NCBI RefSeq assembly: GCF_963675165.1
Contig: NC_087388.1
Span: forward strand, 5,709,047-5,773,046
Source of the DNA: Halichondria panicea
Lineage: Eukaryota > Porifera > Demospongiae > Suberitida > Halichondriidae
Reading direction: 5' to 3'
Length of the DNA stretch: 64,000 bases
The notes under the pieces were generated by a model that ran no database searches, was not told the origin of the DNA, and was given only the letters and a program-made list of their open reading frames with translations. Below are positions 1 to 64,000 of this stretch, piece by piece. How positions within the stretch are numbered: position 1 is the first letter of the stretch; every line of letters begins with the position of its first letter. The translations under genes were made by a program, and so were the position numbers.

Positions 1-548
1 TATAAATTATAATAATAGTATGTTAATTGCATGCATGCATGCATGTGTTGTAAGCGCTATATTCTTCATTTAGATATAGACTTAGTACATGGACGGTGAT
101 ACATGCAACTATAAGATTCATCTGTACTGTATTCACCACCACCCCACCCACCCTACCCACTCCACTCCACCCACTCCACTCCACCCCTTTTCACCATCAT
201 CACCATCACCCTCTGCTGAGAGCTAGGACAGTCATGCACATGATGCTAATGGTGCATTATTGCTCGTGATCTCTCGTAATGAATCTTATTATGTAATATG
301 ATCTGACCTAGCAGCATTAATTGGGGTGACAATGACGAAGCGATCCTAATGAATCCTATTTATAGTAAATGTAATGTTATCTATAATGTCACATTAATAG
401 CCATGTATATTTAACAAACCTGGGGAATAACCAGGGACTCTCCATAAATGCAATTAGTGACCTACACATAAACAAAGCTGCTGGCATCTGCTCTTAGAGA
501 AAAAAGCTATATACTCCCTCCTATTTTAACGCTGTATCTACTATAATA
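1..548. other. Intergenic AT-rich sequence
   Basis: No convincing coding exon is visible. Positions 130-190 hold a C-rich low-complexity run made of CCACCC and CCACT units. The rest is AT-rich with scattered ATGCATGC words, which are common throughout the window. Confidence 0.6.
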
Positions 549-953
549 ATGCTAGCTTCAAGCGATGCTATTTCAGAAACAGAATCTTTCTTAAAAAGTT
601 TCAACAGAGACAATAATGTAGCCGTAACGGTTGCAATGCTAAATATAAAGATCGAAGGAAAAGACTTTCCTGTTCTGGCAAAGTACTTTGACAATATACA
701 GCTCTTTACTGAGGACATGGGACTGACTGCTGCCGAGATGGGAGATGTGAGGAACACAGTTGCTTCACAAGGCAATCAAATGGCGATGCTGAAATGTTTC
801 AAAATGTGGAAAAACCACGATCCTCCTAATGCAACCTACAAGACACTTGTGGAAATAGTGTTGAACCTAGGACAGGTGGAACTTGCAACAAAGATTGTAC
901 AGTATATGATTGATAAAAATATCAATGGGATACGACAAGCTTGTATTAACTGA
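549..953 (+). CDS. Small Death-fold protein (134 aa)
   Basis: A single open exon of 134 codons starts at the ATG at 549 and ends with TGA at 951-953. About residues 50-125 look like a degenerate Death domain: a GLTAAEMGDV helix, a KMWKNHDPPNATYKTL segment matching the usual W...P.TW..L pattern, and a final LGQVELATKI helix. Death-fold modules are homotypic interaction domains found in apoptotic and innate-immune adaptors. No other domain is seen, so it could be a stand-alone adaptor or the last exon of a larger gene. The assignment is by pattern only; no upstream exon was found. Confidence 0.55.
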   Translation: MLASSDAISETESFLKSFNRDNNVAVTVAMLNIKIEGKDFPVLAKYFDNIQLFTEDMGLTAAEMGDVRNTVASQGNQMAMLKCFKMWKNHDPPNATYKTLVEIVLNLGQVELATKIVQYMIDKNINGIRQACIN

Positions 954-1312
954 ACAGTCAGAAACTATCTGTGTAATTATTAGCTATAATTATAGGATAT
1001 ATATTGCCTATAATTATTATAATAATAGTCTATTGTAGTGAATCTGTGTCCTGCTCCATGCAATGAAATAATAAGCGGTGAATCTGTGCTATGATGATCT
1101 GTGTCTCCATGCAAATGTGAAATAGCACATTGAGCCGCCCCACCCACTTTAGAGTTAAAAAATCTACTGTGGGGGTGGGGCTCATTCCCAGGCCGAGTTG
1201 TCTCTAAAATAACGCTATAAGGCCACTTAGCTTGTACTGAACTTTCTGCACTGCACTGTGCACTTTATTACTTCCTGCTAATACAGACCTATATGTATAA
1301 TTAATATGGAGT

Positions 1313-1348
1313 CCTATAAACTATAAACTTAAGTTTATAGTTTATAGG
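1313..1348. repeat. Perfect 36-bp palindrome
   Basis: Two 18-base arms centred between 1330 and 1331 are exact reverse complements, reading CCTATAAACTATAAACTT on the left. There is no spacer. It may be the collapsed remains of a foldback element or an extruding cruciform. It lies about 95 bp upstream of the start codon at 1444. Confidence 0.85.
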
Positions 1349-1443
1349 TCTGTCCCTGGCCTAGTCCTGTATATAAAATCTGGCATCATTTGTGACAAAA
1401 TTCCATCCTAAACCCTTTAGCATGACAGGTTATCCAGTCTACA

Positions 1444-2181
1444 ATGTCTGAGCCACTGGAACCAGAGAAAACCTGTGCTAACACTGCACCAACTCATTCT
1501 CACTCTTTCTCCAGTAAGTAACTCAACTGGTACGTGTTAATATAGTTGAATAGCCTCAGGTCATGGCTTTTCATTTTATATAGCTGAGAGCTAGTTTACT
1601 TATGTCTGAACAAGAATTGGTTCCAGTGTTTAAATGTCATAGATCTACACACTAATAATGATTTCCTCATTAAAGTTGAAAGTGACCCCACCACCTCAGA
1701 ATCAACTGATGAACCTGTAAAGTCAACAATGGAGCCTACATCAGAATCAACAAATAATCATAACACTGTCGCCACAACAACCCACTTTCCTAAACAATCA
1801 CCGACAAATTATGAGACACAAACAAATATAATTTCACTGCCGCCAGTCTTGTGGGTTGGTGGGAAAGACGCTGAATTTGATGATACCATTGATAAGCAAC
1901 CGGAGCTTCCTAACATCTGTAGGCCTTTACCACTTGACGATGAGGCTCCTACTTGGCAGGCGCCACAAGTATGAGCTATACTGTACTACTAGTTAACACT
2001 TTATTACCGTGAAATCTCTACACAACACTGCATGCACGATATTATATATAATTATAGCTTGATTTTTTTCTCTCTCTCTTTTCTACAGGTGAATTCAGGA
2101 TGTAAATGCTGTTGTAGTTTTTGTGCCGAAATTTGTGAAATTTGTGTAATGGTCTGTGAAATTGATTGTGATGATTACTGA
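1444..2181 (+). CDS. Three-exon gene, Thr/Ser-rich with Cys-rich C-terminus (151 aa)
   Basis: Exons are 1444-1513, 1676-1968 and 2089-2181. The introns are GTAAGT...AAG and GTATGA...CAG, and the phases join without a break. The first two exons encode a hydrophilic Thr/Ser/Pro-rich region without recognisable domains. The last exon encodes a 30-residue tail starting VNSGCKCCCSFCAEICEICV and ending in CDDY; 9 of the 30 residues are cysteine. The tail faintly recalls the cysteine-rich C-terminus of MyoD-family-inhibitor proteins, but I would not assign that family from this alone. It could bind metal or be palmitoylated. No signal peptide is seen. Start choice: first ATG in frame with the spliced product. 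Confidence 0.6.
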
Positions 2182-2707
2182 ATTCTTGAAGTCGGTGTGT
2201 CATGTACGTGTATAATTATGGCTTGGCAAATTATGCTTTTCTATTATTCTTTTTGACTATTCTGCCTATTATTCCAGTTTGCATGCATGGTGTACCCATT
2301 ATTCCAGTTTAAAGACATCAATTTATTTGTAGCTGCACTACCTGATTTAGCCTTGTTCCCAGCCTCGTTGTCTCTATATAGCTATAGTACTCTTCAACAC
2401 TTCGTTCTATTAAAAAAATCGGCCGGGACTGAGGCTATTGCCTGAGGTAGCATTTATACAGAAAGTGCATGAACTCTAGTGCCGAAAGAAAAAATACTCT
2501 TCCATGCCTGCCTAGTGCACGTGGCTATATATTCCTGCTAGCATAATTTGCCAAGCCCTATACAATGTATATGCACTCAGTGTCCAATGATGTCACTTTT
2601 TCATAAACACAAACTTCCTGTGCTATAATTATGTACCGTGACTGACAACTTTCATAATGATTATAATACTTGTCAATTGAGAGCTAAACTCAGAAGGTGA
2701 AATATTC
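2182..2707. other. Intergenic, with relic of a TAGCCT...AGGCTA foldback
   Basis: No gene is seen. Between about 2349 and 2437 a TAGCCTTGTTCCCAGCC-like end faces a GGCCGGGACTGAGGCTA-like end. These resemble the termini of the complete elements at 14883 and 53088, so this is probably a short degraded relative. Confidence 0.4.
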
Positions 2708-4777
2708 ATGGCTAATGCTGCAGCTGAATACACGGTTACTAAGTACAGACAGTCAATGGACGTGCCTTACGTTGCCGTAATAAGCGTCTCTCCTTCATCA
2801 TCCGATGTATCAGCAGTGTGTGGCCAAACTGATAATAGTCCAAGGAGTACAAAAGTTGTAGATAACGTTTCAAAATCACCCTCTGCAGTGAAGAGCTCGA
2901 GATCAAAGGTAAGTAACAAAAGTGTGTAGTGCAGAGTGCAGGAACTTAAGGAACATTATTTTTATTATACCTCTGCAGATAGATCAGTTCTGTAATGCCT
3001 GTTGCTTCTGCTGGTTTGCCTGTGGGTATGGTACTCTGATGATATGCTGTCTACCTTGCCTTCCTTGTGTATGGTGCTGCCAGAAATGTCCAAATATTTA
3101 ACATTTCCTCTCAAATTTTTAACAATGATATTTCCTAACTACATGTGTCTATTTAATTATGACACATGACCAATGCAGTCTTTATGCATGACTATATTAT
3201 GAGTATATGGGTGAAAACTAGGCCACATGTGTAGGCCGCCCTGCATGCATGGTGCATAATTCACATGTATACATAATAATTATTATGATGGTTTAAACAG
3301 ATTCGGATGGAATTTGGGGTCCACCATATAGTATTTTGTATATAGCTATGGACTAGCTATATATAGGCTCTGCATGTAGCTAAACAAGGCTAGATCCTGC
3401 ATGCTTCAGACAGAATAGAGGGCCATGTTATTGGCTTTAGGAATGAGTAACACAGCTGTTGGGAGCATTGGTGTGCAATAGGGACAGTCTTGAAGATTAC
3501 TATAATTATCGTGAGGGCTGTCAGAGTGACTGGGCATGCAGCCCTGGAGAAAAAGTGGTTGCTTAGGAGAGTTTAGGTCCTGATAAATGGAACAATTTTA
3601 GTAAATAGATCTAGGTGTCTAAAAATAATTAGGCATCAATGTCCATTTTTGGTAAAGATCATTACATTAAGTTTTGCATAACGACATTTTCAGGGCAAAA
3701 TATGCTGAAGGTGTTATTTTCCGTTTTGGGCTTTTTATGAGGCCACATTTTTAATTAAAGAGAATAAATGGGTAAAAAAATAGTTTCCCCCATGAATGCA
3801 GAGGTAAGTCATACTGCATATTATTGTTGAGTGTAGTGTGTGTACCCAAGGTAAGGGCATTTAGTGATACATTCGTTATCACTATAATCTTGATCACACC
3901 TGATTGTGAACTGTGCAATAACTTTATATTCCATTCTCAGAATGTTTCTTTTTAATTGATACCGTTATGCTTCTGTATGGAACAATACAATAATAATATA
4001 TGCTATACATGTACATGCAGTGTATACAAGTCACATGCTATATAGAAGGAATCAATATATGCCCTATAAAGCTGGTGGGCATATCATACTAAGAGTGTGT
4101 ATGTATATGTAGTACATACTAAGGTTTGTGTATACAGTAATTAAAGCCTCGTCAGACAAAAATACAGGAAGTAGCACATCACAGGTACACACAGGGAAAC
4201 CACAATATATGAGGGTAATAAAATTAATTATACAGATTAATTGCATGCACAGAGAATGCAGTTTGATATAGATTTTTTATTGGGATTATCAAGAGTACTT
4301 CATATAATATTGATATCAGGAGCACATGAAGAGATCTCCTCATAATAATGTGCCCCTGATATTATACGCAACACGCTGCGCTGTAAGTGTTGTTCATGCT
4401 CACCATTATGTTTTATGTTGTCACGAGTATATAAACAATGAGATATGACTACATAAACGAATGAGTGAGGGCTTTGTCCCATTATACATGAACATATGAA
4501 AATAAAGATTATCACTGAAAAGTATATTAAACTGCTAAGCCACTACTATAGCTATGTGTAATGTTCACGTGTGGTACATGTCTCCACTGAAATTTAATAT
4601 ACTGTTCAATGTCTAGTGTCTCCAGAATATTAGATTTATCCCATGAAACCACCTCATTATAATTTTGTCTGTTATAATTATCATGATGATTGAAAGTTTG
4701 AACGAGTGAAATACAGCAAACTATATTCTAAATAGTGATCACTATACTCTAAAGTTATAGTCTGGTTATAGTTGAGT
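2706..4777. repeat. Segmental duplication, copy A
   Basis: The stretch from the Cys-rich gene to the end of MT1 matches 9722-13460 at high identity and in the same order, including noncoding landmarks such as the run near 3500-3900 and the segment around 4270-4320. Copy B differs by two insertions, 11207-12070 and 12157-13066, for which copy A preserves the empty sites. No other gene is seen between 3102 and 4777. Confidence 0.85.
2708..3101 (+). CDS. Two-exon protein with Cys-rich tail exon (107 aa)
   Basis: Exon 1 (2708-2908) starts at ATG and ends at a GTAAGT donor in phase 0; exon 2 (2979-3101) follows a pyrimidine-rich ACCTCTGCAG acceptor. The N-terminal 67 residues are Ser/Val-rich and probably disordered. 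Exon 2 adds 40 residues starting IDQFCNACCFCWFACGYGTL with many cysteines (CC, CFC, CLPC, CCQKC), possibly a palmitoylated or metal-binding tail. A near-identical copy lies at 9724-10114, where it is the 3' part of a fused gene, and the conservation of both exons and splice sites supports real coding. I do not recognise the family. Confidence 0.65.
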
Positions 4778-6042
4778 TCACTTTGGGACGCAGCAATCGA
4801 TGCCTTTCTTGGGGCATTTGCAGTTGGGTCCACACTTGCAGTCGGCACCAGCACATCCCTTACACACACAGAGGCAACAGCCACTCTCTCCACCAGTACA
4901 CTTGTCACCACACTGACAGTCAGGGCCACACTTGCAGTCAGCTATAGGAGAGAAAAGTTTCAGTAAATTCCAGTTGAAGGAAGAATAGACAGGCAGGAAA
5001 GAGACAAGCCATACACTAAATAACTTACCGCATTTGCAAGGTCCAGCTACACAGCAATCGATGCCTTTCTTGGGGCATTTGCAGTTGGGTCCACACTTGC
5101 AGTCTGCACCAGCACATCCCTTACACACACAGAGGCAACAGCCACTCTCTCCACCAGTACACTTGTCACCACACTGACAGTCAGGGCCACAGTTACAGTT
5201 GCCTGTAAGAGAGGAAATGAATCGATAAACAACTTGCTTTATAAACACAAAGGAAATAAATACATGGAAAAGCCACAGAGATTTAGACAATAGACAAAAG
5301 AAGAGAGACTTACTGCATTTGCAAGGTCCAGCTACACAGCAATCGATGCCTTTCTTGGGGCATTTGCAGTTGGGTCCACACTTGCAGTCTGCACCAGCAC
5401 ACCCCTTACACACACAAGGACAGCAATTTCCATCACACTTGTCTCCACACTGGCAGTCAGGGCACTTGCAGTCAGCTATAGTAGGAGAGAAATTAATGAA
5501 TAAGATTAGGTACAACGATCTCCATAAAAGGGAAGTGGTAGGTATACCGTAGTTGATGTAATTACAGTGCCAGTCTAATTAAACGAAATTCGAAATTGTT
5601 GGCCATAATTATACCACCATATAAATTCATTTGTTTTATGTACATAGTCTCGCAAAGATAATTATTTTTTATACTGGCGCTGTAATTACATCAACTATGG
5701 TAGTGAAAAGCCACGAAATTCCAAATGATAAATAAACTTACTGCGTTTGCAAGGTCCAGCTACACAGCAATCGATGCCTTTCTTGGGGCATTTACAGTTG
5801 GGTCCACACTTGCAGTCTGCACCAGCACATCCCTTACACACACAGAGGCAACAGCCACTCTCTCCAGCAGTACACTTGTCACCACACTGACAGTCAGGGC
5901 CACAGTTACAGTTGCCTGTGTAGGGAGGAAGTATAACTATAAAGCACGTGCTTTTACAAATGAGCCATGAAAACTCTTAGACAGTCACAGTCACAGACTT
6001 ACTGCACTTGCAGGGTCCAGCTGTAGTTGGTTTGTCCGCCAT
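4778..6042 (-). CDS. Metallothionein-like protein MT1, four Cys repeats (237 aa)
   Basis: Minus-strand exons are 6003-6042, 5742-5915, 5314-5475, 5029-5202 and 4778-4941. All introns are GT-AG and all joins are phase 1. Exon 1 encodes MADKPTTAGPCKC. Each later exon encodes one repeat of 54-58 residues rich in CxC and CC: a core of DCKCGPDCQCGDKC, then CVCKGCAGADCKCG, then KCPKKGIDCC. Repeats come in a long form (GGESGCCLC) and a short form (DGNCCPC). Such density of CxC motifs with Lys and almost no aromatics is typical of metallothioneins, which bind Zn, Cu or Cd in the cytosol. No signal peptide is seen. One copy of a 154-bp MITE sits in the intron between repeats 1 and 2. It lies 285 bp downstream of K1 on the same strand. 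Confidence 0.8.
5547..5700. mobile_element. TA-flanked MITE in MT1 intron
   Basis: The ends CCGTAGTTGATGTAATTACA and its near-perfect inverted copy (28 bp, two mismatches) are flanked by TA at 5545-5546 and 5701-5702. The matching MT2 intron has the uninterrupted site at 14479-14480, so insertion followed the MT duplication or spared that copy. TA target duplication suggests mobilisation by a Tc1/mariner-type transposase. Confidence 0.9.
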
Positions 6043-6326
6043 TTCTGATTATTGAGAGTTCTTGAGAGATTGTTGAGAGTTGGTTCTAGTTTTTCTTGTT
6101 TTCTGCTGCTTGAATTGAAATCGTTGCTGAATGATGTGCACTGACTTGGTTGCTTTATATAAAGTGCACAGTTTTCCACACGACGGTGGCCGTGTCACTT
6201 TTGCACTCAGCAGCCGAGTGCAAAGTCAATTATACTTCAAAAATGAGCCGCATGACAATTAATTTGCACATGCGCAATAGAGAATATGGTCTTGACATAA
6301 CAAGTAAGACCACAAAAGTAATGCTT
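6043..6326 (-). promoter_or_regulatory. MT1 promoter: TATA box and metal-response-like motifs
   Basis: Going upstream on the minus strand from the MT1 ATG there is a TATA box (TTTATATAAA, 6154-6163), then TGCACTC on the plus strand at 6202-6208 and on the minus strand at 6216-6222. Both match TGCRCNC, the core of the metal response element bound by MTF-1. The same arrangement recurs before MT2 (TATA 15558-15567; motifs 15596-15602, 15626-15632, 15633-15639) and MT3 (56871-56880; 56909-56915, 56939-56945). The motif match is seen; metal induction is inferred. Confidence 0.5.
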
Positions 6327-8041
6327 TTAGGGAATAATTGCAAACTCTACAGAATCAGTACATGTTCCATTAGGTCTATTATACCCTCCAACAGTCATTA
6401 TCTTGTCTTCAAAAGCAACAGCAAAACCCAAACATCGAGGCTCAGACAATTGACCTTTCAGCTCCTTCCAAACATCTTCACTAGTGTGATAGACGTGGAC
6501 AAGCTTCGTTCCTTTTTGCTGACCTGTCTCGGTGTTAAATTTCCAGCCTCCAATTGCCATTACATGGTTGCGAAATGACACGCATGCAGAGGTTTTAAAT
6601 TCCAGATTTTGTATTTTCCTGAAGATGTCATGATCGTCGGTGTTAGATTTAACAAGTTGTGACACTGTTGCTACACAAGCATTCCTTGTTGGAACAATAT
6701 CTCCATCTCTAACCACGTATCCTCCTAGTATGTAAAGCATGCCATCACACACACAGCCAGAAGCACGAAACACTTTATAAGGAAGACTGGCAAGCTCACG
6801 CCATACCCTATCTTGAGATGTAACGATCAAAACATCGACTGTCTGTATTATTCCATGAGGACTGTTTCCCCCAGCTATGATTAGGCAACCATTGCTAAAC
6901 ACAACTGTCATCTGGCTTCGTTTCGTCCTCAATTTTGGGTAAATCGAGCATGTCCATTCTCTATCGGTCAACTGGTAGATTGCATCGGTATATTCTTCTT
7001 CGTCTTCATCTTGTCGATGAATTTTACGCTTGATTCCACCGATTGTGTGAAGATGGAAATGGATAGCTCCTTTGTAAGGAACAGGCAACACAACCAAAGA
7101 AGCATCTCTGACAAGGCAATCAGCTGATACTGACCATCCACTGGTCAAATTGTATGAATAGATTTTCCTGCTGCGATAGGGCCTGAAATATGCCGTGTCA
7201 TCATGAACTGCAGCATCGATGGGGCTGGACATTCTCTCAAAAGCTCGAATATCACGCCGAGTGTTCCATTGCAGCTCATGGGGGGAATCACTAGGCCCAG
7301 CTGAGGAGTGGACATAAAGTAAAACCCACATGCATGGTATGAAAGTACTACAGATGTACTTACCCTGAGTTGGGCTGTTGAGACTGGTGATTGAGGCAGT
7401 TGAAGAGGCGCAATGTTTCTTTGATAGCCCATCTCTGGCAATGGAAAGGTAATCATGACCTGATGGCATACTAGTACTGAGCTGCTGAACACTAGTCGGT
7501 TGTGACACATCCTCTGGTGCACTGAACGTTCTTTGCTTTGGAGTAGCTGGCACAGTGAGACCTCTGGGTTGGGCTGCATGCATGACACACATGCAATGAC
7601 ATAAAAAATGCAGTAATTTTGATTGAGGGTGAAGGGACACAGTCAGACACTGCATGACGTTTACACTAATATGAGGTTATAAATCATGTGATAAGACAGC
7701 CTACCTATATCCTCAGCAATTTTTCTCTGGTCTACAGATCTCGAACAAAGAGCTTGCATAATGTCCTGCCATGTTGTCGATTGACCGTTTCGCAGCCAAT
7801 GAGACAACGTCTCTCGTAGACATGCTTTGCAATCAGAACTCCTATGATTAGCTTTAATCTGCCTTAAAGTAGGTTCAAGAACCTTCAAAGCGAGGCCGAA
7901 GTTGTGCCACTCATCTGCCGTATCAATAACAGCATCAAAAACATCATGCAGATTGTCAATAGAGAGAACGTCTCCTCCTATTGTACGATCAGTACTCTCC
8001 ACTGGACTGAGGGGAAACTGTGTATCATCAGTATTGGCCAT
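6327..8041 (-). CDS. Death-kelch protein K1 (506 aa)
   Basis: Minus-strand exons are 7705-8041, 7364-7573 and 6327-7300, all joined in phase 1. Residues about 30-112 form a Death domain with the pattern W.NFGLALKV..PTLRQI, CLRETLSHWL, TTWQDIMQAL and KIAEDI. A Ser/Thr/Pro-rich linker (about 113-183) follows. The last exon encodes a kelch-type beta-propeller with glycine pairs in LIIAGGNS, MLYILGGY, VMAIGGWK and IMTVGGYNRP and conserved aromatics between them. The pairing suggests an adaptor that combines Death-fold assembly with substrate recognition, but partners are unknown. The ATG at 8041 was chosen as the first methionine before the Death domain. K2 and K3 share the exon plan. Confidence 0.8.
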
Positions 8042-8751
8042 AGTATATAATAGCTTGAAGAATTCAGTAAACCTATCCACAACAATAAACAGCACACAAA
8101 AATTGTTCAACTTCTATATAGCAGAGGCTATATAATATAGCACATCCAGTTCCTGCAGCTGAGCTAAACTACTGGGCTAGCTGTTAATTAGCACCCTTTG
8201 GAGATCATGAATCTAGTTAATAAAGCAGGTGACTGCCACTGGTGTCTTTGGCATGCAGACAACAAGCTTATGAATACATTCCACCACATCTGGTCAGCCC
8301 ATCACCAAACCACCCACATGCAACATATGTAATAAGCAGCATTCAACATGTACATTTTTGGTGGATATACCCTGGGAATTCTGATCTTGAATTTTGAAAC
8401 TGGGTTAGATCTAGCCATCAACGTTCGTATTGTAAGGGCGACCTTTGTATATTAGCCTTGTTTGGCTATTTGGTTTTTGTGCATAGAACAGACTATGTAG
8501 TAAAGTAATTGGATTGGGTATTTTTATCACTGTAATCAGATCGAAGTATATAGTACTATAATTATATATACTTTTTCCGCAAATGTATAATTATAAAAGA
8601 ACACCTGACATATCATGCACATGCATGCAGGACTATATGTATAAGCTTCCCCACGCTCATGCACTTCGTCTGGTTGATGTTAACACATGCGTAATAGAGA
8701 ATGTGAATTCTACAGAGTCACAAAACAATGCTTATAATTATTTAATTGATG
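8042..8751. other. Noncoding 5' flank of K1
   Basis: No exon is recognised. Parts resemble the sequences upstream of K2, K6 and the fragment at 30 kb, for example the words around GGATACCCTGGGAATT and TTAGATCTAGCCATCA, so the duplicated unit extended into this flank. Confidence 0.5.
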
Positions 8752-9302
8752 CAAATTCTACAAAATCAGTACACGATGATGCTCTATTATAACCTCCTAC
8801 AGTCATTATCCCTCAAAACCAGCAGCAAAACCCAAACATTGAGGTGTCTAGACAATTGACCTCAGTTTCAGCTCCTTCCAAACATCTTCATGTGATAGAC
8901 CTGGACAAGCTTTGTTCCTTTTTGCTGACCTGTCTCTGCGTTAAATTTCCAGCCTCCAATTGCCAGTATACAATTGTAAAATGACACACACACAGAATCA
9001 CAAAGTTCCAAGTATTTGAAACTATGATGTCTTTATTGGTGCTATGAGATTCAACAAGTTGGGACACTGTAGCTACGCAAGCACTTCTGGTCTACAGATC
9101 ACGAGCAAAAGAGCTTAGATAATGTCCTGCCAGGTTGTCAATTGACCATTTCGCAGCCAATGAGAAAACATATCTTGTAGATATGTCTTGCAATCAGAAT
9201 TCCCCTGTTAATATGCCTCAAAGTAGGTTCAAGAACCTTCAAAGCGAGGCCAAAGTTGTGCCACTCATCTGCTGTATCAATAACAGCATAAAAAACATTG
9301 TA
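8752..9302 (-). pseudogene. Death-kelch pseudogene (internally deleted)
   Basis: Positions 8752-9086 match the 3' half of the kelch exon of K1 and its relatives (from the stop-proximal region to the ACACAAGCA segment). At about 9087 this joins directly to sequence matching the Death exon, which runs to about 9302. Several small indels break the frame, and the linker exon and the first half of the propeller are missing. Confidence 0.8.
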
Positions 9303-9567
9303 CTAGCATGTATAGTTAAGTGGTTGTGGTCATTAAACATGCAAGAATCTTCCTTCTTTTCTTGCATGCTGTCAGGATGTAGATCTACTCACTTCTTGCA
9401 TGCTGTTATACAGGATGTACTTTACTTAGAGCTTCCAACCCCATTGCTCAGGATCAAATTGCAAGTCTTCATGAGCAAGCCTCTTCCAGAGCACTACCTG
9501 TAAGTGAACCCTCAAACCGTGAAAATGTGCTTTGAAGCCAATTATTTGTCACTGCATGCTGCTGAGA

Positions 9568-10114
9568 ATGAGAGTCCTTGTATTGTGTATGAGCTGCCTG
9601 TGTCTATGGCTGGGGAAGGTGAGTGGTATAATAGTCAGTAGCTGCAGTTGAGAGTCCCAATGCTTGCAGCTCAGTGTACTGGTGTCTGCAGACTATGTGG
9701 TACAAGTGGAGATGCTCTCCTACATGGCTAATGCTGCAGCTGAATACATGGTTACTAAGTACAGACAGTCAATAGACGTGCCTTACGTAGCCGTAATAAG
9801 CGTCTCTCCTTCATCATCCGATGTATCAGCAGTGTGTGGCCAAACTGATAGTCCAAGGAGTACAGAAGTTGTAGAGAACATTTCAAAATCACCCTCTGCA
9901 GTGAAGAGCTCGAGATCAAAGGTAAGTAATAAAAGTGTGTAGTGCAGAGTGCAGGAACTTAAGGAACATTATTTTTATTATACCTCTGCAGATAGATCAG
10001 TTCTGCAATGCCTGTTGCTTCTGCTGGTTTGCCTGTGGGTATGGTACTCTGATGATATGCTGTCTACCTTGCCTTCCTTGTGTATGGTGCTGCCAGAAAT
10101 GTCCAAATATTTAA
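9568..10114 (+). CDS. Chimeric secreted Cys-rich protein (141 aa)
   Basis: Exons are 9568-9618, 9670-9921 and 9992-10114, all phase 0 with GTGAGT and GTAAGT donors. Exon 1 encodes MRVLVLCMSCLCLWLGK, a plausible signal peptide. The start of exon 2 (LSVLVSADYVVQVEMLSY) matches the N-terminus of the Delta-like gene at 61109. From 9724 onward the sequence matches the Cys-rich gene at 2708, including its tail exon. The fused frame is open throughout. Apparently a duplication joined the 5' end of a Notch-ligand-like gene to the Cys-rich gene, which would redirect the product into the secretory pathway. Whether the inner ATG at 9724 is used instead cannot be told from sequence. Confidence 0.65.
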
Positions 10115-11206
10115 CATTTCCTCTCAAATTTTTAACAATGATATTTCCTAATTGCATGTGTCTATTTAATTATGACACATGACCAATGCAGTCTTTATGC
10201 ATGACTATAGAGTATATGGGTGAAAACTAGGCCACATGTGTAGGCCGCCCTGCATGGTGCATAATTCACATGTATACATAATAATTATTATGATGGTTTT
10301 AATAAACTTAAGTTCGGATGCAATTTGGGGTCCACCGTAGTATTTTGTATAGCTATGGACTATATAGCTATAATGCCCTGCATGTAGCTAAACAAGGCTA
10401 GATCCTGTATGCTTCAGACAGACTTGAATGAATAGAGGGCCATGTTATTGGCTTTAGGAATGAGTAACGCAGCTGTTGGGAGCAGTGGTGCATGTGCAAT
10501 AGGGACAGTCTTGAAGATTGCTATAAAATCGTGAGGGCTGTCAGAGTGACTGGACATGCAGCCCTGGAGAAAAGTGGTTGCTTAGGAGAGTTTAGGTCCT
10601 GATAAATGGAACAATTTTAGCAAATAGATCTAGGTGTCTAAAAATAATTGGGCATCAATGTACATTTTTGGTAAAGATCCTTACATTAAGTTTTGCATAA
10701 CGACATTTTCAGGGCAAAATATGCTGAGGTGTTATTTTCCGTTTTGGGTTTTTTATGAGGCCACATTTTTAATTATAAAAATGGGTAAAAAAAATAGTTT
10801 CCCCCATGCAGAGGTAAGTCATACTGCATATTATTGTTGAGTGTAGTGTGTGTACCAAAGGTAAGGGCATTTAGTGATACATTCGTTATCACTATAATCT
10901 TGATCACATGCACCCGATTGTGAACTGTGCAATAACTTTATATTCCATTCAGAATGTTTCTTTTTAATTGATACCATTATGCTTACAATACAATAATAAT
11001 TATATACTATATACATGCAGTGTATACAAGTCACATGCTATAGAAGGAATCAATATATGCCCTATAAGCTGGTGGGCACATCATACTAAGATTGTGTATG
11101 TATATGTAGTACATACTAATTAAGGTTTGTGTATACAGTAATTAAAGCCTCGTCAGACAAAAATACAGGAAGTAGAAACCACAATATATGAGGGTAATAA
11201 AAATTA

Positions 11207-12070
11207 AGTTATAGTTATAACACGGGCACAAGGGATGTATGGAATATATTGCACTGAAGCACGAGGGCGTAAGCCCCGAGGACTGAGTGCAATATGTTCC
11301 ATGCATCCCGAGTGCACGTGTAATAACTAATTTATATCCCGAGGGCATAGCAACATAACACTGTCTTAGTAACACAATATAAACTGCACAAAAAGATGAC
11401 AAAGACAACTCTAGACACAGCTCCACCTCTTCTCTCTCCTAGACGCCAGTATATGCAGCGTATAAGATTGGCATGACAGATGAATGGCTTGACACAAAAT
11501 TGTTGGAGTTCCAACGCTGAAACCACTGCAAAACAGCCCCACCCCACTTCTGGTGCTGCAAAACAGCCCCACCCCTCTACTGCTGCAAAGAAACAGCCCC
11601 ACCCCATTTACTGCTGCGAAGAAACAGCCACACCCCACTATACTACTCAGTGTAACTACTGCTCGAACAGCCCCCTCCACTAGCACTATCCTCGGTATCA
11701 CAACCAAGCCAAAGAAGCTCGCCTCTACACTGCTGCAAAACAGCTCAAGCCCCCTGCAAAAAGAGCCGCTTCTAGTGCTATGATGAAGCCAGAATTGACT
11801 GTGCATCAAGAAGTGGAGGACTAGGTCTAGGATCACAGAATCTTCACAAAATGAGCCTGGGACGATTTTAAAACCTGCATGGTTGCAAAGAAGAAACTCC
11901 AGCAGTGCTGAACATTCATGCATGGCTGGACTTACTTTGATACTTGTTATTTCTCATGATACAATATTTAATTTAATTATGCCAGAGGGGCGTTTTGTGG
12001 TCAGTGCAATATGACTTTTCAGCAGTGCAATATGAAGCATATTGCACTTGGCAACAATATAGCAACGGGA
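11207..12070. mobile_element. Insertion with foldback end and TGCAATAT repeats
   Basis: This block is absent from the equivalent place in copy A near 4220. Its left part (about 11209-11330) is an imperfect inverted repeat of around 45 bp arms rich in AGTGCAATAT, and related ATTGCACT words recur near 12000-12050. The middle has four AAACAGCCCCACCCC units (11528-11610). A short open stretch ending near 11829 reads AKEARLYTAAKQLKPPAKRA and may be a captured gene scrap. The superfamily is not recognised. Confidence 0.6.
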
Positions 12071-12156
12071 TATAATTATACATTAATTGCATGCACAGAG
12101 AATTAATGCAGTTTGATATAGATTTTTTATTGGGATTATCAAGAGTACTTCATATA

Positions 12157-13066
12157 TGAAAGCACTGCAGGTGCTGATGCCTCGGTGGAGGTGCCAAAGC
12201 TACATAACATAAAACTACTAATAGCTAGCTTTTATACACACATTGATTATAATTATCATGATGAACATCAACCGAATAGTGGGTAATGATCAACCATGAT
12301 TGTTGTTAAAAACGATTGATGCCAAAAGTTCAAGTCTAAAATATGGCTGCAAGTCAGTAGTCGGGCGCCGCCGCCCTCTACCGTTGCCCGGAAGAAGGTC
12401 GGGAATCAAGCCTATCCACAGTTTTGTTCTGTTGTTGGAAATCCACCAGCTCCAATCAGATTGCAGTATCTCAAGAGGATTGATCACACCAACTCAACTG
12501 TACGTTGGATTGACTGAGAGGCGAGGCCAACACCCACTTTAATAAATGATATTCATCGCTATTGGTTAGCACCCACATAGAATGAATGATATTCATGATA
12601 CTATTGCGTAACAGGCCAGAACAAAACTGTGGATAGGCTTGATTCCTGACCTCCTTCAAGGAGGGCGGCGGCGCTCGACTAGCAAGTCAGCAGAGCCTTG
12701 CAGCTCTCTGCTCACTCTTGCAGCTACCAATAGCTAGCGTTCTAATGCAGAGCTAACTACTAAGTAGAGTAGTAACACTCGGTGAACAAGTTTTGCTACG
12801 GACTCTTCTGAAAAGGCTGCAATAGCATTCCAAGTAAGCAAAACTAGGCATAACTCGAGAACGAAGCATTATTTTGCAAATCCACGAATTAAAATCCAAG
12901 TAAACATGACTAGAAGCCTATAGAAACTCTTACTTGCACTTGATTCTCCTTGAGCAGCTGTAGCGGTCTACACACCACACAGACACACAGACACACAGAC
13001 ACAGTGACACACACAGACACACAAACACACTACCGTATACCTCGCTTGCGCATGCGCACCGAGGCA
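12157..13066. mobile_element. Interspersed repeat (TGAAAGCAC...ACCGAGGCA family), copy 1
   Basis: Flanked by TA at 12155-12156 and 13067-13068, with the empty site kept in copy A near 4300. Subterminal TGCCTCGGTG and CACCGAGGCA are inverted. The right end carries an ACACAGAC tract and CCGTATACCTCGCTTGCGCA. Related copies lie at 48941-49776 and, reversed, at 56973-57669, and an end fragment sits near 54845-54905. There is no transposase, so it is non-autonomous. A second element (12358-12681) is nested inside. Confidence 0.85.
12358..12681. mobile_element. Nested Mutator-like MITE with 9-bp target duplication
   Basis: Long inverted ends begin TAGTCGGGCGCCGCCGCCCT, and homology continues to about 70 bp on each side. 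It is flanked by GCAAGTCAG at 12349-12357 and 12682-12690. A 9-bp duplication with long terminal repeats fits the Mutator group. The related repeat at 49.4 kb lacks it. Confidence 0.9.
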
Positions 13067-13460
13067 TAAATATTGATATTATCAGGAGCACATGCATGAA
13101 GAGGTCTCCTCATAATAATGTACTCCTGATGTTATACGCAACACTCTGCGCTGTAAGTGTTGTTCATGCTCACCATTATGTTTTATGTTGTCACGAGTAT
13201 ATAAACAATGACTACATGAATGAATGTGGGCTTTGTCCCATTATACATTGAAATGAACATGTTATATAGTATTCAACGTCTAGTGTCTCCAGAATTTGTT
13301 AGTTGTGTATTATTAGATTTACCCCACGAAATCACCTCATTATAATTTTGTCCGTTATAATTATCATGATGATTGAAAGTTTGAACGAGTGAAATACAGC
13401 AAACTATATTCTAAATAGTGATCACTATACTCTAAAGTTATAGTCCAGTTATAGTTGAGT

Positions 13461-14818
13461 TCACTTTGGGACGCAGCAATCGATGCCTTTCTTGGGGCAT
13501 TTACAGTTAGGTCCACACTTGCAATCGGCACCAGCACATCCCTTACACACACAGAGGCAACAGCCACTCTCTCCACCAGTACACTTGTCTCCACACTGGC
13601 AGTCAGGGCCACACTTGCAGTCAGCTATAGGAGAGAAAAGTTTCAGTAAATTCCAGTTGAAGGAAGAATAGACACGCAGGAAAGAGACAAGCCATACACT
13701 AAATAACTTACCGCATTTGCAAGGTCCAGCTACACAGCAATCGATGCCTTTCTTGGGGCATTTGCAGTTGGGTCCACACTTGCAGTCGGCACCAGCACAT
13801 CCCTTACACACACAGAGGCAACAGCCACTCTCTCCACCAGTACACTTGTCACCACACTGACAGTCAGGGCCACAGTTACAGTTGCCTGTGTAGGGAGGAA
13901 ATGAATCGATAAACAACTTGCTTTATAAACACAAAGGAAATGAATACATGGAAAAGCCACAGAGATTTAGACAATAGACAAAAGAAGAGAGACTTACTGC
14001 ATTTGCAAGGTCCAGCTACAGCAATCGATGCCTTTCTTGGGGCATTTACAGTTGGGTCCACACTTGCAGTCTGCACCAGCACACCCCTTACACACACAAG
14101 GACAGCAATTTCCATCACACTTGTCTCCACACTGGCAGTCAGGGCACTTGCAGTCAGCTATAGTAGGAGAGAATTAGATTTGGTACAAAGGTCTCCATAA
14201 AAGGTCAAGTGGTAGTGAAAAGCCACGAAAGTCCTAAAATAAACTTACTGCATTTGCAAGGTCCAGCTACACAGCAATCGATGCCTTTCTTGGGGCATTT
14301 GCAGTTGGGTCCACACTTGCAGTCGGCACCAGCACATCCCTTACACACACAAGGGCAGCAATTTCCATCACACTTGTCTCCACACTGGCAGTCAGGGCAC
14401 TTGCAGTCAGCTATAGTAGGAGAGAAATTAATGAATAAGATTAGGTACAACGGTCTCCATGAAAGGTAAGTGGTAGGTATAGTGAAAAGCCACGAAATTT
14501 CAAATGATAAATTAAACTTACTACGTTTGCAAGGTCCAGCTACACAGCAATCGATGCCTTTCTTGGGGCATTTACAGTTGGGTCCACACTTGCAGTCTGC
14601 ACCAGCACACCCCTTACACACACAAGGACAGCAATTTCCGTCACACTTGTCTCCACACTGGCAGTCAGGGCCACAGTTACAGTTGCCTGTGTAGGGAAGA
14701 ATAATACTATAAAGTACGTGCTTTTACAAATGAGCCATGAAAACTGATACACTAGACACAGTCTAGTCACAGACTTACTGCACTTGCAGGGTCCAGCTGT
14801 AGTTGGTTTGTCCGCCAT
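13461..14818 (-). pseudogene. Metallothionein-like MT2, five repeat exons, one frameshifted
   Basis: Minus-strand exons are 14779-14818, 14522-14686, 14249-14410, 13998-14157, 13712-13885 and 13461-13624, all with good GT-AG sites. The exon at 13998-14157 is 160 nt instead of 162: two bases are missing near 14028-14030, just before the codons for VAGPCKC. If it is included, the frame meets TAA soon after the next exon starts. Because every exon is phase 1 at both ends, skipping this exon restores a 234-residue, four-repeat protein. It may therefore be a functional gene with one dead exon, or a young pseudogene. A 620-bp element interrupts its upstream region. Confidence 0.75.
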
Positions 14819-14882
14819 TTCTGATTATTGAGAGTTCTTGAGAGATTGTTGAGAGTTGGTTCTAGTTTTTCTTGTTTTCTGC

Positions 14883-15502
14883 TAGCCTCGATCCCAGGCC
14901 GCACTTCCCGCTAGGGAAGTGGGCCTGGTATCGACTACTTGCGCATGCGCTAATATCCCCCGGTATCTGGGGGCTTTGGATAACATCGTTTATGCTCAGT
15001 AAAACTATGACATCACAATGAAAGGAAGTGGATTGAAGGAAGTAGATAGAAAGTTCTATTGAAGGTTTCTAGCCCATCGGATAGCATTCTCTGATAGCTA
15101 CCCTTAGCCTGCTATGTTAACAAAAGACTCACAGCCTGCAACAGTGTGGATGACGATCGTCTGAAAGGAGTGACGGCTGATAAGAGCCTATATGGACAGG
15201 CCACGCCCATTTAACACTAACTTTGGTGAAAGTCTACTATACTACTGCTACTGATTCTATCAGAAGAAAATAGCAGTACAACAAACCTACACAGCTCTGT
15301 TTCTAGCTAGCTAGCTATATAGCTCTGTGTATGACTTTTAGAATATTTTCTCTGATGTATCCAGTATTATAGAAATATTTACGGGTAAAAAATCCAATAT
15401 TATAGTATTATAGAAATATTTACGGGAAAAAAATCCAATAATTTGGCGCATGCGCAAGCAGTCGATAGCAGGCCTTCTTTCAAAGGCCGGTGAAGGAGGC
15501 TA
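14883..15502. mobile_element. Mutator-like element (TAGCCTC...GAGGCTA) in MT2 5' region
   Basis: The inverted ends begin TAGCCTCGATCCCAGGCC on the left, and the inner part TATCGACTACTTGCGCATGC has an inverted partner on the right. It is flanked by GTTTTCTGC at 14874-14882 and 15503-15511, a 9-bp duplication. MT1 and MT3 lack it. It separates MT2's coding exons from the conserved TATA and metal-motif segment by about 0.6 kb, which may affect expression. No transposase is seen. Confidence 0.9.
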
Positions 15503-15519
15503 GTTTTCTGCTGGCTGCT

Positions 15520-15660
15520 TGAAATCTTTGCTGAATGATGTGCACTGACTTGGTTGCTTTATATAAAGTGCACAGTTTTCCACACGACGGTGGCCGTGTG
15601 CAAATAATTTCGCCGAGGGCACTTTTGCACCCGAGTGCAAAGTCAATTATACTTCAAAAA
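15520..15660 (-). promoter_or_regulatory. Displaced MT2 promoter segment
   Basis: Carries the same TATA box (15558-15567) and three TGCRCNC-type motifs (15596-15602, 15626-15632, 15633-15639) as the MT1 promoter. It now lies beyond the inserted element, about 740 bp from the MT2 ATG. Confidence 0.5.
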
Positions 15661-15752
15661 TGAGCCGCATGACAATTAATTTGCACATGCGCAATAGAGA
15701 ATGTGGTCTTGACATTAGAAACAATACAAGTAAGAGCACAAAAGTAATGCTT

Positions 15753-17392
15753 TTAGGAAATGATTGCAAACTCTACAGAATCAGTACATGTTCCATTAGG
15801 TCTATTATACCCTCCAACAGTCATTATCTTGTCTTCAAAAGCAGCAGCAAAACCTAAACATCGAGGCTCAGACAATTGACCTTTCAGCTCCTTCCAAACA
15901 TTCTCACCAGTGTGATAGACGTGGACAAGCTTCACCCCTTTTTGCTGATGTGTCTCCGTATCAAATTTCGAGCCTCCAATTGCCAATACATGATTGCGAA
16001 ACGACACACATGCAGCGTGTTTAAATTCCAGACTTTGTATTTTCCTGACTATGTCATGATCGTTGGTGTGAGATTTAACAAGTTCCGACACTGTTGCTAC
16101 ACAAGCATTCCTTGTTGGAACAAAATCTCCCTCTCTAACCACGTATCCTCCTAGTATGTAAAGCATGCCATTGCACACACAGCCAGAAGCACGAAACACT
16201 TTATAAGGAAGACAGGCAACCTCACGCCATACCTTGTTTTGGGATGTAACGATCAAAACATCGACTGCTTGTATTATTCCATGAGCACTGTTGCCCCCAA
16301 CTATGATTAGGCATCCATTGCTAAACACAACTGTCACCTGGCTTCGTTTCGTCCTCAATTTTGGGTAAATTGAACGTGTCCATTCTCTGTGAGCAGGATC
16401 GGTCAACTGATAAATAGCATCTGTGTATTCTTCTTCGTTTTTATTTTGCCGATGAATTTTACGCTCGACTCCACCGATTGTGTGAAGAAGGAAACGAACA
16501 GCTTGTTTGTAAGGAACAGGCAGCACAACCAAAGAAGTATCTCTGACAAGGCAATCAGCTGCTATTGACCATCCCCTCGTCAAATTGTATAAATAGATTT
16601 TCCTGGTCTGATAGGGCCTGAAGTATGCCGTGTCATCGTGAACTGCAGCATTGATGGGGCTGGATATTTTCTCAAGAGCTTGAATATCACACGGATTGTT
16701 CCATCGCAACATATGGGGGAAATCAATGGGCCCAGCTGCAAGGGTAAAGCAAAACAATAAAACCCAGACTATAGAATTAATGTACTTACCATGAGTTGGG
16801 TTGTTGAGATTGCAGGTCATTGAGGCAGTTGAAGAGGCACGATGTTCCCTTGATAGCTCATCTCCTGCAAAGGACATGTAATCACCACCCAATGATGGCA
16901 TACTAGCACTGTGCTGTTGAGTAAGAGTACGTTCAGTCGGTTGTGATACATCCTCTGATGCACTGAACGCTATTGGATTCTGAGCAGCTGGTGCAGTGAG
17001 ACCTTTGGATTGGGCTGCAAGACACACATAAAAAGTGCAATAATTTAGTATATTTTAATAATAACTTTTATATGATAAGACAGCCTACCTATATTCTCAG
17101 CAATTTTTCTCTGATCTACAGATCGCGAACAAAGAGCTCGGATGATGTTCTGCCAGGTTGTCGATCGACTATTTCGCAGCCAATGAGACAACATCTCTCG
17201 TAGACAATCGATATCCTTACACTCCAAACTCTGAAAATTAGCTCGTATTTTTCTCAAAGTAAGTTCACGAACATTCAAAGCCAGCCCAATGTTGTACCAC
17301 TTATGTCTAGCATCAATAAGGATATTTAAAACATGATGCAGATCGTCAATAGAGAGCATATTTCCTCCTGTTGTACGATCAGTACTCTCCAT
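15753..17392 (-). CDS. Death-kelch protein K2 (503 aa)
   Basis: Minus-strand exons are 17089-17392, 16790-17014 and 15753-16735, all phase 1, with GTAGGC and GTAAGT donors. The Death domain (about residues 10-101) keeps the W.NIGLALNV, CLREMLSHWL, TTWQNIIRAL and KIAENI landmarks. The linker is 75 codons. The kelch exon has LIIVGGNS, MLYILGGY, VLAIGGSK and IMTVGGYNRP blades. The predicted start MESTDRTTGG is shorter than in K1, whose N-terminus extends upstream through the equivalent position. The gene appears intact. It precedes MT2 on the same strand, repeating the K1-MT1 arrangement. Confidence 0.8.
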
Positions 17393-18218
17393 GGACTAAT
17401 ATAAAGAGAAACAACCCAGCATGGAACAAAAGAAAGACTATATATAATTATATATAATTATATATAATTATATAGATGCTAGCATGCATGCATGGAAAGA
17501 CTATAATTATATAGATGTACTTCAACACCATGAGTTGAGCTGGCCATTGAAGACACTGTGTTCCTTTGATTAAGGTAATCTTAGGATGACTACTCATTCA
17601 GTGACACACTATATAGTACTGATCGAGCTACTTTAGTTGCCGAGATCCAATAAACAGGTCCGATTATACCTGATCTATATCTACAATTCCACCTATATAG
17701 CTAGCTAGGACAAGACAACCAGCTTATAAATACACATTCCAGCAGCCAGTATATGGACATCTGGAGCAGGGTTTCGTTGTACATGTACAGCTATATGCAT
17801 CTAATTGGGTGCATACCCCGGGAAATTTTGCTCTTAAACTCATATAAGTGTTTCAACAATCAATGTCTGCCAAGCCCTACAAAACAGCATAATAAGCAAG
17901 ATAACATAATTATCTAAACACTGTCTGTACATGTAGATCTACATAGTATTACTAACTACTTCTACTTGATAGATCATTCTCCATCTTAAATCTGAGGAGT
18001 ATGACTTAGATCTCTTCTCTTCACACGAATAGGCCATAGCTAGCTATACTGAGACTTTTCAAATCTGCTACAATCATTAAATGATGATTTTACATTGTTT
18101 GACCACAGTTTACATTGCCACTAAAAGGCTCTACTCTATGTGTGTTGCAAAGATTCTGCAAAGTCCAGTACACAACAAAGGCAAAAAGCAAGACATAGTA
18201 AATGTGCAAAAAGTTGGT
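17393..18218. other. Noncoding 5' flank of K2
   Basis: AT-rich, with tandem TATAATTATA words at 17445-17475. Stretches resemble the 31.3-31.8 kb region, including the CAGAGATCCAATAAA-like and GGTGCATACCCCGGG-like segments. This reflects duplicated flanks; no exon is seen. Confidence 0.5.
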
Positions 18219-21200
18219 TCATTTCTTGGCTAGTAATTTTCTAAAATCGTCATTGGATAGTTTGTTCCCCTCACCACTAGTACTACTAGTAGTGTTCTCT
18301 TGTCTCCACTGACTGCTCTCTTGGCCAGGGCTCTTGGGAGTAGAGGGATGTTGGTCTTACGCCGACTTGTCACTCTGTGGAGGTGTGTGTGTGTGGGGGG
18401 GTGAGTTACTGGGAACAAGTACATTATAATGATTATGCAATTAAAATTTGGCATGGATAGCATATGTGCTGGTACAGATACGCACGCCATCAACCATCAA
18501 AATGGTTTCAGATCCATTAACAAATTGCATTACTGTGTCTTGTGGGTTAGCTATTAATGGGTTGACCATCACATGTACATGTACGTGTAGGGGTAACTAT
18601 AGTAAGTGTATCAGCTTACATTGGGTTGTTGTCTTGCATATCTCTGGGTGCAAAGGTCGGACGCTTAAACCCAGTCTCAGTTTCAGGTCCCCCGAAAGTG
18701 CCCTTTGACCCTCCCTTGGGAGGGTTGGAAATGGCCACGCTCATCCTCTTCATTCCAAGCTCATCACTGTTGTTGAGTCGAGCGACAGCCACATTGGCCG
18801 AGGACTGTGTGTGTGTGGGGTGTGTGTGTGGGGTAATCATTTGTCATCTGAGACTTCTCTTGGAAAATATTTCTACACACATACCCTCACTTGAGAGCAA
18901 ATACCCTGATAATAAATTGTGTACTGATAGCCTATAGTGTGGTCCCACTGTGTACACTGTAGTGGTTGACTTGCAAGGTTTGTATTTAAGTGAGGTGAAA
19001 AGGGTTGCTCTAGCAATAGCAATGGTCAGCAAATGTTGTCTAACCTCATCAGTGAACTCAATATAAGCAAAACCTTTCGATCTTCCCTCTCTGTTCTTGA
19101 TCAGTCGAACCTCTTTGATCTCTCCACACTGCAGCCATGACAACACACGTTAACTACAGCACTTTTCTTATCCACACAAACATTTTGATAGATAGGACGA
19201 AAACTTCCATAAATGAAACCTTGATAAGACACACTACTTGTATATGTACCACCTAGCATGCATGTACATTTACTGTACCACTGTACCACACATGATACAC
19301 AGAGCATTCATAATTATGCTACCTGTTGGAAGTGTTCCCTCAACTCATGGTCAGTGATGTGGTGGGCAATGTGAGACACAAACACTGTGGCTTTAGAGTC
19401 AGAGCGCTGAGGTGTCTGTGTGTGTGGGGGGGGGTGGGTGTGTGTGTGTGTGTGAGTGTGTGTGTGGGATGGGTGTGAGTGTGTGGGGTGGGGGTGGTGT
19501 CTGTTAAGGAGAGTATAGGATATGGCTAGCACATACACTGTAACACAAGTGCACTAACAGTCGCGATAATGACGAGTACTGACTGTAATGAAATTGCAAC
19601 AACAACGTTGTTCTAGCGAAATCAAAACAAAAACACATAGTCACCTTGTCCCCCAGGCTAGACACAGGTCTTCCCTTCTCCTTGAACTGTGAGACGTACA
19701 TCGGACGTCCCTCAATCTCCGTCTTGTCAAGCCCCAGTGCACTGGCCACGGGGTCAGGGGTCGCAAACTCTACGTAGGCGTAGACGTTGCCCTTGTTAGA
19801 CTGACGTGTCCTGATAAGCCGAATCTCAGCGATTAGTCCACACTAGAGATATATGCAGCAGAAATATTTGCCCATTATTTGTAAGAATTTCCTTCGAACT
19901 TGTGGTATGTAAACTTGTGTTACTGGCTGTGTTATCGGATTACTTCAGTATACAATGTATACATGTACATGTACACATAGCTCTTTAAACTTCCACAGTA
20001 CATAAGGAACTCAATAGCCATTGTACATACACCTAACAGGTGCATCTAGTAGCTAGGTGATCTCAACACTCACTGGTGTGAATATCTCCCTGAGTTCATC
20101 CTCGGTGGCCTTGAAGCTCAGGTTACTCACAAACACAGTCCTGGCCTCCTTCGGACCCTCTGTCTCAACCTTTGCTGCCTCCACTGTTGGAACCTTCTTA
20201 CTGGGCAACTGTACAATGCCAGTCTCTGCTACAACTGTGCGTGTGTGTGTGGGTGTGTGTGGCAAGGTCAATACGGTACATGCAATGTACAGTATTAGTA
20301 GTGCTGTCATTAATTGAATACGAAAATTGGCAACCAGTGCAACGTACATTTCTGTTTCTTAACCGCCGGTTGTTGATCATCTGACATTTCTCTACCAGGA
20401 GGTGGTCTCTTACGGCCTAAACTTTGACCCTCATCTCTGCTGCTGACTCTGCCCTTTCCTATGTCCATCTTTCTGTGCTTCTTTAGATCATCCTTTTTGA
20501 AAGAATCTTTTTCAGCAGCTTGAGAGAAAAAATAATGATTTGAGATATTGCAAAAACGAGCTCACACCACTCATAACTTCACACACACCCACCCTACCGC
20601 CCACACACACACACCTTTTCCCTTCTCGCTCGTACACAGTCCAGCTGTGCCTCACACCTCACCAACGCCCCCTCAAATGACTGGAGGTCGCCTCTCAAAC
20701 TGTAGCAGTGCCTCACACACCATCTCCGGGTCATCACTGGCAGAGTTGGACGCTCGTTGTAGCACTTTACGACAGCTGGCAGTGTCGCCATGGGACCTAG
20801 GGGCGGAGGGTAGAGGGTGTGCTTGATATGAGTGTAACAGAAACAATCCTGGGATCACAGTACATGTGTTACATGATTGTACAGTAGTGTATAATTATTA
20901 TCTTAACTCTTTTGATTGGTCATAACTTGGGCTAGGAGCATCTGGCATTATGATTGTCTGAAAGCCCAGAAAAAGTTCTATCAGATGTCATGTTTAGCTC
21001 AACATTTTTGATCGGACCTGATTTTGAACTTTTCCCCCAACTATTATAGCCCACGCTTTTTTGTCAAAATCAGCCCCGAAAATGACCTTTGATTTAAAAA
21101 AAAAGCTCACTTTAAGCTATCAGAAAAACATTAAATCATTGAAATTGGACCATCCAAACCCAAGTTATGGCCGTTCAAAATGGACTGTACTCCAATGTAC

Positions 21201-22620
21201 CTCTCAATGCTAGCGTACTCTATCCAGTACTGTGCCTGCTTTCCGTGTCTACTCATCACTTCCACCCAGAGCGCTCGTGCCGTCTCCATATTGTCATAGC
21301 AACGAGCCTCCAGGCTGGCCTGGTAACGAGAGAGAGAGTCTGTAGGGTCACCATCCTTACCATATACTGTGGAGGGGGCGGGGGAGACTATATTAGGCAC
21401 ACTGATTAGAAAGTGATAAGGCATAGATCTAGAGATGTGCCCTCACTGGTCGGTGGTGGTTGATACTAACCACCACCTCTAGATAAAAATAACCAACTCT
21501 AGGCCTAGTTTACAACTAATTTGTGTCTTGAATATACATTGTAGATGGAGGATAGAAAACAGCCACCACTTAGGTCACAACACTGGGAATCTCCCTTCCT
21601 AGTAGTACAGTACATACAATAAAATTATATTCTGTACTAATGTACTGGCACATGGTATTGGTACTCTTACATGCTTCAAGACTGTCTCAAGCTAAAAGAA
21701 TGTCTTCCGTAACTCCACCAAATTAGGACTGGCCGTCTCCACGCCCTCCTTAGGGGTCAAAGGTGAGAGAGGCGTGTGTACCTGTCTCCGGAGGTAGTCA
21801 CAGTATGCAGTCCACAACTTGAGATAGTCTGCAGCCACAGAGAGGTTGCCCTTCAAGCCCTTCTCAAACACAGCTGCAGGAAACAGAAACTAAAACGTTT
21901 TCATACACTGGGACGTCACATGTCTAAATGAGACAACAATGATAAAGAAACAAAACTATTCATACACTGGGACATCTCTAAGGGCAACAATGATATGCAA
22001 TTATTATGATAGATAACATGATCACAGCAATGCATACTATAGTTACATGTAGCTAGAGAAAGTGGCTTAAAAATGTAGCAGCAATTAATTATACAATATG
22101 TACACTAGAGAAATCATCTCATATATAACTTACTGACCAACAATTTCCTCGTGATTGGTTTGGACCCGCTCCAGTGCTCGTGTGTAGCTCATCCAGAAGT
22201 CGACCACCCACGGACAATTACGAAGTGATTGCTTGCAACCAGAGACAACGACCAATCCAACCTTACCAAAGCTAGTGGTCTGTTTGAGAGGCGGAATAGA
22301 TCACAAATTAACTTTTCTGTTTTGAGCACACAAAATTTCAACCACAATTATAATAGGAATAAATATGTAAATTACACATAGCCAGCTGCTCACTATATAG
22401 TTGAGATAGTTCTTCCAGAGCTGCTGGTCTAGAGGGTGGTGTGCCAGGGCCCGCTTGTAGAGGGTGTGGTTGAGGGAGGGGTCTGCTTTGGACTGAGAGA
22501 GGTGGGCCAGGTAGCGGTATCTGGATATTACTTGGAAGTGTTCCCTCAACTCCTGGTCAGTGATATGATGGGTAATGTGAGACACAAACACTGTGGCTTT
22601 AGAATTAGAGCGCTGAGTAG
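18219..22620 (-). pseudogene. SART3-like pseudogene (copy S1)
   Basis: Exons equivalent to those of the copy at 36.7-43.2 kb are at 22394-22520, 22138-22279, 21671-21873, 21201-21366, 20615-20775, 20348-20518, 20074-20234, 19645-19842, 19323-19406, 19045-19128, 18620-18804 and 18219-18374. They encode HAT repeats, two RRMs and an LSm-interaction tail, the plan of the spliceosome-recycling factor SART3 (Prp24 relative). Lesions: an in-frame stop in 21671-21873 (which is also 10 nt short), an 8-nt deletion in 20615-20775, a CAG to CAA acceptor change at the 20518 exon, and a 2-nt insertion in the last exon that scrambles the terminal LSNDDFRKLLAKK-type tail. Confidence 0.8.
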
Positions 22621-22626
22621 GAGTCT
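22541..22626 (-). repeat. Extra copy of the RRM2 first-half exon fused to a HAT exon (S1)
   Basis: The sequence encoding FVSHITHHITDQELREHFQ here duplicates the RRM2 exon at 19323-19406. It sits directly against the first HAT exon, with no intron visible between them. The same arrangement is at 43264-43335 in copy S2. Confidence 0.7.
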
Positions 22627-22651
22627 TTGTGCATGTGTGGGTGTGAGTGAG

Positions 22652-23358
22652 CAGGGCCGTAAGAACTAGGGGGGTAGTCTGGGGGCCAGACCTCTTTCTC
22701 AGAGGGGGGAGGGGGAAGAGAGAAAGCTAATCCTAGCGCTCTTGATTTTGCCCCCGAGCTATTAGGTTGGCCCCCAGACTACTAGGGGGGCTGGGGGGGA
22801 AACTGCCCCCCGGCCCCCACTCTGAAAAGGGGTGGGGCTCCTCTGCAGAGTCCAGCATGCGCAGATCACAGTCTAGCCTAGCCTTGATCCCAGGCCGATC
22901 CGTCTCCAATTGAACGCTAGGTCGATCCACATGCAGCTGAAATTTATATAGCTAAGAGCTCACTATGGCACAAGGTCTTTTTTCTCTTTAGTACCTCAGC
23001 CTGCATGCCCATAATGAAGAAGGTAGGCGAACTAAGACCTATTTCTTACGAAGCTCGATGAATCCCCAGCGTCTATATATACACAAGCCGCTAACTGAGT
23101 CGCTTGGAAGCAGTTGCTCGTGACTTTGCTTCCACTAACACACGTCGAATAAACTGTTTTGCTATAGCTCTCACATGCAGATTATTTCATTTATGTATCT
23201 TTCTCCTGTTTATCTCTCGAGAACATACAAATTTAAAAAGTTCGCCTCCGGCGGTACAGGAGAGGGACTTCCCCCCTCCCAGACCCACCCCCTGAGTCAC
23301 AAGGAGAGGGTCCATTCCTTTTTTCTGCCCCCACCTAAAAATTTTTCTTACGGCCCTG
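22652..23358. mobile_element. CAGGGCCGTAAGAA element with 5-bp target duplication
   Basis: Ends CAGGGCCGTAAGAA and TTCTTACGGCCCTG are exact inverted copies, flanked by GTGAG at 22647-22651 and 23359-23363. The paralogous site in copy S2 (43364-43368) is empty. The inside is G- and C-run rich and holds a nested TAGCCTTGATCCCAGG end near 22875. No transposase is seen. Confidence 0.9.
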
Positions 23359-23647
23359 GTGAGTGGTGGGCGGAGGAGGTGGGGGTCGAGTTAGGGCTGG
23401 GATACCAGTATATAGGTATAATTGCCAGTACCTCAGTATAACAATACTCCTAACAATCTCATGCTAAATTAGTGAAGTTCAAGGGTATAGTTGATGAAAG
23501 TATACTTGATAAATATCATGCATCAGACACACATGTAGCCATTACACGCAATGTCTAATCTGGCACCGTCTTGGACGTTTGAAGACAGCCCGATTAGTTC
23601 AGGCTCTACACAGACGTCACTGCAAATTTCAGTGAGTAAATTGGCCG
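23359..23647. other. Paralogous noncoding segment
   Basis: Matches 43369-43540 upstream of SART3-like copy S2, including the GGGCTGGGATACCAGTATAT segment. No exon is seen. Confidence 0.5.
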
Positions 23648-23916
23648 TTAGGCCACTCCAAGTGATACTCTGGTTTCTGGTCCACCGCCGGGTCAGATTT
23701 TATTCTTGGATTTCTATCTCATTATTGGATTTCTATCCCATTATTTCTACTACGCATGCGCATAATGGTCCCATGTGGTACAAAATAGTGTGATAATGAT
23801 ATTCATTTGCAAAATAATGAGTTCATAAGGTGAAATTGATAATGAAGCCGCCCGCCCGCATGCAATTAGAAAAACTTTAGGACCAGAAACCAGAATGTCA
23901 CTTAGAGTGGCCTTAA
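23648..23916. mobile_element. MITE with TTAGGCCACTC ends
   Basis: Inverted ends of about 36 bp (TTAGGCCACTCCAAGTGA, then TCTGGTTTCTGGTCC) bound about 270 bp. The ends differ by a few substitutions. Related words (GACCACTCCAAATGA and TTGGAGTGGCC) bracket 50937-51172. A clear target duplication was not identified. Confidence 0.75.
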
Positions 23917-24026
23917 ATCTCTTATTTCATTGTGCCTGGTGATAGTGAAACCACCCGCACCCTTAGGCTTAGGGCATGACCACTCTGGGGCATGACAGAG
24001 TCTGCGTGATCAACTGAGAATTGTTT

Positions 24027-24070
24027 ACGCCTCGAATCCACGCGTATTTCAATCGGCGTGGATTCGAGAC
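24027..24070. repeat. Short hairpin of CGCCTCGAATCCACGC arms
   Basis: The arms are inverted copies around a short AT-containing loop. It lies next to the retroelement fragment and may be the remains of a foldback end. Confidence 0.6.
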
Positions 24071-24079
24071 TAACTAGCA

Positions 24080-24985
24080 GTATTAATCGGCCTTGAATCG
24101 AGGCTAAATTTTTTTTTTTGTTTTTTAAGAATGCATGAATGCATGCGCAATAATAGAAAGTTCAAAGTAAGTGATAGTTCATAATGAATGTTACATTCGG
24201 AGTTAACCAAGTCCACGGCTGTAGGGGTTAGCGCTGCGTGCCCACATGAGGACCTGGCTCCTCTAATGGACATGATTGATGATCGGAGGAGAGAGAAAGA
24301 TAGTCGGCATCTTAGCCAGCACATAGTACTACTGTAGGGATTGTTCCATTTGGTTGCCAGAAGTGATGCCAGTCTCTTGTAAAATGTGTTGGCCTCATTA
24401 CCTAGCCCCCCTGTGGCAGAAAGTACAAGTGGTGTAAAGGTGGCATGTTCGATCTCTCTTATTCTTTGTTCATAGGCCCGCTTTTTGATCCTTTCATGGT
24501 TTCTGTATGCGGAGGAAAATTGGATATGTCTGTTGGACGGGGCCAGGGGGTTAAATACTCTCTAACGTCAAAGTAAGTTTTTTCAAATATTCCTCCCCAA
24601 AAACCGTTGGCTGCTATATCTAGCCGTGCTCCATCCTGGCGGTTGGCTGAGGCACCTCTCAGAGCTTCCTGTGACACAGGTTGTAATTCCGGCTCTGTAC
24701 AAACATTATTACACACTTCTGTTAGGAGGGTGGCTGTTAGGTCCCTGATCTCGTTGTGCCTGATTGAGGGGAATCCTCTCCTAGCACAGGACATGGCATG
24801 TTCCACTGATAAGTTTTTTCCACATTCACATTTTAGGGGCATGTCTGCTGGAGTCCAGCCATATCTGAGGGCTAGGGCATCTTGAAAAGCGCCCTTGTGG
24901 AATGCAAAACCGTGTTCCACCAATGGTATGGCAGTGAGCCATGTTGATGCTCCCTTCTCTTTTGCGAAATCCAATCGAGGCTAAC
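24080..24985 (-). mobile_element. Truncated retroelement fragment with endonuclease-like region
   Basis: On the minus strand, 24459-24974 encodes a region with C.CG...VEHAMSCARRG, RHNEIRDLTATLL, ARLDIAANGFWGG and YFDVREYL. This resembles the zinc-knuckle plus restriction-like nuclease part found at the C-terminus of some retroelement polymerases; the D..FDVRE spacing fits a PD-(D/E)xK core. A frameshift follows, and the matching C-terminal part continues through about 24070. No reverse-transcriptase core is present, so the copy is 5'-truncated and dead. Confidence 0.6.
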
Positions 24986-25098
24986 TCAGTGCATAATCAA
25001 TTATTTCAAGAATGAGCCGCTGACAATTAATTGCACATGCGCAATACAATGTCTAACGGTCAACACAAACACACTAATAAGATACAAAAATAATGCTT

Positions 25099-28000
25099 TT
25101 AGGGAATGATTGCAAACTCTACAGAATCGGTACATATTCTTTCAGGTCTATCGTACCCTCCAACAATCATTATCTGTTTGTCCTCAAAAGCAGCAGCAAA
25201 ACTCGAACATCGAGGCTCAGACAATTGACCTTTCAGCTCCTTCCAAACATCTTCACCAGTGTGGTAGACGTAGACAAGCTTTGTCGGTTGATCTGTCGCT
25301 TTGTCATAACCTCCAATTGCCAATACATGGTTGTCAAATGTTATGCATGCAGAGGTTTTGAATTTCAGATTTTCTATTTTCCTGAAGAAATGATCGTCGG
25401 TGGGAGATTTAACAAGATGCGATACCGTTGCTACACAAGCATTCCTTGTTGGAACAAAATCTCCTTCTTTATTAACCACTTTTCCTCCTAGTATGTAAAG
25501 TATTCCATTGCACACGCAGCCAGAAGCACGATACACAGGATAAGGAAGACTGGAAACCTCACGCCATTTCTTATCTTGACATGTGGATCTAATAGTCAGC
25601 ACTTCCACTGTGTTAACTGGTCCAAGATCATTTTTGCCCCCAGCTACAATTAGGCATTCATCACTGAGTACAGTGGTCACCTGGCTTCGTTTGGTCTTCA
25701 ATTTCGGGTAATTTGAACTTGATTTCCATAATTCTGGAGCTATGATTGGGCATTCATCACTGCGCACAGTAGTTATCTGGCTTTGTTTAGTGTTAAATTT
25801 CAGGTGATTTGAACTTGATCTCAATAATCCAGCACAATCAGTCAACTGATAGTAGTAGATGGCATTAGTGAATTCATCGCCAGGGGATTTTCGATGTTCT
25901 TCAGGCTTGATTCCACCAATTGTGTGAAGATGGAAATGGTCAGCTCCTTCGTAAGCGACAGGCAACACAACCAAAGAAGTATCTCTGACAAGGCAATCAG
26001 CTGATACTGACCATCCACTGGTCAAATTGTATGAGTAGATGTTTCTGCTGCGATAAGCCCTAAAATATGCTGTGTCACGGTGAACTACAGCATCGATTGG
26101 ACTGGACATTTTCTCAGGAGCTCGAATATCACACTTGTTCCATTGCAGATCATGGGGGAATAAACAGGGTCCAGCTGCAAGAGGTGAAGCAAACTTAGCA
26201 TTGTAAACAAAAGTCTAGATGTTTACGTATTTACCTAGAGTTGGTCTGTTGTTGCTGACCATTGAGGCAGCTGAAGAGGCACGACGTTTTTGTGGTAGAC
26301 ACTCTTTGACAGTAGACATGAAACTACATGATGGCACACTAGTACTAAACTTTTCAGCACTATCAGTCTGTTGTGAAACATCCTTTAGTGCAGGCTGTGG
26401 AACAGCAGGCAGAGTGAGACCTTCAAAGCATGCTGTATGACACATTAAAAAGTGCATAATTAATTTCCGTATACAAAATTGGTACTCATTTAGAACGAAA
26501 AAATATTTACATTTAGTGTGTGAATACCCACTGGTTAATTGGTGCTTCAATTATATAGGTCTGGAGACTCTTGCAGCATTTCCGTGTGCTCTAGCGGAAT
26601 GTGGACAGAGCCAATGAAATGCACATCCTATGGTCATGTGATTTTTAATTCAGGGTTATTGCCTCTGTGGAATTTGGATTGCCCAATGAAATGAGAGTAT
26701 TGCTACATCTACTCCTTCTTTAAACCTCCAATGTCACAAGTGATTGAAATTCCAAGAGCACACGGAAATGCTGCAAGAGTTTCCAGACCTTTTCTCCTCT
26801 CTTCCCTCCCCCCCCCTGAGAAAGGGTCGCCTGGCCTCCAGACTAGAGTTAGCTATAGAGATGCAGTAAAACAGCTAGGAGTATCCTAGCTTTTTGTTTA
26901 CAGTGCATGGGAGCTATAAAAATAACCGTGATATCCATCTGAAGGACTCTAGATCTTTGGGCACGCTGTTACCTTGTCTGATCATGCTAAGAGAATGTGA
27001 GACATATAGATATGAGGTGGACTTCGACCCTTTTTATTCTATAGTCAAATGTTGTCAAATGAACATATTAATTATAACACATAATAGATCCAGTTAGGGT
27101 TGCCTGCTTGCCTAGGTTCACTTTATATATAGAGTAAACGACTGAATTTCGTCAGCTAAAAGTGCTTATAATGCACGTAAAAAACGAGATTGATTCTAAC
27201 TAACTGCACACACTAATAGATGGCTATGGGACTACTAACCAGCGAAAATTTGAGTTACTTCCAGTCGGAGCTGTGATAACTAGAAAAAACTACCGAATAT
27301 AATTATATCGATTTTCGCCAGAGTGAAACCTATCTCCGTTTTTTACAAAACTACACAGCTAGCTAGAGCTAACCGGCACATACTGGGCTCAATCTAGATA
27401 GAGCACAGTACATGGTGGAGTAATCCTAGAATCAGTGAACCTTGCAAAGCTGAGCTATATACATGTAGAGTGGTTTGTTTCTGACGAATGTGAAGTGCTG
27501 AGTCAGCAATGAGCCCCACCCACCATAGACTCCCCCCTTAGCAATGAGCTCCACCCACCCCAGAAAGCTAGAGTGGGTGGGGCTCATTGCTGACTCAGCA
27601 CTTTACATTCACACTCTACTCAGCTTTGCAAGGTTCACTGATTCTAGGATTACTCCACCATGTACTGTGCTCTATCTAGGTGGAGCTCAGTATGTGTCAG
27701 TTAGCTGGCTCTACTCCATACATGAGCGCATGTGCTAACAATCAGTTTCTACGGTATATAGTCGCTGAGATTTAGAGAGGGTGACTATAATAACACTGTA
27801 AATAGTAGTATAGAAGGACTAACCCATGCAGCCTACCTATTTTCTCAGCAATTTTTCTCTGCCCTACAGTTTGTGAGCAAAGTGCTTGAATAATGCTCTG
27901 CCAGGTCGTTGATTGACCATTCTGCAACCAACGAGACAACATCTTCTGTAGACGATCTATGCACTCAGAATTATCGGCTGTAATCTGGTTCAAAGTAGGC

Positions 28001-28113
28001 GGACGAAGTCCCAAAGCCAGGCCGATATAGTACCACTTTTCTGCTGCATCACAAACAGCATCCAAAACATTGTACAGATCGTCAATAGAGAGCAACTTAT
28101 CATGATCAGTCAT
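25099..28113 (-). CDS. Death-kelch protein K3 (516 aa)
   Basis: Minus-strand exons are 27837-28113, 26235-26432 and 25099-26174, all phase 1. The Death domain keeps W.YIGLALGL, RLQKMLSRWL, TTWQSIIQAL and KIAEKI. The ATG at 28113 is the first in frame. The kelch exon is about 31 codons longer than in K2. Residues around FNTKQSQITTVRSDEC and LKTKRSQVTTVLSDEC show an internal duplication of one blade segment. The first intron is about 1.4 kb and contains two foldback elements (26557-26790 and about 27366-27720). No MT-like gene follows this copy; the retroelement fragment lies there instead. Confidence 0.75.
26557..26790. mobile_element. MITE with AGGTCTGGAGACTCTTGCAG ends
   Basis: About 35-bp inverted ends (continuing CATTTCCGTGTGCTCT) bound a 234-bp element in intron 1 of K3. 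There is a single main mismatch cluster between the ends. The target duplication is unclear. Confidence 0.85.
27366..27720. mobile_element. Foldback element with about 150-bp arms
   Basis: The left arm runs to about 27520 and the right arm from about 27570. They are near-exact inverted copies, including TACATGGTGGAGTAATCCTA and AGTGCTGAGTCAGCAATGAG. Such a transcript would form a long hairpin. It lies in intron 1 of K3. Confidence 0.85.
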
Positions 28114-29308
28114 CTTGAGTTCAATTATCTGAACAGGATCCAATAATTATATCAATAATATTATACACCAGCACCTATATATATATACTCATGCACTTTT
28201 ACAATTTTAACTACAATGTAGATCTATATCCTATACTTTTCTAGCACATAATTTTATCTGTCAACTATATAGATCTATAACCTTTAGAGATGATAAGCAG
28301 GGATGCAGATCTATCTCGCAAAGAATTGAAGCTTATAGCAGTTCATGAAGCATGAATTCACCTAGCTGGTAATTGTTATAGTGGTCTAGCCTCTACACAG
28401 GCTCTCCTTTTTCTGTTCTTTATCACAATCGTTCAATAAGATAAAATACTGTCTTAATCGTTCAATGAGATAAAATACGGTATTAATTGGAGGAATAAAG
28501 AAAGAAATAGACGTAGAGTTAGGAAAAAGGAGAGCCTGTATCGGGAAGTCGCGTGAGGGTAGAAGGGTGGTAGAAGGGTGAAAATGAGCGTGGGCATGCT
28601 GAGCTAGAGATGTTGGACTGCCCACGCAGATATCTATGACTAATAAAACTTTACCTGCAGCAAGCTGGACATGGACTTGGAACTGGAAGTTTGCAAGCAC
28701 TATAGCTAGCTATACCTTAGGCTTAGCTAGATGATCTACTAGTCTAGATTGTGTGTTCAGATTCTATCAGACTATTACCTTTTCTTGTGTCTTTCTACAT
28801 GCTAGTATAGATCAAGAATAGCTTAAGTTAGTCATCATTATCATATATAGCAGGTAGCTACTGCCACCAGAGCTGGCCACGCTGGTTCTCTGATCTGACT
28901 TGCAGCACAGCTTGGTGGTTGTCTCAGTACAGTCTTATTAACTCTGAATGCGTGGGAGAATACCTTACGTCACGATTGTGGGCTACATATCGCCCACGTT
29001 CATAAAAATCCTTGTGGATCACGCGATTTCCCAAACCAGGCCTTACTTTTTCTTAACTGTACGCCCATTTCTTTCTTTGTTGCCTCACTAGCACTATGTC
29101 TTTTATGGATGAACAGTGACAACAGCAAGAAAAAGTAAGGCCTGGGATCGAGGCTAATAGTGGTCTATATAGATCTTTTATATGAGGTAGATACCCTGGG
29201 GGTTTTAGCTTTCATAAGGATGCCAAACCACCATACACCTGTGCCCAAAGCAAATACTTTTGGTTTTTCAAGGAAATAATTGTTTGTAAGTACAATATAG
29301 TATTAACT
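28114..29308. other. Intergenic with a degraded TAGCCTCG-type element
   Basis: No exon is recognised. Between about 29030 and 29157 a CCAGGCCTTACTTTTTCTT segment faces its inverted copy, which ends in GGGATCGAGGCTA. This resembles the termini of the Mutator-like elements at 14883 and 53088, but the left terminus is worn. Confidence 0.5.
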
Positions 29309-29402
29309 AAAATCGTCATTGGATAGTTTGTTCCCCTCACCACTAGTACCACTAGTAGTGTTCTTGTCTCCACTGGCTGCTCTCTTGGCCAGGGCTCACT
29401 GA
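29309..29402 (-). pseudogene. SART3 last-exon fragment
   Basis: Matches the final SART3-like exon (the AVSGDKNTTSGT and LSNDDF-coding part) but is cut at both ends. Confidence 0.75.
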
Positions 29403-29695
29403 ACCACTGGGACACCTGCACATGCAGCACTACAAAATAGCAACCATTCAACTACATTTTTGGTGGATACCCAGGGACTTCTGGCTAACTTAAAATCAAT
29501 GGGTTAGATCTAGCCATCACAATGTTAGACAAACATCAGCATATAATAATATACACACTACACAGTACACTACAAGCACAAATAAAAAAGCAATGAATAA
29601 ACTTGTAATTTGCATCTTGCAAAAAAGGCACATAATATACTACAAAATGAGAACTGTTGTGTAAATGCTTGATAAAAACCTCATCAGGAGTGCAC

Positions 29696-29805
29696 TCATG
29701 ATCTTATACATCAGTGTGGATCCACCTTTTTTCGGCTACATCGTTACGCTCAACAAGAGGATTTCTCATATGTAAGGCCATGTCATCGGATGTTCTGGAT
29801 TAGTG
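29696..29805 (-). pseudogene. Death-domain exon fragment
   Basis: Resembles 33059-33185, the 3' part of the Death exon downstream (the TACATCAGT, TTCAACAAGAGGA and GGCCATGTCATCGGATGTTC segments), with indels. It is followed by an imperfect tandem duplication of about 240 bp (29820-30010 against 30080-30240). Confidence 0.65.
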
Positions 29806-30335
29806 ACTTCAATGATATATACTATAGCGCCATCAAGACTAATGGTGTACAGAATGGTTATATGTTTTTCAGTGTAGTTCAACAATTAATTTTGTGGGTG
29901 ACCACTATACATTCCTTAGTCTTATCTCTGTCTTATACATGTACGTACAAACATGAAAGTGCCTCAGGCCCATGCACACAATCAAATGAAGCAATTCACC
30001 TATGTACACTGTATACTATATAGTGTACCCCCCCATCCAATGTGTGAAATCAGAATACCCACACCAGTGTCACCAAGGCTATTAATGGTGCAGAATGGTT
30101 TTGTTTTTCATCAACATCTATATGCATGGGTGACCACTACATTCCTTAGTCTTATCTCTATCTTATACTGTACAAACATGAAAGTTCCTCAGGCCCACAC
30201 AATGACAAATAAAGCAATTCACTGTATGTGTTATGTGTACATATAATTACAGAAAAAAATCAGCTGTATAGTTTTAAGAGGTTCTATGCAATGGCAACTT
30301 TCAAATCAGAGGGTTCTACAAATATGCTTGTGCAT

Positions 30336-30604
30336 GTAATTGTGTAAAGAAGGAATTGGTCTGCTTCTTTGTGAGGAACAGGCAACACGACCAAAGAACA
30401 ATCTCTGACAAGGCAATCAGCTGATATTGACCATCCCCTCGTCAAATTGTATGAATAGATTTTCCTGCTGCGATAGTGCCTGAAGTATGCCGTGTCACCG
30501 TGAACTGCAGCATCGATGGGGCTGGATATTTTCTCAAGAGCTCGAATATCACACGGATTGTTCCATCCATTGCAACATATGCATGGGGAGATCACTGGGC
30601 CCAG
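30336..30604 (-). pseudogene. Death-kelch fragment (5' part of kelch exon)
   Basis: Matches the start of the K2/K6 kelch exon from its acceptor (30604) for about 270 bp and then stops. A small insertion just after the acceptor shifts the frame. No Death or linker exon accompanies it. Confidence 0.75.
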
Positions 30605-31926
30605 CTGCAAGGGTGAAGCAAAACAATAACCCAGCATGGAACAAGAGAAAGATGTACTATAACTTTTTCTTGGCGGCTGGAATCGAGGCTAGGACTACAC
30701 ATGCAGGACTATACTTGAGTGGTTTCTTGACTGCAATATTAAATCAAAATTGGCCAGTGTACTAACACAACAACTAAAGATCTAAGGTTGCAGTACTAAG
30801 GCCTATTCCACAGACATGATATGGAGAATGGTGTACTGGAGGTGTCTATCTCATATTACACACTAATAGCTATATATATATAGCAATTTTAAATGCGAGC
30901 ATATTGACAGCAGTGGCGTAGGAAGAGAGTTATCGCTTAGAGAGCATGGATAGTAGAAAGAGCCTAGAAGAGGAGCTGATACGCATGTGCACACACATAT
31001 AGTGCGCCTGCAAGAGGATCTTGCCCTAAAAAAAGATATTAATTTTGCCAGCTCTGGGATTGATTGGTGTGCTTGCGTACAATTAAAAGCTTGATTTGGG
31101 CAAAAAGCAAGCATGCATGCAGTGTTAAATAAAGGGGGGCCTGTTCCTACACCACTGGACAGTTAGGAGAGCACTGAATGGTCTCCCATGCACCAAATTT
31201 GAGTAACCACAATTTATTTACAATGTAGTTTCATGCTTGTGTTCATGTGTTGCTTATAGCAGCATGCATTGCAAGCCATGAAAATACTATACTATATAAT
31301 ATATAGATGTACTTTAATACCATAAGTTGGGCTGTAGAGACTGGCCATTGAGGTAGTTGAAGACACTAGCTGTGTTTCTTTGATTAAGGCAACCTTAGTG
31401 ATGACTACTCAGTGGTACACTAGTACTGATCGAGCTACTTTAGTTGCCGAGATCCAATAAAGAGGTCCAATTATACTAGCACAGGTGTACATATAGAACT
31501 ATAATTATAATACTAATTAATACTTTTCGTTTCTATATCTACAATTCCACATATATTTATAGCTAGCTAGCTATAGCTGCATATGGGCATATACTTTTTT
31601 AGAGATTATGAATCTATGTACAAGACCAGCCTATATATAAGTACACATTCCAGCAGCCCAGTATGGATTACTTTCACATCGATCTGGAGCAGTGTTTCAT
31701 TATAATACATGTACACTGTACAGCTATATGCAGTCTATTAGGGTGGATACCCGGGGGAATTTCGCTCTTAAACCCATATTATAGTGTTTCATCATCAATG
31801 TTTGCCAAGCCCATCAAAACAGCATAATGAATGCTTCAATTCATGACAGATCTATATAGACACTGTCTGTACATGTACATACACAACAAAAGCAAAAAGC
31901 GAGACATAGTAAATGTGCAAGTTGGT
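30605..31926. other. Intergenic
   Basis: Apart from flank sequence resembling the 5' side of K2 (31310-31830) and a GGAATCGAGGCTA end near 30680, nothing is recognised. Positions 30880-31140 contain no convincing exon. Confidence 0.5.
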
Positions 31927-32977
31927 TTATTTCTTGGCTAGTAATTTTCTAAAATCGTCATTGGATAGTTTGTTCCCCTCACCACTAGTACCACTAGTAG
32001 TGTTCTTGTCTCCACTGACTGCTCTCTTGGCCAGGGCTCTTGGGAGTAGAGGGATGTTGGTCTTACGCCGACTTGTCACTCTGTGGTGTGTGTGTGGAAG
32101 GCGTGTGTATGGGGGGGGGGTAAAGCTACTGGAACGTGACAAGTACAAGTGCATGTAATAAGATTATGGAATTAATATTTGGCATGGAAAGCATATGTAC
32201 TGGTCAGATATGCACGCCATCAACCCATCAAAATAGTTTCAGATCCATTAGCATTACTGTGTCCTTAGCTATTAATGGTTTGACCATCACATGTACGTGT
32301 AGGGGTAACTAGACATGTACGTGTAGGCGTAACTAGTAAGTGTACCAGCTTACATTGGGTTGTTGTCTTGCATATCTCTGGGTGCAAAGGTTGGACGCTT
32401 AAACCCAGTTTCAGTTTCAGGTCCCCCGAAAGTGCCCTTTGACCCCCCCTTGGGAGGGTTGGAAATGGCCACGCTCATCCTCTTCATTCCTAGCTCTCAC
32501 TGTTGTTGAGTCGAGCCACAGCCACATTGGCCGAGGACTGTGTGGGGTGTGTGTGTGTGAAATGGGGGGGGGGGGGGTAATCATTTGTCATCTGAGACTT
32601 CCCTTGGGAAAATATTTCTACATGCACACACACATAATTATGATCGATAACAATAAAAAATACATACATGTGTTAAACCCTTTTCTTTTTCACTTTCACA
32701 ATGCCTGTGTAACAAATAATGTACAGAGAGAGCCTATAGACATAAGTGTGTGGTTCCACTGTGTACACCGTAGTGGTTGACTAATGTTTTTTCAAATTTG
32801 CATAATAGTATAGTAAAAACCACCTAGCCTATAGCATGTACATGCATGCACTGTCCCACACATACTTATAAACAGCATTCATAATTACGCTACCTGTTGG
32901 AAGTGTTCCCTCAACTCATGGTCAGTGATGTGGTGGGCAATGTGAGACACAAACACTGTGGCTTTAGAGTCAGAGCG
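31927..32977 (-). pseudogene. SART3 3'-end fragment (copy S3)
   Basis: Three exons survive: 32894-32977 (RRM2 first half), 32354-32537 and 31927-32080 (C-terminal tail with LSNDDFRKLLAKK). The exon encoding the second half of RRM2 is absent, and 32354-32537 is one base short, which breaks the frame. Therefore it is a partial duplicate. Confidence 0.8.
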
Positions 32978-33058
32978 CTGAGTTGTCTACGTGTGGTGGG
33001 CGGAGGGGGTGGGGGTCCAGTTAGGCCTGGGATACCATATATAGTTGATGAATAAATC

Positions 33059-33420
33059 TCATACATCAGTCCGGATCCGCTTTTCTTCGATTTCCTCAGC
33101 TACATCATTACGTTCAACAAGAGGACTTCTCAGACATTTACATATATAAGGCCATGTCATCGGATGTTCTGTGACTTCAAGACGCTTGCCCACTATCTCC
33201 ATTAGGCGGCGTTTGTTACTGGTGTATTGGCCTTCAATGTCTTTCAAATCATTATGCGAAATTTTAAACACTATTCCCAATTCGAACCAATTTTTAGTTG
33301 CATCCTTCAGACTTTCACAAATTGTTTGAATATCTGCTTTTTCAGCTGGAACAATAATGGGATTGGAGGACGGTCGTTTTGCAATTTCTACTGTTTTGTT
33401 TTTGCTAAGAGGTGACGATC
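33059..33420 (-). CDS. Death-domain exon (at least 120 aa)
   Basis: An open exon runs from an acceptor (TGTGTAG at 33421-33427, minus strand) to TGA at 33059-33061. Residues about 30-115 form a Death domain with WFELGIVFKI, LMEIVGKRL, MTWPYICKCL and DVAEEIEEK. The exon enters in phase 1. A candidate 5' exon lies at 33752-33814, but its phase-0 donor does not fit, so the gene model is incomplete. Degraded relatives are at 29.7 kb and, at lower similarity, in the 2A gene. Confidence 0.6.
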
Positions 33421-33751
33421 CTACACACACAGACACATACGTACAATCATAATTATTCTGTTAACTAACGAAAGTTGCCTGTTGTACATGTAAAAGTTGT
33501 ATGACAAGCTACATGGTGATCATAGAGCCAGCTATATTAGCACTTTTACTTAGAACGACCAAGTCTGATCTATTGTACTGATTACATGGATAGTGGCGAT
33601 ACGTATGGATATTGTATATATACAATGGAACCCTGGGCCTTATTTTAAGTTATAATAGGGCAATTAACAACTGGGTATATAGAAAGCCAAAACTAGGTGT
33701 AGCCTCAAATAAACAGCATTCTACTAGCACACATGTTATGATGAATCATAC

Positions 33752-33814
33752 CGAGTGGATCCGATGCCAATAATCTTTTGTGTTGGTGTGAGGCTTGAGC
33801 ATCTGTATGGCCAT
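33752..33814 (-). CDS. Candidate first exon, MAIQMLKPHTNTKDYWHR type
   Basis: Starts with ATG at 33814 and ends at a GTATGA donor in phase 0, encoding 21 residues. A near-identical exon is at 34363-34422 (20 residues). Both lie in a tandem duplication. The acceptor they join is not identified; they do not fit the Death exon at 33420 in phase. Confidence 0.4.
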
Positions 33815-34362
33815 TGTAGAATAATTATAGGAATAGATACAGTGCAAAATGTAGGTTAAATGTAATCAGAGAAGAGAAGGAGCGGCTGACTAGTAAGTGG
33901 CTATATGACCGCATTTCCATAGTCACTAAGTGGTTGAATCCCTACACGTGTTATACGCAATACAGGGCTGCGGTTTGCAAGCACTTAGTCACTTCCAGAA
34001 AAGGAAATCAGCAATTACAAAACGTGATCCCGAGTGTACGTTGAAGTTAGCCGCTCATTCTCTTATTTATGGGCTCACTGTATGACAAGCTGTATACACA
34101 TGGTGGGTCAAGATTATCAGCACTTTTACTGAATCACATAATATTATTGGTAGAGAACGACCAAGTCTTACACTTGATCTACTTCAAGGATACATTGGAG
34201 GACGTACAACCTCATGCAGCCTCTACAATGGAACCCTCGGCCTGATTCTAAAAAACATGTTTATAGTTACGGCAACAACATAGGGTAGTATTATTGACTG
34301 AACGCCAACTAGTCAAAATGAACAGCATTCGGAGCATTCTCTTACTTGCATTAAAATCATAC

Positions 34363-34422
34363 CATGTGCATCTGCCAATGATCTTTTGCGCTGGTGTGAG
34401 GCTTGAGGATCTGTATGGCCAT
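34363..34422 (-). CDS. Duplicate candidate first exon
   Basis: Encodes MAIQILKPHTSAKDHWQMHM and then a GTATGA donor. Same context and phase as 33752-33814, and the flanks are duplicated (about 33480-33830 against 34070-34430). Confidence 0.4.
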
Positions 34423-34730
34423 TGTATGCAGTATAGAAATGAAAACGTAAGCTATATGTAATCTTGCATGTGCCGATAAACAATAAATCAAAGAGTTATA
34501 ACAGTAGATAAGAGTAAGAGTGTTGAACTGCTAGTAACAGCATTTGCCTGCTCAATACCCTATTTAATAACATTGACAGATATATATATACTCAGTCATA
34601 CAACTATATTATAATAGTACACCTGAATGCACAATTTAGGGGGGGAATCGGAACCAGAGGGCCCCCCTGTATGACACGCTGGTTTTGACACCCTGGTTAG
34701 TATACATTTGCTTGACAAAAGCAGTGCAAC

Positions 34731-34920
34731 ATACGTTTCTGTTTCTTGACCGCTGGTTGTTGATCATCTGACATATCTCTTCCAGGAAGTGGTCTCTTAC
34801 GGCTTGACCATTGACTCTCATTATCTTTTTTGACTTTTTCAGCAGCCTGAGAAAAAAAATGATAGAGCTATAATTATTGCAAAGACACCAATATTCTGCC
34901 TCACACAACCCCCTAATGTT

Positions 34921-34999
<79 letters not shown>

Positions 35000-35160
35000 G
35001 CACACACACACACACACACACACACCCTTGCCTCACATACACAAACACCACACCTTCCTCTCTCGTAAACGGTTCAGTCACTCACCAACGCCCCCTCAAC
35101 ACTAGCTTCCCTCTCAGATGGTAGTAGGGCCTGACAGACTTGCTTTGGCTCATCACTGGG
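34731..35160 (-). pseudogene. SART3 fragment split by kelch gene K4 (copy S5)
   Basis: 34731-34851 matches the SART3 exon encoding AAEK...MSDDQQPAVKKQK. 35055-35160 matches the end of the last HAT exon (SDEPKQVCQALLPSERE against SDDPEMVCEALLQFERE). A long CA tract (34922-35024) fills the intron between them. The kelch exon of K4 abuts this exon at about 35160. Confidence 0.8.
34922..35024. repeat. (CA)n microsatellite
   Basis: About 100 bp of nearly pure CA dinucleotides with two CG-containing units near 34995-35003. Confidence 0.95.
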
Positions 35161-36265
35161 AAGTATTCCAAATTCTACAGAATCAGTACATGTTCCATTA
35201 GGTCTATTATACCCTCCAACAATCATTATCTTGTCTTTAAAAGCAGCAGCAAAAGGGTAACACCGAGACTCAGACAGTCGACCTTTTAGCTCTTTCCAAA
35301 CTTTCTCGTCTTCGTGATAGACGTAGACAAGTTTCGTCCCAAGCTTCGTCCCACTTGCGTCTGATTTCCAACCTCCAATTGCCAGTATACAATTGCGAAA
35401 TGACACACACACACAATCGTAGAGTTCCAAGTCTTTTACAATCTTAAAAATGTCTTTATCACTGGCTTCATTGCTGTGAGCTTCAACAAGCTCTGACACT
35501 GTAGCAACACAAGCACTTCTGATTGGATCAAAAGGAGACACGTGTCCCCCTAGTATGTAAAGCATGCCATTGCACACACATCCAGAAGCACGGTACACAG
35601 GATAAGGAAGGCTGGCAACCTCACGCCATTCTTTGTGTTGGCATGTAATAGTCAAAACGTCCACTGTATTTACTGATTTTAAATCAGCACTGCAGCCACC
35701 AGCTATAATTACGTGGTCTTCGCTATAGACAACTGTCATCTGGCTTCGTTCGGTTTTCAGTTTTGGGTAAGTGATTGAGCGTGTCCATTTTATATCAGTC
35801 AACTGGTAGATAGCATTCGTAAATTCTTCTTTATCTTTATTTGTTCGATCCACTTTACGTTTGATTCCACCGATTGTGTGAAGAAGGAATAATTGGTCAG
35901 CGCCTTGGTAAGGAACAGGCAGTACAACCAAAGAACAATCTCTGACAAGGCAATCGGCCCAAACTGACCATCCACTGGTCAAATTATATGAATAGATTTT
36001 TCTGCTGCGATAGTGTCTGAAATATGCCGTGTCACCGTGAAATGCAGCATTGATGGGGCTGGAAATGTTCTGCAGAGATCGAATATCACACTTCTTCCAT
36101 TGCAGCTCATGGGGGAAATCACTAGGCCCAGCTGGAGTGGAAAACAAAAATATAACCCATACAGCATAAAAAGACTATAATTATTACATAGATGTACTTA
36201 CCATTAGTTGAGCTGGTCATTGAGGCAGTTGAAGAGACATTGCGTTCCTCTGACAATTACACCAG
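35074..36265 (-). pseudogene. Truncated kelch gene K4 fused to SART3 sequence
   Basis: The kelch exon (35074-36131) is open over about 350 codons with blades VIIAGGCS, MLYILGGH, ILAIGGWK and IMIVGGYNRP. The usual stop after VEFGILP is missing. The frame runs on through SDEPKQVCQALLPSERE, which is SART3 HAT sequence, and ends at TGA 35074-35076. Upstream, only the last part of the linker exon remains (about 36203-36265, with a GTAAGT donor). The Death exon is absent, and sequence like the K3 5' flank follows. Expression is doubtful, although the ORF itself is intact. Confidence 0.7.
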
Positions 36266-36702
36266 CACCTATTCGCTATAATACTACCTACAGTACTATA
36301 GGTCTATAGCTTATTATTACAATTGTATTACTACAATATAATCTCAGCTAGCTCATAATTTTAACTATAACAATTATCTGTCAACATAGTCTTACATTTA
36401 GAAGGCAGATCTATCTGGCAAAGAATTGAAGCATAGATACTATAGTATCTATGATTGAAGCTTAGCAGTATGAACATAATACGTACATTATCTTTGACTT
36501 TCAACTTATAAATGAGGGAGATACCCTGGGGATTTGATGCTAACCACACTGCATGTGCATGCACCTGCATGTAGGAATACTTTTTGGTTTTTCAAAGCCA
36601 ATTAAAAGGTTAGGCTAACACAACAGCAGCAAGACAGCAGAGACAACAGTATAGGAAATTGTAAGTACATGCACAACAGCTATTAATGTATAAAGAGTTG
36701 GT
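36266..36702. other. Intergenic
   Basis: AT-rich. A short inverted repeat, CATAGATACTATAGTATCTATG, lies around 36432-36453. No exon is seen. Confidence 0.5.
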
Positions 36703-37526
36703 TCATTTCTTGGCTAGTAATTTTCTAAAATCGTCATTGGATAGTTTGTTCCCCTCACCACTAGTACTACTAGTAGTGTTCTTGTCTCCACTGACTGCTC
36801 TCTTGGCCAGGGCTCTTGGTAGTAGAGGGATGTTGGTCTTACGCCGACTTGTCACTCTGTGGAGGTGTGTGTGGGTGGAGTTACTGGGAACAAGTACATT
36901 ATAATGATTATGGAATTAAAATTTAGCATGGATAGCATATGTACTGGTAGAGATACGCACGCCATCAACCCATCACAATGGTTTCAGATCCATTAACAAA
37001 TTGCATTACTGTGTCTTGTGGCTTAGCTTGACCATTGTACGTGTAGGTGTAACTGCATACAATCCTATGTAAAACCTACTCAGGGTGTCATACAGGGGGG
37101 GGGGAGGGAGATATCCCCCTAGCTCCAATCCCCCCCCCCCCCTTTCAATTATGACTGAGTGTCCATAGCTGGGTATTGAAATAACAGTTGATCTTTTTTT
37201 AGCAACATTTTCTGATTACTTTTCTCATTTCCCCCCTCTACTTCAAAATCCTGTATGACACCCTGCTACTGATCAGCTTACATTGGGTTGTTGTCTTGCA
37301 TATCTCTGGGTGCAAAGGTCGGACGCTTAAACCCAGTCTCAGGTTCAGGTCCCCCGAAAGTGCCCTTTGACCCCCCCTTGGGAGGGTTGGAAATGGCCAC
37401 GCTCATCCTCTTCATTCCCAGCTCATCACTGTTGTTAAGTCGAGCCACAGCCACATTTGCCGAGGACTGTGTGGGGGGGTAATCATTTATCATCTGAGAC
37501 TTAGCTTGGGAAAATATTTCTACACA

Positions 37527-37558
<32 letters not shown>

Positions 37559-37568
37559 CACACACACG

Positions 37569-37609
<41 letters not shown>

Positions 37610-40600
37610 CACTTGAAAGCAAATACCCTGTATAATAAATTGTGTACTGATAGCCTATAGTGTGTGGTAGCCTATAGTGTGGTCCCACTGTGTACACTGT
37701 AGTTAGTGTACTGATAGCCTATAGTGTGGTCCCACTGTGCACACTGTAGACTAGTGTACAGAGCCTATAGTGTGGTCCCACTGTGTACACTGTAGCTAGT
37801 GTACAGAGTCTATAGTGTGGTCCCACTGTGTGCACTGTAGTTAGTGTACAGAGCCTATAGTGTGGTCCCACTGTGTGCACTGTAGTTAGTGTACAGAGCC
37901 TATAGTGTGGTCCCACTGTGTGCACTGTAGCTAGTGTACAGAGCCTATAGTGTGGTCCCACTGTGTGCACTGTAGTTGGTGTACAGAGCCTATAGTGTGG
38001 TCCCACTGTGTGCACTGTAGCTGGTGTACAGAGCCTATAGTGTGGTCCCACTGTGTGCACTGTAGTTAGTGTACAGAGCCTATAGTGTGGTCCCACTGTG
38101 TGCACTGTAGCTAGTGTACAGAGCCTATTGTGTGGTCCCACTGTGTGGACTGTAGCTAGTGTACAGAGCCTATAGTGTGGTCCCACTGTGTGCACTGTAG
38201 CTAGTGTACAGAGCCTATAGTGTGGTCCCACTGTGTGCACTGTAGCTAGTGTACAGAGCCTATAGTGTGGTCCCACTGTGTGCACTGTAGCTAGTGTACA
38301 GAGCCTATAGTGTGGTCCCACTGTGTGCACTGTAGCTAGTGTACTGATAGCCTATAGTGTGGTCCCACAGTGTGCACTGTAGTGGTTGACTTGCAAGGTT
38401 TGCATTCAAGCAAATGTTGTCCTACCTCATCTGTGAACTCAATATAAGCAAAACCTTTCGACCTCCCCTCTCTGTTCTTGATCAGCCGAACCTCTTTGAT
38501 CTCTCCACACTGCAGCAAAACACGTTAACTACAGCACTCAATATATCCACATAAAACATTAAGACAAATAAACCATTGATAAGACAGATTACTTGTCATT
38601 CAGTGTAATAAGTACTAGCATGAATGTACATTACATTTACTGTCCTTGAATACACAGAGCACCCCTAATCATGCTACCTGTTGGAAGTGCTCCCTTAACT
38701 CCTGGTCAGTGATGTGGTGGGCAATGTGAGACACAAACACTGTGGCTTTAGAGTCAGAGCGCTGAGGTGTCTGTGTGTGTGTGTGTGTGTGGGGGGGGTG
38801 TCAGTAGGATATGGCTAACACAGTACATACACTGTAACATAAGTGCACTATCAGTCGTGATAATGACGAGTAGAGTTACAGCACTTATTGAATGTAATGA
38901 CATAATGAAATGCAACAACAATGTTCTAGTGCAATCAAAACAAAAATAATTTCACTAACACACTGCACAGTAGGTCAGTGGTGGCTATTTCCAATCCTCT
39001 ATATCAATTCAACACACATACGTAGCCTAACATGTGGTACACTAGGTACTGGGCCTAACATGTGGCACACTAGGTACTGGGCCTAACATGTGGCACACTA
39101 GGTACTGGGCCTAACATGTGGTACACTAGGTACTGGGCCTAACATGTGGCACACTAGGTACTGGGCCTAACATGTGGCACACTAGGTACTGGGCCTAACA
39201 TGTGGCACACTAGGTACTGGGCCTAACATGTGGTACACTAGGTACTAGGCCTAACATGTGGTACACTAGGTACTGGGCCTAACATGTGGCACACTAGGTA
39301 CTGGGCCACTAGGTACTAGGCCTAACATGTGGTACACTAGGTACTGGGCCTAACATGTGGCACACTAGGTACTGGGCCTAACATGTGGCACACTAGGTAC
39401 TGGGCCTAACATGTGGCACACTAGGCACTGGGCCTAACATGTGGTACACTAGGCACTGGGCCTAACATGTGGCACACTAGGTACTGGGCCTAACATGTGG
39501 CACACATGAGGTACACTAGGTGCTAGGCCTAACATGTGGCACACATGTGGTACACTAGGTGCTAGGCCTAACATGTGGTACACATGTGGTACACTAGGTA
39601 CTGGGCCTAACATGAGGTACACATGTGGTACACTAGGTACTGGGCCTAACATGAGGTACACATGTGGTACACTAGGTACTGGGCCTAACATGAGGTACAC
39701 TAGGTGCTAGGCCTAACATGAGGTACACTAGGCACTGGGCCTAACATGTGGCACACATGTGGTACACTAGGTACTGGGCCTAACATGAGGTACACTAGGT
39801 ACTGGGCCTAACATGTGGCACACTAGGTACTAGGCCTAACATGTGGTACACTAGCTAAGAGTGTGAGTATTTTTGGGTTAGTACTGACCATGCACCACCA
39901 CCCAACCAGTGTGGGCACATCCCTGTACATTGTACATGCATATATACTTACTAGAATGTTTTGTGAGTGAAAAACTCTTTTTAAATGAGCCAAATCAGCA
40001 GAAAATTTGACACTCCTATCGTTTTGGCATGGATCGATCGTGATGTCATACAAGTACTGGTATAAGTTTTTGTAATTAATTTTGTAAAGTGATCAACACT
40101 GGCAAAATTTGCATATGCTTGTAAGTAGTAATAAATGATGGTATATAGTCACCTTGTCCCCCAGACTAGACACAGGTCTTCCCTTCTCCTTGAACTGTGA
40201 GACGTACATCGGACGTCCCTCAATCTCCGTCTTGTCAAGCCCCAGTGCACTGGCTACGGGGTCAGGGGTCGCGAACTCTACGTAGGCGTAGACATTGCCC
40301 TTGTTAGACTGGCGCGTTCTGATGAGCCGAATCTCAGCGATTAGTCCACACTAGAGATAATTATATGCAGCAGAAATATTAATTTTGTTGAGTACCCGTT
40401 ATTTGTAAAAGTTTCCTTCAAACTTGTGGGAGGTAAAATATGTACAAAGTGTTACTGGCTGTTACTGGCTGTGTTATCGGATTACTTCAGTATACTGTAT
40501 AATGTACGTACATAGCTACTTAAACTTCCACATAGCTACTTACACCACTGTTACTGTCTGTACACATATACATGTATATATATGAAAGGATCAACTAGCT

Positions 40601-43243
40601 ACAATGTGCATACACCTAACAGGTGCATCTAGTAAGCAAACAACTGTAGCAGGTGATCTCTACACTCACTGGTGTGAAGATCTCCCTGAGTTCATCCTCA
40701 GTGGCCTTGAAGCTCAGGTTACTCACAAACACAGTCCTGGCCTCCTTCGGACCCTCTGTCTCAACCTTTGCTGCCTCCACTGTTGGAACCTTCTTACTGG
40801 GCAACTGTACAATGCCAGTCTCAGCTACAACTGTGCGTGTGTGTGTGGGTGTGTGTGGGCATGCGTGTGTGTGTGGGTGTGTGTGGGCATGCGTGTGTGT
40901 GGCAAGGTCTAGTATTATAGTAGTGCTGTCATTAATTGAATACGAAAATTGGCAAGCAGTGCAACGTACATTTCTGTTTCTTAACCGCCGGTTGTTGATC
41001 ATCTGACATTTCTCTACCAGGAGGTGGTCTCTTACGGCCTAAACTTTGACCCTTATCTCTGCTGCTGACTCTGCCCTTTCCTATGTCCATCTTTCTGTGC
41101 TTCTTTAGATCATCCTTTTTGAAAGCATCTTTTTCAGCAGCCTGAGAGAAAAAATATAATGATTTGAGATATTGCAAAAACAAGCTCACACCACTCATAA
41201 CTTCACACACACCCACCCTACCGCCCACACACACACACACACCTTTTCCCTTCTCGCTCGTACACGGTCCAGCTGTGCCTCACACCTCACCAATGCCCCC
41301 TCAAATGACTCGAGGTCGCCAGATTCCCTCTCAAACTGTAGCAGTGCCTCACACACCATCTCCGGGTCATCACTGGCAGAGTTAGACGCCCGTTGTAGCA
41401 CCTTACGACAGCTGGCAGTGTCGCCATGGGACCTAGGGGCGGAGGGTAGAGGGTGTGCTTGATATGAGTGTGACAGAAACAATCCTGGGATCACAGTACA
41501 TGTGTTACATGATTGTACAGTAATGTATAATTATATCTCAACTCTTTTGATTGGTCATAACTTGGGCTAGGAGCATCTAATTTCAGTGGCATTATGATTG
41601 TCTGAAAGCCCAGAAAAAGTTCTATCAGATGGCATGTTTAGCTCAACATTTTTGATCAGACCTGAATTTGAACTTTCCCCCACCTATAGCCCACGCTTTT
41701 TTGACAAAATTAGCCCTGAAAATGACCTTTGATCTTAATGCACCATCTGAAAGAGCTCACTTTAAGCTACCAGAAAAACATTAAATCATTGAAATTGGAC
41801 CATCCAAACCCAAGTTATGGCCGTTCAAAATGTACGGTTTGTGTTATATATACTCCGGACATGTACAAGTATTGACTGTACACAATGTACCTCTCAATGC
41901 TAGCGTACTCTATCCAGTATTGTGCCTGCTTCCCGTATCTACTCATCACTTCCACCCAGAGCGCCCGTGCCGTCTCCATATTGTCATAGCAACGAGCCTC
42001 CAGGCTGGCCTGGTAACGAGAGAGAGAGTCTGTAGGGTCACCATCCTTACCATATACTGTAGAGGAGGGGGTGAGGGTTGATTATGTTAGGCACAACACT
42101 GATAAGCTGTAAACCCAAAAAGTAATATTCATATAGATAATGCATCTAGAGATGTGCCTACACTGGTCGGTGGTGGTTGGTACTAATCACCTTCAGACAA
42201 AAATAAAGGTCTAGTTTACTACTTTACAACCAATTCGGATGATAGAAAACAGCCACCATTTCAAATAATTATAGGCACATCACTAGGCATCAGAATTATA
42301 CTCCTACATGTAGTGGTACGGTAAATACTGTACTAATGTACTGGCATATGGTATTGGTGCTCTTACATGCTTCAAGACTGTCTCGAGCTCTTTTAAATGT
42401 CTTCCGTAACTCCACCAAATTAGGACTGGCCGTCTCCATGCCCTCCACCCCCTCCCCAGGGGTCAAAGGTGAGAGGGGCGTGTGCACTTGTCTCCGGAGG
42501 TAGTCACAGTATGCAGTCCACAACTTGAGATAGTCTGCAGCCACAGAGAGGTTGCCCTTCAAGCCCTTCTCAAACACAGCGTGCAGGAAACAGAAACGAA
42601 AACGTTTTCATACACTGGGACATCTCTAAGGGCAACAATGATTATTATGATCAATAACATGATCACAGCAATGCATACTATAGTTACATGTAAGCAGCTT
42701 AATAAAGTTGTCGCAAATAATGTTCAATCAGTTATTCTTTAAGCTATTTGCAGAGATACTTACATTGGCTACAATTACTGTACCAACATGCACAATTGTG
42801 TAGTAGAGCTAGCACGTAGGTCACGCACAGTAGAGACATCATCTTGTATAACTTACTGACCAACAATTTCCTCGTGATTAGTCTGGACACGCTCCAGTGC
42901 TCGTGTGTAGCTCATCCAGAAGTCGACCACCCACGGACAATTACGCAGCGACTGCTTGCAACCAGAGACAACGACCAATCCAACCTTACCAAAGCTAGTG
43001 GTCTGTTTGAGAGGCGGAATAGATCACAAATTAACTTTTCTGTTTTGAGCACACACAATTTCAACCATAATTATAATAGGAATAAATATGTAAATTACAC
43101 ATAGCCAGCTGCTCACTATATAGTTGAGATAGTTCTTCCAGAGCTGCTGGTCTAGAGGGTGGTAGGCCAGGGCCCGCTTGTAGAGGGTGTGGTTGAGGGA
43201 GGGGTCTGCTTTGGACTGAGAGAGGTGGGCCAGGTAGCGATAT
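36703..43243 (-). CDS. SART3-like spliceosome recycling factor (copy S2)
   Basis: Minus-strand exons are 43117-43243, 42861-43002, 42367-42579, 41891-42056, 41243-41411, 40970-41141, 40670-40830, 40153-40350, 38678-38761, 38426-38509, 37282-37466 and 36703-36856. Phases are consistent throughout. The order is HAT helices (YKRALAYHPLDQQLWKNYL, RNCPWVVDFWMSYTRALE, CDYLRRQV, WIEYASIE), a basic region, RRM1 (TVFVSNLSFKATEDELREIF and VYAYVEFA), RRM2 (TVFVSHIAHHITDQELREHF and GFAYIEFTDE), and a tail with LLPRAL and LSNDDFRKLLAKK. In animals SART3 helps reassemble U4/U6 snRNP. Oddities: no start exon is visible, the acceptor of 42367-42579 reads CACG instead of CAG, and a duplicated RRM half-exon abuts the first HAT exon. 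It is either a 5'-truncated copy or one continuing outside what I can recognise. Confidence 0.75.
37081..37265. mobile_element. CAGGGTGTCATACAGG element in a SART3 intron
   Basis: The ends CAGGGTGTCATACAGG and CCTGTATGACACCCTG are inverted and flanked by CTACT at 37076-37080 and 37266-37270. The interior holds G and C homopolymer runs. Copies S1 and S3 lack it. Confidence 0.9.
37672..38387. repeat. 45-bp minisatellite in a SART3 intron
   Basis: About fourteen units of 45 bp, each containing TATAGTGTGGTCCCACTGTG and CACTGTAG(C/T)TAGTGTACAG. Because 45 is divisible by three, the minus strand is open as a 15-residue repeat, but this is probably an accident of unit length inside an intron. S1 has a single unit at about 18930-18965. 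Confidence 0.95.
39025..39852. repeat. 28-bp minisatellite in a SART3 intron
   Basis: Around 28 units of CCTAACATGTGGCACACTAG plus GTACTGGG, with C/T and G/A variants and some units carrying an extra ACATGTGGTAC. It lies between the RRM1 and RRM2 exons. S1 lacks it. Confidence 0.95.
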
Positions 43244-43263
43244 CTGGATATTACTTGGAAGTG

Positions 43264-43335
43264 TTCCCTCAACTCCTGGTCAGTGATATGATGGGCAATG
43301 TGAGACACAAACACTGTGGCTTTAGAGTCAGAGCG
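43264..43335 (-). repeat. Extra RRM2 half-exon fused to HAT exon (S2)
   Basis: Encodes FVSHIAHHITDQELREHFQ and continues in frame through VISRYRYL into the HAT exon without an intron. It duplicates the exon at 38678-38761. The equivalent fusion exists in S1. Confidence 0.75.
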
Positions 43336-43649
43336 CCGAGTCTTTGTGCATGTGTGGGTGTGAGTGAGTGGTGGGCGGAGGAGGTGGGGGTCGAGTTAGG
43401 GCTGGGATACCAGTATATAGGTATAATTGCCAGTACCTCAGTATAACAATACTCCTAACAATCTCATGCTAAATTAGTGAAGTTCAAGTGTATAGTTGAT
43501 GAAAGTATACTTGATGAATATCATGCATCAGTCCAGATTATAATATAGTAACACACATGTTGGGTGGATACAGGGTACTAAGTAAGTCTCACCTTCAGTT
43601 TTAGAGCAAGCAGAGAGCCAATCTTGATGACCTTTTTCTAACCCATACA

Positions 43650-43819
43650 TCATCTTCTTGGATAGATTGCACCTCATAACATCGCCTATACGAAGAACAC
43701 GAGCGTCATCTTCTTGGATAGATTGCACCTCATAACATCGCCTATACGAAGAACACGAGCGTCATCTTCTTGGATAGATTGCACCTCATCATAACATCGC
43801 CTATACGAAGAACACGAGC
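43650..43819. repeat. Three tandem 56-bp units
   Basis: The unit starts CATCTTCTTGGATAGATTGC and contains TATACGAAGAACACGAG. The third copy has three extra bases. Since 56 is not a multiple of three, each unit shifts the minus-strand frame. Confidence 0.9.
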
Positions 43820-44099
43820 TGGGTGTGGTGGGGTATTTGGCGACTTGGACTTGCTTCAGTTGAAGATTCGGGAAAGTCATGGGGACATAAAAATGCAACC
43901 TTTTTCCCTCCCAAATTGATCATGAGCAGTTGCCAGGTGACAATGGAGTCAAGTTTGTTCTTCAGTGTAGGCCTCGACTTCATATCTGACTTCCCTGTGA
44001 ATAAAAGCAGCTCAGTACAAGTATAATAAATAAGTATAATACAATTACTATTAACCAACCTTCATGATCATTGATAACAGCTCCCTGAAGGTTTGCCAT
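43820..44099 (-). pseudogene. Truncated Death-like gene 5' end
   Basis: Exon 44060-44099 starts with ATG and encodes MANLQGAVINDHE, then GTTGGT. The next exon begins at 43994 and reads GKSDMKSRPTLKNKLDSIVT, matching the intact Death-like exon at 47405-47675 (GKPHMKSRPLLKDLVKELDS). After about 30 residues the match ends, and the frame runs into the 56-bp tandem units and stops. It looks like a partial duplicate of the 48-kb gene. Confidence 0.6.
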
Positions 44100-44461
44100 A
44101 CTTACTCTTCTTCTGTAGTTGTGGAACTGTAGCTGTGTGAACTGGAAGGTGGTCTTTATTCCAGGCCGCCCTCGAAATTCAGATTCAGAGTATAATTATG
44201 GTAGCTCAGCAATTTAGCTTATACCCGTTGACACATTAACTACACTCATCCCCTAACAAATCAGTCACCCAATCCCCCTATATAATTATATAGCATGCAC
44301 TAAAAGTAGGCAATTAAAAAGATATGCCTCTCGATCAACAATGTGCACAGATGAACGAAGTACATGCATGCAGTGGCAGTGAAGTAAATCTTTGACTAGT
44401 TGTATAATACCACAGCTTAAATTATGGTAAAAACTACAATGTATAATTGATACGCTTTAGT
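44100..44461. other. Intergenic
   Basis: No exon is seen. Confidence 0.45.
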
Positions 44462-48103
<3,642 letters not shown>

Positions 48104-48157
48104 ACTAGCCACCCCCTGCACTAAGAGTCGAGTGCAGGGTGGTAGAAATAATTATTA

Positions 48158-48937
48158 CTGTACCCTCGCGAAAATAAGCCCATCTTGAATAAACACCCAT
48201 CCCCTCTTTTGCTTCGAAGTTCTTGCACGAGGGTATTTTCACTCGATTATAAGCCCACCCAGAATAAGAAGTTGAGCATGCGCAGTAGCTGAATGCCACA
48301 TGTTCACTATTAATTTTAGCATAGATTAAGGAGGGGAGAGGTTAGGGTTAACTACTCAATCTATGATTTTAGTGAAGAAAGGAAGTTTTAGGTAGTAGAT
48401 AGTAAGACTATACTCCTTGCTGGACCAACTTTCTCTGTATGGATCTGTTTGCCCCCTGAAGATGTGTATGCAGGGAACAAGTAGTCCTATATGCTGAGAA
48501 AGAAAAACACAAGTCCAAGAAAGTTATCACACAGGCTAATTTTGCAGGTTACCTTGCCTTGGTTTTCTGAAACAAAGTACCTGATAGCTGCTCTGTAGGA
48601 GTATGACCTACCATCCTTTGAGAAGTTTCTGCTACATATACATCTAACATCAACGAATAGAGTCAGAGTCCACTTCTTCATGTTCATTCTCTTGTCATGC
48701 TTTAATCATACTCATGCATTAGTTTATAACATTGTTGTTGTCAATAAAATGTTCATGCTATGTATTAAAATGAAAATACAATAAGAACTGGCATAGAGCA
48801 AAGTGTAAACCTCGATTTGAGGCCGCGGGTGGGCGTATGTTCGAATGAAAACTCGCCGTTCGCGATTAAACGCCCAGTCCCCTAATAAGCCTAGACTTCT
48901 TGCAGAAAAGGGTGGGCGTATTTTCGCGAGGGTACGG
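48158..48937. mobile_element. TA-flanked element with C(C/T)GTACCCTCGCGAAAAT ends
   Basis: Inverted ends, flanked by TA at 48156-48157 and 48938-48939. The 780-bp inside has no clear coding region. The right end touches the repeat that starts at 48941. Confidence 0.85.
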
Positions 48938-48940
48938 TAA

Positions 48941-49776
48941 TGAAAGCACCGCAGGTGCTGATGCCTCGGTGGAGGTGTCAAAGCTAAAGCTATATTAGCT
49001 ATTTTAGCACTAGCTTTTTTTACACACATTATATCAAATCATGATGCATAAAAATTAAGCTAGCTCTTGGACGTACATGCTGTTTGTCTGCCACCAATCT
49101 ATATACCAGTAATTCCCAGGCTGAAGACAGTCATCAGAGAAGGTGGGGCTCTTAGTGTGGTTTTTACAGAGGAAGGGGGGGCTCCAGCCCAGAGGAGGTA
49201 CGACATCCGCGTGTCATCCGCATGTCTTTAACACATACATTCTTTAGGTCAAAGTTCGGAATGTGTGTGTTAAAGACATGCGGATGACACGCGGACGTCG
49301 TACCTCCTCTGGCTCCAGCCCCCAAAGCCCTGCCCCTCCCTACGCCCCTGGCATGGGGTAATAATCAACCATGATTGTTGTTAAAAACGATGGATGCCTA
49401 AAGTCCCAAGTCTAAAATGACTTAATTCAGCAGAGCCTTGCAGCTCTCTAGTCTTCTCACTCTTGCAGCTACCAATATCTAGCGCTCTAGTACAGAGCTA
49501 ACTACTATAAGTAGAGTAGCAACACTCTGTGGACAAGTTATTCTACGCACTCTTCTGAAAAGGCTGCAATGGCATTCCAAGTAAGCAAAACTAGGCATAA
49601 GTCGAGAACGAAGCATTATTTTGCAAATCCACGAATTGAAATCCATGACTAGAAGCCTATATAGAAACTCTTACTTGCACTTCTTGAGCAGCTGTAGCAG
49701 TCTACACACAGACAGACAGACAGATAGACAGACAAACACACAAACACACTACCGTATACCTCGCTTGCGCATGCAC
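48941..49776. mobile_element. Interspersed repeat (TGAAAGCAC family), copy 2
   Basis: Matches 12157-13066 outside its nested element, up to CCGTATACCTCGCTTGCGCA; the last bases are missing. It carries its own insertion at about 49100-49360, which includes a foldback with roughly 48-bp arms (49191-49311) reading GAGGAGGTACGAC outward. Confidence 0.8.
49191..49311. repeat. Foldback with near-perfect 48-bp arms
   Basis: The left arm includes GTGTCATCCGCATGTCTTTA and the right arm is its inverted copy, around a loop of about 25 bp near 49240-49262. It is probably a tiny MITE inside the repeat copy. Confidence 0.85.
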
Positions 49777-49914
49777 ATAATGAATGTTACGCCCTGACAG
49801 CTAGCCATTATTGTCTTGCCAGGCTTTACATAATTATGTATAATACATTACTAGATCTAGGAAGTGTGGGTGGGGCTGATTAACTGCATGGCAATACTTT
49901 GCAGGTACACTTAC

Positions 49915-52649
49915 TTGAATCATTATCAGAGGTATTATCTCCTTCATCTGGTTGACTCTATATACGAAAGAATGAGGATTAGTACCTGCATGCGCAGTTA
50001 GCACATTATAATCATACAATCCATGGACACCAACAACATGCAGCAGAGCTACCACTATATAAATTAGAGGGCTGAATGACAACAAACTTGATACGTACCT
50101 CAGCTGGATAATGCACATCCCTACAGTGTAGCTGTAAGACCCCTTGACTCTGTAGAGCACGTTCTTGATCCGTTGACAGTGGAAAGATGTCACTTGTGAT
50201 AAAATACGGCAACGAAAATATTAGTTCGATACAACCATCATCAATTTTAACGAGTTTTAAAACACCATCATTCAGGTTCAAGATTGAACTTAAATTCGAT
50301 TCGAATAACTTCAGTCGACTCATTTCACAATTGTCGTAGGTAGAATCGAGCTTTACAATCATAGTGACGGTATCTTCTCTAGAGTTTGACCTAATCTCTC
50401 CTTTCACTACTCGCCTCTTAGCATACTCAATAAAATCGGTTTTGTACTGTCTCATGTTTTCTTTGTCGATATCTGTTCCAAGGCGGTTAGTAATCAGCTC
50501 CACCATATAATAGTCAAAGAAGGAGAAGTAGTCAGCAATAATTTGCCAAACTTCCGCAGTATTAGAACATTTCGAAAGTTTCTCTCTTTGACCTCCGAAA
50601 ACACACGGATTTCCTTTATCAAATACTTTCTTTAAACAGTTAATCCCCACCAAACAAGTTACTAAAGAGTCTTTAGTAATTTCATGTGATTGGTTTAGTT
50701 GTGACACAAGATCGCCAAACTTCATTTCCATCTTCATCGAATCTACTTCTAACTTTTCTATGGATAGAGACGTATTAAATTTTTTGCAAAGTAGTTGACT
50801 GGTAGTACCTGCATGAAAGTCAATGCTGTGTTACATACACGATTGTACAATCACGTACACTAACATGCAGTTGGTTTAACTGCAACGACGAAAGATGGGA
50901 CATATAATTATAATTATAGTTATAGAGCTAATTAGACCACTCCAAATGAGACTGCATGTAGTTTCGTCAGATGCTGCTGTAAAAAATGTAAGCCCGGACA
51001 GGAGCATTACTATCATTACTATGAATATTGTTGTAAACATGCGACGTCATTGATGAACTTCATTAAAGAACCACAACAATTGAGAAATAATGTCAATAAT
51101 GACTATAATAATAGCAATGGCATGAAGCGCAGAGGATAGGAAACTACAGCCGTATTTGGAGTGGCCATATGTTAATAAGTTATAAGTCATTATACATAAA
51201 ATTAATGCAGCATTTTTGTGAGCAGAACCAGAATACACAAACAAACACACACATACAGACACACTAAAATTATTAATCCCTGGCCACGCTTACACAATTG
51301 GATTACTCACTACATTGTACTGAGTTAGTGCTAGCTTACTGTCTGACGAATCGTTTTCTTGGGTGCTTTGAGTTATCTGTGTGTGCAAATAGGAGATTGT
51401 ATAATATACCTGGTAAAAGATCAGAAAATGTAGTACTCAGTGGTAACTATGGTGTTTATAATTAGTATAACAGAACGGCTAAGAGTGCAATATGGGATAA
51501 TAGCATGAGTAACAACCAATGGCTAATGCACGAGAATCAGCCACTTGCCAGTGCTTGTTATTAATCCATACTCTAATCGTGTATCCCTGCAGTTTTTATT
51601 AACATTTTTGGCCACGGCCGTTATTCGAAAACAATACGTTGTCATTGACAGCGTGCAATTACAGTCACTAATAGCACATCATAATTCGATTATAATTGAT
51701 ACTATTAAGGTACGTACAAAACTGTAAATGCCCTAATTGGATTTACCTTAAGTTCTTCTCTGTTTTTCTCTGTAAAATGTGTGTGCATGTAAACAGGCGA
51801 GTTATAACTAGTACTTTAAGGTAAAGCGTACATGTCAGAGAATAAACCTTATATTAATAGCCACTCACTTTCAACATATTCCTCTATCGCTTCAGCTACA
51901 TCATTTCTTGCCACTGTAGAGTTCCTGAGAGCAGTACACATACCTCTCCAAGTTAGAGGACCACCTGACTGCAGTCGACGAGCTAGGGCCTCACGTAAAC
52001 ACACATCATTGTCACCACGGTACGTATCACGAAAATTGGCTAAGTCAGTATAGCTCAAATTCAACGCAAGTCCCAAATCAAACCACTTTGGACTAGCACT
52101 CCTCACCTTCTCACATACCTCAAATAAGTCAGAGATAGACACAACGGTATCTGTATTACAATTAAATATAATTCGTATCATAACATCAGCTAGGAAACAC
52201 ATACCCATTCCAGGTCCAGGGTTTAGCTCCACATCTCCGGCCAATAACAGGAGAAGAGAGAAGGAGTAGACAACTATTACTCCTATCAAGATCACAGTAA
52301 TGGTGCGGCTAAAACAAGTATTTGATGAGTGATGAGGTGTGAATTCTTCTTTCCTTTCAGGAACCATATCTTCATAGCAACAGTTACAAGAAGGAGCTCT
52401 GTTCCTAATTGGATCATGACGTGTATTTAGTAATGATTTGATCACAGACTTTTCACAATTGCTGGTAGCATCTTCAGCCAGGAACAGACTCAAGCTGCAA
52501 TACTGGGTCAGCAACACCATTGCGACTACAATATTAATAACATCACAGTGTAGCATCTGGTTAGTCAGGGAAGCATGACGTGACCGCCCTCCTCTTCCAC
52601 CATTGAATAACCCAATACGAGCTCTCCACAACTCAACATCAACGCCCAT
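49915..52649 (-). CDS. Death-domain gene with 2A ribosome-skipping motif
   Basis: Minus-strand exons are 51869-52649, 50099-50808 and 49915-49957 (then a GTAAGT donor; the 3' end is not found). Start ATG is at 52649. Residues 116-137 are strongly hydrophobic and run straight into GDVELNPGP (residues 138-146; 52212-52238), an exact D-V-E-x-N-P-G-P 2A motif. Skipping would release the first 145 residues and start a new chain at Pro146. After it come a Death domain (about 163-258: WFDLGLALNL, CLREALARRL, LTWRGMCTAL, DVAEAIEEY) and a second region (VWQIIADYFSFFDYYMVELI, KLDSTYDNC, ELIFSLPYFITSDIFPLS) that I know only as a recurrent partner of Death domains in sponge and cnidarian predicted proteins. 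Another hydrophobic stretch is at 38-58. Confidence 0.75.
52212..52238 (-). other. 2A ribosome-skipping motif (GDVELNPGP)
   Basis: Nine codons on the minus strand encode the conserved 2A core. Translation usually skips the Gly-Pro bond at residues 145/146. The preceding LLLLLA stretch is similar to 2A-like N-terminal signals described in sea-urchin and sponge NLR-type genes. Confidence 0.85.
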
Positions 52650-53087
52650 TTTAAAGGGGGGGGGGGCAATCTATAATTTATTATAAGTACATAATTGTTT
52701 CAGTACACACATAAAATACGTATATAGATATGCAAGCAAACAATAAATCTATACGATTGACGGTAAATTTGACGGTAAATAATTGCGTACGCATACGGAA
52801 TAACATAGCTAATTACACTGCTTTCAAATGTAAGCAATTAAAGGAGAACCACCTAACATCCTTCGATATCTAGCCTAGAATTAGGAACTAAGAACTAGAT
52901 TTAGCCACACACTGTACCTGTATATAGCTCTGTTGTTGTCTTGTCTATAACAAGGGCCAACTTGCAAACAGCTCACTAGCCTAATCGGCCTTGAATCGAG
53001 GCTAACAGCTCACCTGACTCAGACCTCAGTGACCATTGTGGGGGCGTGCACAGAAACATGTACCACACAGCATGCAGTGGTCTAGCC

Positions 53088-54182
53088 TAGCCTCGATCCC
53101 AGGCCGAGTTTTCGCTTTTATAACGGTTAGGCGAACAACTGGGCCTGGTACTAGTTGTCTGCGCATGCGTCAAATTTTCATTGTATTTGTGGTCGGCAAA
53201 GATATTTAATAAATCAATAATTGAAATTTGTACACAGAAAATGCACAGAGTGAGTACACAAAGATGCACATAGGGAGCTGCTTCACAAGGGCCTGGGGAG
53301 TTGCCAGTTGTGCTGCAGCACGATTACAGTGACCCAGGGCAACTTCAAGATGATTGAATGCCTTCAAATTACGTTTCAACGATTTAGCAGGCTGCTGGAC
53401 TTCTCTGATTCTAGGCCCCAACTTGTAACTCAGTTAAACTTTGCTTGAGAAAACGTAGATTCTCTTGATGCCTCTGAGCTACCCAGCAACACTCGAACGA
53501 TCAGGTCATACTCCAGTCCTGTAAGTATAGGACAATATTAAAGAAACCAAACACGGTTAAACCCTTACCTTAAACTGTCCAGTCTTGTCCGTTAGTATGG
53601 CCAAGAGGAACAATGTTGGGATAGCTGGATAGTAGCCATTGCTCCTGTACAGAGAAGTAGACATTCAAAATACGTGTAGATCTACTGTATACATGTACAT
53701 ATTAAATTTCTCGTATTAAACAGGTTATAGTGTCATTGTCGACGAGCTGATGATGGCAGCACCAAGTTCTCTAGCTCACACTCTTCACTTGATCCACCAT
53801 ATTAATGATGATACTATAGATCTTTTAATACCAAACATGAACACGACTTGACATGATAGCATAGGGCCCACACAAAAATATCTGACCTTAACAAGCTTGA
53901 CAAAGCTTTATACCTTTTCCCTTGTTGTTCAGTCTTCAGAATAATGTTTTCTAAGCTTCAGAGAAGAGAGAAGCTTCAGCTAAGAGCCATTCCAATAATG
54001 ATAAAACGGGAACTGACTTCTAGTACACGATAGTACACGAATATAAATGTCACGAAAGTGAACGAGAATATCCATTCGTCAGAATCTGACGAACGACTGA
54101 CGCATGCGCAGACAACTAGTACCAGGCCCAGTTGTTCGCCTAACCGTTATAAAAGCGAAAACTCGGCCTGAGATCGAGGCTA
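53088..54182. mobile_element. Pack-type Mutator-like element with captured exons
   Basis: Ends TAGCCTCGATCCCAGGCC and the inverted copy extend to about 80 bp on each side (GAGTTTTCGCTTTTATAACG inside). It is flanked by TGGTCTAGCC at 53078-53087 and 54183-54192. The inside holds apparently spliced minus-strand gene pieces. One exon is about 53573-53644, encoding SNGYYPAIPTLFLLAILTDK, with a GTAAGG donor and CAG acceptor. The next begins LEYDLIVRVLLGSSEASRES and stops shortly after. An open piece at 53206-53421 includes LKRNLKAFNHLEVALGHC. No transposase is seen. Source gene unknown. Confidence 0.75.
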
Positions 54183-54192
54183 TGGTCTAGCC

Positions 54193-55052
54193 AAGATCCA
54201 CACTGACAGATTATAGCTAGAGACACCTTACATGTGTAGATGATGAATAGTGTTGTTCCAGAAAAGCCTATGCATAAAACAATACGATGAAACTTTCGAA
54301 ATATTTTCAAACAACGTACGTTTTATAGGGTAAAAATAACAATGCACAAAAAGTATGAATAGTTTTTCCCTCACCAGTCACCACTAAATACAAATTGTTG
54401 TAGTGTTCATGTCAGTTTTTTTTTTATTGCTTCGTTCCCTAGCTATGGCTATAAGTTTGCTATTTTGAGCAGAAAGGGGTTTGTATGGCATCATTTTGAG
54501 CATAATACATGTAGGCATATTATAATAGGCACCTTTATAATAATAGGTATAGGTTTTGGGAGTACTATAGTCATAGTATAAACATTTGTAGGCCTGGATG
54601 GTAGTTAATTATCTCCTTAGGACTAGCATTCTGATAAGAGTCATGTGGCCATTATATATAGAAGATATGGGGTGTGGTCTATGTTGTGCTTTGTTTATGT
54701 TTATGTTATGTCCATGTTGTGCTTTGGAGAAATAATGTGGGAAATAAGCAATTTAGCTGTAACGTTGAACAAAAAAGAATAGAATGGTAACATCTCGAGC
54801 ATATAAATCTATACTGCTGCATGGTGTTGTAGCTTCATTGCCGTAAAGTTTTAATTAAATTGGCACCTCCACCGAGGGCATCTGCACCCGCAGTGCTTTC
54901 ATTACACATGCACTTTTTATTTAAAAACTTAACCACCCCCATAATAATTATGTCATCATTGAATTGAATTGAATTGAAATAAAACACATTGTAATTGAAG
55001 GACAGCAAACAAGGTTCTAAATAGTGTTCAAATAGTCTGGTTACAGTCGAGT
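54193..55052. other. Intergenic with diverged repeat
   Basis: 54440-54760 is a diverged copy of 60330-60610 (shared TGTAGGCCTG, AGTCATGTGGCCAT and TCTATGTTGTGCT segments). 54845-54905 is an end fragment of the TGAAAGCAC repeat in reverse. No exon is seen. Confidence 0.6.
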
Positions 55053-56765
55053 TCACTTTGGGACACAGCAATCGATGCCTTTCTTGGGGCATTTACAGTT
55101 GGGTCCACACTTGCAGTCTGCACCAGCACATCCCTTACACACACAAGGGCAGCAATTTCCAGCACACTTGTCTCCACACTGGCAATCAGGGCCACACTTG
55201 CAGTCAACTATAGGAGAGAAATAACAAGATTAGGTACAAAAGTCTCGTCTAGTGGTAGTGAAAACAAAGGCCATAATCACACAAATTAGAGCAATTAGCT
55301 TTTGCTTGCTTTGAATCGACAACGAGGCAGCCAACAAAATTCCAAATAATAAAATAAACTTACTACGTTTGCAAGGTCCAGCTACACAGCAATCGATGCC
55401 TTTCTTGGGGCATTTGCAGTTGGGTCCACACTTGCAGTCTGCACCAGCACATCTCTTACACACACAGAGGCAACAGCCACTCTCTCCAGCAGTACACTTG
55501 TCACCACACTGACAGTCAGGGCCACAGTTACAGTTGCCTGTGTAGGGAGGAAACAAATCGATGAACAACTTGCTTAAAACACAAAGGAGATAAATTCATG
55601 GAAAAGTCACAGAGATTTAGACAATAGACAAAAGAAGAGAGACTTACTGCATTTGCAAGGTCCAGCTACACAGCAATCGATGCCTTTCTTGGGGCATTTA
55701 CAGTTGGGTCCACACTTGCAGTCTGCACCAGCACATCCCTTACACACACAAGGACAGCAATTTCCAGTACACTTGTCTCCACACTGGCAGTCAGGGCCAC
55801 ACTTGCAGTCAGCTATAGGAGAGAAAAGTTTACAGTAAATTCTAGTTGAAGAAGAATAGACAGGCAGGAAAGAAACAAGCCATACACTAAACAACTTACC
55901 GCATTTGCAAGGTCCAGCTACACAGCAATCGATGCCTTTCTTGGGGCATTTGCAGTTGGGTCCACACTTGCAGTCTACACCAGCACATCCCTTACACACA
56001 CAGAGGCAACAGCCACTCTCTCCACCAGTACACTTGTCACCACACTGACAGTCAGGGCCACAGTTACAGTTGCCTGTAAGAGAAGAAATGAATCGATGAA
56101 CAACTTGCTTTATAAACACAAAGCAAATGAATACATGGAAAAGCCACAGAGATTTAGACAATAGACAAAAGAAGAGAGACTTACTGCATTTGCAAGGTCC
56201 AGCTACACAGCAATCGATGCCTTTCTTGGGGCATTTGCAGTTGGGTCCACACTTGCAGTCGGCACCAGCACATCCCTTACAAACACAAGGACAGCAATTT
56301 CCATCACACTTGTCTCCACACTGGTAGTCAGGGCACTTGCAGTCAGCTATAGTAGGAGAGAAATTAACGAATAAGATTAGGTACAAAGGTCTCCATAAAA
56401 GGTTAAGTGGTAGTGAAAAGCCACAATATTCCAAATGATAACATAAACTTACTGCGTTTGCAAGGTCCAGCTACACAGCAATCGATGCCTTTCTTGGGGC
56501 ATTTACAGTTGGGCCCACACTTGCAGTCTGCACCAGCACATCTCTTACACACACAGAGGCAACAGCCACTCTCTCCACCAGTACACTTGTCACCACACTG
56601 ACAGTCAGGGCCACAGTTACAGTTGCCTGCAAGTGTAGGGAGGAAATAATACTATAAAGCAGTGCTTTTACAAATGAGCCATGAAACTGATACACTAGAT
56701 ATATGCAGTCTAGTCACAGACTTACTGCACTTGCAGGGTCCAGCTGTAGTTGGTTTGTCCGCCAT
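55053..56765 (-). CDS. Metallothionein-like protein MT3, six Cys repeats (347 aa)
   Basis: Minus-strand exons are 56726-56765, 56453-56626, 56185-56346, 55900-56073, 55648-55812, 55364-55537 and 55053-55207. All joins are phase 1 and the frame is open from MADKPTTAGPCKC to the stop at 55053-55055. The six repeats have the CxC/CC pattern of MT1, mixing long (GGESGCCLC) and short (GNCCPC) forms. One Cys is Tyr (DYQC, third exon) and one GAD is GVD. At about 350 residues with well over 100 cysteines, it is far longer than usual 60-75-residue metallothioneins. It lies downstream of K6 with a repeat element between them. Confidence 0.8.
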
Positions 56766-56972
56766 TTCTGATTATTGAGAGTTCTTGAGAGATTGTTGAG
56801 AGTTGGTTCTAGTTCTTTTAGTTTCTGCTGCTTGAAATCGTTGCTGAATGATGTGCACTGACTTGGTTGCTTTATAAAAAGTGCACAGTTTTCCACACGA
56901 CGGTGGCCGTGTGCAAATAATTTCGCTGAGGGCACTTTTGCACTCGGCAGCCAAGTGCACAATCAATTATTA
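56766..56972 (-). promoter_or_regulatory. MT3 promoter: TATA box and metal-response-like motifs
   Basis: TATA box at 56871-56880 and TGCRCNC-type motifs at 56909-56915 (minus strand) and 56939-56945 (plus strand), in the same order as before MT1. The repeat at 56973-57669 begins directly after this block. Confidence 0.5.
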
Positions 56973-57669
56973 TGCCTCGGTGTGCATGCGCAAGCGAGGT
57001 ATACGTTTGTGTGTCTGTGTGTGTGTGTATCTGTGTATCTGTGTGTGTAGACTGCTACAGCTGCTCAAGGATGAATCAAGTGCAAGTAAGAGTTTCTATA
57101 GGCTTCTAGTCATGTTTACTTGGATTTTAATTCGTGGATTTGCAAAATAATGCTTCGTTCTCGAGTTATGCCTAGTTTTGCTTACTTGGAATGCCATTGC
57201 AGCCTTTTCAGAAGAGCACGTAGTCAAACTTGTTTACCGAGTATTGCTACTCTACTTAGTAGTTAGCTCTGCACTAGAACGCTAGCTATTGGTAGCTGCA
57301 AGAGTGAGAAGAGAGCTGCAAGGCTCTGCCTAGTCTCGAATACCCGCCTCAATCTTTAGGTTGAGGCGGGTATTCGAGACTAGGCTCTGCCATTAATTTT
57401 AGCATAGATACTGTACACTCCGTGGATGTGAAACACTTCCGCCCACTACCAAAAGTCCTGAAACACAGTGGAGTGTACAGTATCTATGATTTTAGACTTG
57501 AACAACTTCTGGTATCGATCGTTTTTAACAACAATCATGGTCGATCATTACCCACTCTATAAGAGTTTTTGCATGCAAATTGTTTATCATGTGTGTAAAA
57601 GCTATTAGTAGCTTTATGTTATGTAGCTTTGGCATCTCCACCGAGGCATCAGCACCTACGGTGCTTTCA
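56973..57669. mobile_element. Interspersed repeat (TGAAAGCAC family), copy 3, reversed
   Basis: Reverse-oriented relative of 12157-13066 between MT3 and K6, beginning TGCCTCGGTG after TA. It contains a hairpin of CGAATACCCGCCTCAA arms (about 57338-57385) and an inverted pair CATAGATACTGTACACTCC (about 57408-57488). Confidence 0.8.
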
Positions 57670-57779
57670 TTTCAAGAATGAGCCGCAAGACAATTAATTT
57701 GCACATGCGCAATACAATGTAAAAAAAAAAAAAGTCTGTGGTCAACACAAATACACAAACAAACAATTAAATAATGCTT

Positions 57780-59901
57780 TTAGGGAATGATTGCAAACTC
57801 TACAGAATAAGTACATGCTCCACTGGGTCTATCATACCCTCCTACAATCATTATCTGTTGTCTGTCCTCAAAAGCAGCAGCAAAACTCAAACATCGAGGC
57901 TCAGACAATTGACCTTTCAGCTCCTTCCAAACATCCTCACCAGCGTGATAGACGTAGACAAGCTTTGTCCCTTTTTGCTGACCTGTCTCGGTGTCAAATT
58001 TCCAGCCTCCAATTGCCAATACATGGTTGCGAAATGATACACATGCAGATGTTTTGAATTCCAAATTTTGTATTTTCTTAAAGATGTCTTGATCATCGTT
58101 GTGAGATTTAACAAGTTGTGACACTGTTGCTACACAAGCACTCCTTGTTGGAACAAAATCTCCTTCCTTGAACACATATCCTCCTAGTATGTAAAGCATG
58201 CCATTGCAGTGGCGGATCCAGAGGAGGGTCCATAGGGTCCCTTGACCCCCCCTTTTGAAGTTAACTTTAGAAGGCTTAATGACTCCAGCTAGCTATTTAT
58301 CAGTTTTTGTAGCTATTGTAATTTGATTCAATGATTGTACCTGTTGTTTTGATGTATCAACTGCCAAAAGAGTGTTCAGGTTAGCCTAGGCTAGCTAGTT
58401 GACTGTTCGTAGCAGCTAGCTAGCTCTACGCAAGTCTATTATGGGACTTCCCCTGGCTGAGTATGGGATTTTCCCTAGTCACGTGTGACCGAAAGTGGGC
58501 GTAACCCCAAAAAATTCGCGCTGCGCGCTCGTTAGTTTGGACCCCCCCCTTTCATTTTTACTGGATCCGCCACTGCATTGCATACACAACCAGAAGCATG
58601 AAACACTTTGTAAGGAAGACAGGCAACCTCACGCCATATCTTGTCTTGACATGTAACGGTCAAAACATCGACTGTTTGTATTATTCCATGAGCACTGTTA
58701 CCACCAGCTATGATTAGGCAGCCATTGCTAAACACAACTGTCACTTGGCTTCGTTTGGTTTTCAATTTTGGGTAATTGCTTGAATATATCCATTCTCTGC
58801 GAGCAGGATTGGTCAACTGGTAGATAGTATCTGTAAATTCGTCGTCTGGGCCTTGTCGATCTTTTTTACGCTTAATTCCATCGATGGTGTGAAGCTGGAA
58901 TTGGACAACTCCTTCAACAGGCAATACAACCAAAGAAGCATCTTTGACAGGGCACTTTGCTAATTTTGACCATCCCCCATTACCAACATGATGGCCATGA
59001 CTCAAAGTGTACGAGTAGATTCTCCTATTGCGAGGCCTGAAATACGCCGTGTCACCGTAAACTACAGCATCAATGGGGCTGGAAGTTTTGTCTAAAGCTG
59101 AAGTATCACACTTGTTCCATTGCAACATATGGGGGAAATCACAGAGAAGTCCAGCTGCAAGGGATCAAGCAAAAATAAAACGCACCATGGGAAACACAAG
59201 TATATATAGAGCATGCATGAGTTCATTTAGTTGGGCTGTTGACTGGCAATGGACATGTAATCACCTGATGGCATGTGCTGCTGAGTACGAGTTTCAGTCG
59301 GTTGTGGCACATCCTCTGGTACACTGAGGGTTCGTGGCTTTAGAGTGACTGCAACTGGCACAGTGATCATGATACCTCTGGATTGGGCTGCGTAACATTA
59401 ACCGGCATGATAGAATGTATGCAGTGTTTTATGACGGTGAAGGGGGCACAGTCAGACACTGCATGGCTCAGAGGCTTACATAGAATTATAGTGCAATTAT
59501 ATATAAGCTATAATTATAGGCTTGATACTATAATTATGACAAGACATACATGCAGCCTACCTATATCTTCAGCAAGTTTTCTCTGGTCTACAGATCGCGA
59601 ACAAAGAGCTTGGACGATATTCTGCCAGGTTGTTGATCGACTATTTCGCAGCCAATGAGACAACATCTCTCGTAGACAATCCGTACACCCCAAACTTCGA
59701 AAAGTAGCTCGTATTTGTCTCAAAGTAGGTTCACGAACATTTAAAGCCAGGCCAATGTTGTACCACTTATCTCCAGCATCAATAAGGATATTTAAAACAT
59801 CATGCAGATTGTCAATAGAGAGCACGTTTCCTCCTATTGTACAATCATGCAGTCTCCACTGGACTGAGGGGAAACGGTGTATCATCAGACTCTGTCATAC
59901 T
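57780..59901 (-). pseudogene. Death-kelch pseudogene K6, broken by a MITE
   Basis: Exon equivalents are 59561-59885 (Death: WYNIGLALNV, CLREMLSHWL, TTWQNIVQAL, KLAEDI), about 59230-59392 (linker) and 57780-59154 (kelch). Lesions: the 59901 start codon is followed by a frameshift and TGA near 59850; the linker exon has lost the GTAAGT donor and reads TAA; and a 369-bp element splits the kelch exon between the IWREVACLPYKVF and MLYILGGY coding parts. Apart from these, the kelch sequence is well conserved, so the damage seems recent. Confidence 0.85.
58207..58575. mobile_element. CAGTGGCGGATCCAG element in K6 kelch exon
   Basis: Ends CAGTGGCGGATCCAG and CTGGATCCGCCACTG are exact inverted copies, flanked by CATTG at 58202-58206 and 58576-58580. 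K1-K4 show the uninterrupted site. No coding region is seen. Confidence 0.95.
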
Positions 59902-60996
59902 AGCTTGAAGAAGGGATCTGATAAACAGCTCACAAAATTATACTAGCACTTGCTATATATATAGATTTAATAGCACACTATAACCAATAGTACTTTTACA
60001 GATATTATAAGATTACATCAGCTACTAGCTAGTCTGTAGTGTTGGTGGTGTGTGAGCACCTTTATAGAGATTGTGAATCTATACTAATTACACATGCCTC
60101 TGGTGAGTCATGCAACAAAACAACCATGCATTCACTATAATTATACACATGCATGTGGTGGATACCCTGGGAATATTGATCCTTGAAATTCAAGCTCAGA
60201 TCAAGCCAAACCACTAATTAACACAAATGTACGTCTACAACAACAGCAAAATGCAAAAACATAGTAGTGATACTATAACAAAGTAATGTGCAAAAGAGTT
60301 GCTTCATTTCTAATCATGATTGGGTAGTTTGAGCATATTAGAGGCACATTTTTGTGAGGCATAATGGGCACCTTAATATAACTTGAGATACTGATAGGCA
60401 GGTTTTGGATACAGGTCATGTTAATTTGTAGGCCTGATGGAAGTTTTGGTGGTTAAATATTTCCTTAGCAATCTGATCTAGTAGAGTCATGTGGCCATCA
60501 TTTATAGTTTAATGTTTAACTTGTGATGACGTGGGGTCTATGTTGTGCTCTTACATTTATAGAGGAATAAGTGGCGATTTGAAAAAGAAATAGACGATTT
60601 GTAGGCTGTTAACTTTTGAGCAGATATAGGTAATTAATAGTGCCCACCTCCCACCCTAATTATAGTGCACACTGAATGAGACATTTATGGTTCCTGTGGG
60701 AAATTTACCAGACAGCATTATGCATGGTTTCGATGCAGTTACTATTTCAATATTGTAATTCCAGCCACTAATTACCATTTTTTTTCGTATCTACGCATTC
60801 TATGCTGGTTTCTATGATTATGCAGAAAATGATTTTCAAGGTTAGTTATTACATGGCAATTCATGCCACAAGCAATTTATTGGCCCTTGTAGTAGATATA
60901 ATGATCTTGGGCCTTACATATATATATGCATGCAAACAAGATGTAAATCTACTCACTTGAAGCCAATTAGTTGTCACTGCATGCATGCTGCTGATA
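59902..60996. other. Intergenic
   Basis: 60297-60335 weakly resembles the last SART3 exon. 60330-60610 is the partner of the diverged repeat at 54.5 kb. No exon is seen. Confidence 0.5.
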
Positions 60997-62790
60997 ATGA
61001 GTGTCCTTGTAGTGTGTATGAGCTGCCTGTGTCTATATGGCTGGGGAAGGTGCATATGAGTGGTATAATAGTCAGTATAGCTGCAGTTGAGAGCCCCAAT
61101 GCTTGCAGCTTAGTGTACTGGTGTCTGCAGACTATGTGGTACAAGTGGAGATGGTCTCCTACAGTTATCCATCCAACAGACGCTCTGATGGTCAATGTTG
61201 TGATCCAGCCAACAATGGTGGAGGATGTACCGAAGGGGAGCGCTGTGACACCTACTTTGCCTACTGCCTGATGCCACGTTTCAGTACTGCTGTAAGTACA
61301 GTTGCCTTGTCCACTGCAGTTTACGTTCACACAATCATCAATGTCAGTCTCACATCTCTGTCCAGTGTATCCAGGATCACATGAGCAGGTTAAGGAGGCT
61401 ATTCCATAAGAGCAGTTACCATGGCCACTGCACACACTCTCCAATAGTATACTCTCCAATAGCAAGCACTCATCAATATCCACCTCACAATCAGCACCAG
61501 TATAGCTAGCATTGCAAACACAAGAGTAAGAGTTGACTTCATCCACACAGTGACTATTTCCACTGCAGCTCTGTCCCTCACAATCATCAATGTCCTCACA
61601 ATCAGCACCAGTATAGCCAGCATTACAAACACAGGTATAAAAATTTAAACCGTTATTACATGTTCCTCTCTCATTGCAATTTCTGTTGATGCAAAAGTTT
61701 TGACTCTCACAGTTTGCACCAATATAGGGAGGGATACAGATGCAGGTGGGACCACTAAATCCATTCACACACTGTTCTCGTTCACTGCATGTGACAGCAT
61801 TGGACTCACACTGATCGAGTATCTCACAACTGCTTCCAGAGTAAAATGGAGCACATAACACAGTAGCATTGACATTGAGAGAGAGCCTAATATTTGATAA
61901 CTCAGATAATGTAGTTGTCAATCTAACTTTAATTGTGATTGTTTCCCTGGTTACACTGATACAATTTGTCAGACTGACATTGATGAATACGATGGAATAA
62001 ACTGCAGTGGAAATGGTGGTTGTGTTGACATGGTGAACATGTTCCTATGTGACTGTGAACCTGGCTACACTGGTACTGATTGTGAGACCAACATTGATGA
62101 TTGTGTGAATAGGAACTGTAGTGAAAATGGTGTGTGTGTGGATGGTGTCAACTCGTTCAGTTGTGAGTGTGTGTCTGGCTTCACTGGAGAGATGTGCAAC
62201 ACTAGTACTGCAGGTATTGTAATCCAATACTTTTAATGATACCGTATATATACCCCCTGCATGCAGGGCTGGGTGGTGGTCCAGGGGGTCTCACTAGTAG
62301 CCTGATAGGAGGAGTGGTGGGAGGTCTCCTAGTGCTAATGCTGATACTCCTGCTCCTGATAGTGGTTGTGGTGGTGTGTGTGCAGAGGAGAGCTCATGGG
62401 AAGACCATTCAAGACACTCAGTTTCAAGGTAAGCTGTTTGTCCACCTAACATGGAAGTAGCTATACACACTGTTTACTTATGTATTTACTTTGTTATCAC
62501 GATCTGCGTAAACATGTTTTAGTAGCTCATAAAAGGAGTTGCTAATACTGTTGTTTTCCACAGGAGACACCATTTCCTACATACCTGAAGACAACCCTGT
62601 GTATGGGATTCCTGAGAACAGAACAAATACCATCACTTCAGAAGCAGCAGAGTTTGACAACCCGATATATGGCAGCCGAGAATCACTCAATGATGCAAAA
62701 CTGGTCAATCCAATTTATGGAGATACAGATTTCGAGGACATACCTTATAAACTGGCCCCTGCAGTATCAGACTATGAGACACACCTGTAG
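60997..62790 (+). pseudogene. Delta/Jagged-like transmembrane gene with inverted EGF block
   Basis: Plus-strand parts: 60997-61054 (signal-peptide exon, MSVLVVCMSCLCLYGW, with a 2-bp insertion relative to 9568-9618), 61109-61291 (LSVLVSADYVVQVEM, then DGQCCDP, CTEGERCDTYFAYCLMP, matching the N-terminal MNNL module of Notch ligands), about 61925-62213 (EGF repeats), 62267-62428 (transmembrane segment of about 24 residues) and 62564-62790 (cytoplasmic tail with NPVY, NPIY and NPIY). Between them, 61292-61921 encodes several EGF repeats on the minus strand, in register to join if re-inverted. No DSL domain is recognised. Such ligands signal to Notch on neighbouring cells. As arranged, the full-length product cannot be made. 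Confidence 0.7.
61292..61921 (-). other. Inverted EGF-repeat segment
   Basis: The minus strand is open over about 210 codons with EGF signatures (CVCNAGYTGADCEDIDDC, CSCDPGYTGQRCETDIDDC). Its 3' end (GQGNCTY) would continue naturally into the plus-strand NFNCDCFPGYTDTICQTDID at 61929. This points to a simple inversion of one genomic segment. Confidence 0.75.
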
Positions 62791-62924
62791 TACCTGTGTA
62801 TGAGAATAGCTAGAGGGCAGAACAATGCAAAATGTTGAAGTAGGTATTGACTGAATAGGACGTTTATTAATAGCTATTTATAGTAGTTCTATTTTTGTGT
62901 ACGGCCTAGCTGTACTATCGCAAG

Positions 62925-63020
62925 GGTGGCCAGATTAACGAGAGTACTGTATTGGACTAGCCTTGTTCCCACGCCAACTGTAATTGCGTATAATTGTCAA
63001 ACACAACAAGCACAACAACA
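62925..63020. repeat. Short direct duplication with 63890-63985
   Basis: Both stretches share TGGCCAGATTAACGAGAGT and CACGCCAACTGTAATTGC, followed by AATTGTCAAACACAACAAGC. The second copy is cut by the window end. Confidence 0.85.
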
Positions 63021-63029
63021 ATTAATCAA

Positions 63030-63150
63030 TGCAAATTCTACAAAATCAACCACTGGGTCTATCGTACCCGCCAACTATCATAATCTGTTGCTTGTCTTCA
63101 AAACCAGCAGCAAAAAAGCGAAACACCAGAAACTCAGACAATTGATATCG
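63030..63150 (-). pseudogene. Kelch exon 3'-end scrap
   Basis: Matches the last part of the kelch exon (around the ATTATCATAATCTGTTGCTTG-like segment and the CAATTGA-adjacent part) with indels. No other exons remain. Confidence 0.65.
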
Positions 63151-64000
63151 GATAGGTATATATGGTGGTCCCGAGAGCTAGTTGACTTTCAGGTAGAGTC
63201 TGGTTCAATTTATCTTCGCTATATACTTAGCTTTTGGAAGTAAGCTAGACAGACAAATGTTTAAGGAACTCGCTTAGTCTCACAAGAAGCCAGCCGTTTC
63301 ATTGCGGAGGTAACGTCTGGCAAATTACATATGAGCTACTTGTGCAGCTGCAGTCTAAGTGGCTGTTTGCATTGATAAGTTGTTACTATAAACAGGCGAA
63401 CAATCAATGTGAGCCAAAACCACGTAATTAGATTTGCCACATCTATTTTAGCAGTAATTGCTATAGCGTGGAACATTTACCAACGAAAAATGTACGTGTC
63501 AGTATAATTATTGTGAATGACATTGTAGAACACCTGGCATCACACGTAGGGCTAGCCTCGTCCCCATGCCCACTTCCTCTGATTGATGTTAATCACTGCT
63601 GCACATGCGCGCGCAATATACTAACTGTCAAAACACAAACACAACATATGAATGTAAATTCTATGCAAAACACAAAATTATGCTCACGTATAAAATATTA
63701 ATGAAAACACAAAAATATATTTATATTGAATGCAAATTCTACAGAATTACAAAAATATGCTTACGTATTCAGTAAACTCTACAGAATCAAGACAAACACA
63801 TGTGCAAGAAGCACATGAGAAGGTGTTGTGACACCTCTGTGATTTTGTTACACATGGCATGCCATACGGCCAAGCTGCACTGTTCCAAGGGTGACCAGAT
63901 TAACGAGAGTCTACTGTATTGGACTAGCCTTGTCCCCCACGCCAACTGTAATTGCACATAATTGTCAAACACAACAAGCACAATAATTAATGTCTCTTAA
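63151..64000. other. Intergenic
   Basis: Short repeated words (AAATTCTACA, CACAAAA) resemble the 3' side of kelch genes near 8.7 kb. No exon is seen. Confidence 0.45.

Follow-up and report, generated by a model that had tools for sequence, protein, structure and literature searches.

A 2A/StopGo motif under apparent selection, placed between a putatively membrane-directed front and a Death domain in a gene of the sponge Halichondria panicea

Based on our analysis of a 64,000-nucleotide stretch of the Halichondria panicea genome (contig NC_087388.1, positions 5,709,047 to 5,773,046; hereafter the window), we propose a model in which a 2A/StopGo motif governs the fate of a Death-domain protein. 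The sequence supports the central claim of the original prediction, namely that a 2A core, here found to be L-rich upstream and under apparent selection, is placed to cut a membrane-directed front from a Death-domain piece. The best explanation, to which we assign a probability of about 0.68, is that the 2A frees a cytosolic Death-domain protein and that failed skipping leaves the Death domain behind a signal or anchor. One mRNA would give rise to two products. Exon 1 would encode a front product of about 145 residues, made up of a start module, a variable middle, a hydrophobic segment and the L-rich 2A/StopGo site, and at the 2A the ribosome would let go of this front after Gly145 and resume at Pro146. 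Only two and one third codons separate the 2A from the splice junction, so that the second product would consist almost exactly of the Death domain and the exon-3 domain, and it would be cytosolic. Should skipping fail, the Death domain would be fused behind the signal or anchor segment and enter the membrane or the secretory route, so that the 2A would set the ratio of free cytosolic to membrane-routed Death-domain protein. The 2A, its retention, the intron that follows it, the Death fold and a conserved gene order are all supported by the sequence. The features concerned are these, in window positions:

52205..52649, minus strand: exon 1, encoding the front product (146 residues, the 2A included) and a further two and one third codons
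52578..52649, minus strand: residues 1-24, the start module MGVDVELWRARIGLFNGGRGGRSR; found 28 times in the genome at E<1e-4 (families A and B)
52473..52541, minus strand: first hydrophobic segment, residues 37-59; Kyte-Doolittle peak 2.09 in the window copy
52239..52304, minus strand: second hydrophobic segment, residues 116-137, continuing into the 2A (Kyte-Doolittle peak 2.86, segment 109-143)
52212..52238, minus strand: 2A/StopGo core GDVELNPGP, residues 138-146; predicted break G145/P146; dN/dS 0.14 in family A
52151..52204, minus strand: putative intron 1, 54 nt, GT...AG, frame-neutral in the window copy; in paralogs 48-54 nt, some with an in-frame stop and one 53 nt long
51869..52150, minus strand: exon 2, Death domain, from Pfam, family profile, AlphaFold and Foldseek
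50809..51868, minus strand: intron 2, GT/AG borders by eye; donor after 51869, acceptor before 50808
50099..50808, minus strand: exon 3, a conserved domain of about 235 aa; border checked
49915..49957, minus strand: tentative short tail exon 4, by eye
7706-7969, 17090-17359, 27838-28101, 33083-33337 and 59562-59825, minus strand: further Death-type exons in the window

The reading frame that contains the 2A starts at a minus-strand ATG at 52649 and stays open into the Death-type domain, which had been described as a single open exon. That description has to be given up, as a putative 54-nt intron (52204-52151), which in the window copy runs from GTATGT to ACAG, lies between the 2A and the Death domain. 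We read the stretch as an intron because its counterparts in paralogs show in-frame stops (L001, L018, L020 and L021) or a frame-breaking length: in six paralogs, a count that leaves out a seventh (L022), it measures 48, 51, 53, 54, 54 and 54 nt, of which the 53-nt form breaks the frame. It is best read as a GT-AG intron that in the window copy is divisible by three and stop-free by accident. By eye, a donor-like site lies one to three and a third codons past NPGP in families A, B, C14, C2 and C1. Exon 1 could be skipped via alternative splicing or promoters. At the other end of the gene, the tentative exon 4 may be followed by further tiny exons up to a stop near 49540; a short exon resembling exon 4 is readable in paralog L055. 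Elsewhere in the window, tandem Cys-rich repeats that are metallothionein-like by eye occupy 55230-56470 (minus strand; no Pfam match for 55607-56470), RRM- and HAT-repeat-like exons at 40093-43395 (minus strand) look by eye like an RNA-processing gene (RRM E 0.0012, under cut-off), and a long CA/TG dinucleotide array extends over 46700-47130.

The motif itself was recovered exactly where it had been predicted, GDVELNPGP occupying residues 138-146 (window 52238-52212, minus strand), and it contains the D(V/I)ExNPGP core of 2A/StopGo sequences. The hexapeptide LLLLAG precedes DVELNPGP, a configuration that fits the L-rich class with (A/S/C)G before the D; (A/S/C)G stands in this place in 55 of the 58 distinct 2A sites compared. 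This L-rich StopGo class, ending in (A/S/C)G and LLLLSG-like, is set out in PMC12846837, where a test peptide lost its activity when D12 or N16 was changed to alanine. Counting back from the final Pro, the window 2A matches D12, E14, N16, L7 and L9 of that test peptide, F4 and K8 being without a match. Its likeness to the class lies in LLLLAG before the D, V at position 13, L at position 15 and NPGP; the difference is that the class is defined on viral proteins, whereas the window site belongs to a cellular gene. We infer Gly-Pro skipping at the window 2A.

The domain after the 2A had been called a Death domain, and its relatives, its profile and its fold all bear this out. The window Death exon falls below the Pfam cut-off for PF00531 (13.4 bits vs 22.6), and a PF00531 match at E<=0.1 is obtained for 20 of 36 aligned exons, the window copy included. 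Against the PDB, the family profile matches the Death domains of PIDD and FADD (best E 1.8e-4), with 3 of its 21 matches at E<=1 being non-Death and all weak. AlphaFold gives a pLDDT of 86 for the six Death exons of the window, and the best 22 Foldseek matches of the AlphaFold model are all Death-domain chains (TM 0.51-0.77, E 0.02-0.9), none of them reaching E 0.001. The Death domains of FADD and PIDD are the best profile and fold matches of exon 2, from which they nevertheless differ in sequence, the eight best fold matches being 21-29% identical. In the window gene, neither a DED nor any other known partner domain was seen. The Death domain may have a signalling role, possibly as an adaptor. 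A separate exon at window 47278-47703 (minus strand) contains a Pfam Death domain over the cut-off, at 28.2 bits.

What does the front product consist of? Its start module follows the pattern MG..VELWRARIG..., which includes W-R-A-R-I-G. Searching the genome with the module returned 30 places, 28 of them at E<1e-4, and the pattern gave 28 matches, with a single one outside families A and B, against 1 match for the control. Within family A the module was detected in seven of the 11 2A genes; the four genes in which it was not detected lie on C1, C2 and C4, and their fronts probably begin differently or have their start in another exon. A long front product is therefore not general. The start modules of L058 (C13) and L073 (C15) score above all 4000 shuffles, and NACHT matches lie downstream of both. 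For L002 (C1) the module alone is not significant (7.5 bits vs a shuffle maximum of 10.4), although over its full length the exon matches at E 5.7e-8, a value owed in part to hydrophobic composition. When full exons were compared, eight of eight other fronts beat the shuffles, largely owing to the shared 2A end. Front products of seven family-A copies measure 123-146 residues, that of the window gene having 146, and those of the six family-B copies aligned measure 105-106. In all seven family-A copies that have both, the spacing from start module to 2A (345-414 nt) is divisible by three. Within the start module, a 23-nt stretch (window 52612-52634, minus strand), encoding E-L-W-R-A-R-I-G, is near-identical in families A and B, synonymous sites included, while the two families differ widely outside it; such near-identity might have arisen by gene conversion or mark a further constraint at the nucleotide level.

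If skipping were nearly complete, the gene would make two separate proteins in a fixed ratio, a small membrane protein serving a function of its own and a Death-domain protein, and dual targeting would be a minor by-product. This alternative gains from the start module, which is kept across families A and B (dN/dS 0.30; 0.52 within A and 0.22 within B), occurs also at the C13 and C15 loci having Death and NACHT, and would not be needed by a mere signal peptide; moreover, the published L-rich example was active in vitro (PMC12846837). It loses from the exon-1 middle, which varies (dN/dS 0.59 in A, 0.33 in B), and from the C14 copies, which may have a 30-residue front only, and a front product with a job of its own is further weakened by 4 of the 11 family-A genes having no detected start module. 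We consider it unlikely, if still the most serious competitor to a 2A that divides the Death-domain protein between the cytosol and the membrane route.

The original prediction had also placed a hydrophobic stretch directly before the 2A, and there it is, as a Kyte-Doolittle segment spanning residues 109-143 with a peak of 2.86; a hydrophobic segment precedes the 2A in seven of seven fronts tested in this way, the signal function of the fronts being judged by hydropathy alone. The first hydrophobic segment was rejected as a family trait, since it is under the threshold in both family-A paralogs tested (L018 and L022). In the window gene the hydrophobic segment has a basic flank before it and an acidic flank after it. 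By the positive-inside rule, such flank charges would tend to place the Death domain in the lumen after failed skipping. The routing of each product is inferred. For some upstream sequences, 2A activity can fall when an N-terminal signal engages the ER translocon (PMC2978324). Lying 138 residues in, and should the translocon be engaged, the window site could be less efficient, or so regulated. It is conceivable, and we offer it as speculation with rather long odds, that the 2A exon is a regulated switch in which the hydrophobic segments bring the nascent chain to the ER translocon, translocon engagement or translation stress lowers skipping and the state of the ER sets the cytosolic Death-domain dose, and that a cassette of start module and 2A has spread over several immune-type Death families, with or without NACHT.

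Is the 2A under selection? Retention was assessed with a start-module query, which contains no 2A. An exact 2A lies 289-414 nt downstream of the start module at 26 of the 30 places, in frame in 25 of these 26. Among the 28 strong matches, the two lacking a 2A (L063 and L064) have broken frames; two weak matches (C5:2702639 and C5:2648825) are also without it. Two broken copies keep the 2A, L015 being out of frame and L057 having a stop in the module. Approached through the Death exon, family A comprises 12 listed genes; 11 carry an exact 2A, and in the remaining one the Death exon is interrupted by a stop. The dN/dS of the 2A core is 0.14 in family A (7 copies) and 0.00 in family B, the copies having been found by queries containing the 2A and most family-B copies through the motif itself. 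In other parts of the family-A gene the ratio is 1.17 (hydrophobic part), 0.59 (exon-1 middle) and 0.43 (Death exon), and it is 0.45 when residues 130-146 are taken together; these family-A values are sums over 21 pairs, among which the core shows 23 pairwise differences, so that the core has few independent changes. In the two families tested, A and B, the 2A motif thus shows signs of selection. These observations weigh on the idea that the hydrophobic segment and NPGP are a mere signal peptide or anchor in which an inert NPGP has been kept by descent. The hydrophobic segment in all seven fronts tested, the motif kept in two broken copies and the sponge NLRs with transmembrane domains reported in PMC12909245 agree with such an idea. 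It is made improbable by the core being under stronger constraint than the hydrophobic part (0.14 vs 1.17), by synonymous changes in the core among copies and families, and by the broken state of the two strong start-module copies that are without a 2A.

Across the genome (131 Mb, 39 contigs) there are 91 DVExNPGP and 25 DIExNPGP sites, 116 in total; reversed-pattern controls gave 0 sites and base composition predicts 0.09, and a chance origin of the motif was rejected. That the 2A exon derives from a piece of a captured non-LTR retrotransposon and lacks host function is very improbable and was rejected as the main reading: L056 in the same genome does have a 2A followed by PHD, endonuclease and reverse transcriptase, and other L056-like elements can be made out by eye, but the start-module pattern is not a repeat, exon 1 is under coding constraint, and a strong hydrophobic segment is present at 48 of 56 sites, element-type sites making up five of the eight with weak hydropathy. 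L011 and L062 are element-like by their Cys pattern, yet stand outside the weak-hydropathy sites. A viral origin of exon 1 was also rejected, no relative having been found in viral contigs with a single-sequence query, which reaches close relatives only.

A 2A core ahead of a Death domain is a recurrent arrangement in this genome. Among the Death-type places listed, a same-strand Death-type exon follows at least 62 of the 116 2A sites at a distance of no more than 1.5 kb, against 0 on the opposite strand; the Death match spans the 2A in 22 of these 62 sites and does not in 40. The list derives from 144 scored of 583 candidates, whose 147 matches less 4 covering exon 1 only leave 143 Death-type places, and it may favour 2A-carrying copies because its query contains the 2A. 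A 2A accompanies 40 of the 45 listed Death-type places on contig C14 and 2 of the 50 on contig C1, and since most C14 places have a 2A and most C1 places do not, the 2A marks certain subfamilies. In a tree of Death domains (36 rows, about 90 residues; weak) the 2A label needs 7 changes, of which well-supported branches force at least 2. The site of the window gene is the sole D(V/I)ExNPGP within the window, at 52238-52212, and the five other Death-type exons are therefore without a 2A exon. Additionally, the 2A core occurs in other settings. In L066 (C6), L074 and L075 (both C16) and L076 (C17) it is followed by Ser/Thr-rich, apparently disordered proteins with no Death match after the 2A, L076 having a coiled coil with a weak bZIP-like match. 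In L068 (C7:4930667) a domain follows the 2A directly, without an intron; by eye it is possibly CARD- or Death-like, and no Pfam match over the cut-off was found for it. In L065, L069, L071, L047 and L049 (C6, C10 and C12) a short part that is Death-like by eye comes directly after the 2A, again with no intron, and that of L065 has no Pfam match.

Downstream of the Death domain, the exon-3 domain shows 61-77% identity in family A and 45% in family B. The window copy has no Pfam match and no PDB match at E<=1, and one of six members matches TRADD-like_N at E 0.033; genome-wide the domain has 104 matches, of which many are distant. Behind 11 of 11 family-A 2A sites there follow, on the same strand, a Death exon and then an exon-3-like match, the latter 0.8 to 10.2 kb from the 2A, a distance that makes the exon-3 link unsure for the farthest site (C1). 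Of the 102 scored among 265 NACHT candidates, none lies closer than 150 kb to any of the 11 2A genes of family A, and the window gene is not supported as an NLR. The original prediction that it is not NACHT-bearing is borne out as far as tested, the gene comprising a Death domain, an unmatched conserved domain and probably short tail exons. Within the same scope (102 of 265 candidates scored), a NACHT lies within 6 kb downstream of at least 13 of the 116 2A sites: 2A, Death and NACHT stand in order at loci on C14, C15, C6 and C13, and at a C1 locus a 2A and a NACHT were found with no Death exon detected. Based on these neighbours, 2A-NLR loci of the urchin type coexist in this genome with 2A-Death genes in which no NACHT was detected.

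How does a 2A that would divide a Death-domain protein between two compartments compare with known systems? Non-LTR retrotransposons bearing 2As were reportedly described by Odon et al. 2013, and Rao et al. 2025 (Cell Rep 44:115822) is said to be a survey of eukaryotic 2As. Such elements share the core motif with the window gene and occur in the same genome, but in them (L056) PHD, endonuclease and reverse transcriptase follow the 2A, whereas the window gene has Death; neither endonuclease nor reverse transcriptase was found after the window 2A, exons 2 and 3 being the Death domain and a domain without a Pfam match. In the literature listings searched we found no account of a 2A in sponge Death or NLR genes, and an earlier mention is possible in Rao et al. 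2025 or Odon et al. 2013. Cellular use of StopGo is called very rare or absent in PMC12846837, against which stand the 116 core sites of this genome, at least 62 of them ahead of Death-type exons. If these are active, translational recoding would widely determine how much Death-domain protein is made and where it goes, also for proteins that are not NLR-like. The closest parallel is found in the sea urchin, where recoding by an NLR 2A-signal reaches about 80% in vitro (Roulston et al. 2016, PMC4981915), and where the wild type leaves a reporter in the cytoplasm while an inactive mutant sends it to the Golgi (PMC4981915). The original prediction took 2A-like sequences to have been reported for sponge NLR-type proteins too, but this paper (Traffic 2016, PMC4981915) concerns the sea urchin, and a word search of its text returned no occurrence of sponge, Porifera or Amphimedon. 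In both cases D(V/I)ExNPGP ends a hydrophobic, signal-like N-terminal segment upstream of a Death-type domain, and the dual-targeting logic is alike. The form tested in the urchin is a 26-residue N-terminal sequence on NACHT proteins, whereas the window 2A sits at residues 138-146 of a 146-residue exon; 2As elsewhere in the N-terminal region of urchin NLRs are counted in PMC4981915 too. The window gene further differs from the urchin NLRs in its start module, in the intron after its 2A and in having no detected NACHT. Thus, without a detected NACHT and without the short N-terminal form, the window gene would in principle follow the strategy of the sea-urchin 2A-signal NLRs.
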